A stretch of 64,000 nt of DNA from CBDFMG01 sp965221205 [NCBI: bacterium] (GTDB taxonomy: Bacteria > SM23-31). Shown here in pieces: positions 1 through 64,000 of this stretch; within the stretch, counting starts at the first letter, position 1; every line of letters starts with the position of its first letter. The notes under the pieces were generated by a model. The model was not told the DNA's origin. It made no database searches and saw only the letters and a program-made list of their open reading frames with translations. Location of the stretch: positions 2,604,001-2,668,000 of the forward strand of contig OZ244870.1 of the NCBI GenBank assembly GCA_965221205.1, read 5' to 3'. Made by a program: the position numbers and the translations under genes.

Positions 1-99
1 GATAATAACCCCCTGACCTTTCACATAGATCAAGGTGTTAGCCGTACCTAAATCTATTGCAATATCACTGGATAAAAAACTGAATGATGACAATATCAT
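1..99 (-). CDS. mreB: MreB, N-terminal 33 residues (runs off the window)
   Basis: The first 33 codons of an actin-fold cell-shape protein are visible. The phosphate-1 motif DIALDLGTANT is present as DIAIDLGTANT at residues 12-22, followed by IYVKGQG, which is the hallmark start of MreB. A GAGG Shine-Dalgarno sequence lies five bases before the ATG at 99. MreB polymerises under the inner membrane and guides lateral wall synthesis. The rest of the gene lies to the left of the window. Confidence 0.93.
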   Translation of the reverse strand, partial: MILSSFSFLSSDIAIDLGTANTLIYVKGQGVII

Positions 100-170
100 G
101 CATCCCTCAATTCCTCTCGGTTGTTAAAAATACAATACCTTATCCTTAAATATGCCAATTTCCATAAAGT

Positions 171-1724
171 TTAATGCCTGAAATGTCTGACACCGGTAAA
201 TATCATAGCAATATTATGCTCTTCAGCAGCAGTAATGACCTCATCATCCCGAATTGAACCACCGGGTTGAATAACTGCTGTCGATCCTGCTTTTTTTGCT
301 GCATCTATTCCATCTCGAAAAGGAAAAAATGCATCTGAAATGAGAACAGAGCCGTTAAGATTTATGTTCTCCTGTTGGGCTTTTATGAAAGCAAATTCTG
401 CCGCGTCTATTCGAGATGGCTGCCCTATTCCAATACCAAGTGTCCTTTCTGGTGAGCAGTAAACTATACAATTCGACTTGACATATTTTATCAATTTCCA
501 TCCAAAACGGAGAGCTTCCCATTCAATTTCACTTGGCACTCTGCTTGTAACTACCTTAAATTGATTATCCCCAAAGCTTTCAACGTCGTTGTCCTGAATC
601 AAAATGCCACCATGAATAGTTTTAATCTCTTGGTATGTTTTACTAGCATTAAAATTTGAAAGTGTTTTAAGGATTCTGAGATTCTTCTTCTGTGAAATTA
701 CATCAAATGCATCCGGCTCAAAATCGGGAGCTATTAATGCCTCAATAAACATTTGAGATAATTTTTCTGCCGTCGGGACATCAAGCGGTCTGTTCAATCC
801 GATGATTCCCCCATAAACAGAGACAGTATCGGTCGAACATGCTTTGTCAAACGCTTTGACCAATTCATCATCACAACCTACACCGCATGGATTTGCATGT
901 TTAATAACGACAGCTGTAGGCTTGTCATATTCATGAGATAGTGACATGGCTGTATCAATATCAACAATATTATTATACGACAATTGTTTTCCACTTAACT
1001 GCTTATAAGGCAAAACTTCAAAGGGCCTTTGGTAGAAAGCAGCTTTTTGATGCGGATTCTCGCCATATCTTAACACATTGATCTTCTTGTACAATTCATA
1101 GATGTTGTCAGGAAAATCAACAGCTTGATTATTCTGTAACTCTGAAAGATATTTGCTGATAAACCAATCGTACGAAGATGTCAAAGCAAATACATCTGTT
1201 GCAAGCTTTAATGACAATGATTCAGATATAGTGTTGTCGTTTTCTGAAAGTTCCTGCAGAATAGAATCATATGTTTCCAGTGATGTAACAGCCGCAACAT
1301 CACCATAATTTTTTGCCGCTGCTCGAAGTAATGAAACTCCTCCAATATCAATTTGCTCAACAATTTCTTCGGTTGATTTATTTCCTTCGGCTAATGTTTC
1401 TACAAATGGGTATAGATTTACTGCAACCAAATCTATACTCTGCAAATCATACTCAGACAGTGATTCAATATGATCGTCTCTGTTTCGGAGTGCCAATATT
1501 CCCATAAAAATATTGGGATGAAGTGTTTTTACTCTCCCATCAAGGCATTCCGGAAAATTCGTTACCTCTTCAACAAATTGACATGCTATGTTGTTTTTCT
1601 CCAAGAGGGCAGCAGTGCCCCCAGTGCTAATTATTGCAACTCCTAATTCAAGTAACCTTTGAGCAAATTTAACAACACCGGTTTTGTTGTGCACACTAAT
1701 GAGAGCTGTTCTAATTTTAGGCAT
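171..1724 (-). CDS. purH: Bifunctional AICAR formyltransferase / IMP cyclohydrolase PurH
   Basis: This protein catalyses the last two steps of de novo IMP synthesis in the cytoplasm. At 517 residues it has the usual length. The N-terminal MGS-like cyclohydrolase domain shows STGGTA (33-38) and DGRVKTLHP (62-70). The C-terminal AICARFT domain shows RYGENPHQ (219-226) and the catalytic KHANPCG (275-281). The start overlaps the end of purN by 8 bp, which implies translational coupling in a purN-purH unit. It looks intact. Confidence 0.97.
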
Positions 1725-2370
1725 TATTCCTCTTGATAAATACTCGTTTACCTTTTACTATAACTCTATCTTCGCAAAACAAATTGATAGCTTCTTTATA
1801 AATTTTATGCTCCTCCTTCAATATCCGTTTTTGAAGGATTTCAGGAGTATCTCCATCTAAAACAGGAACTATACGCTGCAATACAATAGGTCCCGCATCA
1901 TACTTATTGTTAACAAGGTGGACCGTGACACCAGAAAATTGCACACCTGATTCAATAACAGCTTCATGCACCCTGATACCATACATCCCTTTTCCGCCAA
2001 ACGAGGGTAATAAGGCAGGATGAATATTTATGATCCTGTTATTGAATTTGTTGACAATCAATGTGCTGATTTTTTGCATATACCCGGCAAGCACGACAAA
2101 ATTTGTCATCCAGCATTCAAGTGTATCTAGAATTTTTTGTTCTCGTTCAGTTTCATCAGGGTAGCTGTTATTGTTTATAATCTCAACAGGTATTCCTCTT
2201 GATCGCGCAAACTCTAAAGCTCCGACGTCAGGATTATTTGAAATCAAACCAGCTACTTCTGCATGAAGCTCTTTATTTTCAATAGCTTCGGCTATTGCTT
2301 TGAAATTGCTTCCGGCCCCCGATGCAAAAACTGCCAAATGAAGCTTAGATGATTTGGAATCAGAACCCAA
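1717..2370 (-). CDS. purN: Phosphoribosylglycinamide formyltransferase PurN
   Basis: PurN transfers formyl from 10-formyl-THF to GAR, the third step of purine synthesis. The 217-residue protein has the phosphate-binding loop FASGAGSN (15-22). The catalytic set is complete: Asn115 and His117 in NIHPALLPSF, and Asp158 in YDAGPI. The only start that keeps the N-terminus is a TTG at 2370, two bases after the upstream stop, and no good ribosome site is visible. The 3' end overlaps purH. Confidence 0.95.
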   Translation of the reverse strand: MGSDSKSSKLHLAVFASGAGSNFKAIAEAIENKELHAEVAGLISNNPDVGALEFARSRGIPVEIINNNSYPDETEREQKILDTLECWMTNFVVLAGYMQKISTLIVNKFNNRIINIHPALLPSFGGKGMYGIRVHEAVIESGVQFSGVTVHLVNNKYDAGPIVLQRIVPVLDGDTPEILQKRILKEEHKIYKEAINLFCEDRVIVKGKRVFIKRNNA

Positions 2371-2372
2371 TG

Positions 2373-3314
2373 TTAAATTACCGAATTTTCTAGTAAATCA
2401 AAAATTTTCTTATTAGTATCTATCTTAGCATGGACTCCATTCGGTAGCGTTAGCTTTCCGGGTATATGCCCATAATCTAAGTTTGCAAGTGCAGGGACAT
2501 TGAATTCCTGCAATAATGGCTTCACAATATTCTCAATAATACAACCGCTCATATCCTTATTTTGGATGTTACTATTATTGAAATGGCCTAAAACAAGACC
2601 ATTAATTTTTCGAAAGACTCCACGGTGTTGCAATGCTGTAAATGCACGGTCAATTTTATACAAATCCTCATCTATATCTTCCAAAACAAGAATAGCCCCA
2701 TTAAGATCAGGGCAATAAGGTGTATCAAGGCAGTTAAGAAATACCGAAAGGCAGCCGCAAATGACAGGGCCTTCAACACAGCCTTCATTAACAACCGACA
2801 ATTCATGAGAGTTGTAGTCATGAAGATGATTCGCCCTTTGATTGTTGTATAATAAATCCCAAAAATGAGATTCTGAATTCACCGGAATTTCGCCCATCCC
2901 AAAATCGATTGCCACCATCGGTCCGGAAAATGTAATAATACCGGCTTTGCTGTATAATGCCATTTGCAATGCCGTTGCATCTGAATATCCTACTAAGATT
3001 TTAGGATTATCTCTTATACAATCATAATCAATACGATGAAGAAGCCTTGAACTTCCATATCCGCCACGTGCAATGAATATCCCATTTATGGAAGAATCGG
3101 AAAACATTGCCATGAAATCTCTAAGCCGCTCTTCGTCACTACCCGCCAAATAATCTTTACATTTATGAACATTATTACCAAGAACTATCTCAAACCCTTT
3201 ACTCTCAAGATAGTGTACCCCTTTATCCAGCATCTGCTTCTGAACCGGTCCACTCGGCGCAACAATTCCAATTGTATCACCTTTCTGTAAACGCGACGGT
3301 TTAATAATGGTCAT
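2373..3314 (-). CDS. LD-carboxypeptidase-like S66 serine peptidase
   Basis: This is a family S66 peptidase (LdcA/MccF type) of about 313 residues. The expected Ser-Glu-His triad is visible: Ser in GYSDAT near residue 111, Glu in LVLEDIDE, and His in DYGHIPGKLTLPNG near the C-terminus. LdcA trims the terminal D-Ala from tetrapeptides during murein recycling, and MccF-type members cleave acyl-adenylates instead. I chose the ATG at 3314; a TTG three codons upstream is possible. It lies directly upstream of purN and is probably co-transcribed with it. Confidence 0.9.
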   Translation of the reverse strand: MTIIKPSRLQKGDTIGIVAPSGPVQKQMLDKGVHYLESKGFEIVLGNNVHKCKDYLAGSDEERLRDFMAMFSDSSINGIFIARGGYGSSRLLHRIDYDCIRDNPKILVGYSDATALQMALYSKAGIITFSGPMVAIDFGMGEIPVNSESHFWDLLYNNQRANHLHDYNSHELSVVNEGCVEGPVICGCLSVFLNCLDTPYCPDLNGAILVLEDIDEDLYKIDRAFTALQHRGVFRKINGLVLGHFNNSNIQNKDMSGCIIENIVKPLLQEFNVPALANLDYGHIPGKLTLPNGVHAKIDTNKKIFDLLENSVI

Positions 3315-3464
3315 GAAATTCAATCAAAGATTATCAATGAGCTTAAATTGAAAATGTATAAAAAAACTTCTTAATCAAAGAAAATTATATTGACATTTTA
3401 TTGAATCCAGAAGGCAAAATATTAACGTGCGAATGAATTCACTGAATACTAATCAGTATCAATA

Positions 3465-3502
3465 AATAAGCAAGGAACTTATAGCCCAGTCTCTTGCTTA
3501 TT
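3465..3502 (-). terminator. Hairpin downstream of the TPR lipoprotein gene
   Basis: AATAAGCAAG and its exact complement CTTGCTTATT are separated by an 18-base loop. The hairpin lies 28 bp beyond the stop of the TPR gene. There is no strong T run, so it could be a transcript-stabilising hairpin instead. Confidence 0.45.
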
Positions 3503-3529
3503 CTAAAATAAATTATATTAGAAAACAAA

Positions 3530-4699
3530 TTACTTATTTAAAATTTCTGATAATTCTTGATATCTTTCCATTGCATTTTTCAGTTTGTCTCCAATCCCTT
3601 CAATTTCCAATTTGTCCAGCTGAGCATACAGAATCATGAGTGATTCCCAAGCCACAATATCTGTTACATCGAGCTCAGATACGCGTTCCATGTAAGGCAA
3701 AATGGAATCTACCTCTTGTTCGGAAAGTTGAGCACCTGAATTTATTTTATCAATCACACTATTCCAGAGAGTGTATGCAACCCGTTTTGCAATTTCGGGA
3801 TCATTCGGACTACTATTACTTATTTCCTGGAAAATTGCTTGAGCTTTTGATTCCTCACCTGCATCAAATAGAGACTTTCCAAGATATGACATAATATCGA
3901 TATCTTCAGGGTCGGTTTCACGTTTCTGACTAAAAAACTCTACTGCTTCATTATATTGCTCAAGCTGTGAAAAGCAATAATCGATTTGCTCAAGCACCAT
4001 TGAAAGTTCATCCGGTCTTACCTCCGTGATTTTGATATATAATGCTAGAGCTTCTGAAAGCAGATTATTTCTGCGAGCATTATCCGTTTCAGCTTTCTTG
4101 ATTCTCATGCTTGCCAGGTTGTAAAGCGCAAGATAGCTTTCAGGATTAGCTTCAATTGTCATTTCAAGGTATTTCTCAGCTTCTTCTTCATTTTCCAATT
4201 GAAGATATGAAGCTGCGATAACTTCTAATGGCGCTGAGCTGTTTGTCATTTGTAACGATGCATTAAAAAGATCTATCGCTTCTCTATAGGATGCATCGCT
4301 CTGACTTTTGTCAATTACAAGAAGAGAATCTCCTTTATTATAATAATCAAGACCTTCATTGTACAAGGCAGCAAATGCAAATTGATAACCATTTTCAATA
4401 TGCAGTTTCTGCATCTGAGCGCTGCTGCTTGTTGACTCCCCTATGATCTGTGTTGAAGCTTCATAATACTCCTTCATCTTTACAAAGTCTCCTTCCTCCA
4501 AATAAATACGACCAAGATAATAAAGGACATTGGCATTTTGTGGATTCTCGTCCAGGGCAAGCAAGAACTTTTCTTTGGCAAGCACATATTCTTGTTTCTC
4601 AAAAAGAGTAATACCTGATTTCGTCAATGATGGTGCACATTGCATCATAAAAAGACTCATGCATGCTAAAACCATAAATTTTAAAAAGTTGAGCTTCAC
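3530..4699 (-). CDS. TPR-repeat lipoprotein
   Basis: The start is a GTG at 4699, because AGGAGG lies exactly five bases before it; a longer reading from 4732 would run through that ribosome site. From the GTG the protein begins with a hydrophobic stretch ending in the lipobox FMMQC, followed by several tetratricopeptide repeats, for example around ANVLYYLGRIYLEEGDF. This is about 389 residues and likely an outer-membrane-attached, periplasmic scaffold. The specific partner is unknown. It stands alone, with an A/T-rich gap before the decayed gene cluster upstream. Confidence 0.85.
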   Translation of the reverse strand: MKLNFLKFMVLACMSLFMMQCAPSLTKSGITLFEKQEYVLAKEKFLLALDENPQNANVLYYLGRIYLEEGDFVKMKEYYEASTQIIGESTSSSAQMQKLHIENGYQFAFAALYNEGLDYYNKGDSLLVIDKSQSDASYREAIDLFNASLQMTNSSAPLEVIAASYLQLENEEEAEKYLEMTIEANPESYLALYNLASMRIKKAETDNARRNNLLSEALALYIKITEVRPDELSMVLEQIDYCFSQLEQYNEAVEFFSQKRETDPEDIDIMSYLGKSLFDAGEESKAQAIFQEISNSSPNDPEIAKRVAYTLWNSVIDKINSGAQLSEQEVDSILPYMERVSELDVTDIVAWESLMILYAQLDKLEIEGIGDKLKNAMERYQELSEILNK

Positions 4700-4846
4700 A
4701 TTATCCTCCTCATAATCTTTAATGGTATTCAAGACCTCAATTGTTGTATGACTTTTGACTGTGCGAACTCATAAACCATGAACAAAGTACAAAATTTTGC
4801 CTTTTAAAACAATATTATTGTAATATTGTTTGTACTTAAATAAGTA

Positions 4847-5161
4847 TTAAGGTATAGTTTTATTCAGATTTTCCCAGTTTCCGTATGGTTGTCTATATAT
4901 TCCCTCGTCGGTTATTATCGCAGAAATAAGGTTTGCAGATGTAACATTAAAAGCAGTATTGTATACATCGATGTTTTCAGATGCATTCTGTGTGTTACGA
5001 AAACACGTTACCTCCTGGCTGTTTCTATGCTCAATTCTATATCATCACCTGAATGGAGTGTAAAATCAAATGTTATATAGGGAGCAGCAACATAAAAGGG
5101 AATATTGTGTGTATACATCAATATTTGAAAAATAATTTCCTTCTATAGCCTCGATACCGTC
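4847..5161 (-). pseudogene. mtnA: Remnant of mtnA (methylthioribose-1-phosphate isomerase), 3' end only
   Basis: Reading the minus strand gives NIPFYVAAP, then FDFTLHSGDDIE, then a TAA at 5008-5010. In the next frame it continues with VYNTAFNVTSANLISAIITD and GIYRQPY to a stop at 4847. Together these match the C-terminal third of MtnA-type proteins (NIPFYVAAP, SGDEIPIEE, VYNPAFDVTPAELITAIITE). The 5' two-thirds are missing, one frameshift separates the halves, and several codons before NIPFYV appear deleted. No start or ribosome site is present. MtnA acts in methionine salvage. Confidence 0.72.
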
Positions 5162-5215
5162 ATATGGCTGTGGTGTGACTCTTTCAAAAAATGGAAATTT
5201 TCTCAGACAGATGAC

Positions 5216-5653
5216 TTACTCTGCAGGCGAACGCTCATGGTCGCCAGATGTAGTTTTTCCCTTGATCAGAATTCTGCGCGGAGTAAGTATGGTCTGAAAT
5301 TCTTTACCTGATATAATGTTTTCTGGTTGTCTTTCAAGAATCATTATTGAGTTAATTACAATATCACGGGGCAAATTGTGATTCGACAATACAAGTAAGA
5401 CATTTTTTATTGAGTCATGTCGAACTTGAAGATTAAGCTGATCTGCCACAAAATATTGGAAATCGGATGCAGCCCGCATTTGCTCTTGCAGGTTAAAGTA
5501 CTCATTCCTTTGAGGCATCCTGCTTGCCAGCTCACTTGCTACAACATTTAACTGAGCCTGAAAACTGGAAAAGGAATTACTCAAGTCATACGTTTCTTTT
5601 GCTATAAACGAGGCTGAAATCAAACTAATCATGGCAATTCCTAAAAAAACCAA
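5216..5653 (-). CDS. PilN-like inner-membrane protein, probably truncated
   Basis: This 145-residue protein has one N-terminal membrane segment (FLGIAMISLISASFIA), a coiled region, and a short C-terminal domain (NHNLPRDIVINSI, RRILIKGKTTSG) that resembles the PilN fold. It follows a PilM-like gene with a 13-bp overlap, the gene order of type IV pilus and type II secretion inner-membrane platforms. The C-terminus ends abruptly just before the mtnA relic, so it may be cut short. The family assignment rests on context and weak motifs. Confidence 0.5.
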   Translation of the reverse strand: MVFLGIAMISLISASFIAKETYDLSNSFSSFQAQLNVVASELASRMPQRNEYFNLQEQMRAASDFQYFVADQLNLQVRHDSIKNVLLVLSNHNLPRDIVINSIMILERQPENIISGKEFQTILTPRRILIKGKTTSGDHERSPAE

Positions 5654-7009
5654 TCGTCTAAAGTAAGACCAACAAAACCGGATATAATTTGTGCATCCTG
5701 CAGCAATTGATCGATTCCAGTAATACCTCGCCCAATTGTCAGATTGTTTAAATAGGAATAGTGCATTACCGGAAGATTTAATTTATTTTCAAGCTTATCG
5801 CGCAGGTTTGCTATATTAGCTCCTCCACCTGTAATTAATATTGAATGTATTGGAGATTCCCGAAATGTTGACATATAATAATCCAGGCTCCTTTGTACAT
5901 CATTTACCATTTTTTCAATATCATTATATAGCATTACTCCTATCCGCGCTACCGGAAAATCATAATTAGTCTTCTCCTCGGTGTTTGTACTCATAACGCC
6001 ATATGCCCTCAATAAATCTTCTGCTCTTTTTCTGCTTATATCTATCTCCTGATCATTAATGTCATGTGATCCGGTGAGTGATTTATCAGCGCCGATATCA
6101 AATAAAACAACTCCTGCCGCTAATTCCTGAGGGTAGAAATGCGCAAGGTTTTGCCGAATAGCCATATGTAGAAGGGTTACCTTTTTGAGGGGAAATGCCA
6201 CATTCCCTCAGAGCTTGCAACCATAACTCTAACTTATCCTGATCAATAATATATATCCGCAAATGAATTTGAGAAGAATCCTGAGACTCGCTTTTTTCAA
6301 TAATTTCATATTCAATATGAGGGTTTTTTATTGTCTCAGGAATCATTCTTTTGTGCTCTGAACATGATAGCCTGATCGAGCTCCTTCTGTCTAAAGCGGG
6401 CATGATCTCGGATGTGATGATCACGGGAAGATTTGAAATCATTACCGAAACATCGGCTATTGCAAGCAAATTAAGCGGAAGAATTTTTTGAAGAGCGAGT
6501 ATTGTTTTACTTCTAAATATCTCTGCTGAATCTTCCGGTTTTCGCCCAATATCATTTATTCTGTAGCGGTCTAATATGTTCTGAGACTTTTTCTTTCTTA
6601 TTTGAGTAAATTTTACATAATTCGTTCCCAAGTCAAATCCAAGGACAATATTACTTCGGATAAATAGCTTTCTAAGCTTATTAAATAAATCTATAATAAA
6701 AAATCGTTTTGCTACCCGAAATATTTCCCCTTCTTCCTTTTCTTCCATAGTAAGCAGGTCTTCGATTGAGCCTTCGTCTTTCTCCTCTTCCTGCCTTACG
6801 AACTTCTTTTCATCGAACTCTTCGGATCCGGTGTATTCTATGCCCGACTGAAGGCTTTCGATGTCGTGAAGCATTTCAATATCATCAATTCTGTGAAAAT
6901 ATCGCCACCCAAGTAAAACGCAAAGTATATACAGAAATATTATAGAGGATTTTCTGATTGTCACTTTCTGATTTGAAGGCTTTTTTATACCATGAGAGAG
7001 CTTCATCAT
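5641..7009 (-). pseudogene. PilM-like actin-fold protein, frameshifted
   Basis: The N-terminal part has a membrane segment, an acidic linker and then VLGFDLGTNYVKFTQIRK, a phosphate-1 motif typical of PilM. It changes frame near 6182-6186, where a run of five A would need to be four to join ISPQ to KVTLLHMAIRQNLAHF. The second part carries VLFDIGADKS (phosphate-2) and ILITGGGANIANL (adenosine motif). About 25 residues after DIGAD seem missing compared with PilM. Either a one-base insertion or a homopolymer read error explains the shift. PilM normally binds PilN on the cytoplasmic face. Confidence 0.6.
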
Positions 7010-7374
7010 GTTTTTTCATAGTATGGTATACTAATCCCAGCGGATAGAGAGATTTTGCGTAATGAGGCTCTATTGACAACAAATTCTCGTAAACATCCAC
7101 GGAAATTGTTTAATTGGTAATAACTGTTACCAAAACGGAGCCGTTTTATGCCTTCTTGCTGGACATTTTCTTTCGTATAGTAAAGGTCTACCTTTTGTGC
7201 AAGTTCTTCCTCTTCGATTCCTTGAGCAATATTTTTAGAACTCCATTTTGCCTTGCCAAATAGTTTCGATAATGGAATTTTCAACCTGAATGAGTAAAGG
7301 TATTCCTCATCAATTTTCAGATAGGATATTTTTTCAATAGTGAGTGTTTTAATTGTCCAGCACATTTGTGTCAT
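6885..7374 (-). pseudogene. TPR-containing protein fragment, frameshifted
   Basis: One frame reads ...GIKRLRFGNSYYQLNNF, the first helix of a TPR. The next frame continues with VDVYENLLSIEPHYAKSL and YPLGLVYHTMKKHDEALSWY, a second TPR. The join near 7105 lacks a few codons, so a small out-of-frame deletion is likely. The 3' end overlaps the PilM-like frame by about 125 bp, which is unusual and suggests that both reading frames are damaged here. The original product is not recognisable beyond the TPR fold. Confidence 0.5.
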
Positions 7375-7457
7375 ATATTAGGAATACTTTCTGACTGTAA
7401 ACATTATTTAAAATTTTATTTTCTAGTGTGCGTATGCCGAGACTACCGGTCAGCAGT

Positions 7458-7790
7458 TTACGGCTTGGCGGAAAGCGGAAAAGTGATAGTGATTTCGAAC
7501 GGAAGGGTATCACCAGGTTTTACTGGCGGCAATATGGTGTAATCCGCAGCTTTATAAATCGCTAGTTTTTTGGTAAGAAGTTGAAATGTGTTGTTGGATT
7601 TTTTGTTGATGATCGAAGCTACAACAATGGCATTTTTAATCTCAGACAGCCCAGTGTTTTTCACTTCTCCATGAACAGTGAAACTGGTGAGACCACTGTC
7701 AGAAATCGCACTGTTTTGCTACTCTTCACGGATAACGGTAAGATTGACAATTGTTTTATGTATTTTTCGCCCATCCGGAGGCATTAAATG
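7458..7790 (-). pseudogene. FxLyD-like domain protein remnant with in-frame TAG
   Basis: A continuous minus-strand frame reads TIVNLTVIREE, a TAG at 7719-7721, then FTVHGEVKNTGLSEIKNAIV followed by LPPVKPGDTLPFEITITF and a TAA at 7458. The second part has the beta-sandwich pattern of FxLyD domains (GxVxNxG, central strands, PG-x(n)-F-x-I). No start codon with a ribosome site is evident for the whole. These are usually extracytoplasmic domains of unknown role. Confidence 0.42.
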
Positions 7791-7892
7791 CTCTTTAAAC
7801 AGAATAAAGATATAAACAAAATCGATTTATAATGCAAGAAATTCATTGGCGAACGCATAAAGAATAAACTAATACTAATTTCCAAAAAATAT

Positions 7893-8549
7893 TTATTCAT
7901 TATTGTATCGACATGTACTATTGAACGGACATTGAGTGCAGAGTGGTAATTTCTTGCAATATTGTTTACCGAACGCAACGAAAAGTGCATGGAATTCATT
8001 GAATACTGCTATATTATTTGGAAATGCACTTTCACACAATAACTTTGTTGACATATATGATGCATCTGAATCAACAAAACCAATTCTATTTAATATTCTT
8101 TTTGTATATGCGTCTACTACAAAGCTTGGTTTATTCAGTGCATAAAGTAAAATGCAATCTGCAGTTTCATCACCAATACCGTAAATACTCAAAAGGTTTC
8201 TTCGTAACAAGCTGTAATCTACTTGAGCCATACTCTCTATCTTATTGTTATGATTAAACTTAAAGAATTCCAAAAATGCTTTCAGTTGTTTGCTTTTTTG
8301 GTTATAAAATCCTGTAGAGCGAATCAATAGTCCTAATTCCCTTTCGGGTAGAGCATACATGCGTTCTGGCGTCATTAGGCCACAATTTTTCAGTTTGTTG
8401 ATTGCGGATTCAACGTTTTTCCATGATGTGTTTTGGGTAAGAATTGCTCCGATGATTACTTCAAAAGGAGTGTCAGCAGGCCACCAATGCTGTGGGCCGA
8501 ACATTTTAAATAGTTTATCGTAAAGTTGTTGTAAGGTGGAAATATCCAT
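7893..8549 (-). CDS. Endonuclease III-family DNA glycosylase without the catalytic lysine
   Basis: This 218-residue HhH-GPD protein has the N-terminal signature WWPADTPFEVIIGAILTQNT, the hairpin region IYGIGDETADCILLYA, the catalytic aspartate in VVDAYTKRI, and a C-terminal iron-sulfur loop C-x5-C-x2-C-x5-C. In E. coli Nth the hairpin carries the lyase lysine (GVGRKTAN); here that position is Glu. This matches MagIII-type 3-methyladenine glycosylases, which are monofunctional. The likely role is base excision repair of alkylated purines. It ends at 7893, next to the FxLyD relic. Confidence 0.85.
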   Translation of the reverse strand: MDISTLQQLYDKLFKMFGPQHWWPADTPFEVIIGAILTQNTSWKNVESAINKLKNCGLMTPERMYALPERELGLLIRSTGFYNQKSKQLKAFLEFFKFNHNNKIESMAQVDYSLLRRNLLSIYGIGDETADCILLYALNKPSFVVDAYTKRILNRIGFVDSDASYMSTKLLCESAFPNNIAVFNEFHALFVAFGKQYCKKLPLCTQCPFNSTCRYNNE

Positions 8550-8569
8550 AAAAAAGGTATATTAGTCTA

Positions 8570-9316
8570 TTATAAAGCAGCACTCTGGCGTTTTATCTCA
8601 AACATAATAATCCCAGACGCAACAGAAGCGTTCAGTGATTCAATGCCTGCCTTAATGGGAATGGTAATAATTTCATCGCAATATTCACGAATTAATTTCC
8701 TCATCCCCTTTCCTTCGGAACCAATAACAAGAACAAGTGGATAGTTATAGGATACATCATATAATGAGGAATTTGAATCGCTGTCACTTCCGTAAATCCA
8801 GAATCCTTCTTCTTTTAATTGTGTAAGAGTTCGTGACATATTTATCACTTCGCATAGAGGGATGCGAAAACACGCACCAGACGATGATGAAGCTACAACA
8901 GCAGTAATAGGAGGTGCCTGTCTCCGTTTCTGAAAAATAACACCGTCAAAACCGGCACCGAGAGCTGATCTGATTATTGCACCAAAATTATGTGGATCAA
9001 CTATTTCATCGACCGCTACGAACATCCGATTACTTATATTTTTCTCAGTAAATTGTTTCAAAAATGACTTCAATGAGGTGAATACAGGCACCTTACCAAG
9101 CAGCCCACATATTCCTCCGGAACGCGCACCTTTTGAAATTGCGTCTATTCCCTGCTTCGGAAGCAGTTCAATGCTGGTACCGGGTGATTTTTTCTGAATA
9201 GAACTGCATAAGTTTTTACACTCTTTCAAATTCTGAGATATAAATACTTTTTTTAAAGGTATTTTTGCAGTAATTGCCTCATATAAAGCATTTTTTCCAA
9301 AAATGTATTCAGGCAT
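8570..9316 (-). CDS. rlmB: 23S rRNA 2'-O-methyltransferase RlmB-like (SpoU/TrmH superfamily)
   Basis: At 248 residues this is a full-length SpoU-class enzyme. It has an N-terminal substrate-binding domain (FGKNALYEAI, with GGICGLLG ending it) and the knotted SAM domain with motif 1 DEIVDPHNFGAIIRSA, motif 2 LVIGSEGKGM and motif 3 IPIKAGIESLNASVASGI. RlmB methylates G2251 in the 23S rRNA P loop in E. coli; the exact target here is inferred. It lies 20 bp upstream of the glycosylase gene, probably in the same transcript. Confidence 0.9.
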   Translation of the reverse strand: MPEYIFGKNALYEAITAKIPLKKVFISQNLKECKNLCSSIQKKSPGTSIELLPKQGIDAISKGARSGGICGLLGKVPVFTSLKSFLKQFTEKNISNRMFVAVDEIVDPHNFGAIIRSALGAGFDGVIFQKRRQAPPITAVVASSSSGACFRIPLCEVINMSRTLTQLKEEGFWIYGSDSDSNSSLYDVSYNYPLVLVIGSEGKGMRKLIREYCDEIITIPIKAGIESLNASVASGIIMFEIKRQSAAL

Positions 9317-9397
9317 GCGTACTCACTGATTAATTTGCGTAATATTTTATTGATTCATCTCAATCTGCCGATAATATAATCGAGGAGGAATCAACAA

Positions 9398-9769
9398 ATG
9401 ACAAGGATTGTCTCAAATATATTCAATAGACCCTTTATTGCAAATACCAATCGTCTGTAGAGTAATGCTGCTGATAAATCAGTCACTATTCAAAAATCTC
9501 CTGAAATTGTAGTCCATGATTTCTTTGATCTGAACTCAAAGAGCCGTTTGGAGTTCTTCTATATGCTTGGACAAAAGTCGGGTGACGAAATGAACACAAT
9601 AACAAAACTAATAGCAGCGCTCTTAAAAAAAGGTATTGTTGGGTACAAATACTTAAACGTCAATAATAAACTCTACAAATCATTTATCACAACACAAATT
9701 GGTAGTCAGAAATTGTATGGCAAAAAACTCTATACTAACCGGACTCTCTCTTCTAACTTTATAATATAA
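9398..9769 (+). pseudogene. Small hypothetical gene interrupted by an in-frame TAG
   Basis: An ATG at 9398 is preceded by GAGGAGG with a good spacing, and the frame stays open to a TAA at 9767 except for one TAG at codon 21 (9458-9460). The product would be about 123 residues, lysine-rich and without a signal or membrane segment. Translation might restart at the internal ATG at 9561 or the TTG at 9548. I recognise no family. The strong ribosome site makes a once-real gene likely. Confidence 0.5.
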
Positions 9770-9799
9770 TGTGAGTATTTTTATTACTCAATATTAATA

Positions 9800-10351
9800 C
9801 TATTTCATATTGTTAGAAATTCGAAACTGTCTGTACATTTCATAGGCCATAACCCCAAAAGCAGTGCTAACATTAAGCGATTGTTTCACACCCAACATCG
9901 GCAAGTCGATACAATTATCACACATATCCAATGTATTCTGCTCTATGCCTTCAAATTCATTACCCACTATAATTGCAACAGGAAAAGGATACACAAATTC
10001 TTGAAAATCCACGCTGTTTTCGGTTTGTTCCAGCCCTATTATATGGACTCTTTTTCCTTTCAGATATGAAATAGCATCTTCAGTTTTTTTAAACCCCTGC
10101 CACGAAACAGCTTCAACCGCTCCAAGTGCAGCTTTGTCTATCTCTTTTCTTGGGGGTCTTCCCGTATAACCAGTCAGAATTACTTGCGAAAACCGAAGTC
10201 CGTCGGCTGTCCTAAATATTGAACCAACATTGTACAGACTTCGAATATTTTCAACAATTACGTACAACGGTAGTCTGGGTTTACTTTCGATATTATCAAG
10301 CGAAAGTGACTTTTGCTTCAATTCTTCGAAGCTATGTTTACGGTAATGCAT
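9800..10351 (-). CDS. SpoU-family tRNA/rRNA 2'-O-methyltransferase
   Basis: This 183-residue single-domain SpoU methyltransferase has all three motifs: NIRSLYNVGSIFRTADG, VAIIVGNEFEGI and LPMLGVKQSLNVSTAFGV. It lacks the N-terminal substrate domain found in RlmB, like TrmL/TrmH-type enzymes. The substrate cannot be read from the sequence; a tRNA is most likely. It is the second SpoU gene within 1.5 kb, separated from the first by a broken small gene on the other strand. Confidence 0.87.
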   Translation of the reverse strand: MHYRKHSFEELKQKSLSLDNIESKPRLPLYVIVENIRSLYNVGSIFRTADGLRFSQVILTGYTGRPPRKEIDKAALGAVEAVSWQGFKKTEDAISYLKGKRVHIIGLEQTENSVDFQEFVYPFPVAIIVGNEFEGIEQNTLDMCDNCIDLPMLGVKQSLNVSTAFGVMAYEMYRQFRISNNMK

Positions 10352-10397
10352 ACATCTTTACTCTAAAAGTTGATTATTGATAAATTTCTTACAATTA

Positions 10398-10829
10398 TTA
10401 TATTGTATAAAGATTATTTTTATACAAGTTTTGGTTTTCTCTTATATATTCGATTGTATTTTTAATTCCATCTGACAATGAGTACTGAGATTTCCAATTC
10501 AACATTTCTTTTGCTTTTTTATTGTCACAAATCAGCTCCGTCACTTCACTTTTTTCAGGCCTATCCCTATTATTATCATGCAGAATATTTAGGTTTTTAT
10601 TCAATTGTTTTTGAATTTCAAGCACAATATCCTCAATTGTAACACCAACACTCGAACCGATATTGACAACCTCACCTTCAGTATTTTCGAGGTGTCCCCA
10701 ATTATTCATTGAATTATAATGTATTAGTGCTTTAACTCGAGAACCCTGATTTACAAGTGATTCAAGAAGGTGACTTCCAATAAATCCACCTGCCCCGGTA
10801 ACTAAAACTGTTTTATCAGAAATTCGCAC
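10398..10829 (-). pseudogene. LegB-like NAD-dependent 4,6-dehydratase with large internal deletion
   Basis: The first 48 residues are a Rossmann start (VLVTGAGGFIGSHLLESL, ALIHYNSMNNWGHLE), as in LegB-type nucleotide-sugar dehydratases. From about residue 51 the frame jumps directly to the C-terminal part (VNIGSSVGVTIEDIV, RPEKSEVTELICDNKKAKE, then a SLSDGIKNTIEY end). About 190 residues, including the catalytic YxxxK region, are missing without breaking the frame. The ribosome site GAGGAGG upstream of the start remains. The product cannot be an active dehydratase. Intact homologues serve legionaminic-acid or flagellin-glycan synthesis. Confidence 0.75.
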
Positions 10830-10922
10830 CTATTCCTCCTCTAATCTCTTAACTTTTTCAAATATATGGAATATTTTATAGTTCTAAAATCATTGTTTAC
10901 TCTTAGAATACAAAATAATACA

Positions 10923-11710
10923 AGGTAATTAGGTTATTTCCGGACCAAGTGTTAAAGTATACTTGAAATGGAAGAAAAAGTCACTAGATTTATTTTTGGT
11001 ATATCATGTCCCCTTTGTTCTGGGGATCGTCTGTACCGTTTGCGTGATAATCGTTTTACAGGTACTCGATGTTCTTGTAACTACAGTTCGAAGCGGTTCA
11101 AGGACGATCTTGCTCTACTGCATTATTTTCTTTGGAGATACCTGCCAATAAAGCTGCCAGGGGTCTTGGTTTTGGCTCTATGACGGTGCGAGGCAAATAG
11201 ATGCTTTATCGACAGGAGATTTATGATTTCAGGAAGTGAGAAGACTTTCCGGCGAGATAGAATGTGATGCAAACTGCTTTGGTGGGAAACGTACGGGAAC
11301 CAGCGGTCGCAGCAGAACCGGTACAATAAAGGTTTTCGGCATGGTGGAACGTCACGGGAAGCTATTTACTACGATATGACTGCCGCCTGATGAACGAGAT
11401 CAGGGACACCGCTGCGAAAGGGAGTGTCTATCTACACTGCTACGTTCCGTTCGTATACATCGCTGAAGTTTTTTGGTAGACAGCGTACGATCGATCATAA
11501 CACATAGTGCATCACGGAACGTCGTCATAGTAACGGCCTTGAGGAGTTCTGGTCATGTGCACAAGAAAGACGCTTACAGTACCAAGATGTTAGCAAAAAT
11601 CATTGCCTGGTATACCGCAAGGAAATGGAATGGAGATACAATTACAGAAACCAAAATTTATACCATCCTTTAATCAAAATTCACGTTAGCCGCTTTTGAC
11701 CTAATTACCT
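10923..11710 (+). mobile_element. Degenerate IS1595-family insertion sequence
   Basis: The element is bounded by inverted copies of AGGTAATTAGGT (10923-10934, and its complement 11699-11710), with partial similarity continuing inward. Inside is a plus-strand transposase in pieces. The N-terminal zinc ribbon with CPLCSGDRLYRLRDNRF is followed by RFKDDLALLHYFLWRYL (from 10968), then GEIECDANCFGGKR in another frame, then NGLEEFWSCAQERR and EMEWRYNYRNQNLYHPL at the end. These match IS1595-type DDE transposases. Several frameshifts and stops make it inactive, and I see no clear target-site duplication. Confidence 0.8.
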
Positions 11711-12015
11711 AATATTATTATATAACCGTATCCATGAAAAAATTTGATTTTTTATAATTTTCAGAATAATTTTACCGCATGTAATCATTCTCTTCATTTC
11801 CGGTAATCGTTAATAATAATTATCATTTTACTGCTATACCTTTTTCTACGCTTCATGTATTGATGAGAATAAATTCATCCGGATGTGAAACAAGTTGCGA
11901 GATTCATTGCTCTTTAATCTTAATCAAGTGACCCGTGGAAAAAATTCGATTTATACACAATTATGTGGTTAAACAATCAATTATGTCGATCGTTTCTAAA
12001 ATTCATGCACTATGC
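11711..12015. other. Intergenic stretch with no recognisable gene
   Basis: These 305 bases beyond the insertion-sequence relic are very A/T-rich and hold no open frame with a ribosome site in either strand. A weak Fur-box-like stretch lies near 11810-11830, but no gene is placed to use it. Confidence 0.6.
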
Positions 12016-12126
12016 TTATTTCTCGAATAATTTCTTAACTTCTTCTAATGCATTTTTCTGCAGTTTTCATTCACTCCCACAATCTTTACAAGTAACCATG
12101 ATATAATCTTGCTTTTGTTGGCTCAT
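12016..12126 (-). pseudogene. Very small zinc-ribbon-like gene with in-frame TGA
   Basis: An ATG at 12126 opens MSQQKQDYIMVTCKDCGSE, then a TGA (codon 20), then KLQKNALEEVKKLFEK and a TAA at 12016. The CxxC pair looks like half of a zinc ribbon and the tail is a short amphipathic helix. The frame is the same on both sides of the TGA. It sits head-on just after the end of tgt. Confidence 0.4.
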
Positions 12127-12128
12127 AA

Positions 12129-13274
12129 TCATCCCTCATTCAATTCGTCTGCATAAGCATTGTAGTTAGCTGAAAAGTTCCGTTTCCAATCAATAAATTT
12201 GTCTTCACTTATAGCTTTCCGTGCTTCTCTGATTATGCGTTGGTAAAAGGTTATGTTATGGAGCGATGTAAGTCTCTGACCAAGCGATTCTCCTGCATTG
12301 AAAAGATGACGTAAATATGATCGTTCAAATGTTGCACACGTATAGCAATCACATGTTTCATCCAGAGGGCTAAAATCTTCTTTATAACGGGCGTTTTTTA
12401 TAACAAGTCGTCCGGTTCTTGTAAATGCCCAGCCATTTCTTCCAACACGCGTAGGAATGACACAATCAAACATATCGATTCCCATTCCTATACATTCAAC
12501 TATGTCTTCTGGTTTTCCGACGCCCATTAAATACTTAGGTTTATTATCAGGAAGCAAATTTGCAGTAAAATCAGCAAATTCGTATAATAGTTCCTTCGGC
12601 TCTCCCACCGACAGTCCCCCAATAGAGTATCCCGGAAAATCTAAAGCAGCAATTTTTTCGGCTGACAGTTTTCTGAGATCTTTAAATGTTCCCCCCTGAA
12701 CAATACCAAATAAAGATTGCGCGTGCTCGTGATAGTCATGTACTTCTGCCATCGCTTTCTTACTTTCAGCTGCCCACTTAATAGTGATTCTGTTTGAAGT
12801 CTGAACATTAAACTTTTCAGCTGGATATTCTATAGGATAATCAAGAGGCATAATTATATCTGCTCCTATTTTTTTTTGAATATCAATGATCGTTTCAGGT
12901 GTGAAATAGTGAAATGATCCGTCTAAATGAGATCGAAACCGTACACCATCGTCGGTTATAGTATTCAGATCGGACAGGCTGAATACCTGAAATCCCCCGC
13001 TGTCTGTCAATATGGCTCCCGACCAACTAATAAATTTATGCGCTCCTCCGGCTTTTTTCACAACATCGGGGCCAGGCCTTAAATTAAGATGATATGTGTT
13101 ATTGAGAATAATTTGTGAACCGGTCTGCTGTAATTCATTTTGTGAGAGTGTTTTGACACTACCCTGAGTACCAACAGGCATAAAAACAGGGGTATCCACT
13201 GTGCCATGGTCAGTACTTAGTTTGCCAATACGTGCTTTGGAGTCTGTGCTTTGGTGCAGTACTTTAAATTCCAA
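12129..13274 (-). CDS. tgt: Queuine tRNA-ribosyltransferase Tgt
   Basis: Tgt exchanges guanine-34 for preQ1 in tRNAs with GUN anticodons, a step of queuosine synthesis. The protein has 381 residues, the usual size. It shows the nucleophile/base-binding motif DSGGFQVFSL, GGLSVGEP, FDCVIPTR, and the structural zinc site C-x-C-x2-C in CDCYTCATFERSYLRHL. The start is a TTG at 13274, with no closer ATG that keeps the family N-terminus. No other queuosine gene is in the window. Confidence 0.96.
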   Translation of the reverse strand: MEFKVLHQSTDSKARIGKLSTDHGTVDTPVFMPVGTQGSVKTLSQNELQQTGSQIILNNTYHLNLRPGPDVVKKAGGAHKFISWSGAILTDSGGFQVFSLSDLNTITDDGVRFRSHLDGSFHYFTPETIIDIQKKIGADIIMPLDYPIEYPAEKFNVQTSNRITIKWAAESKKAMAEVHDYHEHAQSLFGIVQGGTFKDLRKLSAEKIAALDFPGYSIGGLSVGEPKELLYEFADFTANLLPDNKPKYLMGVGKPEDIVECIGMGIDMFDCVIPTRVGRNGWAFTRTGRLVIKNARYKEDFSPLDETCDCYTCATFERSYLRHLFNAGESLGQRLTSLHNITFYQRIIREARKAISEDKFIDWKRNFSANYNAYADELNEG

Positions 13275-13420
13275 TTTCTGCTCTGTATTACAGTAAAAGG
13301 ATCGAAAGAGATTTTCTGAAATTAAAGAATGAGTTAAGTATAAAGATCATTTAGCACAATTTCAATTAATAAATAACTGTGTCATTATCAATTCATACTT
13401 CATTCTGCATTTCAATATAA

Positions 13421-13446
13421 AAAAAGGCGGTCAATGACCGCCTTTA
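13421..13446 (-). terminator. Rho-independent terminator of the TolB-like gene
   Basis: AAAGGCGGTCA and its complement form a GC-rich stem with almost no loop. On the minus strand it is followed by six T. It starts about 23 bp beyond the stop of the large surface protein gene. Confidence 0.85.
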
Positions 13447-13468
13447 AACAGTTTATTTCATATATGGT

Positions 13469-16400
13469 TTACCAGTCACCTGCAAGTGAAATGTAATACT
13501 TAGGCTTTGATGTATTTTCAAGGTCATAGCTCCAAGCTACAGCTATCCGGGCATATAATAACCCGAGCAAACCGACATTAATTCCTGTTCCAAAACCAGA
13601 TCTTAGATCCTTAAACACTTTTGAAGACAGGTTGGTGTTGGGATTAATTCTATTTTCAGTGCCCTTAAAGCTACCATCAACCCATGCAGATCCGATGTCT
13701 GCAAACAGAAGACCGGAAACATTCTGCCATAATATAGGCACCGGCCAACCCATCAACAAAGTCTGAATAAAAGGAAATCTTAATTCGGTATTTATAATAG
13801 CATATCTATTTCCCTGCAATTCATAATAATCTGTTCCGTGCAAGGGGCCGACCCAATGTGAAAAATAAACATCTTCTAAATCTGTCTGGATTCCACCTTT
13901 AAATTTTCTATTTAACCAATTTGGAACGCCGCCTACAAAAAAGGTTTCCGCCGTATTCCCTTCACTCAAACCTCCTGACATCCGGAAGGCAAATAAAACA
14001 TCACGACTTAACCGGTAATATCTTCTCATATCTCCTATAAGCGTCAAAAACTCAATTTTTCTATCGCCGCCGCCAATAGGCGGGTTATACGAGACAAGAA
14101 AATTTGTTCTCATTCCATCAACAGGTCCGATCAAATACCACCGAGATGTATCCCGCGCAATATTGAGCGTTGTCCGGTAAGCAGTTACACTCTGGTTGAA
14201 TTGATCAAATCCTAAGCCGAGATATTCTTGATTGACCCTTTGAAGAGCAAATGACAAATCCACCCTTGAAAATTTACTGAATGGTTTTGAGGCATAAAAG
14301 TTAAAACCATAATTACGAAGCCTGATTGGCACAATATTGTTGGATGAAGTAAACTGCGTAAAAAAGTTTGCCTGGTTGTAAATTCCTATACCGTAGTTTG
14401 TTCTTCTGGCAAGGTATTGGTATTGCAATTGATAGCTACTGTTCCTCAAATCAAAATAGAGATCAGTAGCTAATTGTATTACATGATTCCCGAGCATATC
14501 GGAGAACTGAAATATACTCGAGCCCTGAACTCCGAAGAACGTATCATAGCCATAATTGCCATAGACAATATCAGGAGAAAAGGTAATTTTGTAGTCGTTA
14601 ATTTCGTAATCTCCGTCTGCAGTGATATAATTTGCAATATCGTCACCAATCACATCTCCCATCGTTCCATCTTCATCAAGAATATTTCGAACATCTTCAT
14701 CAAAAACATATTGACTAAAATCCTGATTTAAGACTCCTTCTGAACCTTGCTCTTCATTTGCAAGTAAATTTTCTTGAGAATCTTTATTATCTTCTGCAAG
14801 CTGTGTGAAGAAGACCGTCTTTTCCATTTTTTCGGCTAAAGATTCTTTTTCGAGCGGATTTTTCATCATGAAAACATCCCAGCCGCCATTATTATATGCA
14901 CAAAATACTAATTTTCTGCCATCATCAGAAAGCGAGAGTTGATAAACACCTGTCAAGGTGTTAGTAATAGGATACGATTTTCGAGTTTCAAGATCAAATA
15001 CATAGACATTTGATATTCCGGTAGCTTCAGAGATATACAAAAACTTCTTTCCGTCGGGACCCCACACAGGTGAACCGTCATTGTATGGATCAAAGGTGAT
15101 TCGCTCAATATTTGATCCGTCAGAATTCATTAAATAAATATCTGTCGATTCAAATTCGTGATTAAACATAGAGTTTTTTGAAAAATGGCTGCCCACTTGT
15201 TTTTTTCTGCTGCCAGCACCATTGTATCTTATAGCAGGACTATCAATGCTGCCGAGAAAATTATTCGTATCATTGCCATTACTTGAGCTGTAAGCATTGT
15301 TGTTATTATTATTGATATATTCATCAACATTATTCTTGCGGTCGGATACAAACAATATTTTTGAACCGTCCGGAGACCAGTCTGGAGAGCTGTCGGTAAA
15401 GTAATCGTTTGTTATTTTTCTTAAATCGTTGGAATGAACATTATATGCATAAATATCTGCTGCCCCGTGGAGCGTTCCTTGAAAGGTAATTTCACTGCCG
15501 TCAGGAGACCATGCTGCATCAAAAACACCATCAAGATCAAATTTATGCTGATCGAAATCCTTTTTATTAATGTTTATTATAGTCAACGCATCCTGATCAC
15601 CAGCTTTAACAGAAAGAGCAAGATTTTTCCCGTCGGGTGACCAGCTAATGCCAGGTGAAAGCCAGTGGAGTTCTTCAAGGGCGGCTGATTTCTGGCCGCC
15701 TACAAGTTTCGAGATAACTTTACCGTCGATAGCAGACATAAGATAAATATCTGCAAAACCATTGACATTTGTCATGTAAGCGATTTCGTTGCCGTTCGGA
15801 GATAGTGCAGGACTGAGATTCAAGGAGTTTCTTAGCTTCACATGATCTGTCATGCGCGTCGCCATCTCTTCCGGATTCAATCTGTCGCTTATATCCGGCC
15901 AATACTTCCTTTTCATGGCAAGGTCCCATTGATCTATTAGTTTCTCAAACTCCATCCCAAGAGAAGATTTAAAACCCCTGTCAAGGCTCTTGGTAATATT
16001 GATTCTCCGCACAATATCAATCACCTTCTGACGGCCATATTTGTCCTCAATATATCTAAATATTGACTGCCCCTGCGGATAAGGACTCATCCTATTTGTC
16101 TGGAGATAATCGTGAACCGTACCGTCTCGTACGATCATATCTGAACGAGTGTCCCATCCAACTGAAAGATATTCCGCCAATCCTTCTGAAAACCACAATG
16201 GAAGTCGAAGCTTAATACCGCTCGCAATTAAGTTCTGGACAGAACCTCCGTAAATCATATCGTTCACAAACGCGTGTACAAGCTCATGATGTAAAACATG
16301 ACGGTATTGTGAATATGATCCCTCATATGGCAGAAATACACGGTTTTTAAATAACTCCGTTACACCGCCTATGCCTTCAACCAAATATTGGCTTATCACA

Positions 16401-16699
16401 TTTGTTTGTTGAAAATCGTTGTGTGAATTGTATAGAAGAACAGGTATTTTCTTTTTAATCGTGTAATCAAATTCATCCTGGAAATTAGTAAGTTCTTTTT
16501 CTAATACATCAGCAGCAAATTCAGCAATATATTTTCCACCTTCATAAAAGAATATATGGAAATGGGGTGTATCGAAGCGTTTCCACTTCAAATCTTTATA
16601 TTGCACTTTATTTTGCCCGAAAAATTGCGCATTGGCGGTTGTTGGAATGAAAAATAACAAAACAATATATAAAGCAACGCTGCGCAAAGTTCTAAACAT
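13469..16699 (-). CDS. Peptidase-MA / TolB-repeat / surface-antigen fusion protein
   Basis: The start is the ATG at 16699, with AAGGAG just upstream and a clear signal peptide ending at ANAQ; a longer frame from 16810 lacks these. The 1076-residue protein has a gluzincin-like domain with HELVH at 138-142, then six TolB/PD40 repeats (the SPDGS/SPDGK motifs) from about residue 290 to 640. Next come an asparagine-rich low-complexity stretch between repeats, an acidic linker, and a C-terminal beta-barrel domain of the Omp85/surface-antigen type. It is an exported, probably outer-membrane protein. Similar fusions are typical of FCB-group bacteria; the substrate is unknown. Confidence 0.85.
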   Translation of the reverse strand: MFRTLRSVALYIVLLFFIPTTANAQFFGQNKVQYKDLKWKRFDTPHFHIFFYEGGKYIAEFAADVLEKELTNFQDEFDYTIKKKIPVLLYNSHNDFQQTNVISQYLVEGIGGVTELFKNRVFLPYEGSYSQYRHVLHHELVHAFVNDMIYGGSVQNLIASGIKLRLPLWFSEGLAEYLSVGWDTRSDMIVRDGTVHDYLQTNRMSPYPQGQSIFRYIEDKYGRQKVIDIVRRINITKSLDRGFKSSLGMEFEKLIDQWDLAMKRKYWPDISDRLNPEEMATRMTDHVKLRNSLNLSPALSPNGNEIAYMTNVNGFADIYLMSAIDGKVISKLVGGQKSAALEELHWLSPGISWSPDGKNLALSVKAGDQDALTIININKKDFDQHKFDLDGVFDAAWSPDGSEITFQGTLHGAADIYAYNVHSNDLRKITNDYFTDSSPDWSPDGSKILFVSDRKNNVDEYINNNNNNAYSSSNGNDTNNFLGSIDSPAIRYNGAGSRKKQVGSHFSKNSMFNHEFESTDIYLMNSDGSNIERITFDPYNDGSPVWGPDGKKFLYISEATGISNVYVFDLETRKSYPITNTLTGVYQLSLSDDGRKLVFCAYNNGGWDVFMMKNPLEKESLAEKMEKTVFFTQLAEDNKDSQENLLANEEQGSEGVLNQDFSQYVFDEDVRNILDEDGTMGDVIGDDIANYITADGDYEINDYKITFSPDIVYGNYGYDTFFGVQGSSIFQFSDMLGNHVIQLATDLYFDLRNSSYQLQYQYLARRTNYGIGIYNQANFFTQFTSSNNIVPIRLRNYGFNFYASKPFSKFSRVDLSFALQRVNQEYLGLGFDQFNQSVTAYRTTLNIARDTSRWYLIGPVDGMRTNFLVSYNPPIGGGDRKIEFLTLIGDMRRYYRLSRDVLFAFRMSGGLSEGNTAETFFVGGVPNWLNRKFKGGIQTDLEDVYFSHWVGPLHGTDYYELQGNRYAIINTELRFPFIQTLLMGWPVPILWQNVSGLLFADIGSAWVDGSFKGTENRINPNTNLSSKVFKDLRSGFGTGINVGLLGLLYARIAVAWSYDLENTSKPKYYISLAGDW

Positions 16700-16937
16700 A
16701 TTATTCTCCTTAATGTTACATACTATGAAAACCGAATTGTGGAAACAAAAGTTCCACCCTAAAACCGGCAATCTGTCAATTGTTTCGGATCTTTCTATAA
16801 TAATTGGCAATCATCTCATTTAATTGCTAAAAAGTTGCAATTTTTTAACATTTTTTTAAAGAATCTCTATTTTCATGACGATAAAAACAGTGAAGCCTGA
16901 CTAGTCATAGTCATAACTACAGGGAGGTAGATCAAGG

Positions 16938-17117
16938 TTGTCTACTGATTCAATCAAGCAATTAAGCAACTCTTTTCCAAACTTTACAAATACGCGTGTG
17001 CGGTTTGTTGTTCAGGGTAAATTAAAAACGGAAGTGATATACTCGGATAGCAATGAAGTGATCCGAGAAATACCAAGAAGATTTTCTGCAAACGTTTATT
17101 TGAGTATTTACGCATAA
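16938..17117 (+). pseudogene. FlaG-like flagellar protein remnant
   Basis: A TTG-started frame (GGGAGG ten bases upstream) reads RVRFVVQGKLKTEVI followed by SNEVIREIP, the core of FlaG proteins (FxVDE...VVKVID...EVIREIPPE). Just after REIP the usual continuation (QEDFLQTFI) is found one frame over and meets TGA codons. The gene is therefore frameshifted and shortened. FlaG influences flagellar filament length. No other flagellar gene is clear in this window. Confidence 0.5.
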
Positions 17118-17165
17118 CTTTATACGCGGATTTGATTGAGTTCTTTTCCAGAAATACTATGATGT

Positions 17166-17200
17166 AAATCCTGCTTTTGTTCAAAAACAGGATTTTTTAT
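17166..17200 (+). terminator. Rho-independent terminator after the FlaG relic
   Basis: AAATCCTGCTTTTG pairs with CAAAAACAGGATTT with one mismatch, and a run of T follows on the plus strand. It lies 49 bp beyond the FlaG-like frame, which supports that a plus-strand gene was once expressed here. Confidence 0.75.
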
Positions 17201-17344
17201 TTTAACCACCTCTCCTCATCGTTCAACAATAAATACCGATGACCACCTTTCATAATTTTAAAAAATCGTATATTTCTTTGAATATGCAGAGTCATTATCG
17301 AAATTCATGTTTTCTTCCGAAAATATCCACGTTGAGTAATATAC

Positions 17345-17690
17345 TCAATTCCGAAATTCATGTAAACAAGTATAAATGGAAAAGACATATAATCTGAACC
17401 GGGCATTACCAATTGGTCCACCAGTAACTAATAAGTACACAATATACAATGCAGTTATTCCGAAATATGGCGATCTGCTCTTATAAAACCTTACAATTCC
17501 TGCTATTGCAACAATACCAAGAAAATACTATAACCCGGTGGTCTGACTATAACACTGTACAGCTCGAAAAGTTCATAAACTTATTCACCTGATTGTAAGA
17601 GGTTAACTGCGAGTCATGAATAAATTGCGGAATCATCGACAAGTATCTTCTCCTTATCGAGAAAGACCCAAAATAAGGAGTACTATTCTA
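17345..17690 (-). pseudogene. Remnant of a polytopic membrane glycosyltransferase (PMT/GT39-like C-terminus)
   Basis: One frame gives SMIPQFIHDSQLTSYNQVNK. The next gives YFLGIVAIAGIVRFYKSRSP, then ITALYIVYLLVTGGPIGNARFRLYVF and a stop at 17345. Hydrophobic helices followed by TGxxGNARFRL are typical of the last helices of dolichyl-phosphate-mannose-type (GT39/GT83) glycosyltransferases, where Pro usually follows RFRL. Frameshifts break it and the N-terminal bulk is missing. It lies directly downstream of the flippase gene, suggesting a former surface-glycan cluster. Confidence 0.4.
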
Positions 17691-17788
17691 ATGAGAGAAC
17701 AATAAATGTTAAAAGGTAATAATCATACCTTTCTAATTGATTTATAATTATTCTCAAAAACAATATCCTATATTGAAGCGTTTGGTGT

Positions 17789-19252
17789 TTAACTCAAAAA
17801 AGTCCGAATCTTATGTTTCAATGCATTTTTTTCATCAACATTAAAATATCGCGTACTATAGAGCATAAATGGGTAAGCTGTTATAACTATGATTCTGATA
17901 AAAATATGTGTATTTTGCAGAACTTTGTCAAAGAGAAAAAAGAATGCCGCACAAATTAGTGCGCAGTGTATAATTCGTTTATATTCATATTGGATTGAAT
18001 AGATTTTTTGCGTAACCACGAGCAGGAGAAAAGCCATATATGCATAAGAAACAACTTTTGCTGTAGCAGCTCCCATCATGCCGTAAATAGGGACCAAATA
18101 AAAGTTTAATGCCATATTGAGTAATGCTGAGAATCCGGTTATTCCTGCGAGAAACACCGACTTTTTCTTGATGTATATGCCGACTACAAAATTTGTGTAA
18201 ATACCGTAAAATATATAGGCAAGCATACAAACTGGAACAATAGCAATTCCATCCCAGTAGTCCTGTTTAATTAAATAACCGCCGATAAAAGGTATTTCAA
18301 AGGAAATAATATCATATATAAAATAAACTATGATCAAATAAATCCAACCTGATGTGGCGACAAAATATGTTAATACACGAGCATAAATATTCCGAGCATT
18401 TTTTTTATTAGCAATTGATAAGAAAAACGGATGCCATGCGAATCTAAACGCCGCTACTGCAATCGACATTGCCATTGCTAATTTGTAACCAGCACCATAA
18501 ACACCGGCTACAGATTCCCCAAAAATCCTTTCGATAAAAAATCTATCTATTAACTCCATACTGATGATAGAGATACCCGGAATGATATAGGGTAAACCAA
18601 AGTTCATGATTTCTTTATAAACTGTGGAGGACAAGTCGAAGGTTAATTTTTTTATTATAATCGGAGAAACCAATAAAAAAGTGGCCGCTGACGATATTAA
18701 GTTCGCTATAAATATTCCCTCAACGCCTCTCTGCATTACAAAATATAAATTAAGTCCGATTGTCATACTAATGTTGATAAGTTTTAATAGCATGAAGGTT
18801 AGGGACCGCTCTTCCGCTCTCATGGTAAGAAATGGAAGGACGGCAAGTGCGTCAAAGAAAAGTATTCCGGCAGTATATTTGATAATGTGCGAGTATTCCG
18901 GCGACTCGAAACAGAGTACAGAAAAATAATCGGAAAATAGTAGTATCCCTATACTCAGAAGAGTTGATATGCCTAATACAGAGAAAAAGGCTGTGCTGAA
19001 AACGTTTTGATGGGTAAACCCTTTTTCTTTTAGAACGTAAAAACGGAGGAAAGCTGTATCGATTCCGTGCATGTACATGACATTAACAAAACCGATAAAT
19101 GCAAAAATAATAACTGCAGTACCATATTCTGCTGGAGTAGTTAATATTCTTGTATGTATCGGAAGAAGTATAAATGAAAGTGAACGCGCAAGAATGTTTG
19201 TGATTCCGTATACGGAGATATGAGCAGTGAGCCGCTTGATTTCGGCGAACAT
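17789..19252 (-). CDS. Polysaccharide (lipid-linked oligosaccharide) flippase, Wzx/MOP family
   Basis: This is a 487-residue integral membrane protein with about 12-14 hydrophobic helices. The N-terminus (AHISVYGITNILARSLSFI, LPIHTRILTTPAEYG) is characteristic of MOP-superfamily O-antigen flippases. It would move lipid-linked glycan units across the inner membrane. It looks intact, although the neighbouring glycosyltransferase and LegB-like genes are broken, so its pathway may no longer be complete locally. ATG start. Confidence 0.87.
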   Translation of the reverse strand: MFAEIKRLTAHISVYGITNILARSLSFILLPIHTRILTTPAEYGTAVIIFAFIGFVNVMYMHGIDTAFLRFYVLKEKGFTHQNVFSTAFFSVLGISTLLSIGILLFSDYFSVLCFESPEYSHIIKYTAGILFFDALAVLPFLTMRAEERSLTFMLLKLINISMTIGLNLYFVMQRGVEGIFIANLISSAATFLLVSPIIIKKLTFDLSSTVYKEIMNFGLPYIIPGISIISMELIDRFFIERIFGESVAGVYGAGYKLAMAMSIAVAAFRFAWHPFFLSIANKKNARNIYARVLTYFVATSGWIYLIIVYFIYDIISFEIPFIGGYLIKQDYWDGIAIVPVCMLAYIFYGIYTNFVVGIYIKKKSVFLAGITGFSALLNMALNFYLVPIYGMMGAATAKVVSYAYMAFLLLVVTQKIYSIQYEYKRIIHCALICAAFFFLFDKVLQNTHIFIRIIVITAYPFMLYSTRYFNVDEKNALKHKIRTFLS

Positions 19253-19391
19253 TGAGATATGATTGGGTATTTTGGTGTATGAAAATAAATTAAATGTGGG
19301 ATTTAAAATATCTATAAGGTGCTAAATATGCAAGAGGAAAGTCCATAAAAACAACAGCATAATTTTACCTATCTATACTATGGAGGCAATT

Positions 19392-19868
19392 TTAAAAATC
19401 AAAGGTTTTATTTTTATGCATTTCAGTCAATTCGTTATGATGCCGTTCTTCCTCTTCAATTAATGCTGCAACAGTTTTTTTGCTCTGTTCTGATTTGAGT
19501 TTTTTTAGAACATGTTTGTACAATTTTAAGGTGTTCTTTTCTGTTTTGATCCCGATTTTTATGGCAGATAATGGATGCATAGTTTTAATTTTTCCTTCTG
19601 ATATGCTCGGCAAAATATCTTCCTGAGATATTTCATTGATAAGAGTGGTAACATCATCATCAAGAGTAGAATTGATTATCAATTCAGATTCTGAGGACTT
19701 TAGTTTTTTGAAGGCTTCTTCGTGATCTCTCTCATCCTCTGCAAAGTTCTTTAATATTTCTTTTGCTTTTTTATTTTGTGACAAATGAGCCAGTCTGTCA
19801 TAAAACTGCGCCCCGTCCCGTTCCAATTTTACTGCAAGATCTATAACATCTCTTAATAGTAAATTCAT
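19392..19868 (-). CDS. Ferritin-like / rubrerythrin-domain diiron protein
   Basis: This 158-residue four-helix-bundle protein has the diiron ligand pattern: Glu in KLERDGAQFY (helix 1), ExxH in DERDHEEAF (helix 2), Glu in IKTEKNTLKLY (helix 3) and ExxH in EEEERHHNEL (helix 4). It lacks the C-terminal rubredoxin domain of true rubrerythrin. GGAGG lies six bases before the ATG. It follows feoB on the same strand with a 46-bp gap, so iron storage, peroxide reduction or iron sensing linked to Fe(II) uptake is likely. Confidence 0.85.
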   Translation of the reverse strand: MNLLLRDVIDLAVKLERDGAQFYDRLAHLSQNKKAKEILKNFAEDERDHEEAFKKLKSSESELIINSTLDDDVTTLINEISQEDILPSISEGKIKTMHPLSAIKIGIKTEKNTLKLYKHVLKKLKSEQSKKTVAALIEEEERHHNELTEMHKNKTFDF

Positions 19869-19914
19869 AATTAACCTCCAATTATGTGGAGAACAATATA
19901 TAAAAAAAACAGAA

Positions 19915-22047
19915 CTACAGCTGAATATTAAAATATGTGAAAATAAAGTTTATGAACCCTCCTACGAGAAATGCAAAAGGGAATATAAACGCTACTATGC
20001 TGATTGCCACTTTCATGCTGAGCTCTTTGATAATAATAAAAACATTTGCAATGCAAGGAATAAAAAGCGTTATCGTCACCATTGCTATCAATATTTGGTT
20101 TGCATTCAGGAGGCCGCTATTTGTAGCATCGAGCAAATAAACCGCACCATAATCACGCCGCAAAAATCCGATTAGAAATGCTTCGGTTGTTTCAACAGGT
20201 AGTCCCAGAAAGTTGACAATAAACGGTTCACAGAAAGTTCGGATAACTTCCAGAGCATGTGTTTTATCAAGGATAAACAGCAGAACCGTGCCAAGTATAA
20301 ACAAAGGAATTACTTCTTTAAAATACCACTCCATACGCGCTACAGTTTTTATCAGAATATTAATAGACTGAGGTTTTCGAAGTGGTGGTAGTTCGAGAAT
20401 AAACGCAGATGATTCTCCCGGAAGAACTTTTGAAGCAAGAAAACCGACAAATATGAGAACGCTAACAACAATCCCCGCCCAAAGAACTGTTGCTCCAAAT
20501 GATACGCTGCTCATCATCGCAAGAAGAACACCAAGCTGTGCTGAGCAGGGTATGCCAAGTGCGAGCAAAACAGTCACAATGATTCTCTCTTTTCTGGTTT
20601 CCATGATCCGGGTTGTCATGGTTGCCATCGTATCGCATCCCAAACCCAACACCATGGGCAGAATCGCTTTTCCATTTAATCCGATAAATTTAAATACCTT
20701 ATTGAGCATTACAGCAAGTCGTGGTAGATATCCTGAGTCCTCGAGAATACTAAATAGAAGAAAAAAAGTGCCGACAATTGGAAGAACAATAGCAAATCCG
20801 TAAGAAAGCGCCATCGTAATAACGCCATATTCTCCTACAAAAAAATCGTGAACTAAACGCACAATGCTTTCGAAAAAAGAGAAAATACCGATATCTCCTA
20901 TTGAGTAAACAGGTGTAAAAACTTGACGGGTCATTTCGATGCCTGTGGAAATTTCATTCGCGGAACTTATAGGTATGGTGAAATTCCAAGTGAGAATTTC
21001 TATAGCATGAGTATGCTGAAACTGCAAAAGAAAATCAAATATCTGTATTGAAGTAGGGTTTATATATTGTCCGAATAGCCCCGTTTCAAAAAAATCAACA
21101 ACGGTTCCAGCGCCAAACAATCCGACAAACCAGAACATGACATATAATACTGCAATGACAACACCAATTCCCCATATTGGATGCATGATCCAATTCCCGA
21201 AATCAGTAGACAACGGTTTACGGACTCCCTTGTCAATCCGATATACCTTTTCAAGAAGAGTATCCACATAATGCAGTCTGGTTTCTGCAATAACGGTCTG
21301 AAGAGGGGTTTTTGAAGATTTTTGTGTATTGTTAATAATCGCATTAATTTTGTTTATTGTACCGTTGGGAACAGTATCTGTAAGCCAATCCGTTAATGTT
21401 GTATCGCTTGACAGGAGCATGAGAGCTAAAGACTGTTTTGATATCGGCAAATCGGGGAGCAACTCTTCTAAATTATTAATGCCTTTCAAAATATGTTCGG
21501 GATATTTAATGCCGTTCCACGGGATACGTGAAGCAGAGATACATTTTTTTACCTTGGCTAGACCTTTTTGTTGTACAGCAGTTGTTGAGATGACAGGAAT
21601 CCCTAAAATATTTTCGAGATTTTCATGGTCAATCACTACTCCTCGCGATTGAGCTTCATCTGCCATGTTAAGACCAAGAACACACTTAACTCCCATTTCT
21701 GCTAGTTGAATAGTTATATAAAGACTGCGTTTTAGATTTTTGGAGTCTCCAATTTGTAAAACTGTATCATAGTCACCTGAAAGTAACAGATCTCGAGTAA
21801 CCCGTTCATCTTCGGATTGTGGAATGAGACTATTTGTGCCGGGCGTATCTGTAACATGTAAAACTTTATCATTGAGCTTCATTTTACCATGACTCAACGA
21901 AACAGTTGTACCAGGATAATTGGAAACAGTAACATACTTCCCGGTTAGGTATCCAAATACCACACTTTTCCCAACATTTGGATTGCCGACAAGGACAACT
22001 GAAGAGGTTTTTCTGGTCTCTAATATATCAGAAGATGTTTCAGTCAT
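19915..22047 (-). CDS. feoB: Ferrous iron transporter FeoB
   Basis: FeoB imports Fe(II) across the inner membrane. The cytoplasmic G domain shows G1 GNPNVGKS (residues 21-28), G3 DTPG and G4 NMAD. It is followed by the helical spacer and a C-terminal membrane domain with two Gate repeats around conserved cysteines (GLGCDTMATM, IPCSAQLG, IPCIANV). The length is normal. The ATG at 22047 has no clear ribosome site; a GTG at 22074 lies inside a 15-bp palindrome. No feoA accompanies it. The ferritin-like gene follows, and the MamK-like actin lies upstream. Confidence 0.95.
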   Translation of the reverse strand: MTETSSDILETRKTSSVVLVGNPNVGKSVVFGYLTGKYVTVSNYPGTTVSLSHGKMKLNDKVLHVTDTPGTNSLIPQSEDERVTRDLLLSGDYDTVLQIGDSKNLKRSLYITIQLAEMGVKCVLGLNMADEAQSRGVVIDHENLENILGIPVISTTAVQQKGLAKVKKCISASRIPWNGIKYPEHILKGINNLEELLPDLPISKQSLALMLLSSDTTLTDWLTDTVPNGTINKINAIINNTQKSSKTPLQTVIAETRLHYVDTLLEKVYRIDKGVRKPLSTDFGNWIMHPIWGIGVVIAVLYVMFWFVGLFGAGTVVDFFETGLFGQYINPTSIQIFDFLLQFQHTHAIEILTWNFTIPISSANEISTGIEMTRQVFTPVYSIGDIGIFSFFESIVRLVHDFFVGEYGVITMALSYGFAIVLPIVGTFFLLFSILEDSGYLPRLAVMLNKVFKFIGLNGKAILPMVLGLGCDTMATMTTRIMETRKERIIVTVLLALGIPCSAQLGVLLAMMSSVSFGATVLWAGIVVSVLIFVGFLASKVLPGESSAFILELPPLRKPQSINILIKTVARMEWYFKEVIPLFILGTVLLFILDKTHALEVIRTFCEPFIVNFLGLPVETTEAFLIGFLRRDYGAVYLLDATNSGLLNANQILIAMVTITLFIPCIANVFIIIKELSMKVAISIVAFIFPFAFLVGGFINFIFTYFNIQL

Positions 22048-22062
22048 AGAGAATATATGAAT

Positions 22063-22077
22063 TGTGAAATTCACAAA
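22063..22077. promoter_or_regulatory. 15-bp palindrome at the feoB start
   Basis: TTGTGAA-A-TTCACAA is a perfect inverted repeat 16 bp upstream of the feoB ATG. It resembles a half-spaced Crp/Fnr-type site but with too short a centre. An operator for an iron- or redox-responsive repressor is possible; the regulator is not known. Confidence 0.45.
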
Positions 22078-22089
22078 TCGTAGTTATGA

Positions 22090-22123
22090 AAACATTATAT
22101 TATATACATATAATATAATGTTT
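22090..22123. promoter_or_regulatory. 34-bp inverted repeat upstream of feoB
   Basis: Two perfect 16-base arms (AAACATTATATTATAT and its complement) flank a central AC. The position, 43-76 bp before the feoB ATG, suits an operator or the upstream gene's terminator, but it lacks G/C and a following T run. Dimeric DtxR- or Fur-like repressors bind palindromes of this size. Confidence 0.5.
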
Positions 22124-22219
22124 ACGAATATAAGTAATAACTTTCAAAAACTCAAAGTAATATTTTAATTTATGGGAGAAAAAGTTAAAAAGGCAGGTCG
22201 GAAAACGGAAAGATGTAGC

Positions 22220-22441
22220 TTACAAATCAACATTATCAATTTTCTGCATAATATCTTTTAATTTGCCAACAGCGACGTCCCGTTTCGTTTTGAGTAAGCC
22301 ATTTTCCTTTTCAATAAATGCAATTCGTTTATGAAGAGCCTCTATTTCATTTTGAAAAAAATGAATCTTGCTAATGAGATACGTAAGCTGATCTTCAGTG
22401 TTGCCAAGACGCTTAATTATTATGTCCAGAGTATGGTTCAT
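22220..22441 (-). CDS. Small coiled-coil protein next to the MamK-like actin
   Basis: About 73 residues from the ATG at 22441, almost all one predicted coiled coil (heptads across LDIIIKRLGNTEDQLTYLI through LLKTKRDVAVGKLKDIM). A longer frame starts at 22507 inside the end of the actin gene, but its first 22 residues look like out-of-frame actin sequence. It directly follows the actin gene, so a filament-binding, ZapB-like or anchoring role is a reasonable guess. I do not recognise the family. Confidence 0.65.
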   Translation of the reverse strand: MNHTLDIIIKRLGNTEDQLTYLISKIHFFQNEIEALHKRIAFIEKENGLLKTKRDVAVGKLKDIMQKIDNVDL

Positions 22442-22485
22442 TTCAGTGTAGTATCCCCCTGTTGCAAAACTGATTTGCCATTTTA

Positions 22486-23562
22486 TCAGTCTTTCATGCT
22501 TTCCCATTCGTCAAGCGGCATGTCTTGTGCAAGTTTAAGTCCCCCTATAGCACCAGCATATTTTGGTTCATCCACATTGTGCACTTTGATAGAGCCGATA
22601 TCTGATAGTTCTGCCTCAAGGATTTTATCCAAACCGCGTATCTTGCTTCCACATCCGGCCAATACGATATTTTCCTTAAGTGATTCCTGGTACTCCAGAT
22701 CAAAATTCGTAATGAGGTCCCTGACATTTTTTACAACATCAGGTATAATTGATTGACATGATTCATGCAGCTCTTTTGTAACATCATAATTTACAGCTTT
22801 ACCGTTCACAAGAAAGTCTGCTGTAATATCCTGCAGTTTTTTACCGGCAAAACCGTGCTGTTCTTTAATTTTCTTAAGCCCAAACTCGGTAATATAGGTA
22901 TTAGGTATGCGTGCTTTTAGCAAATTGTAGAACATCTGGTCTATATGATTACCTGCTTTGTAAATGGTTCGCTCATCTTCTTCTTCAGGAATTGATCCGT
23001 GCATTCTGCATATATCAAGCGTACCAGCACCAATATCGATAATGATACCAAAACCATACATCCCCATACCGTAAAAAACTAAAAATGGTTCTGAGACTAC
23101 AAGAATTGCATCGACAAGCCCGCTAAATGCTTTAACGATTGCCTGCTTATCTTCTTGCGATACCTGAGCAGGTGCACCAACAATTGCGTATACTTTTTGC
23201 TTTTCTTTTTTGCCGATAAGTGAAGCAAGATGTTCAACAAAACCAGCAATTGATTCTTTTTGTTTAGAATAATCTTTATGGTTTCTCTGTAGAGAAATGG
23301 TTCCCTTTTCCAATGGATAATATAAATTCAAAGACATTCGATTTTTGTAACATTCATCACCGAAAACAACCGGTTTTTTTAACAACCTGTATGAAACGAT
23401 ATCTTTGGGATAACCAACAACACTTGCAACATTAATAAGTTTTCCGGTACTTGTTGCAATTGCACTCTGGGATGTGCCAAGATCAATACCAACGAATAAA
23501 TTGTCTGATTTTTGCGATTGATCTGTCTGTATTTCGATAGTTTCTTGTTCTGAATTTACCAT
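22486..23562 (-). CDS. MamK-like bacterial actin
   Basis: This is a 358-residue actin-superfamily ATPase. Phosphate-1 is GIDLGTSQS (25-33), phosphate-2 DIGAGTLD (176-183), and the adenosine motif VLAGCGSKIRGL lies near residue 310. Several stretches recall magnetosome actin MamK rather than MreB or ParM: LFVGIDLGTS, SVVGYPKD, GDE, YPLEKGTI, IVGAPA, VVSEPFLV, DICRMHG and NIVLAGCGS. A 20-residue polar N-terminal extension is present. MamK-like filaments also occur in non-magnetotactic bacteria, so organelle positioning is not proven. It heads a unit with the coiled-coil gene and lies upstream of feoB. Confidence 0.85.
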   Translation of the reverse strand: MVNSEQETIEIQTDQSQKSDNLFVGIDLGTSQSAIATSTGKLINVASVVGYPKDIVSYRLLKKPVVFGDECYKNRMSLNLYYPLEKGTISLQRNHKDYSKQKESIAGFVEHLASLIGKKEKQKVYAIVGAPAQVSQEDKQAIVKAFSGLVDAILVVSEPFLVFYGMGMYGFGIIIDIGAGTLDICRMHGSIPEEEDERTIYKAGNHIDQMFYNLLKARIPNTYITEFGLKKIKEQHGFAGKKLQDITADFLVNGKAVNYDVTKELHESCQSIIPDVVKNVRDLITNFDLEYQESLKENIVLAGCGSKIRGLDKILEAELSDIGSIKVHNVDEPKYAGAIGGLKLAQDMPLDEWESMKD

Positions 23563-23597
23563 GTTAATCTCATGCTCTCAAATTCATCGGATTATCG

Positions 23598-23672
23598 TAC
23601 CCCTGGCAGGATTTGAACCTGCGACCAAAGATTTAGGAAACCTCTGCTCTATCCTGGCTGAGCTACAGGGGC
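23598..23672 (-). tRNA. tRNA-Arg (CCT anticodon)
   Basis: A full cloverleaf can be drawn. The acceptor stem GCCCCTG pairs with CAGGGGT, the D arm is GCTCAGCC..GAGC, the anticodon loop TTCCTAA gives anticodon CCT, and the T arm is GCAGG-TTCAAAT-CCTGC. The discriminator is A and CCA is not encoded. The anticodon stem has two G-U pairs. It decodes AGG. Length 75. Confidence 0.93.
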
Positions 23673-23952
23673 GATCGTGAAAAACAGGTGTTTTGTTGGA
23701 GGATATCAAAAGGTGTACATAAACAAAAGTTAGAATACTTATATTATATAATATATTGAAAAATACTTTTTTTCCAAACACAATTTGTACTCATATAATC
23801 TTTGATATGATGAAGCATGATGAAAATCTTGTTTTTTAGTTTGACTTAAGCATTGAAAATGGAAAAAAAGAAGTATTCAACCGTTACAGATTAATAGAGG
23901 GGATGTACTACAGATATGTTAACAGGTTTTAAAGCGGATAACATTTACTAAA

Positions 23953-24630
23953 TTATCCATATTTTTCTTTAAACTCATCATAATTGTACAAAATGAATTT
24001 ACCCTGTTCTCTTTTTATTATTCCTTCTTCCTCGAACTATGCATAACACGTAATATTGTTTCTCTGGATGTGCCTGCCATATTAGCCAAATCCCGCTGAG
24101 ATGGTAATTTGTCTATATGCACAATGCCATTTTTCATAGTTCCACTATCTTCAGCGATTTGAAGTAGTGTTATAGCAACTCTTCCCGTCGCATCAAAAAG
24201 CGAAAGACTTTTTATTTGTGTATCGGATTTACGTAATCTGAAGGCGAGTTCTTTCAAAAACCCAATAGCAATAGTCGGCTTTTCTTATATGAGTTTTAGA
24301 AAATCTTCTCTCTCGAGTAAAAACAGTTCAGCCTCTGTGAGAATTATAACATTTGCTGAGCGCGCGAGTCCATCCAAAAGTGAAAGTTCCCCAAAAAAAA
24401 TCTCCTTCGCCGAGTATTGCGAGAAGAACCTCTTTTCCGGATTCACTCACGCGGGATATTTTAACCTGTCCCTTATTAATGATAAAGAGTGTGCTGCCTT
24501 TGTCTGTTTCAAGAACTACGGCACAATCTTTTTGATATGTCTTTGTGTGAAGACACGAATCCAGTTTTTCAAGTTCCTAGGTCTCTAACTCTACAAACAA
24601 TGGTATTTGCTGAATAATTGAGAGAGGCAT
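23953..24630 (-). pseudogene. Crp/Fnr-family regulator, multiply disrupted
   Basis: Piecing frames together gives a complete Crp/Fnr protein. It starts MPLSIIQQIPLFVELET, then a TAG (24577-24579), then the cyclic-nucleotide-like barrel (GSTLFIINKGQVKISR, GKEVLLAILGEGDFF). A +1 shift follows in a run of eight T (24393-24400), then LSLLDGLARSANVIILTEAE and a TAA (24285-24287). The winged helix has LPSQRDLANMAGTSRETILR, and a last frameshift precedes FEEEGIIKREQGKFI. Four lesions make it certain that no full protein is made. It was probably an oxygen- or redox-type activator. Confidence 0.85.
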
Positions 24631-24664
24631 TTTACTTTTTCCTGTCTTTTATTAAAACGTATTA

Positions 24665-25432
24665 TCAATTTGCTAAACGAGAATAAATTTTTTCTATTCC
24701 AATTAGCGTGAGATTTGGTTCAAAAGATTTAATAATCGATGTTTTTTCTATCATGAGATTCCCCAATCCACCTGTCGCAATCACCAAAGTTTTTTGGCCA
24801 AGCTCAGATTCAATTCTGCTGACAATACCCTCAATAGATGAAAGGGCGCCAAACATAATTCCGGCTTGAATGCTTTGTTCCGTACTCTTTGCAATAATTG
24901 CTTCAGGGAACCTCAGTTCAACTGATGGCAACTTTGCTGCTGTTTTATGAAGATATTGGGCCGCTGTCTCGAGTCCCGGTGATATAATCCCTCCTAAATA
25001 TTCTCTATTACCGGAAACAACATCAAACGTAGTCGCAGTGCCAAAGTCGATGATTATAAGAGGTCCGCCATATAACTCTAATCCGGCCACCGCATTGCAA
25101 AGTCTGTCTGCTCCTACAGATGTCGGATCATTATACCGATTTACTATACCGATATCTAAATCATTCGTTATCTCAATTATCTTTATATCGGCAGCTTTTT
25201 TAAAATTTGAAGTAAATAATGGTGTAACCGAAGGCACCACCGATGAAATTGCAATACCTTTTATCTCTTTAACATCTAAATTTGCATTTGACAGCAAGGA
25301 TTGAAGTACAATGTGCCATTCATCTTCTGAGCGGTGCGCATGACTATTGAGCCGCCACCAATTGCATAATAAGTGCTCTTTAAAAACACCAAGCACTACA
25401 TTAGTATTGCCAATATCTACAGTTAATAACAT
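24665..25432 (-). CDS. coaX: Type III pantothenate kinase CoaX
   Basis: CoaX phosphorylates pantothenate, the first step of CoA synthesis. The 255-residue protein has the ASKHA-fold phosphate-1 motif DIGNTNVVLG (residues 5-14), GADRLCNAVAG, and the phosphate-2 motif IIDFGTATTFDVV. Next come GGIISPGL and the adenosine region ATGGLG. Length and motifs are standard. It is divergent from the amidase gene across 229 bp. Confidence 0.95.
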   Translation of the reverse strand: MLLTVDIGNTNVVLGVFKEHLLCNWWRLNSHAHRSEDEWHIVLQSLLSNANLDVKEIKGIAISSVVPSVTPLFTSNFKKAADIKIIEITNDLDIGIVNRYNDPTSVGADRLCNAVAGLELYGGPLIIIDFGTATTFDVVSGNREYLGGIISPGLETAAQYLHKTAAKLPSVELRFPEAIIAKSTEQSIQAGIMFGALSSIEGIVSRIESELGQKTLVIATGGLGNLMIEKTSIIKSFEPNLTLIGIEKIYSRLAN

Positions 25433-25661
25433 CTCATCTCTAAAAGAATATTATATTTGTAATAATAAATATACGAATCCATATTCATAAATCACAAGAA
25501 AATTATCCAAAGAATCACCTTATATGTTCTATCAATTGTTTTTCTTGATTTTCTTAATTCTTTTAGTCATACTTAGAGTACTTAACAATACTATATATTA
25601 GTTTTTAATGGTCACAATATTCAATTTACTCACATTAATTCCCAAATAAATTCAGAGCAAG

Positions 25662-28016
25662 ATGATTAGAAAAATTCGCATAACCAATTGCCTTCCTGCT
25701 GCTGCAGTGATTTTCATATTTTTATTCATATCATGTGCACGAGTTCATGTTAGAGACGTTTCGTATACTACGTTAGTAGAACCATTTAAATATCTTGATA
25801 CATCACCGCTTGAAAACAGAGTCATCGTACTTGATGCCGGTCATGGTGGCGTAGCTTCCGGAGCAGTTGGTTCCAGCGGGCTTGAAGAAAAAAATGTCAA
25901 TCTTGCTGTTGCTCTTCGCCTCCAAAGTTATCTTAAAATTGCTGGTGCACAGGTAGAAATGACCCGGGAAAAAGATAGAGATTTGATTCTTTCAGACATT
26001 GATTCCTTACGGGGTAACGATCTCGATTATCGAGTACGTACATCAAACGACGCCGACGCCGATCTATTCATCTCGCTACACCATAATTCACGACTGCCTA
26101 TAGATAGACGTTTTAATGCAATAGAAACATATTACAAAATGGAAGACTTTTATTCCTCGAAGGATGCGGCCAAATATATTCATAAACATCTCGTGACTAA
26201 TCTGCAAATCCCGGAGAATCACCTCAGGCCGGGTAATTATTATGTGCTGCGTAACAACACAAGAACAGCAGTCTTGGGTGAGGCATCATATATATCGAAT
26301 CCGAACCTTGAGAAAAAACTCAGTAAACCAGAAAGTATAGATATTGAAGCAAAGAGTTATTTTTTAGGAATACTTGATTATTTTTCCAGAGGTGTTCCAA
26401 GCATATTGAGCCATATTCCTGAGCGGGGTCAAATTCTTCAAACTGCTTTGCCTGATATTACAATAACAATTCTAGAAGACCGGTTTGGCGACGGAATTGA
26501 TCATCAAATGATCACCTTAACCATCGATGGAGAACCGGTACCATATATTTACAATCCTCCATCCATTTCAGCTAAACCACAACAACCTTTAAAAAATGGA
26601 CAGCATATACTACTCGTTTCAGTAGCCAATCTGAAGGGTAACCACTCACTGCTCTATAGATCTCAATTTGAAACTAACGCCCTGCCGGCAGCAATGTTCG
26701 CAACGCACTTTCCAGAGACCATTCCTCCGGATAAATCAACCCTGATTCAAATTCAAGCCGATGTACTCGATACTCACTATAATACGGTTCGTGACAGCAC
26801 AATCGTTGATTTAAAATTCGGAAATAATAACAATAATCAACAAAGCTCGTATACTCGCAATGGGAAAGCCTACTTTTATATCAAACAATCCGGAGAATCT
26901 AATTTACCCTTTTCTCTCATTGCCGGCGAAACAGTTTTCAATGATGTAATACACACTCGACCTCTGCAAAGTGCTCATCTTTGGATAAATTTCAGAGAAA
27001 AAACAAAGCTTGACAAGAGTATTCCTCTCATAAAGGCTAGTATTGAAATCGACGGTACTATCAGGGACTATTCCGATCAGGAAGGCACTGTTTTCTTAAA
27101 AAATTATTCTAATGGGTCTTACACAATTAGTGGAAGAAAAAACGGATACTATCCTGGACTACAAATTCTTACAATTGATCAAAACAAAATATATTCCGTT
27201 AATTTCAACCTTGATCCTATGTACGACAGGGTACTTCTGGGAAAAAGCATTCTAATTGACCCTGAATTCGGCGGACTTATGCCAGGCTCATCAGGTCCAA
27301 CAGGCTTGCAAGCTTCGGATGAAAGTATGGAAACTGCCTGGTATCTTGTTGAATATTTACAGAAGGCAGGTGCGAGAGCTGAATTGACCATTCAACCGGG
27401 AGAAGATCTTTCACCCTATTCACGGGTGAGGAGGGCAAATGCAGCGGGTAGTGATTTATTCATATCATTACGAAGGTCTTACAATAAGTCCAACAACGTT
27501 ACCGCTTTTGCTTATCCGACAAGCACGCATGGAAAATTTCTAGGTTCACTCGTGTTAAACAACTTCAGAACATATGCGAATCAACAGACGTATGGACCTG
27601 TTGAAGCCGCAGATTATGTACTACAACAAACGGAAAGCCCAGCAATCATAGTGGGTTTTGGCGGAATCGCCGATCCTCTGATTGAAAACAAACTTTACGG
27701 ACCATATATTAACAGACAAGAAGCATATTTAATCTATACTGCATTATTGGAATATTATTCGGAAGACAGAGCACAATGGGGAGAAATCAGTGGTACTGTA
27801 ATGACGGACAATAGCCATCCGGTTGCCAATGCTCTTATCAGCTTAGATGAAACAATTGTTGTTCAAACAAATGAAATGGGACATTTTCAATTTATCAATA
27901 TCGAACCGCGTACGTATGAATTGTCAATTTCCGCTTATGGGCTACAAAAATATGTGGAAACGTTTGTCCTAAACACTCGAGAAAAAATATTGAAAAATAT
28001 CACACTTAAAAAATAG
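25662..28016 (+). CDS. N-acetylmuramoyl-L-alanine amidase lipoprotein with a second, degenerate amidase domain
   Basis: A signal peptide ends in the lipobox FISC (Cys25). The first Amidase_3 domain is complete: His61 in DAGHGG, Glu75/76 in GLEEKN, the second zinc His in SLHHN (140-141) and the catalytic Glu207 in LGEASY. A beta-rich middle follows. A second Amidase_3-like domain begins near 530, where the HxG motif reads DPEFGG (533-538) and LHHN reads LRRS (603-606), so the zinc ligands are gone. The end is a carboxypeptidase-regulatory-like beta-sandwich (SGTVMTDNSHPVANALISLD). The likely role is murein cleavage at division; the dead domain may bind wall or regulate. Confidence 0.88.
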   Translation: MIRKIRITNCLPAAAVIFIFLFISCARVHVRDVSYTTLVEPFKYLDTSPLENRVIVLDAGHGGVASGAVGSSGLEEKNVNLAVALRLQSYLKIAGAQVEMTREKDRDLILSDIDSLRGNDLDYRVRTSNDADADLFISLHHNSRLPIDRRFNAIETYYKMEDFYSSKDAAKYIHKHLVTNLQIPENHLRPGNYYVLRNNTRTAVLGEASYISNPNLEKKLSKPESIDIEAKSYFLGILDYFSRGVPSILSHIPERGQILQTALPDITITILEDRFGDGIDHQMITLTIDGEPVPYIYNPPSISAKPQQPLKNGQHILLVSVANLKGNHSLLYRSQFETNALPAAMFATHFPETIPPDKSTLIQIQADVLDTHYNTVRDSTIVDLKFGNNNNNQQSSYTRNGKAYFYIKQSGESNLPFSLIAGETVFNDVIHTRPLQSAHLWINFREKTKLDKSIPLIKASIEIDGTIRDYSDQEGTVFLKNYSNGSYTISGRKNGYYPGLQILTIDQNKIYSVNFNLDPMYDRVLLGKSILIDPEFGGLMPGSSGPTGLQASDESMETAWYLVEYLQKAGARAELTIQPGEDLSPYSRVRRANAAGSDLFISLRRSYNKSNNVTAFAYPTSTHGKFLGSLVLNNFRTYANQQTYGPVEAADYVLQQTESPAIIVGFGGIADPLIENKLYGPYINRQEAYLIYTALLEYYSEDRAQWGEISGTVMTDNSHPVANALISLDETIVVQTNEMGHFQFINIEPRTYELSISAYGLQKYVETFVLNTREKILKNITLKK

Positions 28017-28044
28017 TCTTTACTCAAATTTTATATTTATTTTT

Positions 28045-28069
28045 CGTGATTATATACTTGGTTAAACAA
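28045..28069 (+). repeat. Left inverted repeat of the methyltransferase module
   Basis: This 25-bp sequence starts CGTGATTATATACTTGG and ends TTAAACAA. It matches the complement of 29789-29813 at 23 of 25 positions and lies 8 bp beyond the methyltransferase stop codon. Confidence 0.8.
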
Positions 28070-28076
28070 GAGGGAA

Positions 28077-29539
28077 TTAATCGTTATCTAATACATTTAA
28101 TTGTGGGGCTGTTTTGTGGAATCGTTCTGCTCTATGATAAGGCGTATCTGTGAGTGGAAGGTCTAATCTTGTCCCATGAAGCAATTTGTCTATTGTAATT
28201 ATCTGTAACTTTTGGAATTTCCCTTGTGATCCTGATTGATACAATCCTTTTCCAATTGCTTCGTCTTTCATTGGTTGTGTTGGATTTTCCAATGTAATCA
28301 AAACTCCTATTGGAGCATCATCTCTCACCATTACATGACCCAAATCTCTAATATCTTTTACTCCTACACGACCGCTTTTGACCGAAACAACGATTTTCTT
28401 GTAATCTTTTTTGGATATTTTTCCTTTTTCATGAAAGTACAACAACCCATCAACACCTTTGTCCGAACCCTTCTTTTTTTCGTACTTTGCCCCTATGAGT
28501 GATAATGCCCAATACTGGAATTCATATCTACCTTGTTTTGCCAATTCACGAGCACCTGGAACATCTTCCGGTTCGCCAATAACCTTATAATCTTCTTTTG
28601 GTAACAATTTAAACCGATTTTGCAATCTGAATTTAATAAGGTTTGTTGCAATGTGGGTTATGTCTATTCCAATCCAATGCCTTCCTAATTCCTCAGCAAC
28701 ACTTATCGCCGTACCACAGCCACAAAACGGGTCAAGAACAATATCTCCTTCGCTTGAGGAAGCCTTTATAATTCTCTCAAGTAACGCTTCGGGCTTTTGT
28801 GTTGGATAACCAAGTCTTTGTTTAGATGAAGGCATTATAGGTTGAATATCGAAAACATCATCCGGATGTTTTCCTTTAGGATGTGGTTCGTAATTATCAT
28901 ACACTTTGTCCCCTCTAAAGGATCTTGCTCTATACTGGAGACGCTCAAGAGATTCTTTGGAATAAGGCGTTCTAACACTGTCAGCATTAAAGTTCCATCC
29001 TTCCCCCTTTACGTAAAAAACAAAATAATATCATGGCGGCGACCAAAACGTTTTTTTGAAACTCCGCCCCCTCTATAATGCCATATAATTTCATTTTGAA
29101 AGTTCTTAGCTTCAAATATAGTATCCATGAGAATTTTTAAATAGTGGCTTGCCGTTGGGTCGCAATGCAAATAAATCGATCCAGTAGTTTTTAGTACTCT
29201 TTTCAATTCGAGCAATCTAATACACATCATTGTTAAATAAGCCATATAATCATTTTGTCTCAAAAATCCACGAAAACATTGCACCATTTCGGAGACATTG
29301 GGGGGAGTGTTTTCTATTATTTCATGGTACGCAGATTCAGATTCTTTCGTCCAATGCCACGTGTCTTCAAATGCGATTATCTGTGATTCAGAAAGTTCTC
29401 CCGAAGGCTCTTTAAACAATACGTTGTAATTTGCCTTTGAATTAAATGGGGGATCGAGGTAAATTAAATCCACATAATTGTCGGGGATATACTCTTGAAG
29501 AATTTTTAGATTGTCACCGTAAAATAAAGTGTTGTCCAT
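28077..29539 (-). pseudogene. DNA methyltransferase fused to an Mrr-like nuclease domain, frameshifted
   Basis: The N-terminal part has the catalytic motif IV DPPFNS and the target region up to HDIILFFT. The frame then breaks at a six-base homopolymer (29015-29020) and resumes with [20 protein letters not shown] into a part with GYPTQKP and motif [10 protein letters not shown]. The order IV then I fits beta-class N6A/N4C enzymes. The C-terminal 150 residues include GVDGLLYF and [11 protein letters not shown], a PD-(D/E)xK pattern of Mrr-type nucleases. If the frameshift is real it is inactive; one base change in a homopolymer would restore a protein of about 485 residues. Confidence 0.75.
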
Positions 29540-29800
29540 TCGTATCCTTTTTTGGATTTGTCGTTTTTCTTCTTTTTACCTTGGGGGATAATGGATGAAG
29601 AGATAACGATTTGTCTTGATTCGCTTTTTTTGTCATCGTCTAAAAAGTCGGTCTGTAAGTAATTTTCTGGCAACAATGCGGTGTCTGCGGTGTCTGATGC
29701 AATAATAACATCTATATCAAATTCTTCTCGAATTTTATCTGCTTTTTTAATATGTCTCTTCCGTCTTTTGATAAAAACAGGGATTGATTTGTTTAACCAA
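29506..29800 (-). pseudogene. 3' end of an unknown gene, cut at the right inverted repeat
   Basis: A minus-strand frame is open from the inverted repeat and reads WLNKSIPVFIKRRKRHIKK, DKIREEFDIDVIIASDT, a serine/lysine-rich tail and a TAA at 29506, overlapping the methyltransferase start by 34 bp. No ATG, GTG or TTG precedes the conserved-looking part, so the 5' end appears lost at the repeat. The overlap suggests it was co-expressed with the methyltransferase. I do not recognise the family. Confidence 0.4.
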
Positions 29801-29813
29801 GTATACAGTCACG
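29789..29813 (-). repeat. Right inverted repeat of the methyltransferase module
   Basis: This is the complement of the left copy with two changes (CGTGACTGTATACTTGG at its outer end). It lies 13 bp from the korB stop codon and truncates the upstream open frame of the module. Confidence 0.8.
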
Positions 29814-29825
29814 TTATTTTTAATA

Positions 29826-30986
29826 TTAAATTCTCTGAAATGAGCTCATTAACTCTTGTACTGTAGTTTTTCGGTTTGGATTTGTAATGTCCCGTTTAGC
29901 AAGAGCCCGCGGCCCGATTTTTTCAGCCCAAAGAAGTTCAAGAGGATAAATTGTCGGATCCTCAAAGTATACTCCCTTGTAACACTCCCGCTGTCCATCT
30001 TCAGGATTAACACTCATGTATCCTTCAAGTCCGAGAGCGTATGCTTTTTTATTTTTTTCAATTCTCTCTTCATGTGACCTGACAACCGGATCATAATCGG
30101 GAGCTAAATCGCTCAAGTCTTTCATTCTTGTTTTGAAAAAATCAGCGGTGAATATATTGTTGTATGTGGGACACGGCTGTAACACATTGATAAAAGATGT
30201 ACCTTTATGTTTAACTCCTCTATTCAGAGTTTCTACCAGATGCTTTACCTGATTACTGTAACTCATGGCAACGAATGTATAATGGCCTGATATTGCAGCG
30301 GCAATCGGATTAATACCTTCTTTAATAGCAGGTGCGGCCATTGATTTTGTCTGCATATCTCTCAGCATTGTCGGTGATTGCTGGCCCTTTGTCAGACCAT
30401 AGACTTGATTATCGAAGACAATGATTGTCATATCGAGATTTTTTCTGCCAGCATGAAAAAAATGGTTCCCACCGATTCCGAGACCATCTCCGTCACCAAC
30501 AGTAACAATGACCTCTAAATCCCAATTTGCAAGTTTAACGCCCTGTGCAACAGAAATCGCTCGACCGTGCAGTGAGTGAAATGTATAGAGTTTGTCTAAT
30601 TGGTTAGTGATTTTGCCAGAACATCCTATTCCGGCAACTACCATGACACTGCTCGAATCCAAACCAGCCTCAGTCTCTTTTTTTTCAATTCCGGTTTGAA
30701 AAGCAATATCCTCCGCCTCTTCCTCGTCTTCCGTTATAACAGTGAGATCAGTTGTCACACCGTTATCGTTAAAATGAGCGATTGTTTTTCTGTATTCCGG
30801 ATCGTTACGTAATTTTATGATTAATTTGGTAATTGAAGTTCTAACTCCGTTATCTCCACATCCGGGACACCAGTCATTCGTACTGGAATTAACGAGATCG
30901 GAACTTTTCACTATATTCTTCTGCATGCTCTTGTCAGATGCTTGTACATTTACACCCTGAACATCATGTTGTGTTGAAATCGTCAT
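29826..30986 (-). CDS. korB: 2-oxoacid:ferredoxin oxidoreductase beta subunit KorB
   Basis: KorB carries the thiamine diphosphate centre of 2-oxoglutarate (or another 2-oxoacid):ferredoxin oxidoreductase. Seen are DWCPGCGDNGV, GIGCSGKI, TFHSLHGRA and the TPP-Mg motif GDGDGLGIGGNHF, followed by DNQVYGLTKGQ. The protein is 386 residues, longer than usual. It has a 25-residue N-terminal extension and a 50-residue acidic insert (around DEEEAEDIAFQTG) between the first TPP motif and GIGCSG. Its ATG overlaps the korA stop (ATGA). The complex feeds or drains the TCA cycle using ferredoxin. Confidence 0.93.
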   Translation of the reverse strand: MTISTQHDVQGVNVQASDKSMQKNIVKSSDLVNSSTNDWCPGCGDNGVRTSITKLIIKLRNDPEYRKTIAHFNDNGVTTDLTVITEDEEEAEDIAFQTGIEKKETEAGLDSSSVMVVAGIGCSGKITNQLDKLYTFHSLHGRAISVAQGVKLANWDLEVIVTVGDGDGLGIGGNHFFHAGRKNLDMTIIVFDNQVYGLTKGQQSPTMLRDMQTKSMAAPAIKEGINPIAAAISGHYTFVAMSYSNQVKHLVETLNRGVKHKGTSFINVLQPCPTYNNIFTADFFKTRMKDLSDLAPDYDPVVRSHEERIEKNKKAYALGLEGYMSVNPEDGQRECYKGVYFEDPTIYPLELLWAEKIGPRALAKRDITNPNRKTTVQELMSSFQRI

Positions 30987-32965
30987 ATGCGTTCTCCGAA
31001 AATTGTGTCGAGATTTTTGTCGGATTCCAGTTTTTTAACACAGCTATAAATTTCTTCAACTGAAAACGGTCGTGCGTTTTCTTTTAATAATCTTTTGTCA
31101 ACATTTAAACCCGTCATCGATCTGATATGCAGTTCCATCTGTCCACGTTTTCCGAATGAGCCATTATCGAGTGCAACACTCAGTCTGTTTTCCTCAATAT
31201 TAATAGATAGTTTAGCATTTTCGATAAATTGGCGTACTATTTTTGAAGGAAACGGGCTTGCATATTTAATCTGCAAAAATTGCACTCTATATCCATCTTC
31301 TCTTAATTTTCGCATTCCATCAAGAATCGGTCCTTTTGTGCTGCCCCAGCCTATCAAGCTGATATCAGCATTTTCGTCGCCAAAAATACTGACCCGCTTC
31401 TTTTCTGGTACTTTATTCGCCAATTCCTGCATTTTTTTAAAACGTTTATCATTGAATTTAATTCTGTTATCTGGATCGTCGGTAATTATACCATGCTCTG
31501 TGTGTTCATCTGAAGTGCTGTTATACTCACCACCGGGAATACCTGGAAGCGACCGCGGAGATATACCGGTGTCGGTCAATACATATCGTTTGAATTCCTC
31601 GTTCACTTTGCCGTTTGTATTAAAATCTTTAAAAGTAAGAATTTCACCACGGTCTATGGGAACCTTATTGAGGTCAAACGGTTCAACTGTTTCAGTTGAG
31701 TTCATAACGTGCTTATCAGTCAGATAAATCACCGGCATCTGGTATATATCGGCAGTATTGAATGCCTCTTGTATCATATAAAATGCATCTGTTACATCAC
31801 CGGGGATCATAACAATTCTCTCCGCTCCGCTGTGACTTGCATACAAAGAAAGCATTAAATCGGATTGGTCACCGCGCGTCGGCAAACCTGTACTTGGCCC
31901 CGGGCGCTGTGCTACCATTACAACAACAGGATCCTCTGTCATAACAGCCATACCGAATGCTTCCGATTTCAAGTCGAATCCCGGTCCAGCTGTCCCTGTC
32001 ATCGCACGAACACCGGTCCTGCCAGCCCCTATTGCAGCGTTCATCGCAGCAATTTCGTCTTCAGCTTGTTCAACAATTATTCTTGCTTTCATTTTCCACT
32101 CATCGAGCAAATCGCCGGTATCGGATGCAGGCGTAATCGGGTAATATGTGTAGAACTGCATTCCCGCATTAATTGCTCCGAGAGCGACTGAATGTGTACC
32201 CTTTATGAGTATCCTGTGCTCGTCTTTTTTTACTCTATCATTCCGGTCAACAATTTTCATATTGAACTTTTGTGAAAAGTTATCCTGAATATAATCAAAT
32301 CCAATTTTTGCGGCTTCCTTATTTAAGGGAATTAACTTCGGCTTTTTCGCAAATGAAGTTTCAATAACTTTGTTGACCATTGATATGTCAGCCCCCAATA
32401 CGGCGTAAGTCGCTCCTAGTATTGCCGTATTCGTCATCTTTGCAAGCACTGCCAGCTTAATCTCTTTAGCATTTGAAAGTTTTTTTATGAGGGTGGAAGC
32501 AGGAATTCCGTAGGCAAGAATGTCGCCTTTTGTTATTTTATCGACTGCTTCATTAACTGTTTCCTCATGATCAAAGTTTTTTTTGATGTTCTCGGAATTG
32601 TAAAGTACCGCACCACCCGGCCGTACTTTATCGAGAACGTGAGTCATTGCATCCCCGCCAAGCAATATTGCAATATCACTTAAATCGTGATGCGAATGGA
32701 CAGGATTTTCCGATACAATAATGCGCATATAAGAATTTCTGCCCATAATGTTCGAATGGTATTCGATGTTTTGAAAAACGAACAGGCCCATACTTGCTGC
32801 AGCAGAACCAAACATATCTCCGGCAGTATTAACACCTTTTCCCTGCTCCGCACTGATCATCAAACTTATTTCATTGACAATCACATCATCACTCGACTTA
32901 CTATTTCTTTCAGGTGGAACATCTACCTCAGAAGACACATCGATTGAATCAGTGTGTGTAGTCAC
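30983..32965 (-). CDS. korA: 2-oxoacid:ferredoxin oxidoreductase alpha subunit KorA (gamma-alpha fusion)
   Basis: The start is a GTG at 32965, with AGGAG seven bases upstream; a TTG at 33022 lacks a ribosome site. The 660-residue protein begins with a gamma domain (EQGKGVNTAGDMFGSAA, ILGGDAMTHVLDKVRPGG). Next is the pyrimidine-binding alpha domain (YYPITPASD, EDEIAAMNAAIGAGRTGVRA, GPGFDLKSEAFGMA, QRPGPSTGLPTRGDQSD). A C-terminal transketolase-like domain ends it (LIGWGSTKG, IEENRLSVALD). This gamma-alpha fusion is the usual form in FCB bacteria. It is translationally coupled to korB. Confidence 0.94.
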   Translation of the reverse strand: MTTHTDSIDVSSEVDVPPERNSKSSDDVIVNEISLMISAEQGKGVNTAGDMFGSAAASMGLFVFQNIEYHSNIMGRNSYMRIIVSENPVHSHHDLSDIAILLGGDAMTHVLDKVRPGGAVLYNSENIKKNFDHEETVNEAVDKITKGDILAYGIPASTLIKKLSNAKEIKLAVLAKMTNTAILGATYAVLGADISMVNKVIETSFAKKPKLIPLNKEAAKIGFDYIQDNFSQKFNMKIVDRNDRVKKDEHRILIKGTHSVALGAINAGMQFYTYYPITPASDTGDLLDEWKMKARIIVEQAEDEIAAMNAAIGAGRTGVRAMTGTAGPGFDLKSEAFGMAVMTEDPVVVMVAQRPGPSTGLPTRGDQSDLMLSLYASHSGAERIVMIPGDVTDAFYMIQEAFNTADIYQMPVIYLTDKHVMNSTETVEPFDLNKVPIDRGEILTFKDFNTNGKVNEEFKRYVLTDTGISPRSLPGIPGGEYNSTSDEHTEHGIITDDPDNRIKFNDKRFKKMQELANKVPEKKRVSIFGDENADISLIGWGSTKGPILDGMRKLREDGYRVQFLQIKYASPFPSKIVRQFIENAKLSINIEENRLSVALDNGSFGKRGQMELHIRSMTGLNVDKRLLKENARPFSVEEIYSCVKKLESDKNLDTIFGERI

Positions 32966-33265
32966 CGATAAACTCCTTGGTTTATGATATTGATTATTTG
33001 TGACAAAGTACTCTAGTGACAATTAAATAAATTATTTACTATCACAAAACCTTTAACATTTAATATACTACTTAAATTTCCTAAATGCATTAAAAATTGC
33101 GTTATAATACATTTAAAAATACTGCTTTTCTTTCTTATGCGATTACATTTGAATTTTGATCAAATAAATTTGTATATTTCCATTGAATTAGGGGCATACA
33201 CTCCCTATTTTATATCGTCTGGTATTCTGATTTTTTAAACAAACAATATAATCATTCGAAAAATT

Positions 33266-33355
33266 ATGATTCCTGTAGATCAAGTTAATTTAAAGGTTCC
33301 TGTACAAAACTTGAGGAATTTACTCATTTTTTTATTAGGTCTGATAAATTTATGA
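33266..33355 (+). CDS. Possible 29-residue leader ORF
   Basis: A short frame MIPVDQVNLKVPVQNL... with a hydrophobic tail ends in a TGA that overlaps the next ATG as ATGA. The overlap suggests coupling, but there is no clear ribosome site and the frame is short enough to be chance. Confidence 0.22.
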   Translation: MIPVDQVNLKVPVQNLRNLLIFLLGLINL

Positions 33356-33753
33356 GCAGATTTATCTCCAAAATTAAAAGCTATTTCCGGAATATTTTGG
33401 TTTTTAGGAATATTTTTATCACTTGGATAATCCTGGTTATTTTGCTGCTTGTTGGTCTTCATTTCAAGCTCGAAACCCACTTGATGGTAATTGGATTATC
33501 GATAATTACACTTCTAACAAAGGCTTTTACCGGATTAATGATGCTTGTAGGTATCGTCCCCTTCATTGGCCCTTTGCTGGTTAAAGTTTTATCTCTTCCT
33601 TTCTTCTTGCTTCTCAATGCTCTCGGATATTTTGTCAGCCTTTTTGCAATAAAAAAAGGTCATGGTAAAAGCGTAATAACGTACAGAATCTTGACAATAG
33701 TATTTTTATTTGGTGTAGCACTGGGGTATGTTTTGGGAAGAGTTCTTCAATGA
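33352..33753 (+). CDS. Small integral membrane protein
   Basis: This 133-residue protein has three or four hydrophobic helices (IFITWIILVILLLVGLHF, LITLLTKAFTG region, FFLLLNALGYFVSLFAI, ILTIVFLFGVALGYVLG) and a basic N-terminus. I recognise no family or motif. It lies 108 bp upstream of the purL start on the same strand and may share its transcript. There is no good ribosome site; translation could be coupled to the short upstream frame. Confidence 0.65.
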   Translation: MSRFISKIKSYFRNILVFRNIFITWIILVILLLVGLHFKLETHLMVIGLSIITLLTKAFTGLMMLVGIVPFIGPLLVKVLSLPFFLLLNALGYFVSLFAIKKGHGKSVITYRILTIVFLFGVALGYVLGRVLQ

Positions 33754-33861
33754 TGTGGATAATTGAATAGTAAAAATCAGTTGAAGATTAAACGAAATAT
33801 TAGTATACTAGTTTCCTTGCTAATTCGACCGTTAACCCATAATTATTGCAATTATTATCAT

Positions 33862-36800
33862 ATGCCTTTCCGTATAGAAGCTGCAACCCGAAATGATGTT
33901 GAAGATGTTGGTGGCAAAAGCCTGCAAACACGAATCAATCAGTTTTTCAACATCAACATTTCCTCAATCAGAGTGGTCAATGTTTTTATTGTAAACCTTC
34001 CTCTCTCTCATGAAGAAGTTGAAAAATCTCGACGTGCGATATTTTATGATTCCGTTATTCAGGATGCATCATTTGATGTCCTCAATACCGGTTCATTTGA
34101 CTGGTGTGTTGAGGTTAGATTTAAGCACGGCGTCACCGATACCGTAGGCGAAACAGCCAAAGAAGCTGTCAGCAACTTGTTAAATCGAAAATTTGATATT
34201 TCCGAAAAGGTATTTACTGGCAAACAATATAGAATCAGTTCGCCGGATGCTGACATGCATCAGATTTCATCTCTTGCACATGATTTTCTCGGTAATAACC
34301 TCATTGAATCCATAGACATACTGCCATTTGAACAATGGAAAACATCACCTCCGTTTAATGCTATACCAAAATTTCAATATTCGGAGAAATTTGCTATACA
34401 AGATTTTAATTTTTCTGTTGATGATAATGTTCTAACAGCGTTGAGTAAAGAAAGAACTTTATCGCTTGACCTTGAAGAGATGCATGCGATACGAAATTAT
34501 TTTAGCTGTGACAACATCAAAAAATCAAGAGAAAACATTGGTATAAGTGAAAATATCACAGATGTCGAGCTTGAAGCTCTTGCACAGACATGGTCGGAGC
34601 ATTGTAAACATAAAATTTTCAACAGCAAAATCCATTATACTGAAAATGGCCAAACTGAAACGATTGACAGTATTTTCGATACCTACATCAAGGGATCAAC
34701 TTACATTATCGATGATCGTGTCCCCTGGATGCTTTCGGTATTCAAGGACAACGCCGGTGTCATAAAGTTTAATGATAATATCAATCTTGTCTATAAAGTT
34801 GAGACACATAATAGTCCTTCTGCATTAGAACCATATGGTGGCGCCTTGACAGGCATAGTCGGTGTTAACAGGGATCCGTTAGGTACCGGCATAGGCGCAG
34901 AGCTGCTTTTTAATGTCTGGGGGTATTGTTTTGGCCCACCTTTTTACGAAAAACCTGTTCCGAAAGGTCTTCTTCATCCTTCGAGAATTCGTGAAGGAGT
35001 CCACAAAGGAGTAATCGATGGTGGTAATCAGTCTGGTATTCCGTATGGCCGCGGCTGGGAATATTTCGATGAGAGGTACATCGGAAAACCTATGGTATTT
35101 TGCGGAACAGTCGGCAGCATGCCTGCACTTGTATGCGGAAAACCGTCGTATGAAAAGAATGCAAGCCCTGGTGATAAAATTGTTATGGTCGGTGGTCGAA
35201 TCGGAAAAGACGGGATTCACGGTGCGACATTTTCATCAGAAGAACTGCATCAGGACTCACCCATGCAGGCGGTTCAGATCGGTGATCCGATTACGCAGAA
35301 AAAAATGTCAGATTTTATAATTGAATCTCGCGATCTCGGGCTCTATACTTGTATTACTGATAACGGAGCTGGAGGATTGTCATCATCCGTAGGAGAGATG
35401 GCAGAAATGAGTGGCGGTTGTTTTCTCGATCTTGAAAAGGCACCGCTCAAATATGTGGGATTGGAACCTTGGGAGATTCTCCTTTCTGAGGCACAAGAAC
35501 GGATGACATTAGCAGTAAGTCCTGAAACATTAGATGACCTGTTCAAGTTAGCCGATAAGCGAGGTGTTGAAGTAACTGTTCTTGGAGAGTTTACCGACTC
35601 TGGGAAATTTCACATTGCCTATGGCGAGCAGACAGTAGCATATCTCGATATGGAATTTTTACATAATGGATTGCCGCAAATGGAATTGACCGCCATATGG
35701 AATCCACCTGAAATAGATGAGCCTGATTTTCCTGAACCGGATAATTATAACAACATTTTAAAATCGTTGCTAAGGCGGTTGAACATATGCTCAAATGAAG
35801 GGAAATCACGGCAGTACGATCACGAAGTGAAAGGTCTTAGCATTATCAAGCCGTTTGTGGGTAAAGACATGGATGTGCCTTCCGATGCTTCAATTTTCAA
35901 TGTTGAATACGGTAGTAAAGAAGGAATTATTCTTGCAGAAGGAAAAAACCCAGGCTATTCTGACATAGACACATACCATATGGCCGCATCGGTTATAGAT
36001 GAGGCCGTTCGCCGTGTCGTTGGTTCAGGTGGAACACTCGAAACAATTGCAGGGCTTGATAATTTTTGCTGGCCTGATCCTGTTCAATCCGAGAAAACTC
36101 CCGATGGCCACTACAAGCTTGCACAGCTTGTTCGTGCTAATAAAGCGCTTTATGATTATACTGTCGCATTTTCTGTCCCTTGTATTTCGGGTAAAGATTC
36201 GATGAAAAACGACTCGATAATGGATGGGATTAAAATATCGATCCCTCCTACACTCCTCTTTTCCGTTATTGGTAGAATCGATGATATATCAAAAGCCGTC
36301 ACTATGGACGTCAAAAAACCAGGAGACTTGGTTTATGTTGTTGGTGAAACATTTGCCGAACTTGGAGGATCGGAATATTACAAATTACGGGGAGAACAAT
36401 TGGACAACGCTCCATTTATTGGAAAGTCCATTCCTAAAGTCACCGCAGAATCTGCAGTAACACTTTATCATGCAATTGAACGCATTACATCTGATGAGCT
36501 GGCACATTCAATTCACACTCCAGTTATTGGTGGTTTAGCCGTTGCTCTTGCAAAAACAGCATTTGCTGGTGGTTTCGGTATCCATGTGAAACTTGCCGAT
36601 GTCCCGTACTCCGGGGAATTGCGTGATGACTATGTTTTATTTTCAGAATCAAACAGCCGATTTGTGATTACAATTCCTCCCGAAAACAGAAAAAAATTTG
36701 AGCAGTTATTGCAAAAGACAAAATATTCTCACATAGGAACAACAACGGAAGATGCAAGACTTGCAATTACTGGAAATAAAGGAAACATCATTCTCGAATC

Positions 36801-36867
36801 GTCACTCAAGGACTTGAAATACGCCTGGAAAGACACATTGAAGGATTTTTATCATGGTAGCACCTAA
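33862..36867 (+). CDS. purL: Phosphoribosylformylglycinamidine synthase, synthetase subunit PurL (large form)
   Basis: The family N-terminus begins at the ATG at 33862 (MPFRIEAATRNDVEDVGG); 33 codons of upstream open frame have no homology signal. The 1001-residue protein has a PurS-like N-terminal domain, a linker with LAQTWSEHCKHKIF, then two AIR-synthase-like halves (ETHNSPSALEPYGGA, DNGAGGLSSSVGEMA, GKDSMKND, IGGLAVALAKTAF). It lacks the C-terminal glutaminase of 1250-1300-residue PurL, which is supplied by the next gene, purQ, overlapping by 14 bp. It catalyses ATP-dependent amidation of FGAR. Confidence 0.93.
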   Translation: MPFRIEAATRNDVEDVGGKSLQTRINQFFNINISSIRVVNVFIVNLPLSHEEVEKSRRAIFYDSVIQDASFDVLNTGSFDWCVEVRFKHGVTDTVGETAKEAVSNLLNRKFDISEKVFTGKQYRISSPDADMHQISSLAHDFLGNNLIESIDILPFEQWKTSPPFNAIPKFQYSEKFAIQDFNFSVDDNVLTALSKERTLSLDLEEMHAIRNYFSCDNIKKSRENIGISENITDVELEALAQTWSEHCKHKIFNSKIHYTENGQTETIDSIFDTYIKGSTYIIDDRVPWMLSVFKDNAGVIKFNDNINLVYKVETHNSPSALEPYGGALTGIVGVNRDPLGTGIGAELLFNVWGYCFGPPFYEKPVPKGLLHPSRIREGVHKGVIDGGNQSGIPYGRGWEYFDERYIGKPMVFCGTVGSMPALVCGKPSYEKNASPGDKIVMVGGRIGKDGIHGATFSSEELHQDSPMQAVQIGDPITQKKMSDFIIESRDLGLYTCITDNGAGGLSSSVGEMAEMSGGCFLDLEKAPLKYVGLEPWEILLSEAQERMTLAVSPETLDDLFKLADKRGVEVTVLGEFTDSGKFHIAYGEQTVAYLDMEFLHNGLPQMELTAIWNPPEIDEPDFPEPDNYNNILKSLLRRLNICSNEGKSRQYDHEVKGLSIIKPFVGKDMDVPSDASIFNVEYGSKEGIILAEGKNPGYSDIDTYHMAASVIDEAVRRVVGSGGTLETIAGLDNFCWPDPVQSEKTPDGHYKLAQLVRANKALYDYTVAFSVPCISGKDSMKNDSIMDGIKISIPPTLLFSVIGRIDDISKAVTMDVKKPGDLVYVVGETFAELGGSEYYKLRGEQLDNAPFIGKSIPKVTAESAVTLYHAIERITSDELAHSIHTPVIGGLAVALAKTAFAGGFGIHVKLADVPYSGELRDDYVLFSESNSRFVITIPPENRKKFEQLLQKTKYSHIGTTTEDARLAITGNKGNIILESSLKDLKYAWKDTLKDFYHGST

Positions 36868-37651
36868 GATTTGCATTATAGCTGGAAACGGTTTTAATTG
36901 TGAAAAAGAAACATCCTATGCTTTCTCGCTCTGCGGAGGTGATCCTGTTATTATTCATATGAATGATGTAATTTCCAAAGAAGTGAGCCTGAGCAATTTT
37001 CAGGTACTTGCTATTGTTGGTGGTTTCAGTTATGGGGATCATCTGGGAAGTGGCAAGGTTGCTGCAAATATCTTTAAATCTTCATTGTCCGATGAATTAT
37101 TGAAATTTATTAATCGCGACACGCTAACATTGGGTACGTGCAATGGTTTCCAAATCATTACGCTGCTTGGTCTTCTTCCCGCATTTGACAATAACTATCT
37201 TTCTCACACAGTAACGATTTCTCAGAATTCTTCAGCCAGATATGAAGACAGATGGGTTAATATTAGTGTGAACAAAAAGTCACCTTGCGTATTCACAAAA
37301 GAATTAGACAAACTTTATCTTCCAATCCGGCATGGTGAAGGCAAAGTGTTTTCTCCGGATCATAATGTAATAGACAGAATAAAATATTCTCAGCAGATTG
37401 CACTCCAGTACTGTGATCCAATTACCGGTCAGCCGACTCAGGAATACCCGCACAACCCGAATGGCTCGCTCAATGCAATTGCCGGTATGTGTGACGAAAC
37501 TGGTAGAGTGTTTGGATTAATACCTCATATCGAAGCCTGCTTAAGTCCTTATAGTCACCCATCTTGGACGAGAATGAAATCTGAAGATACCATTCCTGCT
37601 GAAGGTGATGGAGTTCAAATTTTCAGGAATGCTATATCTTATTTTAATTAG
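36854..37651 (+). CDS. purQ: Phosphoribosylformylglycinamidine synthase, glutaminase subunit PurQ
   Basis: This 265-residue class I glutamine amidotransferase supplies ammonia to PurL. The nucleophile is Cys in LGTCNGFQ, and the oxyanion region is GGFSYGDHLG. The catalytic His and Glu lie in LIPHIEA, where most PurQ have MPHPE. Another conserved site is LPIRHGEGK. It overlaps the purL 3' end by 14 bp, and the two together equal the length of a fused PurL, so the split form probably works as a tight complex. It ends in TAG. Confidence 0.94.
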   Translation: MVAPKICIIAGNGFNCEKETSYAFSLCGGDPVIIHMNDVISKEVSLSNFQVLAIVGGFSYGDHLGSGKVAANIFKSSLSDELLKFINRDTLTLGTCNGFQIITLLGLLPAFDNNYLSHTVTISQNSSARYEDRWVNISVNKKSPCVFTKELDKLYLPIRHGEGKVFSPDHNVIDRIKYSQQIALQYCDPITGQPTQEYPHNPNGSLNAIAGMCDETGRVFGLIPHIEACLSPYSHPSWTRMKSEDTIPAEGDGVQIFRNAISYFN

Positions 37652-37667
37652 ATCAAAGTGAAAACAC

Positions 37668-38786
37668 TTGGTTAAATTGGATTCCAATCAAAAACATATT
37701 GCAATTTTAGGATCAAGCCCTTCCGGATTGGTAGCTGCCATCAATCTTGCAAAGCACGGCTACTCTGTAACGGTATATGAGCAAAAAGAAAAACCCGGCG
37801 CACGGTTTTTGAACGGATGGCAAATCCTCGAGAACTACTCTTCTCATACCGATGTTCTTTCTGAATTAAGCACAATGAATTTAGCACATAATTTTGATTT
37901 CCATCCTAAAAACACTATGAGTTTTTATGACAGTAGATTGAGGCAGTATGATCTCTCAAGTAAGAATCCCTTTGGATATTTTGTGAAAAGAGGAATACAA
38001 AAAGGAACACTTGATACTTCCTTGCATGAACAAGCAATACAAGCTGGTGTTACTTTCCATTTCAATTCTCGAATTGATATCAAGGAGGCTGATATTGTTT
38101 CGGGCGGCTCCATGTACGCATCAGGTATTGCAAAAGAATTGGTGTTTCAAACAGACGCCAACGACACGTTTATGACAATCCTCGATGAATATCTGACTCC
38201 TCTCGGTTTTTCATACCTTTTTATCATAAACGGACACGGCACCATTGGAACAGCTGTCTTAAGGAACTTCAATCACATTCACTCGTTCACAGAAAATGTC
38301 GCGCTACGATTCCAGCAGATCAAACCATTCAAACTCAAGAATTCGAAAGAATCTGTATCTTCAGTCGGTTTTTTCCTTCCGCAAACCGCAGCATTTGGCG
38401 GAAAATTATATGTTGGAGAAGCGGCAGGATTTCAAGACTTCCTGTTTGGAATTGGGATTCGGCGTTCATTACAATCAGGATTTTATGCTGCTCAGAGCAT
38501 AATAACTGGAACCGATTATGACACATTGTGGAAACATAAAATCGGTATTCAAATTTGCTCAGGTATACTTAACAGGTTTTTCTATGAGCAGTTAGGGAAT
38601 GCTGGTTTCACAGGTCTTCTCAGGCTCGGTAAGCATTTTGATTTTCAAAAAACGGGATACTTTTTGCAAAATCCCTCTATAATTCGTAAACTTTTAATTC
38701 AAGGCATCAAGTCTGTGTGGGGAAACAGAAAGGAATGCAAACATGGTAAGCGGTGTGCTTGGTGTAGACCTCCGGTAAAAATATGA
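37668..38786 (+). CDS. FAD-dependent oxidoreductase, geranylgeranyl-reductase-like
   Basis: This 372-residue flavoprotein has an N-terminal dinucleotide fold (IAILGSSPSGLVAAINLAKHG), followed by the usual ExK region (VYEQKEKPG), and a GD-like motif later (LYVGEAAGFQDFLFGIGIRRSLQSG). The overall layout is that of group 2 FAD monooxygenase/geranylgeranyl reductase proteins. A cysteine-rich tail CKHGKRCAWCRPP is unusual. The start is probably TTG at 37668. It overlaps the prenyl-condensing synthase gene by 4 bp, so it probably acts on an isoprenoid made by that enzyme. Confidence 0.75.
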   Translation: MVKLDSNQKHIAILGSSPSGLVAAINLAKHGYSVTVYEQKEKPGARFLNGWQILENYSSHTDVLSELSTMNLAHNFDFHPKNTMSFYDSRLRQYDLSSKNPFGYFVKRGIQKGTLDTSLHEQAIQAGVTFHFNSRIDIKEADIVSGGSMYASGIAKELVFQTDANDTFMTILDEYLTPLGFSYLFIINGHGTIGTAVLRNFNHIHSFTENVALRFQQIKPFKLKNSKESVSSVGFFLPQTAAFGGKLYVGEAAGFQDFLFGIGIRRSLQSGFYAAQSIITGTDYDTLWKHKIGIQICSGILNRFFYEQLGNAGFTGLLRLGKHFDFQKTGYFLQNPSIIRKLLIQGIKSVWGNRKECKHGKRCAWCRPPVKI

Positions 38787-39652
38787 GATTAGAAGCAAGC
38801 AAATTATCAACTGCATATCAGCATTGTAAAAATTTAACCAAACAGGCAGATTCAAATTTTGCTCTTAGTTTCCGATTTCTTCCAAAAGATAAACAGAACG
38901 CTATTTACGCTGTTTATGCTTTCAACAGATGTGCTGATGATTTTGCCGACGAGTTAACAAGCGGAGATGAAAGTCTGAATAAATTGGAAGCATGGGAACG
39001 TATGCTCGATGAGTGTTATGCGAACCATGCCCCTGATCATCCGGTCATACTTGCGTTTACAGATGCAATCCATAAATACAACATTCCTCAAAAACCATTT
39101 CGGGATGCAATTAATGGGTTTAAGCTTGATCTTTCTGTGAGCCGATATAAAACGTTTGAGGATTTACTAATTTATTGCGATTTGGTTGCGGGAACAATAA
39201 GCACTATTTGCCTCCATATATTCGGTATGCTGGATGACAAGGCAATTGACTATGGTAGATATTTAAGTTATGCGTTACAATTAACCAATATCATTCGTGA
39301 TGTAGGTAAAGATATCACCCTCGACCGTATTTATCTGCCCAGTGAAGAGTTACATAAATTCAATTATAACGAGAATGACCTCTTGTCTCTAAATGATAAT
39401 GATAATTTTTACGAGTTAATGAAGTTCCAGATTGAACGTGCCCGTAGTTATTACGAAAAAGCAAATCCACTTATCAAGGCTATTTCTCAAGATTCTCGAT
39501 TTACGGTAACCATCATCGGCGCAACGTATGCGAAACTATTAAATAAAATATCAGATAGTGGAATTCCCGTATTGCATGATGTCGTGAGAATAACAAAATG
39601 GGAAAAATTCAAGCTTGTAACTAAAAATAAAATCAATCCAAGCTTTATGTAA
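38783..39652 (+). CDS. Squalene/phytoene synthase family protein
   Basis: This 289-residue trans-isoprenyl head-to-head synthase has the first aspartate-rich motif in RCADDFADE and the second in LTNIIRDVGKD, with FLPKDKQNAIYAVYAFNR before them and RIYLPSEEL after. It condenses two FPP or GGPP molecules. HpnC/HpnD, squalene and phytoene synthases share these features, and I cannot choose between them. No desaturase, cyclase or second synthase is present; the FAD protein just upstream is the only candidate partner. Confidence 0.88.
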   Translation: MRLEASKLSTAYQHCKNLTKQADSNFALSFRFLPKDKQNAIYAVYAFNRCADDFADELTSGDESLNKLEAWERMLDECYANHAPDHPVILAFTDAIHKYNIPQKPFRDAINGFKLDLSVSRYKTFEDLLIYCDLVAGTISTICLHIFGMLDDKAIDYGRYLSYALQLTNIIRDVGKDITLDRIYLPSEELHKFNYNENDLLSLNDNDNFYELMKFQIERARSYYEKANPLIKAISQDSRFTVTIIGATYAKLLNKISDSGIPVLHDVVRITKWEKFKLVTKNKINPSFM

Positions 39653-39685
39653 GTACGGATAGATAATAGAAAGAAAGGGATTCTT

Positions 39686-39841
39686 ATGGAAGGATTATCA
39701 CCGTATCAGACCATTCTTATGTGGGTAATTATAGCACTATTATGCTGGCAGTCGCTTTTAACAGCAAAATTGAATAGATCAATTGATAAGATTTTCAAAC
39801 TCATGGAAAGGAATTCAGAAGAAAAGCAGAACGAAAGTTAA
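39686..39841 (+). CDS. 51-residue membrane-anchored small protein
   Basis: ATG at 39686 follows GAAAGGG at a suitable spacing. The protein is MEGLSPYQTILMWVIIALLC... with one membrane segment (residues 8-27) and a charged C-terminal helix. The coding look, ribosome site and same-strand position 33 bp after the synthase support a real gene. Function unknown. Confidence 0.55.
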   Translation: MEGLSPYQTILMWVIIALLCWQSLLTAKLNRSIDKIFKLMERNSEEKQNES

Positions 39842-39913
39842 ACAAACATAAAGTATTTTGTATGCTTTATATCCTTACAAAACCTCAAACACAAATGACA
39901 TGGAGCCGACTCA

Positions 39914-40528
39914 TTAATCCTCTAAATACCGGTAATTATCCACACCAATGTAATGTGCGCTATAATAAAGCTGCCCTTCAATCTCTAACGGTTTTCCAAT
40001 AGAATTATCGTTACTGACAAGGTTTTCTGCTCCCTCATTATGGGTAAATGACCGCACGTTGCCATCACTACTTAAGAAGCCGACATTATGTCCATCAATT
40101 GCACAATTATGATTTGCTTTATATTGATTCTTTAAATAGCATCCGACACAGACGAGCTGTCCGACAACACGAGCTTGAATTCCATCTGACGAGATTGGAG
40201 TAACAGACATATTTGGTAACGGTTCAATTGTAATATCCAGTCTAGGCAACACATTGAAAAGATCGGTACTTAATAGCACTGCAAGTAATAGAGAAGCTGC
40301 TAATGTAAATCCTGTAACTGGCCTAAAAGTGAGATTGATTTTTTTCAAAATCCAGACAGAGGTGGATTTTTGAGCTTCTGAAATTTTTTCAACGATATCT
40401 TGCTTCAATTTCAGACTTGCAGGAACACGTTCCAACTTTTCGTCCACCTGTGCCTGAAGCTCCGGTGAAAGTTCGTTATCAATAAAAGGAGAAATAAGCT
40501 CCTTAACTATTCTGCAATTCATACTCAT
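39914..40528 (-). CDS. Anti-sigma-factor-like membrane protein with a C-terminal CxxC domain
   Basis: The N-terminus (CRIVKELISPFIDNELS) has the helix layout of zf-HC2 anti-sigma domains but lacks the HxxxCxxC zinc ligands, reading LERVPAS instead. A membrane helix (FTLAASLLLAVLLSTDLF) lies near residue 75. The extracytoplasmic part has a small beta domain with VCVGCYLKN, NHNC and GHNVGFLSSDG, which may bind a metal or heme. Its ATG overlaps the old stop of the sigma gene (ATGA), the usual sigma/anti-sigma coupling. It probably controlled that sigma factor. Confidence 0.75.
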   Translation of the reverse strand: MSMNCRIVKELISPFIDNELSPELQAQVDEKLERVPASLKLKQDIVEKISEAQKSTSVWILKKINLTFRPVTGFTLAASLLLAVLLSTDLFNVLPRLDITIEPLPNMSVTPISSDGIQARVVGQLVCVGCYLKNQYKANHNCAIDGHNVGFLSSDGNVRSFTHNEGAENLVSNDNSIGKPLEIEGQLYYSAHYIGVDNYRYLED

Positions 40529-41115
40529 TGCCCTTCCTGAAAAAAACCTTCTTTTTTTGCATATTTTAATAGCAGTTTAAACATCGTTTTTCTCGCCCTC
40601 AATAGTCGCTATCGCATCGTTCCTATCGGACATTCCATAATATCTGCTATTTCTTTATAAGAAAACCCTTCAATATCCGATAAAATGATTACCATTCTAA
40701 AATCGTACGAAAGCTTTGAAAGTGCTTCATTAATTTCATCACTCAGATAGTTTTCGGCAATATCTTCATCAAGTGTTCTTGAATCAAAATGGTCTTTCTT
40801 TTTTATCAGCTCTAAGAAAGGTTCAATCGCATCGAAATTTACATGATCCGGCTGTTTTACTTTCTTGCGATATTTGTTAATAAATGTGTTTTTGAGAGTC
40901 TTATATAGCCACGCCTTACAACTTGTTCCTGGTTCAAATTGCTCAAAAAAACGAAACGCTTTGAAATATGTTTCCTGAATCAGATCTTTTGCGTCACCTT
41001 CATTATAAGTCAACTTGAGAGCTGAATTGTAGAGGGCATTCATGTATTGCATGGCTACAGCCTCAAATACCTCACGTTTTTCTTCAATGTTGTCCCACAT
41101 AGTTTTATAACTCAT
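40525..41115 (-). pseudogene. ECF-type RNA polymerase sigma factor with nonsense codon in region 4
   Basis: Region 2 (YNEGDAKDLIQETYFKAFRFF) and most of region 4 (LSYDFRMVIILSDIEGFSYK, EIADIMECPIGTMR) are intact up to residue 168. There a TAG at 40609-40611 falls where GTVxSRLxRGR is expected. The frame then continues RLLRARKTMFKLLLKYAKK EGFF to a TGA overlapping the anti-sigma ATG. The TAG removes the end of the recognition helix and the last helix, so promoter -35 recognition should fail. A readthrough or leftover role cannot be excluded. Confidence 0.8.
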
Positions 41116-41247
41116 TATGAAGTTGAGGCAACATTATGATCAATACATCACCCTGCACTATTTAGTTCTACCTTTACGATTTTAGATTCATAGACAAATT
41201 ATTGCATTATGTCAATAGAAAAAATATTGATGTATGTAGAAATTTCC

Positions 41248-41952
41248 TTATTGCTCTTTTTTGGCAATCCATGAATCCGCAAAACCAATTTCACGATACG
41301 TTACCAGAGTCTTTGTCGCGTCTTTGTATGATTGAAATTGACCAATTTGTATCTTCCAGAAGTTATTCTCATTCAGTAATTGTGCATCAGAAACATCAAG
41401 TATCAATAAATTTTGAAACAACTCTTCTGCCTTAGATTGATTTTATGTTGCAATAAGCTGAATAGTATAATAACTTACTAAAAGTGATGTGTTCAAAACT
41501 TCTCCGGAATCTATATGTTGTGAAGGCTGAATACTCGTGGCGCGAACATTGATAATCCATGCATCGTGTCAACCGTTATTTTTTAACCTGCTCAGTTCGA
41601 TTTCACTGTCCTCTCTTGAAAGAAAATCTCCAACTTGAACCTTCCAGAGTGACTCCTCATTCAATACATAAATAGTCTTGTCTGTTAGTTTTTGCAGATT
41701 CTTTTTTTCAATTTCAGCCCGTTCGTAGTTCGTTGTTGCCAGAATTTGTATTTTGAAAATATCCCGTTCCCCTGCAGTAGGCGGTGGCAATTCGAAAGCT
41801 TCATTAGGACTCGCTTGTGCCGTATTCTCTGTTTGAGCAGGTTCAGTATAAACAGGAGATGTTCGAATTTCTTTAAAACGGGAACATGAATAAAGTGATA
41901 TACAAATCACAATTACTACACATAATTTTGTGAAAAACATTTTATTATACAT
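41248..41952 (-). pseudogene. Double SPOR-domain lipoprotein broken by two in-frame stops
   Basis: A lipobox (LYSC) opens the protein, followed by a first SPOR domain (FKIQILATTNYERAEIEKKN, LWKVQVGDFLSRED). A TGA at 41569-41571 stands where RLKNNG-x-HDAWI continues. The same frame runs on to SYYTIQLIAT, a TAA at 41443-41445, and a second SPOR domain (FWKIQIGQFQSYKDATKTL, ADSWIAKKEQ) to its own TAA at 41248. SPOR domains bind denuded glycan strands at the septum. The first 127 residues, with one nearly complete SPOR domain, may still be made. Confidence 0.8.
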
Positions 41953-41958
41953 AGCTCA

Positions 41959-42645
41959 TCATTTGTTATGACGTTTAAAAGTATAGGTACGTGATGTCCA
42001 GATTGCAATTGGTTTATTAGCCTTATCACGTGCAGCATGATATTTGCTCTTTTGAGCAGCCTGAATCACCAAATTTTCTAATTTTTTACTTCGAGTTGTA
42101 TTATTTATTATTTCAAGCTCTATAACATTTCCAAACTCATCAATATGAAGTTTAACTTCTATTATTCCTTCATGACCTTTATTGATTTCGGATTCAGGAA
42201 ATTGGGGAAACGTCTCTACAAGTGGTCGTGGACCAACTGCTACTTTTGCAGCGCCAATAGGAAGAGAAGGCAATTCCACAGCATAATCAAAATCGTAAAC
42301 TTCAATATCGTATTCAATTTCATCGAGCTGCTCATTTACCTCTTCAGAAGAGACGGGAATTGCCGGCGTTCTCGGGGGTGGTGGTGATTTCGTTTGTTTG
42401 GTTTCGGGGATATCTTCGGCTATTAAGATATATAAGATATAATCTATCGGAATATATGGCGAAATTGTGTTTGATTTAAAAGAGCCTTGAAATGAGAGTA
42501 CGAGTACTATTACAATTACCAGGGAAGCGACAAGTCCGCGATGAAAATATAAACTTGCCTTTCCTCTGCTATCAACCAGAGGATGCTTGGGCGGTCTGCG
42601 TACTATTGTGAAACTGTTGCGAAAATTTTTATTTTGGAACGACAT
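41959..42645 (-). CDS. TonB-family energy transducer, second copy
   Basis: About 228 residues. After a basic N-terminus comes a membrane helix (GLVASLVIVIVLVLSFQG), a proline-rich linker (KSPPPPRTPAIP) and a TonB C-terminal domain (GHEGIIEVKLHIDEFGNVIE, ending in RTYTFKR). The linker segment EDIPETKQTKSPPPP closely mirrors EDIPETEQIKRPPPP of the TonB just upstream, so this is likely a local duplicate. The helix is degenerate compared with the first copy (no SxxxH at the start). It is separated from the Exb operon by a terminator. ATG at 42645. Confidence 0.82.
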   Translation of the reverse strand: MSFQNKNFRNSFTIVRRPPKHPLVDSRGKASLYFHRGLVASLVIVIVLVLSFQGSFKSNTISPYIPIDYILYILIAEDIPETKQTKSPPPPRTPAIPVSSEEVNEQLDEIEYDIEVYDFDYAVELPSLPIGAAKVAVGPRPLVETFPQFPESEINKGHEGIIEVKLHIDEFGNVIELEIINNTTRSKKLENLVIQAAQKSKYHAARDKANKPIAIWTSRTYTFKRHNK

Positions 42646-42670
42646 GATCAATGATTGTATAAGGTGAAAA

Positions 42671-42703
42671 AAAAGAGGCAGTGTTCAATACTGCCTCTTT
42701 TTT
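42671..42703 (-). terminator. Rho-independent terminator of the exb-tonB operon
   Basis: AAAGAGGCAGT pairs with ACTGCCTCTTT around a short loop. T runs flank both sides, so it may act in both directions. It lies between the two tonB genes. Confidence 0.85.
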
Positions 42704-42733
42704 CTGAGTACAATGGTTCCAAATTATTCATTG

Positions 42734-43402
42734 TTAAGGATATTTTATAATGCCACCCGCGTCGAGTTGGAATCTGATGGGGATACTCATCCAGAACTTT
42801 ACAGGCCTCCCTCTCTGTTTTGCAGGGAGAAATCGTACTTTTCCAATAGCGGACATTGCTGCCTCGTCACAACCACTGCTCCCAAGAGAGCGCAGCACCT
42901 GCATATCAACTGGAATACCTTCTTCACTGACAAGAACTCTTATTTGCACGAGACCCTGCACACCGGCTTTACGCGCAAGCGCTGGATACACAATATTTTT
43001 CAGAATCGCATCTAAACCGCCAATAATTTGCGGTTGGTCTTCAAGCGGAAGAAAATCTGGAATCTCTTCCTCTTCTGAGGGTGGAGGTGGCGGAGGAGCA
43101 CTGAATTCAGTGAAATTTACCAAATCTGTCTCATCAATAGTAATATCTTCTAAGAGGTCCTCATCTTCTGATTCAATTGGTAGTGCTGGTGCTGCAGGAG
43201 GAGGCGGACGTTTGATCTGTTCGGTTTCAGGAATATCTTCCACTTCTATAATCTGCTGATCCACATCCAAATCTAATTCTTCACTCTCAAAATCTTTAAA
43301 TGCAAGGAAAAGAGCAATGTGAAGACACAAAGAAAGCACGGCGCAAACCTCAAATGTCTTCCGTACCTTTAATTTCATATTTACCTTTGGATTAATTTTC
43401 AT
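42734..43402 (-). CDS. tonB: TonB energy transducer
   Basis: This 222-residue protein has an N-terminal membrane helix with the SxxxH-type motif (VLSLCLHIALFLAF), an acidic and proline-rich linker with two polyproline blocks (RPPPPAAPALP, APPPPPPSEEEE), and a C-terminal TonB domain (GVQGLVQIRVLVSEEGIPVD, ...RFLPAKQRGRPVKFWMSIPI). It transmits proton-motive force from ExbBD to outer-membrane receptors. GAGGGAG precedes the ATG. It is the last gene of the exbB-exbD-exbD-tonB operon. Confidence 0.92.
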   Translation of the reverse strand: MKINPKVNMKLKVRKTFEVCAVLSLCLHIALFLAFKDFESEELDLDVDQQIIEVEDIPETEQIKRPPPPAAPALPIESEDEDLLEDITIDETDLVNFTEFSAPPPPPPSEEEEIPDFLPLEDQPQIIGGLDAILKNIVYPALARKAGVQGLVQIRVLVSEEGIPVDMQVLRSLGSSGCDEAAMSAIGKVRFLPAKQRGRPVKFWMSIPIRFQLDAGGIIKYP

Positions 43403-43497
43403 AATACTCCCTCATGATATTGTTTAATAAGGTAGTAGTTAAGATACTCATAACTCCCCAATTAAATAACGACATGCTCCAAAGTAAAGTTCAATTA

Positions 43498-43914
43498 TTA
43501 TTGTGGTTTAACAGAAGCTGCAAAGTTAACCCTCAGAGCCCCTGCTTTCCTAAGTTCATTATTCGCTTTTGAAATTGATTCCATTCTAACGCGCTTGTCA
43601 TACTTGAGAGACATAAGCAATTGAAGATCAGCACTTCTTCTGTTGTATGCTGCCTGGTATAACGTTCCATCGTCCGGACTAACCGGAAAATCATCAAACG
43701 ACATGTTGCCGGCAATGTCTATCCAAAGATAACTCGAATGACTTCGACCTTCTATTTTAACAATTGATTCCGATTCCGGCAACTCAACTTTTAAACCGCT
43801 GTAATTTCGGAGAACGGTTGTTACCATAAAAAAGAACAGAAGCATAAAAACGATATCCGGGAGAGAGGCCGTAGAAATTTGGGAATGCACTTTTGATTTT
43901 CGTAAAAATTTCAT
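43498..43914 (-). CDS. ExbD/TolR-type protein, second copy
   Basis: This 138-residue protein has a short cytoplasmic N-terminus, one membrane helix (ASLPDIVFMLLFFFMVTT) with the conserved Asp that carries protons, and a periplasmic domain. It differs from the first copy in the periplasmic part (ELPESESIVKIEGRSHS), which is typical of FCB operons with two ExbD genes. It forms the proton channel with ExbB. It lies 15 bp downstream of the first exbD. Confidence 0.9.
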   Translation of the reverse strand: MKFLRKSKVHSQISTASLPDIVFMLLFFFMVTTVLRNYSGLKVELPESESIVKIEGRSHSSYLWIDIAGNMSFDDFPVSPDDGTLYQAAYNRRSADLQLLMSLKYDKRVRMESISKANNELRKAGALRVNFAASVKPQ

Positions 43915-43929
43915 TGAGAATCTGTCCTA

Positions 43930-44331
43930 TTAGTCTAATTCCGCAATTGATATTCGTGTTGCTCCGGACAACTTCACCTGATCAAGAACTTCAATAAATG
44001 CATTGTATACAGTCTCTTTATCGGATTTAATTGAAACAATAAGCAAGTCATTTGCTTCGAGTCTTGTTTTTATATTTTGCGTAATCAGTGGAACGGGAGT
44101 CATTTCCTCGGAAACCATCACCTCACCACCGGCATTTATCAATACGTTAACGATGTTATCTCTCGGAACATTGAGTTGATCACCCCATTGCGGGAGCAAC
44201 ATCGGAATGCCTTTATCCGTGTTGATTGTTGTGGTCACCAGAAAAAATACCAGAAGCAGAAAGGCGATATCAGCCATTGAACTCGTTGGTATTTCTCCAG
44301 CATTTTTTGGGCGGCGTTTTTCAACTAACAT
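43930..44331 (-). CDS. ExbD/TolR-type protein, first copy
   Basis: This 133-residue protein has the membrane helix SSMADIAFLLLVFFLVTT with the conserved proton-carrying Asp, then a periplasmic domain with IPMLLPQWGDQLNVPRDNI and a C-terminal VKLSGATRISIAE. It lies 15 bp after exbB and pairs with the second ExbD. The presence of two forms suggests a mixed ExbD dimer. Confidence 0.9.
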   Translation of the reverse strand: MLVEKRRPKNAGEIPTSSMADIAFLLLVFFLVTTTINTDKGIPMLLPQWGDQLNVPRDNIVNVLINAGGEVMVSEEMTPVPLITQNIKTRLEANDLLIVSIKSDKETVYNAFIEVLDQVKLSGATRISIAELD

Positions 44332-44346
44332 GTAAATCCTCTTCGA

Positions 44347-44964
44347 TTATGCAGCTGATTTTTCCATTTCGATCAGAGTATCAACAAGATCAACCGAACT
44401 TTCTTCCATATCAATAATAATTTTGTCTATGCGTGAGATAAATACATTATTGAAAAATTGGATAATCATTGCAACAATGAGCCCAAATAGCGTAGTAAGC
44501 AACGCCTGCGAGATACCGCCCGCAACAATTGAAGGGCTGATTTCATTAGCTGCTGCAATGTTTTCAAATGCTACAACCATTCCCCATACTGTCCCAGTAA
44601 ATCCAAGCATAGGAGCAATAGCGGAGATAGTTGAAAGCCAGATAAGTCCACGCTCGAGAAAGGCCATTTCAACTGTTCCTGCACTCATGATGCTTTTCTC
44701 AACCTGCTCAACACCACGGTTGGAGCGCATCAGGCCGGCATGAAAAATCGATGCAACAGGTCCTCTCGTATTTGCACACAAATCGAGAGCCTGCTGAATT
44801 CCGCCTTCTTGAAGGGCGTTCTTAATTTTAATCAGGAATTTTCGTGTGTTAACAGATGCCATAAAAAGATCATAGAGCTTCCAGAAAGATAATGCAACGC
44901 CTAATACCAGCAATACCAGAATAGGATGCATGAAAACGCCACCTTGAATATACAAATCCGTCAT
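44347..44964 (-). CDS. MotA/TolQ/ExbB proton channel protein
   Basis: This 205-residue protein has three membrane helices: one N-terminal (HPILVLLVLGVALSFWKLYDL), then a pair around ERGLIWLSTISAIAPMLGFTGTVWGMV and ISQALLTTLFGLIVAMIIQFF. The TolQ/ExbB signature APMLGFTGTVWGM is clear. GGAGG precedes the ATG. It starts the operon exbB-exbD-exbD-tonB, which energises outer-membrane transport. Confidence 0.93.
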   Translation of the reverse strand: MTDLYIQGGVFMHPILVLLVLGVALSFWKLYDLFMASVNTRKFLIKIKNALQEGGIQQALDLCANTRGPVASIFHAGLMRSNRGVEQVEKSIMSAGTVEMAFLERGLIWLSTISAIAPMLGFTGTVWGMVVAFENIAAANEISPSIVAGGISQALLTTLFGLIVAMIIQFFNNVFISRIDKIIIDMEESSVDLVDTLIEMEKSAA

Positions 44965-45194
44965 AATAAATATCCTCCTAAAAAGTATTTCAGCTTTATG
45001 TTAGTGAAGGAATAGGTTTGCAAAAAGAACGAACTACTAATATTGTTTAGCCAATAAAAAGCAAGTGTACATAAAATTTTATGAAATGTCAATATGTTTT
45101 TCACCAACTTTTTGCTAATTTCTCGCCTTAATATAGGTAGTAAAATATTATGCACTGTCATGTGCAAATCAAAGCTTAAAATGAGGCATATTAT

Positions 45195-46244
45195 TTATTG
45201 CCAACGAATATTATTTCGAGGGAAACGATTAATATTCAAATCAATTGAGAGGGAAACTCTGTGTGAATTACCTAACTCGTTAAAATTGTCAAAACTGGTA
45301 AATGCATAATCGACAATCAGCTGCTTGATATGCACACCAACTCCAAAAGACAACCTTTTCAAATCATCGTACCCAATTCTGAATGAAGAGACAGATTTAA
45401 AATTCAATTCCAATCCGTAGTGCATGTCCACGCTCACAGCGCCAATATTGTATTGCGATGATGACTGTCTGCTTTCAGACCTAATGTCTGAATCAAGAAC
45501 AGGAATAATTGAAAATGGCAACGAATCAAAACTGAGTAAGTATGCAGATCCCACTTTCAAAGTTGGGCTGATTAACTCTCTGCGGCCGGTATCCCATGCC
45601 ACAACAGTTGAGGTCACATCCATGAGATTCAGCCCATAGGAAAAATCGCCAATATGAGAAAGTAAACTAGCGTCAAATCCAATTCCCCATGCGGAATTGT
45701 CTCCAATATTCCGCCTGATTAATTTAACATTCGTACCGAAATAGGTATTCTCAGATCTCTGGTGGGCATAGCTAAAGAAAAATGCATAATCGGTATTTGA
45801 GAAAAATGTTATAGCATCGACATTAAAGCGTTCATTTTCATCTATTCTCCCATTCGCCTGAATTGAATCGATTAATGCCTTTCTTGTATCGGGAATTCCA
45901 TCAATTCCAAGGCGAATAACGCTTACTCCGAATGTGTTTTTTTTATGGAACGGTAACACCACACTTAAAAAATCATAATTAACTTCTCCTGCAAACTGTT
46001 CGGCATGCATCATTGAAACTTGGAGCTTCTTGAGCTGTCCCATACCGGCGGGATTCCAGTAGGTTGATGTGCCATCGTCTGCAAGAGCAGAAAATGCCGA
46101 ACCTAGTGCCTGCGGACGAGCACCAACACCAATAGCAAGAAACTCACCTGCAAATTTTCCTATGTTTTGAGCAATCAAATACCCCGGTATAATAAACACA
46201 GCAAATACAACACAAAATATTTTTAACTCTGGAATCTTGTGCAA
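45195..46244 (-). CDS. PorV/PorQ-family outer-membrane beta-barrel protein
   Basis: A signal peptide is followed by GEFLAIGVGARPQALGSAFSA and STYWNPAGMGQL, the N-terminal signature of PorV/PorQ/FadL-like FCB barrel proteins, and then alternating beta strands to the end (VSLSIDLNINRF). Length 349. The start is TTG at 46244 with AAGG upstream. In type IX secretion PorV shuttles cargo to the attachment complex; related proteins exist without that system, and no other T9SS gene is in the window. Confidence 0.8.
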   Translation of the reverse strand: MHKIPELKIFCVVFAVFIIPGYLIAQNIGKFAGEFLAIGVGARPQALGSAFSALADDGTSTYWNPAGMGQLKKLQVSMMHAEQFAGEVNYDFLSVVLPFHKKNTFGVSVIRLGIDGIPDTRKALIDSIQANGRIDENERFNVDAITFFSNTDYAFFFSYAHQRSENTYFGTNVKLIRRNIGDNSAWGIGFDASLLSHIGDFSYGLNLMDVTSTVVAWDTGRRELISPTLKVGSAYLLSFDSLPFSIIPVLDSDIRSESRQSSSQYNIGAVSVDMHYGLELNFKSVSSFRIGYDDLKRLSFGVGVHIKQLIVDYAFTSFDNFNELGNSHRVSLSIDLNINRFPRNNIRWQ

Positions 46245-46349
46245 TTTGAAGCCTTCATAACCAAAAACCGAATCACACCTCTACTGTCATGATCCGGTTA
46301 CCAAAAATATTTTTAATGATTGTGCTAAAAAACCTTTGAATAAAATGTA

Positions 46350-46934
46350 TTAATTCGTTTCGATATCGGGTTCTTGTTCATCACCTTCTTGAGACTTTAT
46401 ATTCTGAATTTTATCACGGATTTTTGCAGCATTTTCATAGTCTTCATCATCGATCGCTTTTTGAAGCTGTTCACTCAGTAGAGATATTTCAGACATTTCA
46501 AACTGTGCCTCATCGTCTATTTTAACTGCAGCTTTATCAATAACCTGTGAAGCGACAAATATAGGGGCTTTCATACGGAGCGCAATAGCAACAGCATCAG
46601 AAGGCCGGGAATCTATACTGATTGTATCCCCATTGTTTTTAAGAGCAATCTTTGCATAAAATGTATTTTCTTTAAGATCATTTATGAGAATCCGAGTAAT
46701 TTCAAGCTCTGCAGAGTTAAGAACCGTTTTAAAAAGGTCGTGGGTAAGGGGACGCTGCATTTCAACACCCTGCATATTCCATGCTATCGATTGCGCCTCC
46801 CACTGGCCTATCACTATAGGTAATAACCGTTTTTCTTCATCATCAATGAGCAACATGAGAAACTGATTAGTCGTCGGATCAGCCGTCACACCATGGACAC
46901 GAACAGAAATTACATTTTTGTCTTTTTGAGCCAT
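46350..46934 (-). CDS. Bifunctional nuclease family protein (DUF151) with UVR motif
   Basis: This 194-residue protein has an N-terminal DUF151/BFN domain (VHGVTADPTTNQFLMLLIDD, LPIVIGQWEAQSIAW, DSRPSDAVAIALRM). A C-terminal UvrB/UvrC-type helix pair follows (SEQLQKAIDDEDYENAAKIR). The family has been reported with DNase/RNase activity in plants and Thermotoga; the bacterial role is not settled. The architecture with a UVR tail is common in Bacteroidota and relatives. Confidence 0.88.
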   Translation of the reverse strand: MAQKDKNVISVRVHGVTADPTTNQFLMLLIDDEEKRLLPIVIGQWEAQSIAWNMQGVEMQRPLTHDLFKTVLNSAELEITRILINDLKENTFYAKIALKNNGDTISIDSRPSDAVAIALRMKAPIFVASQVIDKAAVKIDDEAQFEMSEISLLSEQLQKAIDDEDYENAAKIRDKIQNIKSQEGDEQEPDIETN

Positions 46935-47128
46935 GAATTATACAGTAATTTATTTACGACAATGCGCTAATGTGCTAACTACCATTGTTTTCAATTTCAA
47001 TATAGCTATTAGAACATATGAAAGCAATATTAAATTTGAAAATAAAAAAGGTCCGATTTTCTCTGATTTCTGAACAAAATAATTGCTTCAATGGAGTGCT
47101 TTTAAGATGAAATAACCAAAAAATAAAT

Positions 47129-47496
47129 TCACTTTTTTCTTAGTTCTTGTACCGCTTCGTCCTCGGATTCGAACACATTAAAAGTTCTATCAAGATTAGC
47201 TATTCTGAAAAGTGACACTACTCTATCGCGCAAACAGCAAAGTGCAATGCTCCCGTCTACTTCATTCAATTGCCGTTTACCGAACGTCAATGCACCCAGG
47301 CCAGAATTGTCCATTGATTCAACTTCATTCATATTCAACAGCACGGTAGCACGGTTCTTGCTCCTTCAGCCATCAACTTCAGAAGTTCAGTTTTGAATTT
47401 CTGAGCCAAATCAGTGCCAAGATTATTCTCATGTAGTGTAATTATACAAACGTTATCTTTTGTTTTATGAGTGTACGCAATACTTTGGTCTGACAT
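47129..47496 (-). pseudogene. STAS-domain anti-anti-sigma factor disrupted by an 8-bp tandem duplication
   Basis: From the ATG at 47496 the frame reads MSDQSIAYTHKTKDNVCIIT, ending shortly after LLKLMAEGARTVLP. There ACCGTGCT occurs twice in a row (47340-47355, minus strand) and shifts the frame. Removing one copy joins GARTVL to LNMNEVESMDNSGLGALTFG, the SpoIIAA-type phosphoserine motif (DSSGLG; here DNSGLG), and then FNVFESEDEAVQELRKK. The rest of the domain is undamaged, so the duplication looks recent. Confidence 0.85.
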
Positions 47497-47582
47497 TATT
47501 TGAATCCCCGATTATTTTTACGATAATTGAGCACCAATCTATGAATTAAATTGGATTTGCAATCTCTGTTTGCTCATCATAC

Positions 47583-50500
47583 TCATCTGTTTTTGACTTC
47601 TTCATGATTGATACGCACCGAAATCAATTTCGAAATACCAGTTTCTTCCATAGTAACACCATACAAGTTGTTCGCTACTTCCATGGACTTTTTATTATGG
47701 GTGACGACAATAAATTGCGTATCTTTTGAAAACTCTTTGAGCATAGTAGTGAACCGGGTAACATTCGCATCATCAAGTGGTGCATCAACTTCATCAAGTA
47801 TACAAAACGGGCTTGGTTTTACTTTATATATTGCCAGTAATATAGCGAGTGCAGTTAACGACTTTTCACCACCAGAAAGAAGTGCGATTGATTGAATCTT
47901 TTTACCTGACGGTTGTGCAAAAACATCAATTTTCGAATGCAATGGATCATCGGTTTCGACAATTTGCATGTCCGCCTCCCCATCGCCAAAGAAGCTGGTA
48001 AATATTGATTTAAAATTAATACGAACAAGCTGAAATGTTTGCTCAAACCGCTCTTTAGCAGTATTGTTGATTTTCTCAATTGTTTCAATCAGAGTTTTTT
48101 CCGCTTCAGCAAGATCTTCAGATTGACTGATTAAAAACTGCATTCGCTCTTTTTCTTTATCATATTCATCAAGCGCCTCCAAATTTACCGGTCCAAACAC
48201 TTCTGTCCGTTGAATAAGGTTCTGTTTTTTCTGAATAATTTCATCAAGATCATACTCTTCTGTACCAGCTTTAAGAGAGTCAATTTCGATCCCTTTCTCT
48301 TCCATTCTTTCATTCAAGAAACTTAATTCGTTGTGGATTTCCAGTAAATCTTCCTTTTTACCTTGTATGGTATCCTTGACGCTTTCTACATCATTTTGAA
48401 TGGTCATGAAACTATCGAATTCGGATTTGGTTTCTTCCTGAAATGTATTCAATTCCTCTCTGTTTGCAAGCACATTTTCTTCACATTGACGCTGATCATT
48501 AAAAAGGTTTTCAAGTGTTTCTTTTAATTCATCAATTTTTTGATTTGTTGCAACAATCAGATTTCGTGCCTCTTGAAGCGACTCTTCCCTCTTTATTTTA
48601 TCAGCATGTATATCACCTAAAAGCAGATCAAGCCTTTCAGATTCCTTTGTGCGACTCAGGAGAGACTCTTTTATCCGGGCAGTTTGAGCATTATAGTCCG
48701 AGAAATTGTTTTCGACATTTTCCCGTTCAGTCTCCAAAGCGGCTTCTTCATACTGAATTTTATCCCGTTCATCTTCTAAAGATTCTCGTTCACTTTCTAA
48801 TCTCGATATTTCAGTGCCGATTTCATTAATTTGGGTAGTGTCAGTTTTGAAAAGCTCGAGTTGTTTTGTTTCAAAAATCAGTTTTTCCAGCTCTTCTTCA
48901 AGCTGATTCTTTTCATAAATTACAATATCAAAACGACGATGTAGCAATTCCAGCTCTTTAGATTTGTTTTCAACCATCCTGTCTTTTTCAGAAAGTTTAC
49001 TAACAATTTTTTCGTTCTCTTCTCTGATCAATTGCAGCGCAGACACTTTTTTCTCTAATTCTGATAGACAATTTTTAATTATTCTATCAATTTCAGTCAT
49101 TCTATCTTTTCTACCAATAATGCTTGTATCCGAATCTTTTGATCTCCCCCCCGAATACAGATATTCTGTCGAAACAATTTCACCTGAGTTGTTAACAAAC
49201 CGGCAGGGATATGTCCTCCTGATTTTTGCGTCGAGCATATCTCCCTCAACATATACAACATCCCCAAGAAGAACATTTAATAGTGGTATTAAAGATTTAT
49301 CAGTTTTAATTTCATCGACAAGAAGGATACCCGATTCATCTTTTCGATTCTCATTCTTATGAATGGGTGCATTTAAGTTTGCATTAATTTTATCAAGAGC
49401 TACAAATGTAGCTCGTCCACTATTTAGTGATCGAAGATAAGAAAGAGCGTTTTCTACATTTTTAACAGAGTCAACTACAACGTAGTGTGCTTGTTCTCCA
49501 AGAATCGCCTCAACAGCATTTCGATATTGATCGGGCACAGATATAAGGTCAGCTAATGTGCCCAATACCCCCGCAACTTCATCTTTAACCTGTAAGATTT
49601 TAGAGACACCACTCGGAAGCCCTCCATATTCCTCAACCAGACTATTGAGAAATTGATATTTGGCTTTATTTGTTTCTAAGGAGACTTTTAACTCATTAAT
49701 CTGCAATTCATAATTCCTCATATCCTCGATAAGTTTATCACTGATGCTGCGCAGTTCTTCTTTATTCTTTTTCTCTTTTGCAATTTTATTTTCAAGCTGA
49801 CTCTTCAGACTGGATATATCCAAATCAGTTTTTTGAAGTAATTTCAGTTTCCCAGTCGATTCTTTGTGTGATTCATGCAATGACTCAAGCCTTTTTTCAC
49901 ATTCTTTAGACTCATGCATCAGAGTGTCTTTAGCACGTTTTTTCTCTTCAAGATTTTTTAAAACATCAAAGGCTTTTTGGTTCTTTTCAAGGAATATGCT
50001 TTTTTTCAGCTTATACTCCTCCAGAAAGACATTTCTCTTATCTCGGAATTCATTCAGTTTCTTTCCCGCACCTTCCAACTCATGTTCTATTGAAACGTAT
50101 TGCCTCCGGGAATCTTCTATTCTGCTTATTGTCTCTTCAGTATTATCTTTGAGACTAACAATTTCCAATTCCAACCGTTTTTGTGTTTCACCTAGCGCTG
50201 CAGAGCGTTCGCTTAATGTTGCAATAGAGCTGTCCGTGGCACGGACATGTTCGGAAAATTTATTCAGTTTATCCTGTGCTTGCGCCAACAACTTCTGTTT
50301 CTCAATAATTTCATTTTGCGCTTTTTCAAATGCAGCTTTGTCTTTGGCGACTTTACCAGAAAGATTCGAATGGGTGTTTTTTAGCGCATCTATCTCACTT
50401 TCAATCGGTTTTTTTCGCTTATGCAAATCATCCAATTTGTAGAAATAGAACAACTTTTCAACTGACATCAACTCATTCTTAAGCTTTTCGTACCGATGAG

Positions 50501-51134
50501 CGCGATTCATCTTCAACTTAAGAGCATTAACGTTCCGTTCAACCTCATTAATAATATCTTTAACTCGAATTAAATCCTGTCGTGTAGCACCAAGCTTTCT
50601 CAACGTCTCTTGCCGCCGGGACTTGTATTTTGTGATTCCAGACGCTTCTTCAAATAGTCTCTTACGAAAGTCATCACTATCTTTCAAAAGCATTTCAATC
50701 ATGCTTAATTCGATAACAGAATACGCATCTGCCCCCATTCCACTATCCATAAGGAGATTTGAAATATCTTTCAGCCGGCAAACCTGCTTATTTAATAGAT
50801 ATTCACTATCTCCAGAACGGTAAAGACGCCTCGAGATCATGATTTGTGAGTAGTCAATGGGAAGAATGTTTTTTGTGTTTTCAATAACCAGAGAAACTTC
50901 GGCAAATCCGAGCCCGCGCCTATTTGCCGTTCCGCAAAAAATAACACTATCCATTCTTTCACTCCTGAGAACAGAGGATTTCTGCTCTCCAAGCACCCAT
51001 CTGATTGCATCTACAATGTTTGTTTTACCGCATCCGTTTGGCCCAACAATTGCCGTAATGCCATCATCGAATTTTATGCTTGTTTTATGTGCAAAAGATT
51101 TAAATCCTACAAGATCAACTTGAGATAAGTACAT
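47583..51134 (-). CDS. smc: Chromosome segregation protein SMC
   Basis: SMC is the core of bacterial condensin. The 1183-residue protein has Walker A GPNGCGKT (31-38), two long coiled coils around a hinge (GGLPSGVSKILQVKDEVAGV, then LGEQAHYVVVDSV), the ABC signature LLSGGEKSLTALAIL and Walker B FCILDEVDAPLDD. All parts are complete. Partners ScpA and ScpB are not in the window. It follows the GH2-like gene by 8 bp, so the two probably share a transcript. Confidence 0.97.
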   Translation of the reverse strand: MYLSQVDLVGFKSFAHKTSIKFDDGITAIVGPNGCGKTNIVDAIRWVLGEQKSSVLRSERMDSVIFCGTANRRGLGFAEVSLVIENTKNILPIDYSQIMISRRLYRSGDSEYLLNKQVCRLKDISNLLMDSGMGADAYSVIELSMIEMLLKDSDDFRKRLFEEASGITKYKSRRQETLRKLGATRQDLIRVKDIINEVERNVNALKLKMNRAHRYEKLKNELMSVEKLFYFYKLDDLHKRKKPIESEIDALKNTHSNLSGKVAKDKAAFEKAQNEIIEKQKLLAQAQDKLNKFSEHVRATDSSIATLSERSAALGETQKRLELEIVSLKDNTEETISRIEDSRRQYVSIEHELEGAGKKLNEFRDKRNVFLEEYKLKKSIFLEKNQKAFDVLKNLEEKKRAKDTLMHESKECEKRLESLHESHKESTGKLKLLQKTDLDISSLKSQLENKIAKEKKNKEELRSISDKLIEDMRNYELQINELKVSLETNKAKYQFLNSLVEEYGGLPSGVSKILQVKDEVAGVLGTLADLISVPDQYRNAVEAILGEQAHYVVVDSVKNVENALSYLRSLNSGRATFVALDKINANLNAPIHKNENRKDESGILLVDEIKTDKSLIPLLNVLLGDVVYVEGDMLDAKIRRTYPCRFVNNSGEIVSTEYLYSGGRSKDSDTSIIGRKDRMTEIDRIIKNCLSELEKKVSALQLIREENEKIVSKLSEKDRMVENKSKELELLHRRFDIVIYEKNQLEEELEKLIFETKQLELFKTDTTQINEIGTEISRLESERESLEDERDKIQYEEAALETERENVENNFSDYNAQTARIKESLLSRTKESERLDLLLGDIHADKIKREESLQEARNLIVATNQKIDELKETLENLFNDQRQCEENVLANREELNTFQEETKSEFDSFMTIQNDVESVKDTIQGKKEDLLEIHNELSFLNERMEEKGIEIDSLKAGTEEYDLDEIIQKKQNLIQRTEVFGPVNLEALDEYDKEKERMQFLISQSEDLAEAEKTLIETIEKINNTAKERFEQTFQLVRINFKSIFTSFFGDGEADMQIVETDDPLHSKIDVFAQPSGKKIQSIALLSGGEKSLTALAILLAIYKVKPSPFCILDEVDAPLDDANVTRFTTMLKEFSKDTQFIVVTHNKKSMEVANNLYGVTMEETGISKLISVRINHEEVKNR

Positions 51135-51142
51135 ACTATTCT

Positions 51143-53785
51143 TTACTTTAATTGTGAATAAGCAGATTTATAATATTGCTGCACAAAAGAGAACGATTTA
51201 TTGTTCATTTGGAAATAAAATGCTATCCCGCTAACAACCATCACAAGTATTACTATAAGGTTTACTATGGCACGAATGAATTCCGAATGAAATGTTACAT
51301 GCATCGCCAAAATGAGTCGGGAGATGAACCAGATCATGAATACAGCAACAACACCACCGTAAATAATCGTGGTTGACGAATTTTGCAAGGCTGAATATAG
51401 TGCCATTGAAAAAGGCAATAGAAATATGAAATTGATAGCAGACCACACAAGCAAATTAAATGAAGAACTTCTTCCTCTTCGCATACCAGTAATTTTGATC
51501 GATATTTTATGGAAAGCAGCTACAAACCAAATCAGAATTAAAAATAGAATTATAAGAAAACATGTGTTTAAGATTGGATTCCAGATTAAAAATACTATCA
51601 GATTTTTGAACCATTGAGAAACAATAAATTGAGACAGGAGAACATCAAAATATACACCGTCTTTGTGAAAATAAGCTATACTTGCAACACCCAATGCAAA
51701 ACTTGATGCAATTCCAAATCCCAAGACTACCGTCTGCCATGAATGCACATTACGTCCTCCCAACATATCTTCAAAAAATATTTTCGGAAAAATGAGTGAT
51801 CTTCGAAAATTTTGACCGAACCACTTGTTTTGTTTCAAGGCAACCAGCAAAATTATGATAATTGCAAAACCGGCATATATTAATCGGCCTTGAATTTGAG
51901 TTTGATTTTCCTCAAATGTAAAAGGCAGAACTTGTCTATTTGAAAGTGCAGCACTTAAGTGTTGAAACGCAAGCCTTGGTTCACGTTTCTCTGTTGTCAA
52001 CCCCAAGTAATTGATTCTATTCTCAGAATGACTGCCTGCGGCTAATACAGGGATATTCGCTTTCCAATCAGCAAAACCCCACCAAAATAGACCGTCAATT
52101 TGTTCATTTATGATATTATTGAGATATAATTCAGTAATGTATTTGGCTTGGTTTTTCACTGAAGTCTGATCTATGCCTGCACCTCCTGAAAGATCGGGTT
52201 TTACATGCGAACCGATTCTGCCAATAATGATAGGCCTTTTCAAAACCGATGTGCTTTGTGATTTTATGATTCGAGTAAGATCATCAATATCAGGATTAAA
52301 TAAATCAAACAACGTTACATCAAATAAAGAGTTACACAGATCACCTTTGAGGATTTCAGTTGAATAATAAATTGGTCGTGAATCTAACGAACGTGCTTCT
52401 TCAGACAATGCAGAAAAATAATGTTCTGTATTTTCTTTTGTCACGTCGAGATTTGATCCCAATCCCCAACCAATGATTGCCGGATGGTGGCGGTCTCGCT
52501 CTATCATTTCCCGAACTACCGCAATAGAATGGTCAATATACTCTTGTGATCCAAGTATCTCGGCTGCAACATAGTTGACAGGCATTTCTTCCAGCACAAG
52601 AAGGCCTAATTGATCACATAATGTATAAAAATAGGGATGGTTAGGATAAGGGCCTGACCGAACTGCATTTATACCGAGGTTTTTTATAAGAATCAGATCT
52701 TCCCGTTGTTGTGACCATGGAAGTGAAATCCCGTAATCAGGATGCTGCTCCATTCGGTATACACCATTTAGATGAACTTTAAAGCCATTCAGATAAAAAC
52801 CATCATTTTTAAATGCAATATGCCTAAAACCGAATGTTTCTCGAAATCTGCCTATTACTGTATTACTTTGTTGTATAATTGAGACTGTAAGTTGATACAG
52901 CACAGGATTCTCAGGAGACCACAGCTCAACATTTCGAAATGTTACATTCATGGTATCCTGATATGCCTGGTGAATCGAAAAATATTTGGGATTTGCTGCC
53001 GTGCTTTTTACCAAATTCCCTGTTATTAAATTGTGCACTTCTATATAATAACCCACATCCTGAATGTCTTCTTGTAAAACACTTTCGCTCTGATTTTCAA
53101 GAGTTAGAGGTGAGGTCTGATTATAGTTTTGAAACAGATAAGACATAATCGATGTAACGTTTTTAAACTCCCTATCGAATTGATAATCAATTTTCCAATT
53201 TGCAAGTGACACCTTAGGATTGAGCTGGAAAAATATTTCTCTAACAATCCCCGTATACCGTTTCCAACCCCATGGCCTTGAACGTGCAAGGTCAAGTATG
53301 TCAACACCTTGAGAATTATCAATTGTAATTTCTATCGTGTTCTCATTCCCCGGGCGCAATAATTTGTCTAATACATCCAAATAAAAGCTCGTGTATCCTC
53401 CGGAATGTGAACCGACATATGTTCCATTAATCCAAATTGAGCTGTTATAGTTTATACCCAGTATCACAAGGCGGGCATGATAGCGTGCTGCATCTTCTGG
53501 TAGAAAGAAGATTTTACGGTAAGTAAGCTTATCCGTATATTCTAAAGAACTTGGTACCTTCACTTTCTGCCAAGTTTTGTTAGTGCCGATTCGAATATCC
53601 CATTCACCATTTAAGTCGACAACTTCCCCAAACTCCGCCGCTGACATAACATTTACATTATCGGGAACATTGTTATACTCGGAATTAATTAGCGCAGTAA
53701 TACCCGTTTGTGCCGAAACAAAAGACGATTGCACCAGCAACAAAAGCATAGTAAATGATAGTAATTGGATGGTATGTATATTCAT
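51143..53785 (-). CDS. GH2-like pseudoenzyme with a C-terminal membrane domain
   Basis: A signal peptide is followed by a GH2 sugar-binding domain (LNGEWDIRIG, IWINGTYVGSHSGGYTSFYLDV), an immunoglobulin-like domain and a TIM barrel (FYLNGFKVHLNGVYRMEQHPDYG). The acid/base position, normally GNE, reads GSN at 443-445 (WGLGSN). The nucleophile, normally EYG/EFG, reads RIG near 523-525. Both catalytic Glu are therefore missing. From about residue 650 there are about six membrane helices. It cannot hydrolyse by the GH2 mechanism; sugar binding or wall sensing is possible. It is the gene upstream of smc. Confidence 0.85.
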   Translation of the reverse strand: MNIHTIQLLSFTMLLLLVQSSFVSAQTGITALINSEYNNVPDNVNVMSAAEFGEVVDLNGEWDIRIGTNKTWQKVKVPSSLEYTDKLTYRKIFFLPEDAARYHARLVILGINYNSSIWINGTYVGSHSGGYTSFYLDVLDKLLRPGNENTIEITIDNSQGVDILDLARSRPWGWKRYTGIVREIFFQLNPKVSLANWKIDYQFDREFKNVTSIMSYLFQNYNQTSPLTLENQSESVLQEDIQDVGYYIEVHNLITGNLVKSTAANPKYFSIHQAYQDTMNVTFRNVELWSPENPVLYQLTVSIIQQSNTVIGRFRETFGFRHIAFKNDGFYLNGFKVHLNGVYRMEQHPDYGISLPWSQQREDLILIKNLGINAVRSGPYPNHPYFYTLCDQLGLLVLEEMPVNYVAAEILGSQEYIDHSIAVVREMIERDRHHPAIIGWGLGSNLDVTKENTEHYFSALSEEARSLDSRPIYYSTEILKGDLCNSLFDVTLFDLFNPDIDDLTRIIKSQSTSVLKRPIIIGRIGSHVKPDLSGGAGIDQTSVKNQAKYITELYLNNIINEQIDGLFWWGFADWKANIPVLAAGSHSENRINYLGLTTEKREPRLAFQHLSAALSNRQVLPFTFEENQTQIQGRLIYAGFAIIIILLVALKQNKWFGQNFRRSLIFPKIFFEDMLGGRNVHSWQTVVLGFGIASSFALGVASIAYFHKDGVYFDVLLSQFIVSQWFKNLIVFLIWNPILNTCFLIILFLILIWFVAAFHKISIKITGMRRGRSSSFNLLVWSAINFIFLLPFSMALYSALQNSSTTIIYGGVVAVFMIWFISRLILAMHVTFHSEFIRAIVNLIVILVMVVSGIAFYFQMNNKSFSFVQQYYKSAYSQLK

Positions 53786-54090
53786 GAATTAGAATTCTTT
53801 TATTGGTGTTATCGGTGAGAAATTTATTTTAATCTAAAATGTAATAATAAGGCTCAATAAATACAATGGAAAATTTAAACACTCTTTCTATAACGATTTG
53901 CTTTCATTAATCTTTAATTTAGCTTAACATACATGATTTATTTTTCTTGACAATTGACCGCTTAATAGCTATTTTTTCGCAGTTCAACAATGAAATATCT
54001 TCATTATTTTTCTTCCATTAGTTACTATAATTTTATAGAAAACAAACTCATTATTTATAGTAATAAATTGAGGTAGCGGGAGGATTGGCT
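53786..54090 (+). promoter_or_regulatory. Divergent intergenic region with a possible promoter
   Basis: This A/T-rich 305-bp gap separates the GH2-like gene from the metallopeptidase gene. TTGACA (53947-53952) and TATTTT (53970-53975) are 17 bp apart and point toward the peptidase. FCB bacteria often use a different -33/-7 promoter, so this is tentative. GGGAGG lies seven bases before the peptidase ATG. Confidence 0.35.
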
Positions 54091-56556
54091 ATGTTCAGAA
54101 ATATGCTAAGTATTCTTTGCATTATGTTATTGTGTTCACAGGTATACGCTCAATTTTCAACAATTGAGGTAAAAACTCAAGAATTAGATCGACATGAAGG
54201 ATTTTTCACCTATTACTGGGATGAAAACAGCGGAAAGATATGGTTGGAAATAACTCGATTCGACGAAGAGTTTCTCATTGTCTTTTCACTTCCTGCCGGT
54301 CTTGGTTCAAATGATGTTGGTCTTGACAGAGGACGTTTAGGAGAATCGAAAATTGTAAAATTTATACGGAGTGGACCAAAAGTCTTCCTTATTCAACCGA
54401 ATTATGCCTTTCGCGCAACAACAAATAACGAATTTGAGCAGAAAGCCGTTGATGAAGCTTTTGCCACATCTGTCATCTGGGGATTTGATATAGCTGCGAT
54501 AGAAAGAGGTGCCGTCCTTGTTGATGCAACAAATTTCCTGCTTCGTGACGGATTCAATGCCGCCGGAACTTTACGAAGTATGAATCAAGGTAATTTTAAA
54601 CTCGATCCATCCCGTTCTGCATTGCTCAGACAAAATACGAAAAATTTCCCACTCAATACAGAATTTGATGTTTTGCTGACCTTTACGGGTGACAACCCCG
54701 GTAATTTTGTACGCAGTGTTGCACCGGACCCCTCAGCTATTTCTCTTAGGCAACATTATTCATTGGTACAGCTCCCAGATGACAATTATAAGATACGTGT
54801 TTTTGATCCCCGATCTGGTGTCGGCGGTATCAGCTTTATGGATTATGCAACTCCGATCAGTGAACCAATTGTCAAAAGATTTGCCAGAAGACACAGACTT
54901 GAAAAAAAATATCCCAATGCAGTCATTAGTGAAGCTGTTGAACCAATTGTATATTATGTTGACAGAGGGGTACCCGAGCCAATCCGATCGGCACTCATTG
55001 AAGGAGCTCAATGGTGGAACGAGGCATTTGAAGCTATTGGCTATAAAGATGCATTCAGAGTCGATGTTATGCCTAAAGACGCTGACCCTATGGATATTCG
55101 GTATAACGTTATAAACTGGGTGCACCGGTCGACAAGAGGATGGTCTTATGGCGGAGGTGTGACCGACCCGCGTACTGGCGAAATTCTCAAAGGGCATGTT
55201 TCTCTGGGATCGCTCAGAGTGCGACAAGACTTCCTAATAGCCGAAGGGCTACTTGCACCCTACGAAGATGACTCTGACACCCCACTGGAAATGGAAGAAA
55301 TGGCGCTTGCACGCTTACGGCAACTCTCTGCACATGAAGTGGGTCACACTCTCGGTTTTCCCCATAATTACTATGCAAGCGTTAATGGAAGAGCGAGCGT
55401 CATGGACTATCCTCATCCACTTGTCACAATAGATAATAATGGTTCTGTTAATTTATCGGACGCATATGACAATAGCATAGGTGCATGGGATAAAGTAGCT
55501 GTTGCTTGGGCATATTCAGATTACACATCAGGTACAGATGAAAGTAAAGCATTAAATAAAATAATTACAGATGCTCTCGACAAAGGAATGCTCTATATAA
55601 CCGACCAGGATGCACGTCCACAGGGATCAGCCCATCCTTATGCTCACTTATGGGATAATGGAACCAATGCTGTTGATGAGTTGGAACGAGTGTTGAAAGT
55701 CAGAAGAAGGGCGCTTGAAAATTTTTCCGAAAAAAACATCCGTTACGGAATGCCTATGGCAACTCTGGAAGAAGCTCTTGTACCAATTTTCTTGTTTCAT
55801 CGCTATCAGTTAGAAGCTGCAGCAAAAGTTCTTGGCGGCGCTAACTATTTTTATACACTTCGGGGTGACGGTCAGAAAACAATTGAGATTGTTCCGCCTG
55901 ATGAGCAGCGGCGCGCGCTCAATATGCTATTGAGAACTCTTACTCCGGCGGAGCTACTTGTGGAAGAGCGGATTATGAATCTCATTCCACCCAGACCTCC
56001 TTTTTATGGGCAAACATCAGAGTTATTCGGAAGTTATACAGGTTCTACATTCGATCCACTTCTTGTTGTGGAATCTGCTGCCAATTTGACCGTGACTTTT
56101 TTACTGAATCGTGAACGTGCAGCGCGATTAATCGAATACAATGCGCGCAACAACGATTATCCGGGATTAAGTGAAATAATTGATACCATCATTGATGAAA
56201 CGTGGAAAGTGAATAAGTGTGAAGGGCTGATTCAAGAGGCTCAGATAGTTGTCAACAATCTTGTACTCCATAAACTCATGGATCTATCTGCCGATAATGA
56301 TGCTTCAACACAAGTTAGGGCAATAGCGTCGTTAAAGATTGAAAACTTGCATTTCTGGATTGAATCGCAAACTGAAAGCATAGTAAGTGATTCACAAAAA
56401 GCTCACTTTTTCTTTGCACTGCACGAGATTGAATTGTTCCAGAATAATCCTGCACAATTCAAATATTCGCAACCACTAAATGCTCCAGCAGGATCTCCGA
56501 TCGGAATGCCGGATAATGCTCAATGTGATTACGATTATTTCAACACAATATGGTAA
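54091..56556 (+). CDS. Exported zinc metallopeptidase (metzincin-like, DUF4953/DUF5117 type)
   Basis: GGGAGG stands seven bases before the ATG at 54091. A signal peptide (MFRNMLSILCIMLLCSQVYAQ) is followed by the N-terminal DUF5117-like region (GFFTYYWDENSGKIWLEI, RSGPKVFLIQPNYAFRA). The protease domain has HEVGHTLGFPH at 415-425, the HExxHxxGxxH zinc site, and the Met-turn SVMDYPHP. The C-terminal half is helical. Length 821. The family is common in Bacteroidota and other FCB bacteria; its substrates are unknown. It stands alone between a promoter region and a strong terminator. Confidence 0.9.
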   Translation: MFRNMLSILCIMLLCSQVYAQFSTIEVKTQELDRHEGFFTYYWDENSGKIWLEITRFDEEFLIVFSLPAGLGSNDVGLDRGRLGESKIVKFIRSGPKVFLIQPNYAFRATTNNEFEQKAVDEAFATSVIWGFDIAAIERGAVLVDATNFLLRDGFNAAGTLRSMNQGNFKLDPSRSALLRQNTKNFPLNTEFDVLLTFTGDNPGNFVRSVAPDPSAISLRQHYSLVQLPDDNYKIRVFDPRSGVGGISFMDYATPISEPIVKRFARRHRLEKKYPNAVISEAVEPIVYYVDRGVPEPIRSALIEGAQWWNEAFEAIGYKDAFRVDVMPKDADPMDIRYNVINWVHRSTRGWSYGGGVTDPRTGEILKGHVSLGSLRVRQDFLIAEGLLAPYEDDSDTPLEMEEMALARLRQLSAHEVGHTLGFPHNYYASVNGRASVMDYPHPLVTIDNNGSVNLSDAYDNSIGAWDKVAVAWAYSDYTSGTDESKALNKIITDALDKGMLYITDQDARPQGSAHPYAHLWDNGTNAVDELERVLKVRRRALENFSEKNIRYGMPMATLEEALVPIFLFHRYQLEAAAKVLGGANYFYTLRGDGQKTIEIVPPDEQRRALNMLLRTLTPAELLVEERIMNLIPPRPPFYGQTSELFGSYTGSTFDPLLVVESAANLTVTFLLNRERAARLIEYNARNNDYPGLSEIIDTIIDETWKVNKCEGLIQEAQIVVNNLVLHKLMDLSADNDASTQVRAIASLKIENLHFWIESQTESIVSDSQKAHFFFALHEIELFQNNPAQFKYSQPLNAPAGSPIGMPDNAQCDYDYFNTIW

Positions 56557-56575
56557 TATATTTGATATGTATTCT

Positions 56576-56616
56576 ATAGAAAAAGGTGTTTCCAAATAGG
56601 AAACACCTTTTTCTAT
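56576..56616 (+). terminator. Strong bidirectional-type terminator after the metallopeptidase gene
   Basis: Two perfect 18-base arms (ATAGAAAAAGGTGTTTCC and its complement) enclose a five-base loop. The stem ends in T runs on both strands. It lies 20 bp after the peptidase stop. Confidence 0.88.
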
Positions 56617-56678
56617 AACTTTGGCAGAATACTGCTCAAATACAATTATATATTGCAGTGCTTACGAGCCAACAAACG

Positions 56679-56913
56679 TTATTTAAACGGTAAGTTTATG
56701 CCGGTTGATCGAGGAATTTGTACTGCATTACGTCCTAAATCCTGAGCAGAAGGCCGTAATTCCGACCGAACAACATTTTTGAAATCACTTTGAGAGTCAA
56801 TGTTTGAAAATTTAACTCCTTTTCTGCTTGGCTCACGATTTACCCTCGGATTGACATTGGCCCTTGCCAGTTCCCCCTGTTCCAACAAAACGCAACGGTT
56901 CCGTTATAGGCAT
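56679..56913 (-). pseudogene. Small unknown gene, probably frameshifted near its start
   Basis: An ATG at 56913 with AAAGGA six bases upstream opens MPITEPLRFV. One frame over, beginning at the TTG at 56888 next to a run of four T, a clean open frame continues LEQGELARANVNPRVNREPS, RKGVKFSNIDSQSDFKN and ends INLPFK. One lost base in the T run would join them into a polar, basic protein of about 77 residues. I recognise no family. Confidence 0.4.
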
Positions 56914-57076
56914 AACGATTCCTTTCTAATTACAAAAACATGCTTCCAGGATTACAATTCAAGGAGGGTAACAATAGCAAAATAATTGATTAATAATATA
57001 TATTAGTTTTATAAAACGCAAGTACTTTTTATCTATAACAAAATATCAACAACAAAATATCAACTTACTTAATGAA

Positions 57077-57784
57077 TCAAATTTTTGTTTCGTTCGATTC
57101 AACACGAACGCGGTTGACTTCAATATGTGCACGCCTCGTTGGTTCCGGAATCCGGTAGCGTACGCAACTTTTTAAAACAATTTCAACAGATTTGTTGATA
57201 TTAATGAGATGTCCCGGTGATATAAACAATGGATTTGTGTTATCCTTACTTCTGAGTATAGCACCAATAAGCTCATTTTTGTCAATTAAATCAGTATAAT
57301 TCCCCTTTCTGTAATCAGGAAGCTTACCATCACCGATAAGCCTGCTCTTTGCACAGCCGATTGTCGGTAAATTGAGAAGTAAACCCAAATGACACGCAAG
57401 ACCAAATCGTCTCGGATGTGCATAACCCTGACTGTCACACATTACGACATCAGGGATTATGCTGATTTTTTCAAAACATTTGATTAAAAGCGGTATTTCT
57501 CGGAAACTAAGCAGGCCGGAAATATAGGGAAATGTTGATATACCCGATGCGGTCTGTATTTCAACAGTCTCAAGTGTAGAATAATCAAGTATTACGACAG
57601 CCGCAAAAAAATAATTACTTCGCTTATTATATGCAATGTCGGCACCGGCAATATAGTTTAGATGTGCAGGTCTAGGTCGGATCAGAATTTTATCAGCAAG
57701 AGATTTTTGAATCTTGACTGCTTCTTTCGGTGAGACATTCCAATGATGTAACTGATTAATCTTCAATAGTTTAATACCACTCAT
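57077..57784 (-). CDS. nfi: Endonuclease V
   Basis: Nfi nicks DNA one base 3' of deaminated purines such as inosine. The 235-residue protein keeps the acidic site: Asp in GADIAYN, Glu in GLLSFREIPLL and Asp in VMCDSQGYAHPRRFG, with the conserved C-terminal IPEPTRRAH as in Thermotoga Nfi. The N-terminus before the core carries a 25-residue extension. It overlaps the recD2 end by 14 bp, so the two repair genes are coupled. Confidence 0.94.
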   Translation of the reverse strand: MSGIKLLKINQLHHWNVSPKEAVKIQKSLADKILIRPRPAHLNYIAGADIAYNKRSNYFFAAVVILDYSTLETVEIQTASGISTFPYISGLLSFREIPLLIKCFEKISIIPDVVMCDSQGYAHPRRFGLACHLGLLLNLPTIGCAKSRLIGDGKLPDYRKGNYTDLIDKNELIGAILRSKDNTNPLFISPGHLININKSVEIVLKSCVRYRIPEPTRRAHIEVNRVRVESNETKI

Positions 57785-60032
57785 TTAAAGATCCGCTTAC
57801 GGAATCGAGAAGATTTAGTTGAGATTCAATCCTATCAGGATTTTTGAGCCGTTCGGAAAGATACGTATAACGAAGTTCTGTTTTATTGTTTTTGACTGCA
57901 ATATTGAACGCTTTATAGGTGCCAATAAATATCATCAACTCTTTCGCACGGGTTATTGCGGTATAGATAAGATTCTTTTGTAGCATAATATAGTGTTGTG
58001 TTGTAATGGGCATAATTGCTGCCTTGTATTCACTTCCCTGGCTTTTGTGCACTGTAATGGCATATGCATGAACCAATTCATTGAGGTTTTTACTGGAATA
58101 CGACACAATCTTTGAATCAAAATTTATTTCAAGCTCGCTGTCTTCAAAATTAATCTGTGTTATAAATCCTATATCACCATTATAAATATCTTTTGTATAG
58201 TTATTCCGCACCTGCATCACTTTATCGCCGACAGCAAAAGACCTTTCACCTTTAATCAAGGATTTCCCTTCGGCTCCCAGTGTATTCTGAAGAAGAGAGT
58301 TCAAGTTATTAGCACCAGTAGCTCCCTTATACATAGAAGTCAACACTTGGACATCTCTGACAGGGTTGTATCCATATTTGTCAGGCAGGCGTCGTTTAAT
58401 CAGGTCGGAGATTTTGCCCGGAATCTGCTCAGTATCCTGCTCATTGATAAAAAAGAGGTTCTTATTTTTAGAATTGTCAATATAAGGGACTTCCCCGCTG
58501 TTGATTTTATGAGCTGCCACTACAATATCGCTTGTTTCTTCCTGTCTGAATATAAAATCTAGCTCGATAGAGGGAATTGCCCTGGAATCGAGTAAATCTC
58601 TCAAAACATTACCCGGTCCAACCGAAGGAAGTTGATCAGCATCTCCAACCAATATTACTCTTGATTGATTTGCAATTCCACTCAAAAGTGCCGCCATGAG
58701 CGGTGTGTCGATCATAGATATTTCATCAATAATGACCACATCTGTCTTTACAGGACTGCGCACATTTCTGCTGAATTTCCAACTTGCCGGATCGTAATCA
58801 AGAAACCGATGGATCGTCTTGGCAGGAATCTTACAGGTCTCTTCCATCCGTTTCGCAGCTCTTCCTGTCGGTGCAGCAAGGCGAACTTCTGCAGTAGCTT
58901 TTCTGAAAAGATGCAATAACGCTTTCACGATCGTAGTTTTACCTGTACCCGGGCCACCAGTAACAACCACAATTTTGTGTTGAAACGCTTCTAGAAGAGC
59001 TTCTTTCTGACGTTTACTGTACACAATACCATTATTTTTTTCAATAGCACTGATCTCTTTGTCAACATCAAATTCCTTGAGCTGTAATGATGGGGTATTA
59101 AGTATTGTATTGATACGAGAAACAACATTGTTTTCAACAGCAAATAAAAACCTTATAAATACATTACCATTTTCTTTGGCAATTTTATTTGTTTGTGAAA
59201 GATTTTCAATTTCATCTTCGATCAACTGAAAATCGACCTGAAGATAATCGCGCGCTTTCTGAAACAGTTCTTCATGCGGAAGAAAAATGTGTCCTTCCTC
59301 TGCTGCCTGTTTAAGGCTGTATATAAGTGCGGCGCTTATTCTATCGGGTGATGTCGGCTCAATACCAATCTTCAGCGCTATATCATCTGCTTTTTTAAAT
59401 CCGATGCCCTTTATGTCTTCAGCAAGTTTATGTGTGTGATTTTTAAGCACAAAAAGAGAATTGCTTTTGTATCTACCGAATATTTTTTCAGCAAGATGGA
59501 GCGGTAAGTCGTTTTCGGCAAGAAATATATTTATATGCTTTAGTTCTCTTTTCTTATTCCACGATATAGTTATTTCACGGATTTTCTTATCACCGATGCC
59601 CGGAATATCCTTCAGTCGCTCTGGTTTGTTCTCGATGACATTGATAGTTTCCTTGCCAAATTTTTCAACAATAAGATTTGCGTATTTTTCTCCAATTCCT
59701 TTAAACTTCCCTTTTGTCAGCAGATTTTTTATACCTTGTACAGAAGTCGGAACGATAAAGTCGATATGTGATGCAGTAAATTGCCATCCCCATTGAGAAT
59801 CTTTTTCCCATTTTCCATGAAATTCGCCAACCTCACCCACATCTATTGACGGAAAATTCCCAACAACCGTTAATTCTTTTGCCCCTGTTCTCACTGCATG
59901 TATCTGTGCAACCGTATAGCCATTCTCTTCATTGCGAAAAGTGAGCCTGAGGACAGTTCCCTGGATTTTGGCTTCATCATCAGGTGGAGTCTCATTGCTG
60001 CGGATTCGATTTTTATTGTACTGGTAGATCAC
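57771..60032 (-). CDS. recD2: RecD2-type DNA helicase (YrrC family)
   Basis: This is a 753-residue SF1B 5'-3' helicase. It has an N-terminal OB-like region, tandem helix-hairpin-helix motifs (DIPGIGDKK, DIKGIGFKKADDIA), Walker A GGPGTGKT (359-366), motif II VVIIDEISMID, motif III LVGDADQLPSVGPG and motif VI HKSQGSEY. RecD2 acts without RecBC in repair and fork maintenance. The start is GTG at 60032, overlapping the argS stop by 4 bp. Confidence 0.95.
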   Translation of the reverse strand: MIYQYNKNRIRSNETPPDDEAKIQGTVLRLTFRNEENGYTVAQIHAVRTGAKELTVVGNFPSIDVGEVGEFHGKWEKDSQWGWQFTASHIDFIVPTSVQGIKNLLTKGKFKGIGEKYANLIVEKFGKETINVIENKPERLKDIPGIGDKKIREITISWNKKRELKHINIFLAENDLPLHLAEKIFGRYKSNSLFVLKNHTHKLAEDIKGIGFKKADDIALKIGIEPTSPDRISAALIYSLKQAAEEGHIFLPHEELFQKARDYLQVDFQLIEDEIENLSQTNKIAKENGNVFIRFLFAVENNVVSRINTILNTPSLQLKEFDVDKEISAIEKNNGIVYSKRQKEALLEAFQHKIVVVTGGPGTGKTTIVKALLHLFRKATAEVRLAAPTGRAAKRMEETCKIPAKTIHRFLDYDPASWKFSRNVRSPVKTDVVIIDEISMIDTPLMAALLSGIANQSRVILVGDADQLPSVGPGNVLRDLLDSRAIPSIELDFIFRQEETSDIVVAAHKINSGEVPYIDNSKNKNLFFINEQDTEQIPGKISDLIKRRLPDKYGYNPVRDVQVLTSMYKGATGANNLNSLLQNTLGAEGKSLIKGERSFAVGDKVMQVRNNYTKDIYNGDIGFITQINFEDSELEINFDSKIVSYSSKNLNELVHAYAITVHKSQGSEYKAAIMPITTQHYIMLQKNLIYTAITRAKELMIFIGTYKAFNIAVKNNKTELRYTYLSERLKNPDRIESQLNLLDSVSGSLNEWY

Positions 60033-61768
60033 ATTCGTTCTAATGGTATAATACCAAGTTGACGCAGGCTGGTCCCGAGTACCTGACGAGCAATTCTGAC
60101 AAGCCCTCCTCGTGCCGCAGTAAGAGTTTTATCATCCGGATTCAACACTAAATGTTCTCGGTGAAATTTATTTATCGCCCGTGCGGCATCAAAAATCCAC
60201 GCGGCAATACGTGCAGGATTAAGCGATTCGGCTGCATCTCGTATCACATCAGGGTAAAGTGAAAGACATAAGGCTAAATTGAGTTCTTCAGTATTTCCGA
60301 GCACAGTAAAATCGGTCACATTCTCGGATAGCAGATCCTTCCCTTTTCTCAATATACTTGACAAACGGGCGTACGAATACTGAGCAAACGGTCCTGTTGC
60401 ACCATCAAAGGACAGAGATTCTTCATGAACAAAGTGGATATCTTTCTGGGGATTGGTTTTCAACATATAATACTTCAAAGCGCTGAGCGCAACTGCTTCA
60501 GAAGTATACTCAAGTTCGTCTTCCTCCATACCCCGTGTCCTGTCAAGTATCTCTTTTTTTGCAAGATCATAGAGTTCATCCAAAAGAGTATCGGCATCGA
60601 CAACTTTGCCTTCCCGTGACTTCAGCTTGCCTTCAGGAAGATAGACCATTCCGTAATTTAAATGGTAACATTTCTCCGCCCATTCATATCCGAGTATTCT
60701 GAGTACATAAAACAGAATTTTAAAATGGAGATTTTGCTCTGAGGCAACTACATACACCGACTTGTCAACATTGAAATCATTAAATTTTTGAATAGCGGTA
60801 CCAAGGTCCTGGGTAATATAAATTGACGTGCCGTCATTTCTTAAAAGAACTTTCTCATCAAGGTCTATTCCGCTCAAATCGGCAACAATATCGCCAACAT
60901 CGTTTTTTTTGAGAAAATTGTTTTCTAATCCCTGCAGAACAATATCGCGACCTTCTCGATACGTGTCACTCTCATGGTATACCTTGTCGAACCTGCATCC
61001 CAGCCGCGTATACGTTTCATCAAAACCGCGGTATACCCAATCATTCATTTTTTTCCAGAGAGTTAAAATTTCTTCATCACCATTTTCCCACTTCTGGAGC
61101 ATCTCCTGTGCTTCGTTCAGCAGATCGGGATTTTCTTTAGCCTTTTGTTCAAACATCACATAATAATCACCTACAAAATGGTCTCCTTTCTTCCCTGATT
61201 TATCCGGAGAGTCTTCATTGCCCCATTTGCTGTATGCAAGCATAGACTTACATATATGAATCCCCCGGTCATTTACAAGATTGACCCGGGCAACATCGTT
61301 TCCGGCAGCTTCAAGCACATTTGCAACTGCCATCCCTAAAACATTGTTTCTTATATGGCCAAGATGCTGCGGTTTATTTGTATTTGGAGCGGAGTATTCG
61401 ATTAGTATATTTTGTTTCGGAAATGCCTGCAGCGTACCATATGAGTCTTTTAGCTCCATAATAGTGCTGTAAACCACTTCAATAAATACGGATGCATTGA
61501 GTTTTATATTGAGATATGGACCGGCGGCCTGAAACGAGTCAACAAAAGGCACAGCCAAGTTTTGATTCGCAAGGTCTTGAGCAATAAAGACAGGGGATTT
61601 TTTGAGTAACTTTGCTAAAGGAAAACAACCAAATCCTAGATTCCCGAATTCTGTGTCAGGGGTTGGTTCAAGTCTCATGTTTTTTTCATTAATTGAGACC
61701 GAATAAACTTTTTTTATGGATTTTTGAAGTTCAGCTTCTATCTGATGTATCGGACTTAAAAATTCCAC
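60029..61768 (-). CDS. argS: Arginyl-tRNA synthetase
   Basis: The start is GTG at 61768 with GAGGGG five bases upstream; the open frame extends to 61876 but that part lies over the cstA terminator. The 579-residue class Ia synthetase has APNTNKPQHLGHIRNNVLG (HIGH motif as HLGH) and LKSREGKVVDAD (KMSKS-like), with an N-terminal additional domain and a DALR anticodon domain (FAQYSYARLSSILRK). It is essential and intact, and is coupled to recD2. Confidence 0.97.
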   Translation of the reverse strand: MEFLSPIHQIEAELQKSIKKVYSVSINEKNMRLEPTPDTEFGNLGFGCFPLAKLLKKSPVFIAQDLANQNLAVPFVDSFQAAGPYLNIKLNASVFIEVVYSTIMELKDSYGTLQAFPKQNILIEYSAPNTNKPQHLGHIRNNVLGMAVANVLEAAGNDVARVNLVNDRGIHICKSMLAYSKWGNEDSPDKSGKKGDHFVGDYYVMFEQKAKENPDLLNEAQEMLQKWENGDEEILTLWKKMNDWVYRGFDETYTRLGCRFDKVYHESDTYREGRDIVLQGLENNFLKKNDVGDIVADLSGIDLDEKVLLRNDGTSIYITQDLGTAIQKFNDFNVDKSVYVVASEQNLHFKILFYVLRILGYEWAEKCYHLNYGMVYLPEGKLKSREGKVVDADTLLDELYDLAKKEILDRTRGMEEDELEYTSEAVALSALKYYMLKTNPQKDIHFVHEESLSFDGATGPFAQYSYARLSSILRKGKDLLSENVTDFTVLGNTEELNLALCLSLYPDVIRDAAESLNPARIAAWIFDAARAINKFHREHLVLNPDDKTLTAARGGLVRIARQVLGTSLRQLGIIPLERM

Positions 61769-61834
61769 AAATACCCCTCTGTCATCATGATCTTTTTGAT
61801 GTATAAATTTACTCTTTTTATAATGAATTGCAAT

Positions 61835-61862
61835 AAAAAACCCCGATGAAACATCGGGGTTT
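61835..61862 (-). terminator. Rho-independent terminator of cstA
   Basis: AAACCCCGATG and CATCGGGGTTT form a perfect 11-bp stem around AAA/TTT. On the minus strand a run of T follows. It lies 24 bp beyond the cstA stop and inside the unused upstream extension of the argS frame. Confidence 0.92.
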
Positions 61863-61885
61863 GCCAGTACGACCATATTATCAAG

Positions 61886-63517
61886 TTAATCAACCGGTTT
61901 TGGCTCTAAGCTGAGATCACGTTTAAAACCGAATCTCTTATAAGCGAGCACAAGAAGCATAACAGCAACGACCAAAAGTCCAATTCCGAATAGAGTCAAT
62001 ACATACTGCCCCTGCATAAATGTCCGTGCAATGAGAAAAACGAGCGCTGTTAGTGTAACAGAAAACATAAAAATCATCGGTATGAAAGTAAAACCGAAAC
62101 GAATACCCCGTCCTGCTAGCCAGATGGATGCTGCTAAAAGCGCGAGTGCTGCAAGAAGTTGATTTGCGGAGCCGAATAGGGGCCATAAAAGCTCCCATTG
62201 ACCTGAAAAAGCTAATGCTGCGCCAAGCCCGACCGTTACTCCTGTTCCGATAAATCTGTTTGAAAACAGGACCCCAGCTTTTTGTTCTTTGTCCGGGCTA
62301 AAAAACTCCTGAAAACAGAACCTACATAAACGTGTCGCAGTATCGAGCGATGTTAATGCAAATGCTGAAACCGCAAGGGCAGCAAACGTTTTACCTGTTT
62401 CTTGCTGAATGCCGATGTGTGACATAAATGAACCTACACCTTCTGAAAACAATACAACAGGTCCTTTTGCTATCAAATTACCGTAGGCTGATTTTGTTAT
62501 GACTGTGGCCGTCAGAATTGCTAATACAGCAAGACTGCACTCTATCAGCATAGCGCCGAAACTGATCAACTTTGCATCTTTTTCAGAATCAAGCTGCTTT
62601 GCGGTTGTTCCTGATGCAATGAGGCTGTGAAAACCCGATACTGCTCCGCAGGCAACTGTTACAAATAGCAATGGGAATAACAATCCAAGGTCCTGATCGA
62701 AACTTGTATATGCTTCGAGATGGACAGTCGGGCGGGCAAATAAAATCCCGATAAATGCCCCGATCATCAGTGCATACAGCAGAAAAGAATTTAAATAATC
62801 TCTGGGCTGTAACAGTACCCAGACGGGTAAAGTCGATGCTATGAATATGTAGATAAGCATCAAGACAAGCCACATTTCGAAGGATAATGAAACGGGAAAT
62901 TTAAGACCAAGATACATACATACAAAGAGAAGAACCCCTCCAAACAACGACGCAATTCCGAGCGAGGCGTTCGATCTTTTCATAAACAGACCGAATAGGA
63001 TCGCAAGAAAAATAAATAGAATTGATGAACTCCCTGCGCTCGGAGTGTCGACAAATGTTTTAGCAACAATGATCAGAAAAGCTGAAACAACCAGAAGAAG
63101 AGCAAAAAATGAAAATACCAGAAACAGCCGTTTACCATCTTTGCCAATCCGCTCTTCAATAACTTCTCCAATAGACCGTCCTTGATGGCGAATCGAAGCC
63201 ATGAGCGACGAAAAATCGTGTACGGCACCCATAAATATCCCCCCAATAAGAATCCATAGTACCACCGGAACCCACCCAAAAACAGCTGCAGTAATAGGTC
63301 CGATTATCGGTGAAGCTCCTGCAATTGACGCGAAATGGTGACCGAGTAAAACTGGCTTTTTAGCTGGAACATAGTCGATACCGTCATAATGGGTATGTGC
63401 AGGTGTTTTTCTCGATGGATCTACCCCGAGCCTCTTCGAAACAAAATCACCATAATATCGATACCCAAGGAGAAGAGCAATGATTGATACTACAACTATC
63501 AAGACTGCATTGAACAT
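61886..63517 (-). CDS. cstA: Carbon starvation protein CstA (peptide/pyruvate transporter family)
   Basis: This 543-residue integral membrane protein has about 15 helices. The CstA signatures are FGYRYYGDFVSKRLGVDP-like near the N-terminus (LLGYRYYGDFVSKRLG), DYVPAKKPVLLGHHFASIAGA, PIIGPITAAVFGWVP, HDFSSLMASIRHQGRSIGEV and ALTSLDTATRLCRF. Family members import peptides or pyruvate during starvation. It is 25 residues or so longer than short CstA forms and much shorter than E. coli CstA (about 700). It follows cutA by 65 bp. Confidence 0.94.
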   Translation of the reverse strand: MFNAVLIVVVSIIALLLGYRYYGDFVSKRLGVDPSRKTPAHTHYDGIDYVPAKKPVLLGHHFASIAGASPIIGPITAAVFGWVPVVLWILIGGIFMGAVHDFSSLMASIRHQGRSIGEVIEERIGKDGKRLFLVFSFFALLLVVSAFLIIVAKTFVDTPSAGSSSILFIFLAILFGLFMKRSNASLGIASLFGGVLLFVCMYLGLKFPVSLSFEMWLVLMLIYIFIASTLPVWVLLQPRDYLNSFLLYALMIGAFIGILFARPTVHLEAYTSFDQDLGLLFPLLFVTVACGAVSGFHSLIASGTTAKQLDSEKDAKLISFGAMLIECSLAVLAILTATVITKSAYGNLIAKGPVVLFSEGVGSFMSHIGIQQETGKTFAALAVSAFALTSLDTATRLCRFCFQEFFSPDKEQKAGVLFSNRFIGTGVTVGLGAALAFSGQWELLWPLFGSANQLLAALALLAASIWLAGRGIRFGFTFIPMIFMFSVTLTALVFLIARTFMQGQYVLTLFGIGLLVVAVMLLVLAYKRFGFKRDLSLEPKPVD

Positions 63518-63582
63518 TTATATTCCTTACGTGTTGGTCTTTTTTATTCTGTTATATTAATTTTTTACGGCAAAGGAAGACT

Positions 63583-63915
63583 TTATCCTTCAATTACATT
63601 ATTTTCAATCCATTGCAGATATTTTGCATTTCCGCCCTGTATATCAACACTGATTATTTCAGGTACTTTATAGCTATGAAGCGACAGCACGGTCTTAACA
63701 ATTGTTGACTCTGCAGATTTCAGCGATTTAATCATGAGCAGTACTTCTGCATCTTCGGATATTGTTTCTTCCCACCAATAAATAGACTGTATTGCCGGCA
63801 AAATACTGCAGCATGCTGCCAGCCGTTTTTCAACTAGTTCTTTTCCAATTTTCGCAGCTTCATCAGTCGAGTTTGTTGTAACATACACAATTATTTTATC
63901 ACTATTTTTTGTCAT
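63583..63915 (-). CDS. cutA: Divalent-cation tolerance protein CutA
   Basis: The 110-residue CutA1 protein shows VYVTTNSTDEAAKIGKELVE, RLAACCSILPAIQSIYWW and the C-terminal VPEIISVDI. It forms a ferredoxin-like trimer. I chose the ATG at 63915, with GGGGA five bases upstream, over an ATG four codons earlier. The start overlaps the end of the upstream gene by 14 bp. Confidence 0.93.
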   Translation of the reverse strand: MTKNSDKIIVYVTTNSTDEAAKIGKELVEKRLAACCSILPAIQSIYWWEETISEDAEVLLMIKSLKSAESTIVKTVLSLHSYKVPEIISVDIQGGNAKYLQWIENNVIEG

Positions 63916-64000
63916 GGATTTCCCCATAATTAAAATCCTGATGTGACACTTGAAAAGCTTCGAGGATCCGCTCCTCCGATGAAAACATCACGTTCCGCAT
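63902..64000 (-). CDS. C-terminal 32 residues of an unidentified protein (runs off the window)
   Basis: The minus-strand frame ...RNVMFSSEERILEAFQVSHQ, then DFNYGEIHDKK, ends in TAG at 63902, overlapping the cutA start. The gene continues beyond the right edge, so the family cannot be named. The overlap implies a shared transcript with cutA. Confidence 0.45.
   Translation of the reverse strand: MRNVMFSSEERILEAFQVSHQDFNYGEIHDKK

What the first reader, a model, noticed from the sequence alone, without database searches (positions are those of the whole stretch)
19392..23562. MamK-like actin and coiled-coil gene next to feoB and a ferritin-like diiron gene
The actin shares many short stretches with magnetosome MamK (SVVGYPKD, IVGAPA, VVSEPFLV, the DIGAGTLDIC region) and forms a tight pair with a small coiled-coil gene. 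The next two genes on the same strand are an Fe(II) importer and a diiron ferritin-like protein. An actin filament tied to iron handling suggests an iron-storage or other compartment that is positioned by a filament. No other mam gene is seen here, so this is a lead, not a magnetosome claim.
Basis: partly seen in the sequence, partly recalled or inferred. Interest (0 to 1): 0.72.

Follow-up and report, generated by a model that had tools for sequence, protein, structure and literature searches.

The report
MamK-like actin with coiled-coil partner
A poorly known bacterium carries a close cousin of the actin that lines up magnetic organelles, paired with a small coiled-coil protein and lying beside an iron importer, but with no magnetosome genes nearby; the pair looks real, the link to iron is unproven.

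Summary
The gene at 22486-23562(-) is a MamK-family actin: 379 bits to the NCBI MamK model (cut-off 400), nearest solved fold the MamK filament. A 71-76 aa coiled-coil gene follows it by 33-54 nt in all four genomes found with an ortholog (window, G001, G002, G003). A divergent homolog sits on the other side of the actin in a fifth genome, G006. So actin plus coiled coil is the conserved module. feoB follows in 4 of 4 and the diiron gene in 3 of 4, but surrounding housekeeping genes are kept too. The FeoB is not of the magnetosome type, and the linkage was seen in one order only. The order-mates show no convincing mamB, mamN, mamQ or mamE. G006, of the same small phylum, carries a likely magnetosome gene cluster, and its actin falls in the window's clade. 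Best reading: a vertically inherited MamK-type filament with its own coiled-coil adaptor, working without magnetosomes on an unknown cargo. The iron-compartment idea stays open but weak; no encapsulin was found in six relatives. MamK relatives outside magnetosome clusters are already in print, so this is a new variant of a known kind.

The parts
22486..23562 (-). MamK-family actin, 358 aa; active-site residues E158 and D176 line up with MamK E143 and D161
   Evidence: NCBIfam MamK 379.4 bits; PDB MamK 5ljw 243 bits; AlphaFold model pLDDT 89.9, best fold match MamK filament 5ljv TM 0.88/0.97; residues compared in 36 sequences
22220..22441 (-). short coiled-coil protein, 73 aa from the likely start at 22441 (a 95-aa reading from 22507 overlaps the actin)
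   Evidence: orthologs of 71-76 aa 33-54 nt behind the actin in G001, G002, G003; profile finds one strong copy in each of these genomes and a weaker one beside the G006 actin; 3 of 4 members match Pfam ZapB at E<=1, best 1.1e-7, the window's own member does not
19915..22074 (-). feoB, Fe(II) importer, 719 aa (GTG 22074 or ATG 22047)
   Evidence: TIGR00437 374.5 bits over cut-off; orthologs 61-66% identical directly behind the coiled-coil gene in G001, G002, G003
19392..19868 (-). ferritin-like diiron protein, 158 aa
   Evidence: Pfam Rubrerythrin 45 bits; TM1526 structure match; E16, E46xxH49, E110, E140xxH143 invariant in 4 aligned relatives; behind feoB in G001 and G002, not on the G003 contig
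23597..23672 (-). tRNA-Arg (CCT) directly upstream of the actin
   Evidence: ARAGORN; same tRNA upstream of the actin in G001, G002, G003
22090..22123 (-). 34-nt AT-rich perfect palindrome between the coiled-coil gene and feoB
   Evidence: 16-bp arms found by script; best palindrome arms in the same gap of G001-G003 are 4-7 bp

Best explanation
The core is a two-gene cytoskeletal module: a MamK-family actin that probably polymerises with ATP into a MamK-like double filament, and a small coiled-coil protein that probably binds the filament and couples it to a cargo or a membrane. The module has come down vertically in this small phylum. One relative (G006) carries a likely magnetosome cluster and a related pair. 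The window's order has the pair without recognisable magnetosome genes, so the cargo there is something else. feoB and the diiron gene are stable chromosomal neighbours, not shown to be part of the module. Shown: family, predicted fold, retained active-site residues, conservation of the pair. Inferred: polymerisation, adaptor role, cargo.
For: MamK family and fold. Window, G001, G002 and G003 actins form one clade (99/97) inside a clade of 7 with the B paralogs and G006 (100/98; SH-aLRT 99 in the 97-row tree). Coiled-coil gene 33-54 nt behind the actin in 4 of 4. The coiled-coil profile finds one strong copy in each of G001, G002 and G003, and in G006 one at E 2.3e-6 directly upstream of the actin (E 2.4e-7 among 13,031 open frames, next best 0.095 in the same locus), so the pair stays together through a swap of gene order while feoB does not. 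G006 has MamB/M-, MamA-, MamQ-, MamN-, MamO-, MamE- and MamP-like genes. G006 MamB and MamN give in G001-G003 best scores of 161 and 95 bits, about the level of G006's own ordinary paralogs (163 and 77 bits).
Against: Only four genomes, all of one order, carry the A-type ortholog. The window's own genome is not held, so a magnetosome cluster elsewhere in it cannot be excluded. Completeness of the six draft genomes is not given, so absences are provisional; G002's best MamN hit (95.4 bits) is above G006's own paralog (77.4), and G003 has a CDF piece 37% identical over 216 aa to the G006 MamB (126 bits). The B paralogs have no coiled-coil homolog beside them. Coiled coils give inflated scores; a weak profile hit also occurs in G004 (E 0.009), which has no such actin. 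The G006 actin contig (13.6 kb read) shows no mam gene, so it is not proven to be that genome's magnetosome actin. The composition match of G006's mam contigs to its actin contig (0.96-0.97) is no better than that of G004 and G005 contigs (0.95-0.97). In the 97-row tree the program warns that G006's actin is a long branch.
Confidence: 0.6

Rival explanations
1. One reading: the filament positions an iron-handling site or compartment, and actin, coiled coil, FeoB and the diiron protein work together.
For: tRNA-actin-coiled coil-feoB kept in 4 of 4 genomes, also in G003 where the block breaks right behind feoB; diiron gene next in 3 of 4. A precedent: a second, distant actin (I read it as Mad28) lies close to FeoB/FeoA genes in 4 of the 6 Nitrospirota FeoB loci that I read (L152, L157, L158, L159; not L153, L154), that is in 4 of 11 FeoB loci outside the order; a paper passage gives mad30-mad17-mad28 as one cluster (PMC10278575).
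Against: Neighbouring housekeeping genes are kept as well. The precedent involves another actin (21-23% identical to the window clade) and, in 3 of those 4 loci, another FeoB clade. G006 and the paralogs lack the feoB linkage on the stretches read. No encapsulin in 6 of 6 related genomes.
Confidence: 0.15
2. Relic: an ancestor had magnetosomes, the order lost the mam genes, and the actin pair is what is left, perhaps decaying or reused.
For: A member of the same phylum has a magnetosome-type cluster and a related actin-coiled coil pair. Magnetosome-linked MamKs occur in the other two main branches of the tree.
Against: Active-site motifs are intact in the window actin and the protein is kept at 55-62% identity across the order, which speaks against decay. 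The FeoB is not of the magnetosome type. MamK relatives without mam neighbours occur in other phyla, so an older non-magnetosome role is equally possible.
Confidence: 0.13
3. A DNA- or cell-shape-related actin (ParM- or MreB-like work) with no organelle.
For: The G006 actin is followed by a ParB-like gene (Pfam ParB_N) and a ParA-receiver fusion (read from sequence); the coiled coil resembles ZapB in 3 of 4 members.
Against: Sequence and fold are far nearer to MamK than to MreB or ParM; a separate MreB-like gene exists in G002 (named by reading its sequence); no ParB-like neighbour seen in the ORF lists of the A-type loci.
Confidence: 0.1

Closest known systems
MamK, magnetosome actin
   Same: Family model 379 bits, 36% identity to AMB-1 MamK, best fold match, same active-site residues, within the tree spread of magnetosome MamKs
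   Different: No mam gene in the 64-kb window apart from TPR matches to MamA and none convincing in three order-mates; below the curated MamK cut-off of 400 bits; own short coiled-coil partner
BeeR family (Verrucomicrobiota actin)
   Same: MamK relative in non-magnetotactic bacteria (PMC11929497, passages seen); second-best family (186 bits) and next fold after MamK
   Different: 28% identical by fold alignment; much weaker score; apart from the MamK rows on a long branch
Mad28 actin of deep-branching magnetotactic bacteria
   Same: Actin gene close to FeoB/FeoA genes in 4 of 6 Nitrospirota FeoB loci read
   Different: 21-23% identical to the window clade; only 33-39 bits to the MamK model in the two checked; the name Mad28 for these genes is my reading from context, not from a model
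MamK-like actins of Planctomycetota and the Desulfobulbaceae-type tandem pairs
   Same: No mam match in the stored flanks (0 of 21 and 0 of 10 loci); a coiled-coil-like gene next to the actin in the three examples scanned (Pfam matches all weak and under cut-off)
   Different: Those genes are 168-306 aa and not recognisably related to the window's 73-aa protein

Membership tests
MamK family (sequence) | NCBIfam NF040964 score at or over the curated cut-off (400 bits) | tested here: not met
   379.4 bits; the G001 ortholog scores 409.9, over the cut-off; G006 380.9, under it
MamK family (sequence) | Groups with magnetosome MamKs rather than with BeeR or MreB | tested here: met
   97-row tree with BeeR and MreB as outgroups and 36-row tree; magnetosome-linked MamKs lie in the Pseudomonadota and Nitrospirota branches, G006's actin in the window's branch; rooting is unsure because both outgroups have very long branches
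MamK family (sequence) | MamK fold and active-site residues | tested here: met
   predicted model: 5ljv TM 0.88/0.97, rmsd 1.4; E158 and D176 kept
Magnetosome MamK (function) | Lies in a magnetosome gene cluster | tested here: not met
   No match of the MamB, M, E, P, Q or I probes in the window at E below 0.1; only TPR matches to MamA, best E 2.7e-6 over 34 aa. The MamB and MamI probes were named from their position in L016, not from a model
Magnetosome MamK (function) | Organism has the mam set elsewhere | tested here: inconclusive
   Own genome not held; G001-G003 show only ordinary-looking relatives, completeness unknown
Magnetosome MamK (function) | Forms filaments that align organelles | not testable with these tools
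   needs protein or cells
BeeR | NF053558 score over cut-off (530 bits) | tested here: not met
   186.4 bits
Magnetosome-type FeoB clade | FeoB groups with FeoBs of magnetosome loci | tested here: not met
   22-row FeoB tree: FeoBs of G006, G012, G011, G007 and G008 form one set (100/99); the window set joins other Nitrospirota and planctomycete FeoBs (92/98, under the star threshold), one of which (G009) lies 6 kb from a mamK
Encapsulin iron compartment | Encapsulin shell gene (PF04454) in the genome | tested here: not met
   0 of 6 related genomes; 3 of 14 control genomes ring; window genome itself not held
Ferrosome | fez genes | not tested
   genome searches spent on magnetosome, feoB, coiled-coil and encapsulin probes

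The most novel reading that the evidence does not exclude
MamK-type filaments with dedicated coiled-coil adaptors are a general bacterial organelle-positioning cytoskeleton, and the magnetosome is only one cargo. In this order the filament positions an Fe(II)-uptake or iron-storage site in the absence of magnetosomes, and related pairs serve other cargos in Planctomycetota and Desulfobulbaceae.
Probability: 0.12. Interest if true: 0.8.

Novelty: new variant of a known kind. Interest (0 to 1): 0.45.

Why it matters
If the pair works without magnetosomes, it gives a way to ask whether MamK filaments were invented for magnetosomes or recruited from an older positioning system. A small phylum with both states (G006 with a likely magnetosome cluster, the window's order apparently without) is a good place for that test. 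The adjacent feoB makes an iron-related cargo worth one direct experiment.

Tried and rejected
Plasmid tblastn and a viral-contig scan with the actin: no match. FeoB as remnant of a magnetosome cluster: rejected by the FeoB tree. Encapsulin compartment: no shell gene in 6 of 6 related genomes. MamQ and MamE models as presence tests: not decisive, since G006's own MamQ-like gene scores 109.8 against a cut-off of 250 while a LemA-type gene in the same genome scores 101, and the MamE model matches proteases in 12 of 14 control genomes. A conserved palindrome before feoB: found in the window only. Promoter-like sites: 28 found against 19.0 (sd 3.9) in shuffles, terminator-like 2 against 2.9; not used. 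Naming the phylum: not achieved; the nearest named record is only 'bacterium isolate PL23a_bin.125'. Rooting the MamK tree with BeeR and MreB: both branches are too long to trust. Rows dropped: L026 (translation failed, 8 aa) and L095 (partial third copy of G001) before the 97-row tree; the 36-row tree is a subset that I picked from the same loci. Of 135 confirmed relatives in the genome scan only the best 80 were returned.
Full report
What is there. The four genes lie on the minus strand as described. The actin (22486-23562) scores 379.4 bits with the NCBI MamK model, 186.4 with BeeR and 67 with MreB. It is 36% identical to AMB-1 MamK, and its AlphaFold model (pLDDT 89.9) fits the MamK filament best (5ljv, TM 0.88/0.97, rmsd 1.4), with BeeR next among other proteins. 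The residues that line up with MamK E143 and D161 are kept (E158, D176); that these are catalytic residues of MamK is recalled. The short gene behind it most likely starts at 22441 and encodes 73 residues. FeoB and a ferritin-like diiron protein follow.

Relatives. No whole genome is held for the window. One scan of genome contigs gave 135 confirmed relatives, of which the best 80 became loci. The nearest, L001 (55% identity, an unnamed 'bacterium isolate PL23a_bin.125'), led to genome G001. Its order holds 3 genomes and its phylum 6 in the collection. Four of the 6 carry MamK-type actins at E <= 1e-20: G001 three (one partial), G002 one, G003 two, G006 one; G004 and G005 none.

Two kinds of copy. 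The window, G001, G002 and G003 share an A-type ortholog (99/97 in a 36-row tree). A second type, B, occurs in G001 and G003; both full-length B proteins and the partial third G001 copy have Q in place of the active-site E. G006's single copy falls in the same clade of 7 (100/98). In the 97-row tree with BeeR and MreB this clade stands beside a branch of Planctomycetota and Nitrospirota with two Pseudomonadota rows (27 rows) and a mostly Pseudomonadota branch (61 rows); the program warns there of long branches, among them G006's actin. Magnetosome-linked MamKs occur in the latter two branches (mam neighbours in L016, L018, L078, L080 and many others), and G006 itself has a magnetosome-type cluster. 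So the window's actin is nested within the spread of magnetosome MamKs wherever the root lies, provided that G006's actin serves its magnetosomes, which is not shown.

The neighbourhood. In all 4 A-type loci the order tRNA-Arg(CCT), actin, coiled coil, feoB is kept. Gaps are 33-54 nt between actin and coiled coil and 102-373 nt between coiled coil and feoB. The diiron gene follows in 3 of 4; in G003 other genes follow feoB. But coaX and crp upstream, and the flippase-type and TolB-like genes downstream, are also kept in G001 and G002, so this is a stable chromosomal block and not only an operon. G001 and G003 have a gene before the tRNA that I read as tldD-like and that finds no match in the window.

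The pair. A profile of the four coiled-coil proteins finds one strong copy in each of G001, G002 and G003 (E 6e-35 or better) and one weaker one in G006 (E 2.3e-6), which lies directly upstream of the G006 actin; the other hits at E <= 1 are weak, the best of them in G004 (E 0.009). In a search of 13,031 open frames from fetched loci the G006 frame has E 2.4e-7 and the next hit 0.095, a coiled-coil protein of the same locus. The actin and this coiled coil therefore stay together although their order is swapped, whereas feoB is not on the 13.6 kb read around the G006 actin. No homolog turned up beside the B paralogs. Pfam ZapB matches 3 of the 4 members at E <= 1 (best 1.1e-7), not the window's own.

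Magnetosome genes. Mam probes find nothing in the window beyond TPR matches to MamA (best E 2.7e-6 over 34 aa). G006 carries MamB/M-like (263 bits), MamA-like (170), MamQ-like (111), MamN-like (372), MamO-type (186, the TauE part), MamE-like (280) and MamP-like (281) genes on two contigs; all are under NCBI's curated cut-offs, but together they are hard to read otherwise. These contigs resemble G006's actin contig in composition (tetranucleotide correlation 0.96-0.97), unlike Nitrospirota and Nitrospinota magnetosome loci (0.70 or less), but contigs of G004 and G005 are as close (0.95-0.97), so the test does not fix them to G006. In G001-G005 the G006 MamB finds at best 161 bits (33%, G001) and, over 216 residues only, 37% (126 bits, G003), against 163 bits for an ordinary paralog inside G006. 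The G006 MamN finds at best 95 bits (25%, G002), against 77 for a paralog inside G006. Completeness of these drafts is not given, so absence is provisional.

FeoB. In a 22-row tree the FeoBs of G006 (in the cluster above), G012 (beside MamB-, MamQ- and MamA-like genes) and G011 (on the contig of its mamK) form one clade with those of G007 and G008 (100/99). The stretches read around the G007 and G008 genes show no mamK; I class them by their likeness to the G011 locus. The window's FeoB lies elsewhere, with its order-mates and with Nitrospirota and planctomycete FeoBs that have FeoA, and in two of them a Fur-like gene (read by eye), beside them (92/98). One of these (G009) does lie some 6 kb from a mamK. 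In 4 of the 6 Nitrospirota FeoB loci read (4 of the 11 FeoB loci outside the order given to the call) a second actin, which I read as Mad28 from context, lies close to FeoB/FeoA. This is a precedent for an actin near an iron importer, but with another actin and mostly another FeoB.

MamK relatives outside magnetosome clusters. None of the 21 Planctomycetota-branch loci and none of the 10 Desulfobulbaceae-type loci has a mam match in the stored flanks (flanks vary from under 1 kb to 8 kb). Ten Magnetococcales loci show none either, which may be second copies. In the three non-Magnetococcales examples scanned the gene beside the actin looks coiled-coil-like, by weak matches only.

Literature. 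Passages of PMC11929497 say BeeR is a MamK relative in non-magnetotactic bacteria. Passages of PMC7449369 report 2798 potential MamK sequences in metagenomes, of which 227 remained after scaffolds were checked for other Mam proteins. Passages of PMC7602337 say feoB is usually part of magnetosome clusters and name phyla with magnetotactic members. Passages of PMC12748827 deal with MamK, Mad28 and coiled-coil Mad proteins, those of PMC10653835 and PMC12713370 with MamK and Mad28. A passage of PMC10278575 gives mad30, mad17 and mad28 in one cluster. Five searches (MamK-like with Planctomycetes; MamK with non-magnetotactic bacteria; magnetosome clusters by phylum; actin-like with feoB or ferrosome; MamK homologs in non-MTB) listed no title on this actin-coiled coil-feoB arrangement; only the openly licensed library was searched, and lists were capped.

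Judgement. The pair of actin and coiled coil is the real, conserved unit, and the most likely work is positioning of an unknown cargo by a MamK-type filament. The iron link is a fair lead with one supporting fact (4 of 4 adjacency) and several facts against a specific link.

Noticed in passing
L112 553-9793 and L113 4683-10087 (G006, contigs C135 and C181): A likely deep-branching magnetosome gene cluster (MamB/M, MamA, MamQ, MamN joined to a PDZ part, MamO-type TauE, MamE, MamP, FeoB, FeoA-like) in a genome of the window's small phylum, whose name I could not find out.
   Followed up: partly
L097 6927-13567 (G006): The G006 MamK-type actin lies with an SH3-coiled-coil protein, a short coiled coil, a ParB-like gene and a ParA-receiver fusion.
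   Followed up: partly
L093 4722-5804, L094 9372-10466, L095 8496-9233: B-type paralogous actins in G003 and G001 carry Q in place of the active-site E; a similar 409-aa gene lies within a few kb in both full loci, and NfeD- and SPFH-like genes lie beside the G001 copy (names from reading the sequence).
   Followed up: partly
L002 6982-7902, L010 7144-7896 and other Planctomycetota-branch loci: MamK-like actins of Planctomycetota without mam neighbours, with a coiled-coil-like gene of about 250-300 aa upstream in the two examples scanned.
   Followed up: partly
L055 8001-10694 and 7 further loci: Tandem pairs of MamK-like actins in Desulfobulbaceae and similar genomes; a coiled-coil-like gene lies between the two actins in the example scanned (L055).
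   Followed up: partly
L152, L157, L158, L159: A second, distant actin (probably Mad28) close to FeoB/FeoA genes in 4 of 6 Nitrospirota FeoB loci read.
   Followed up: yes
window 24018-24257, 5641-7009 and 28077-29539: Genes that look split by frameshifts (crp reads 79 aa against 225 aa in G002; frames that I read as PilM-like and methyltransferase are broken): assembly errors or decay.
   Followed up: no
window 22090-22123: A 34-nt AT-rich perfect palindrome just before feoB, not seen in the same gap of three relatives.
   Followed up: partly
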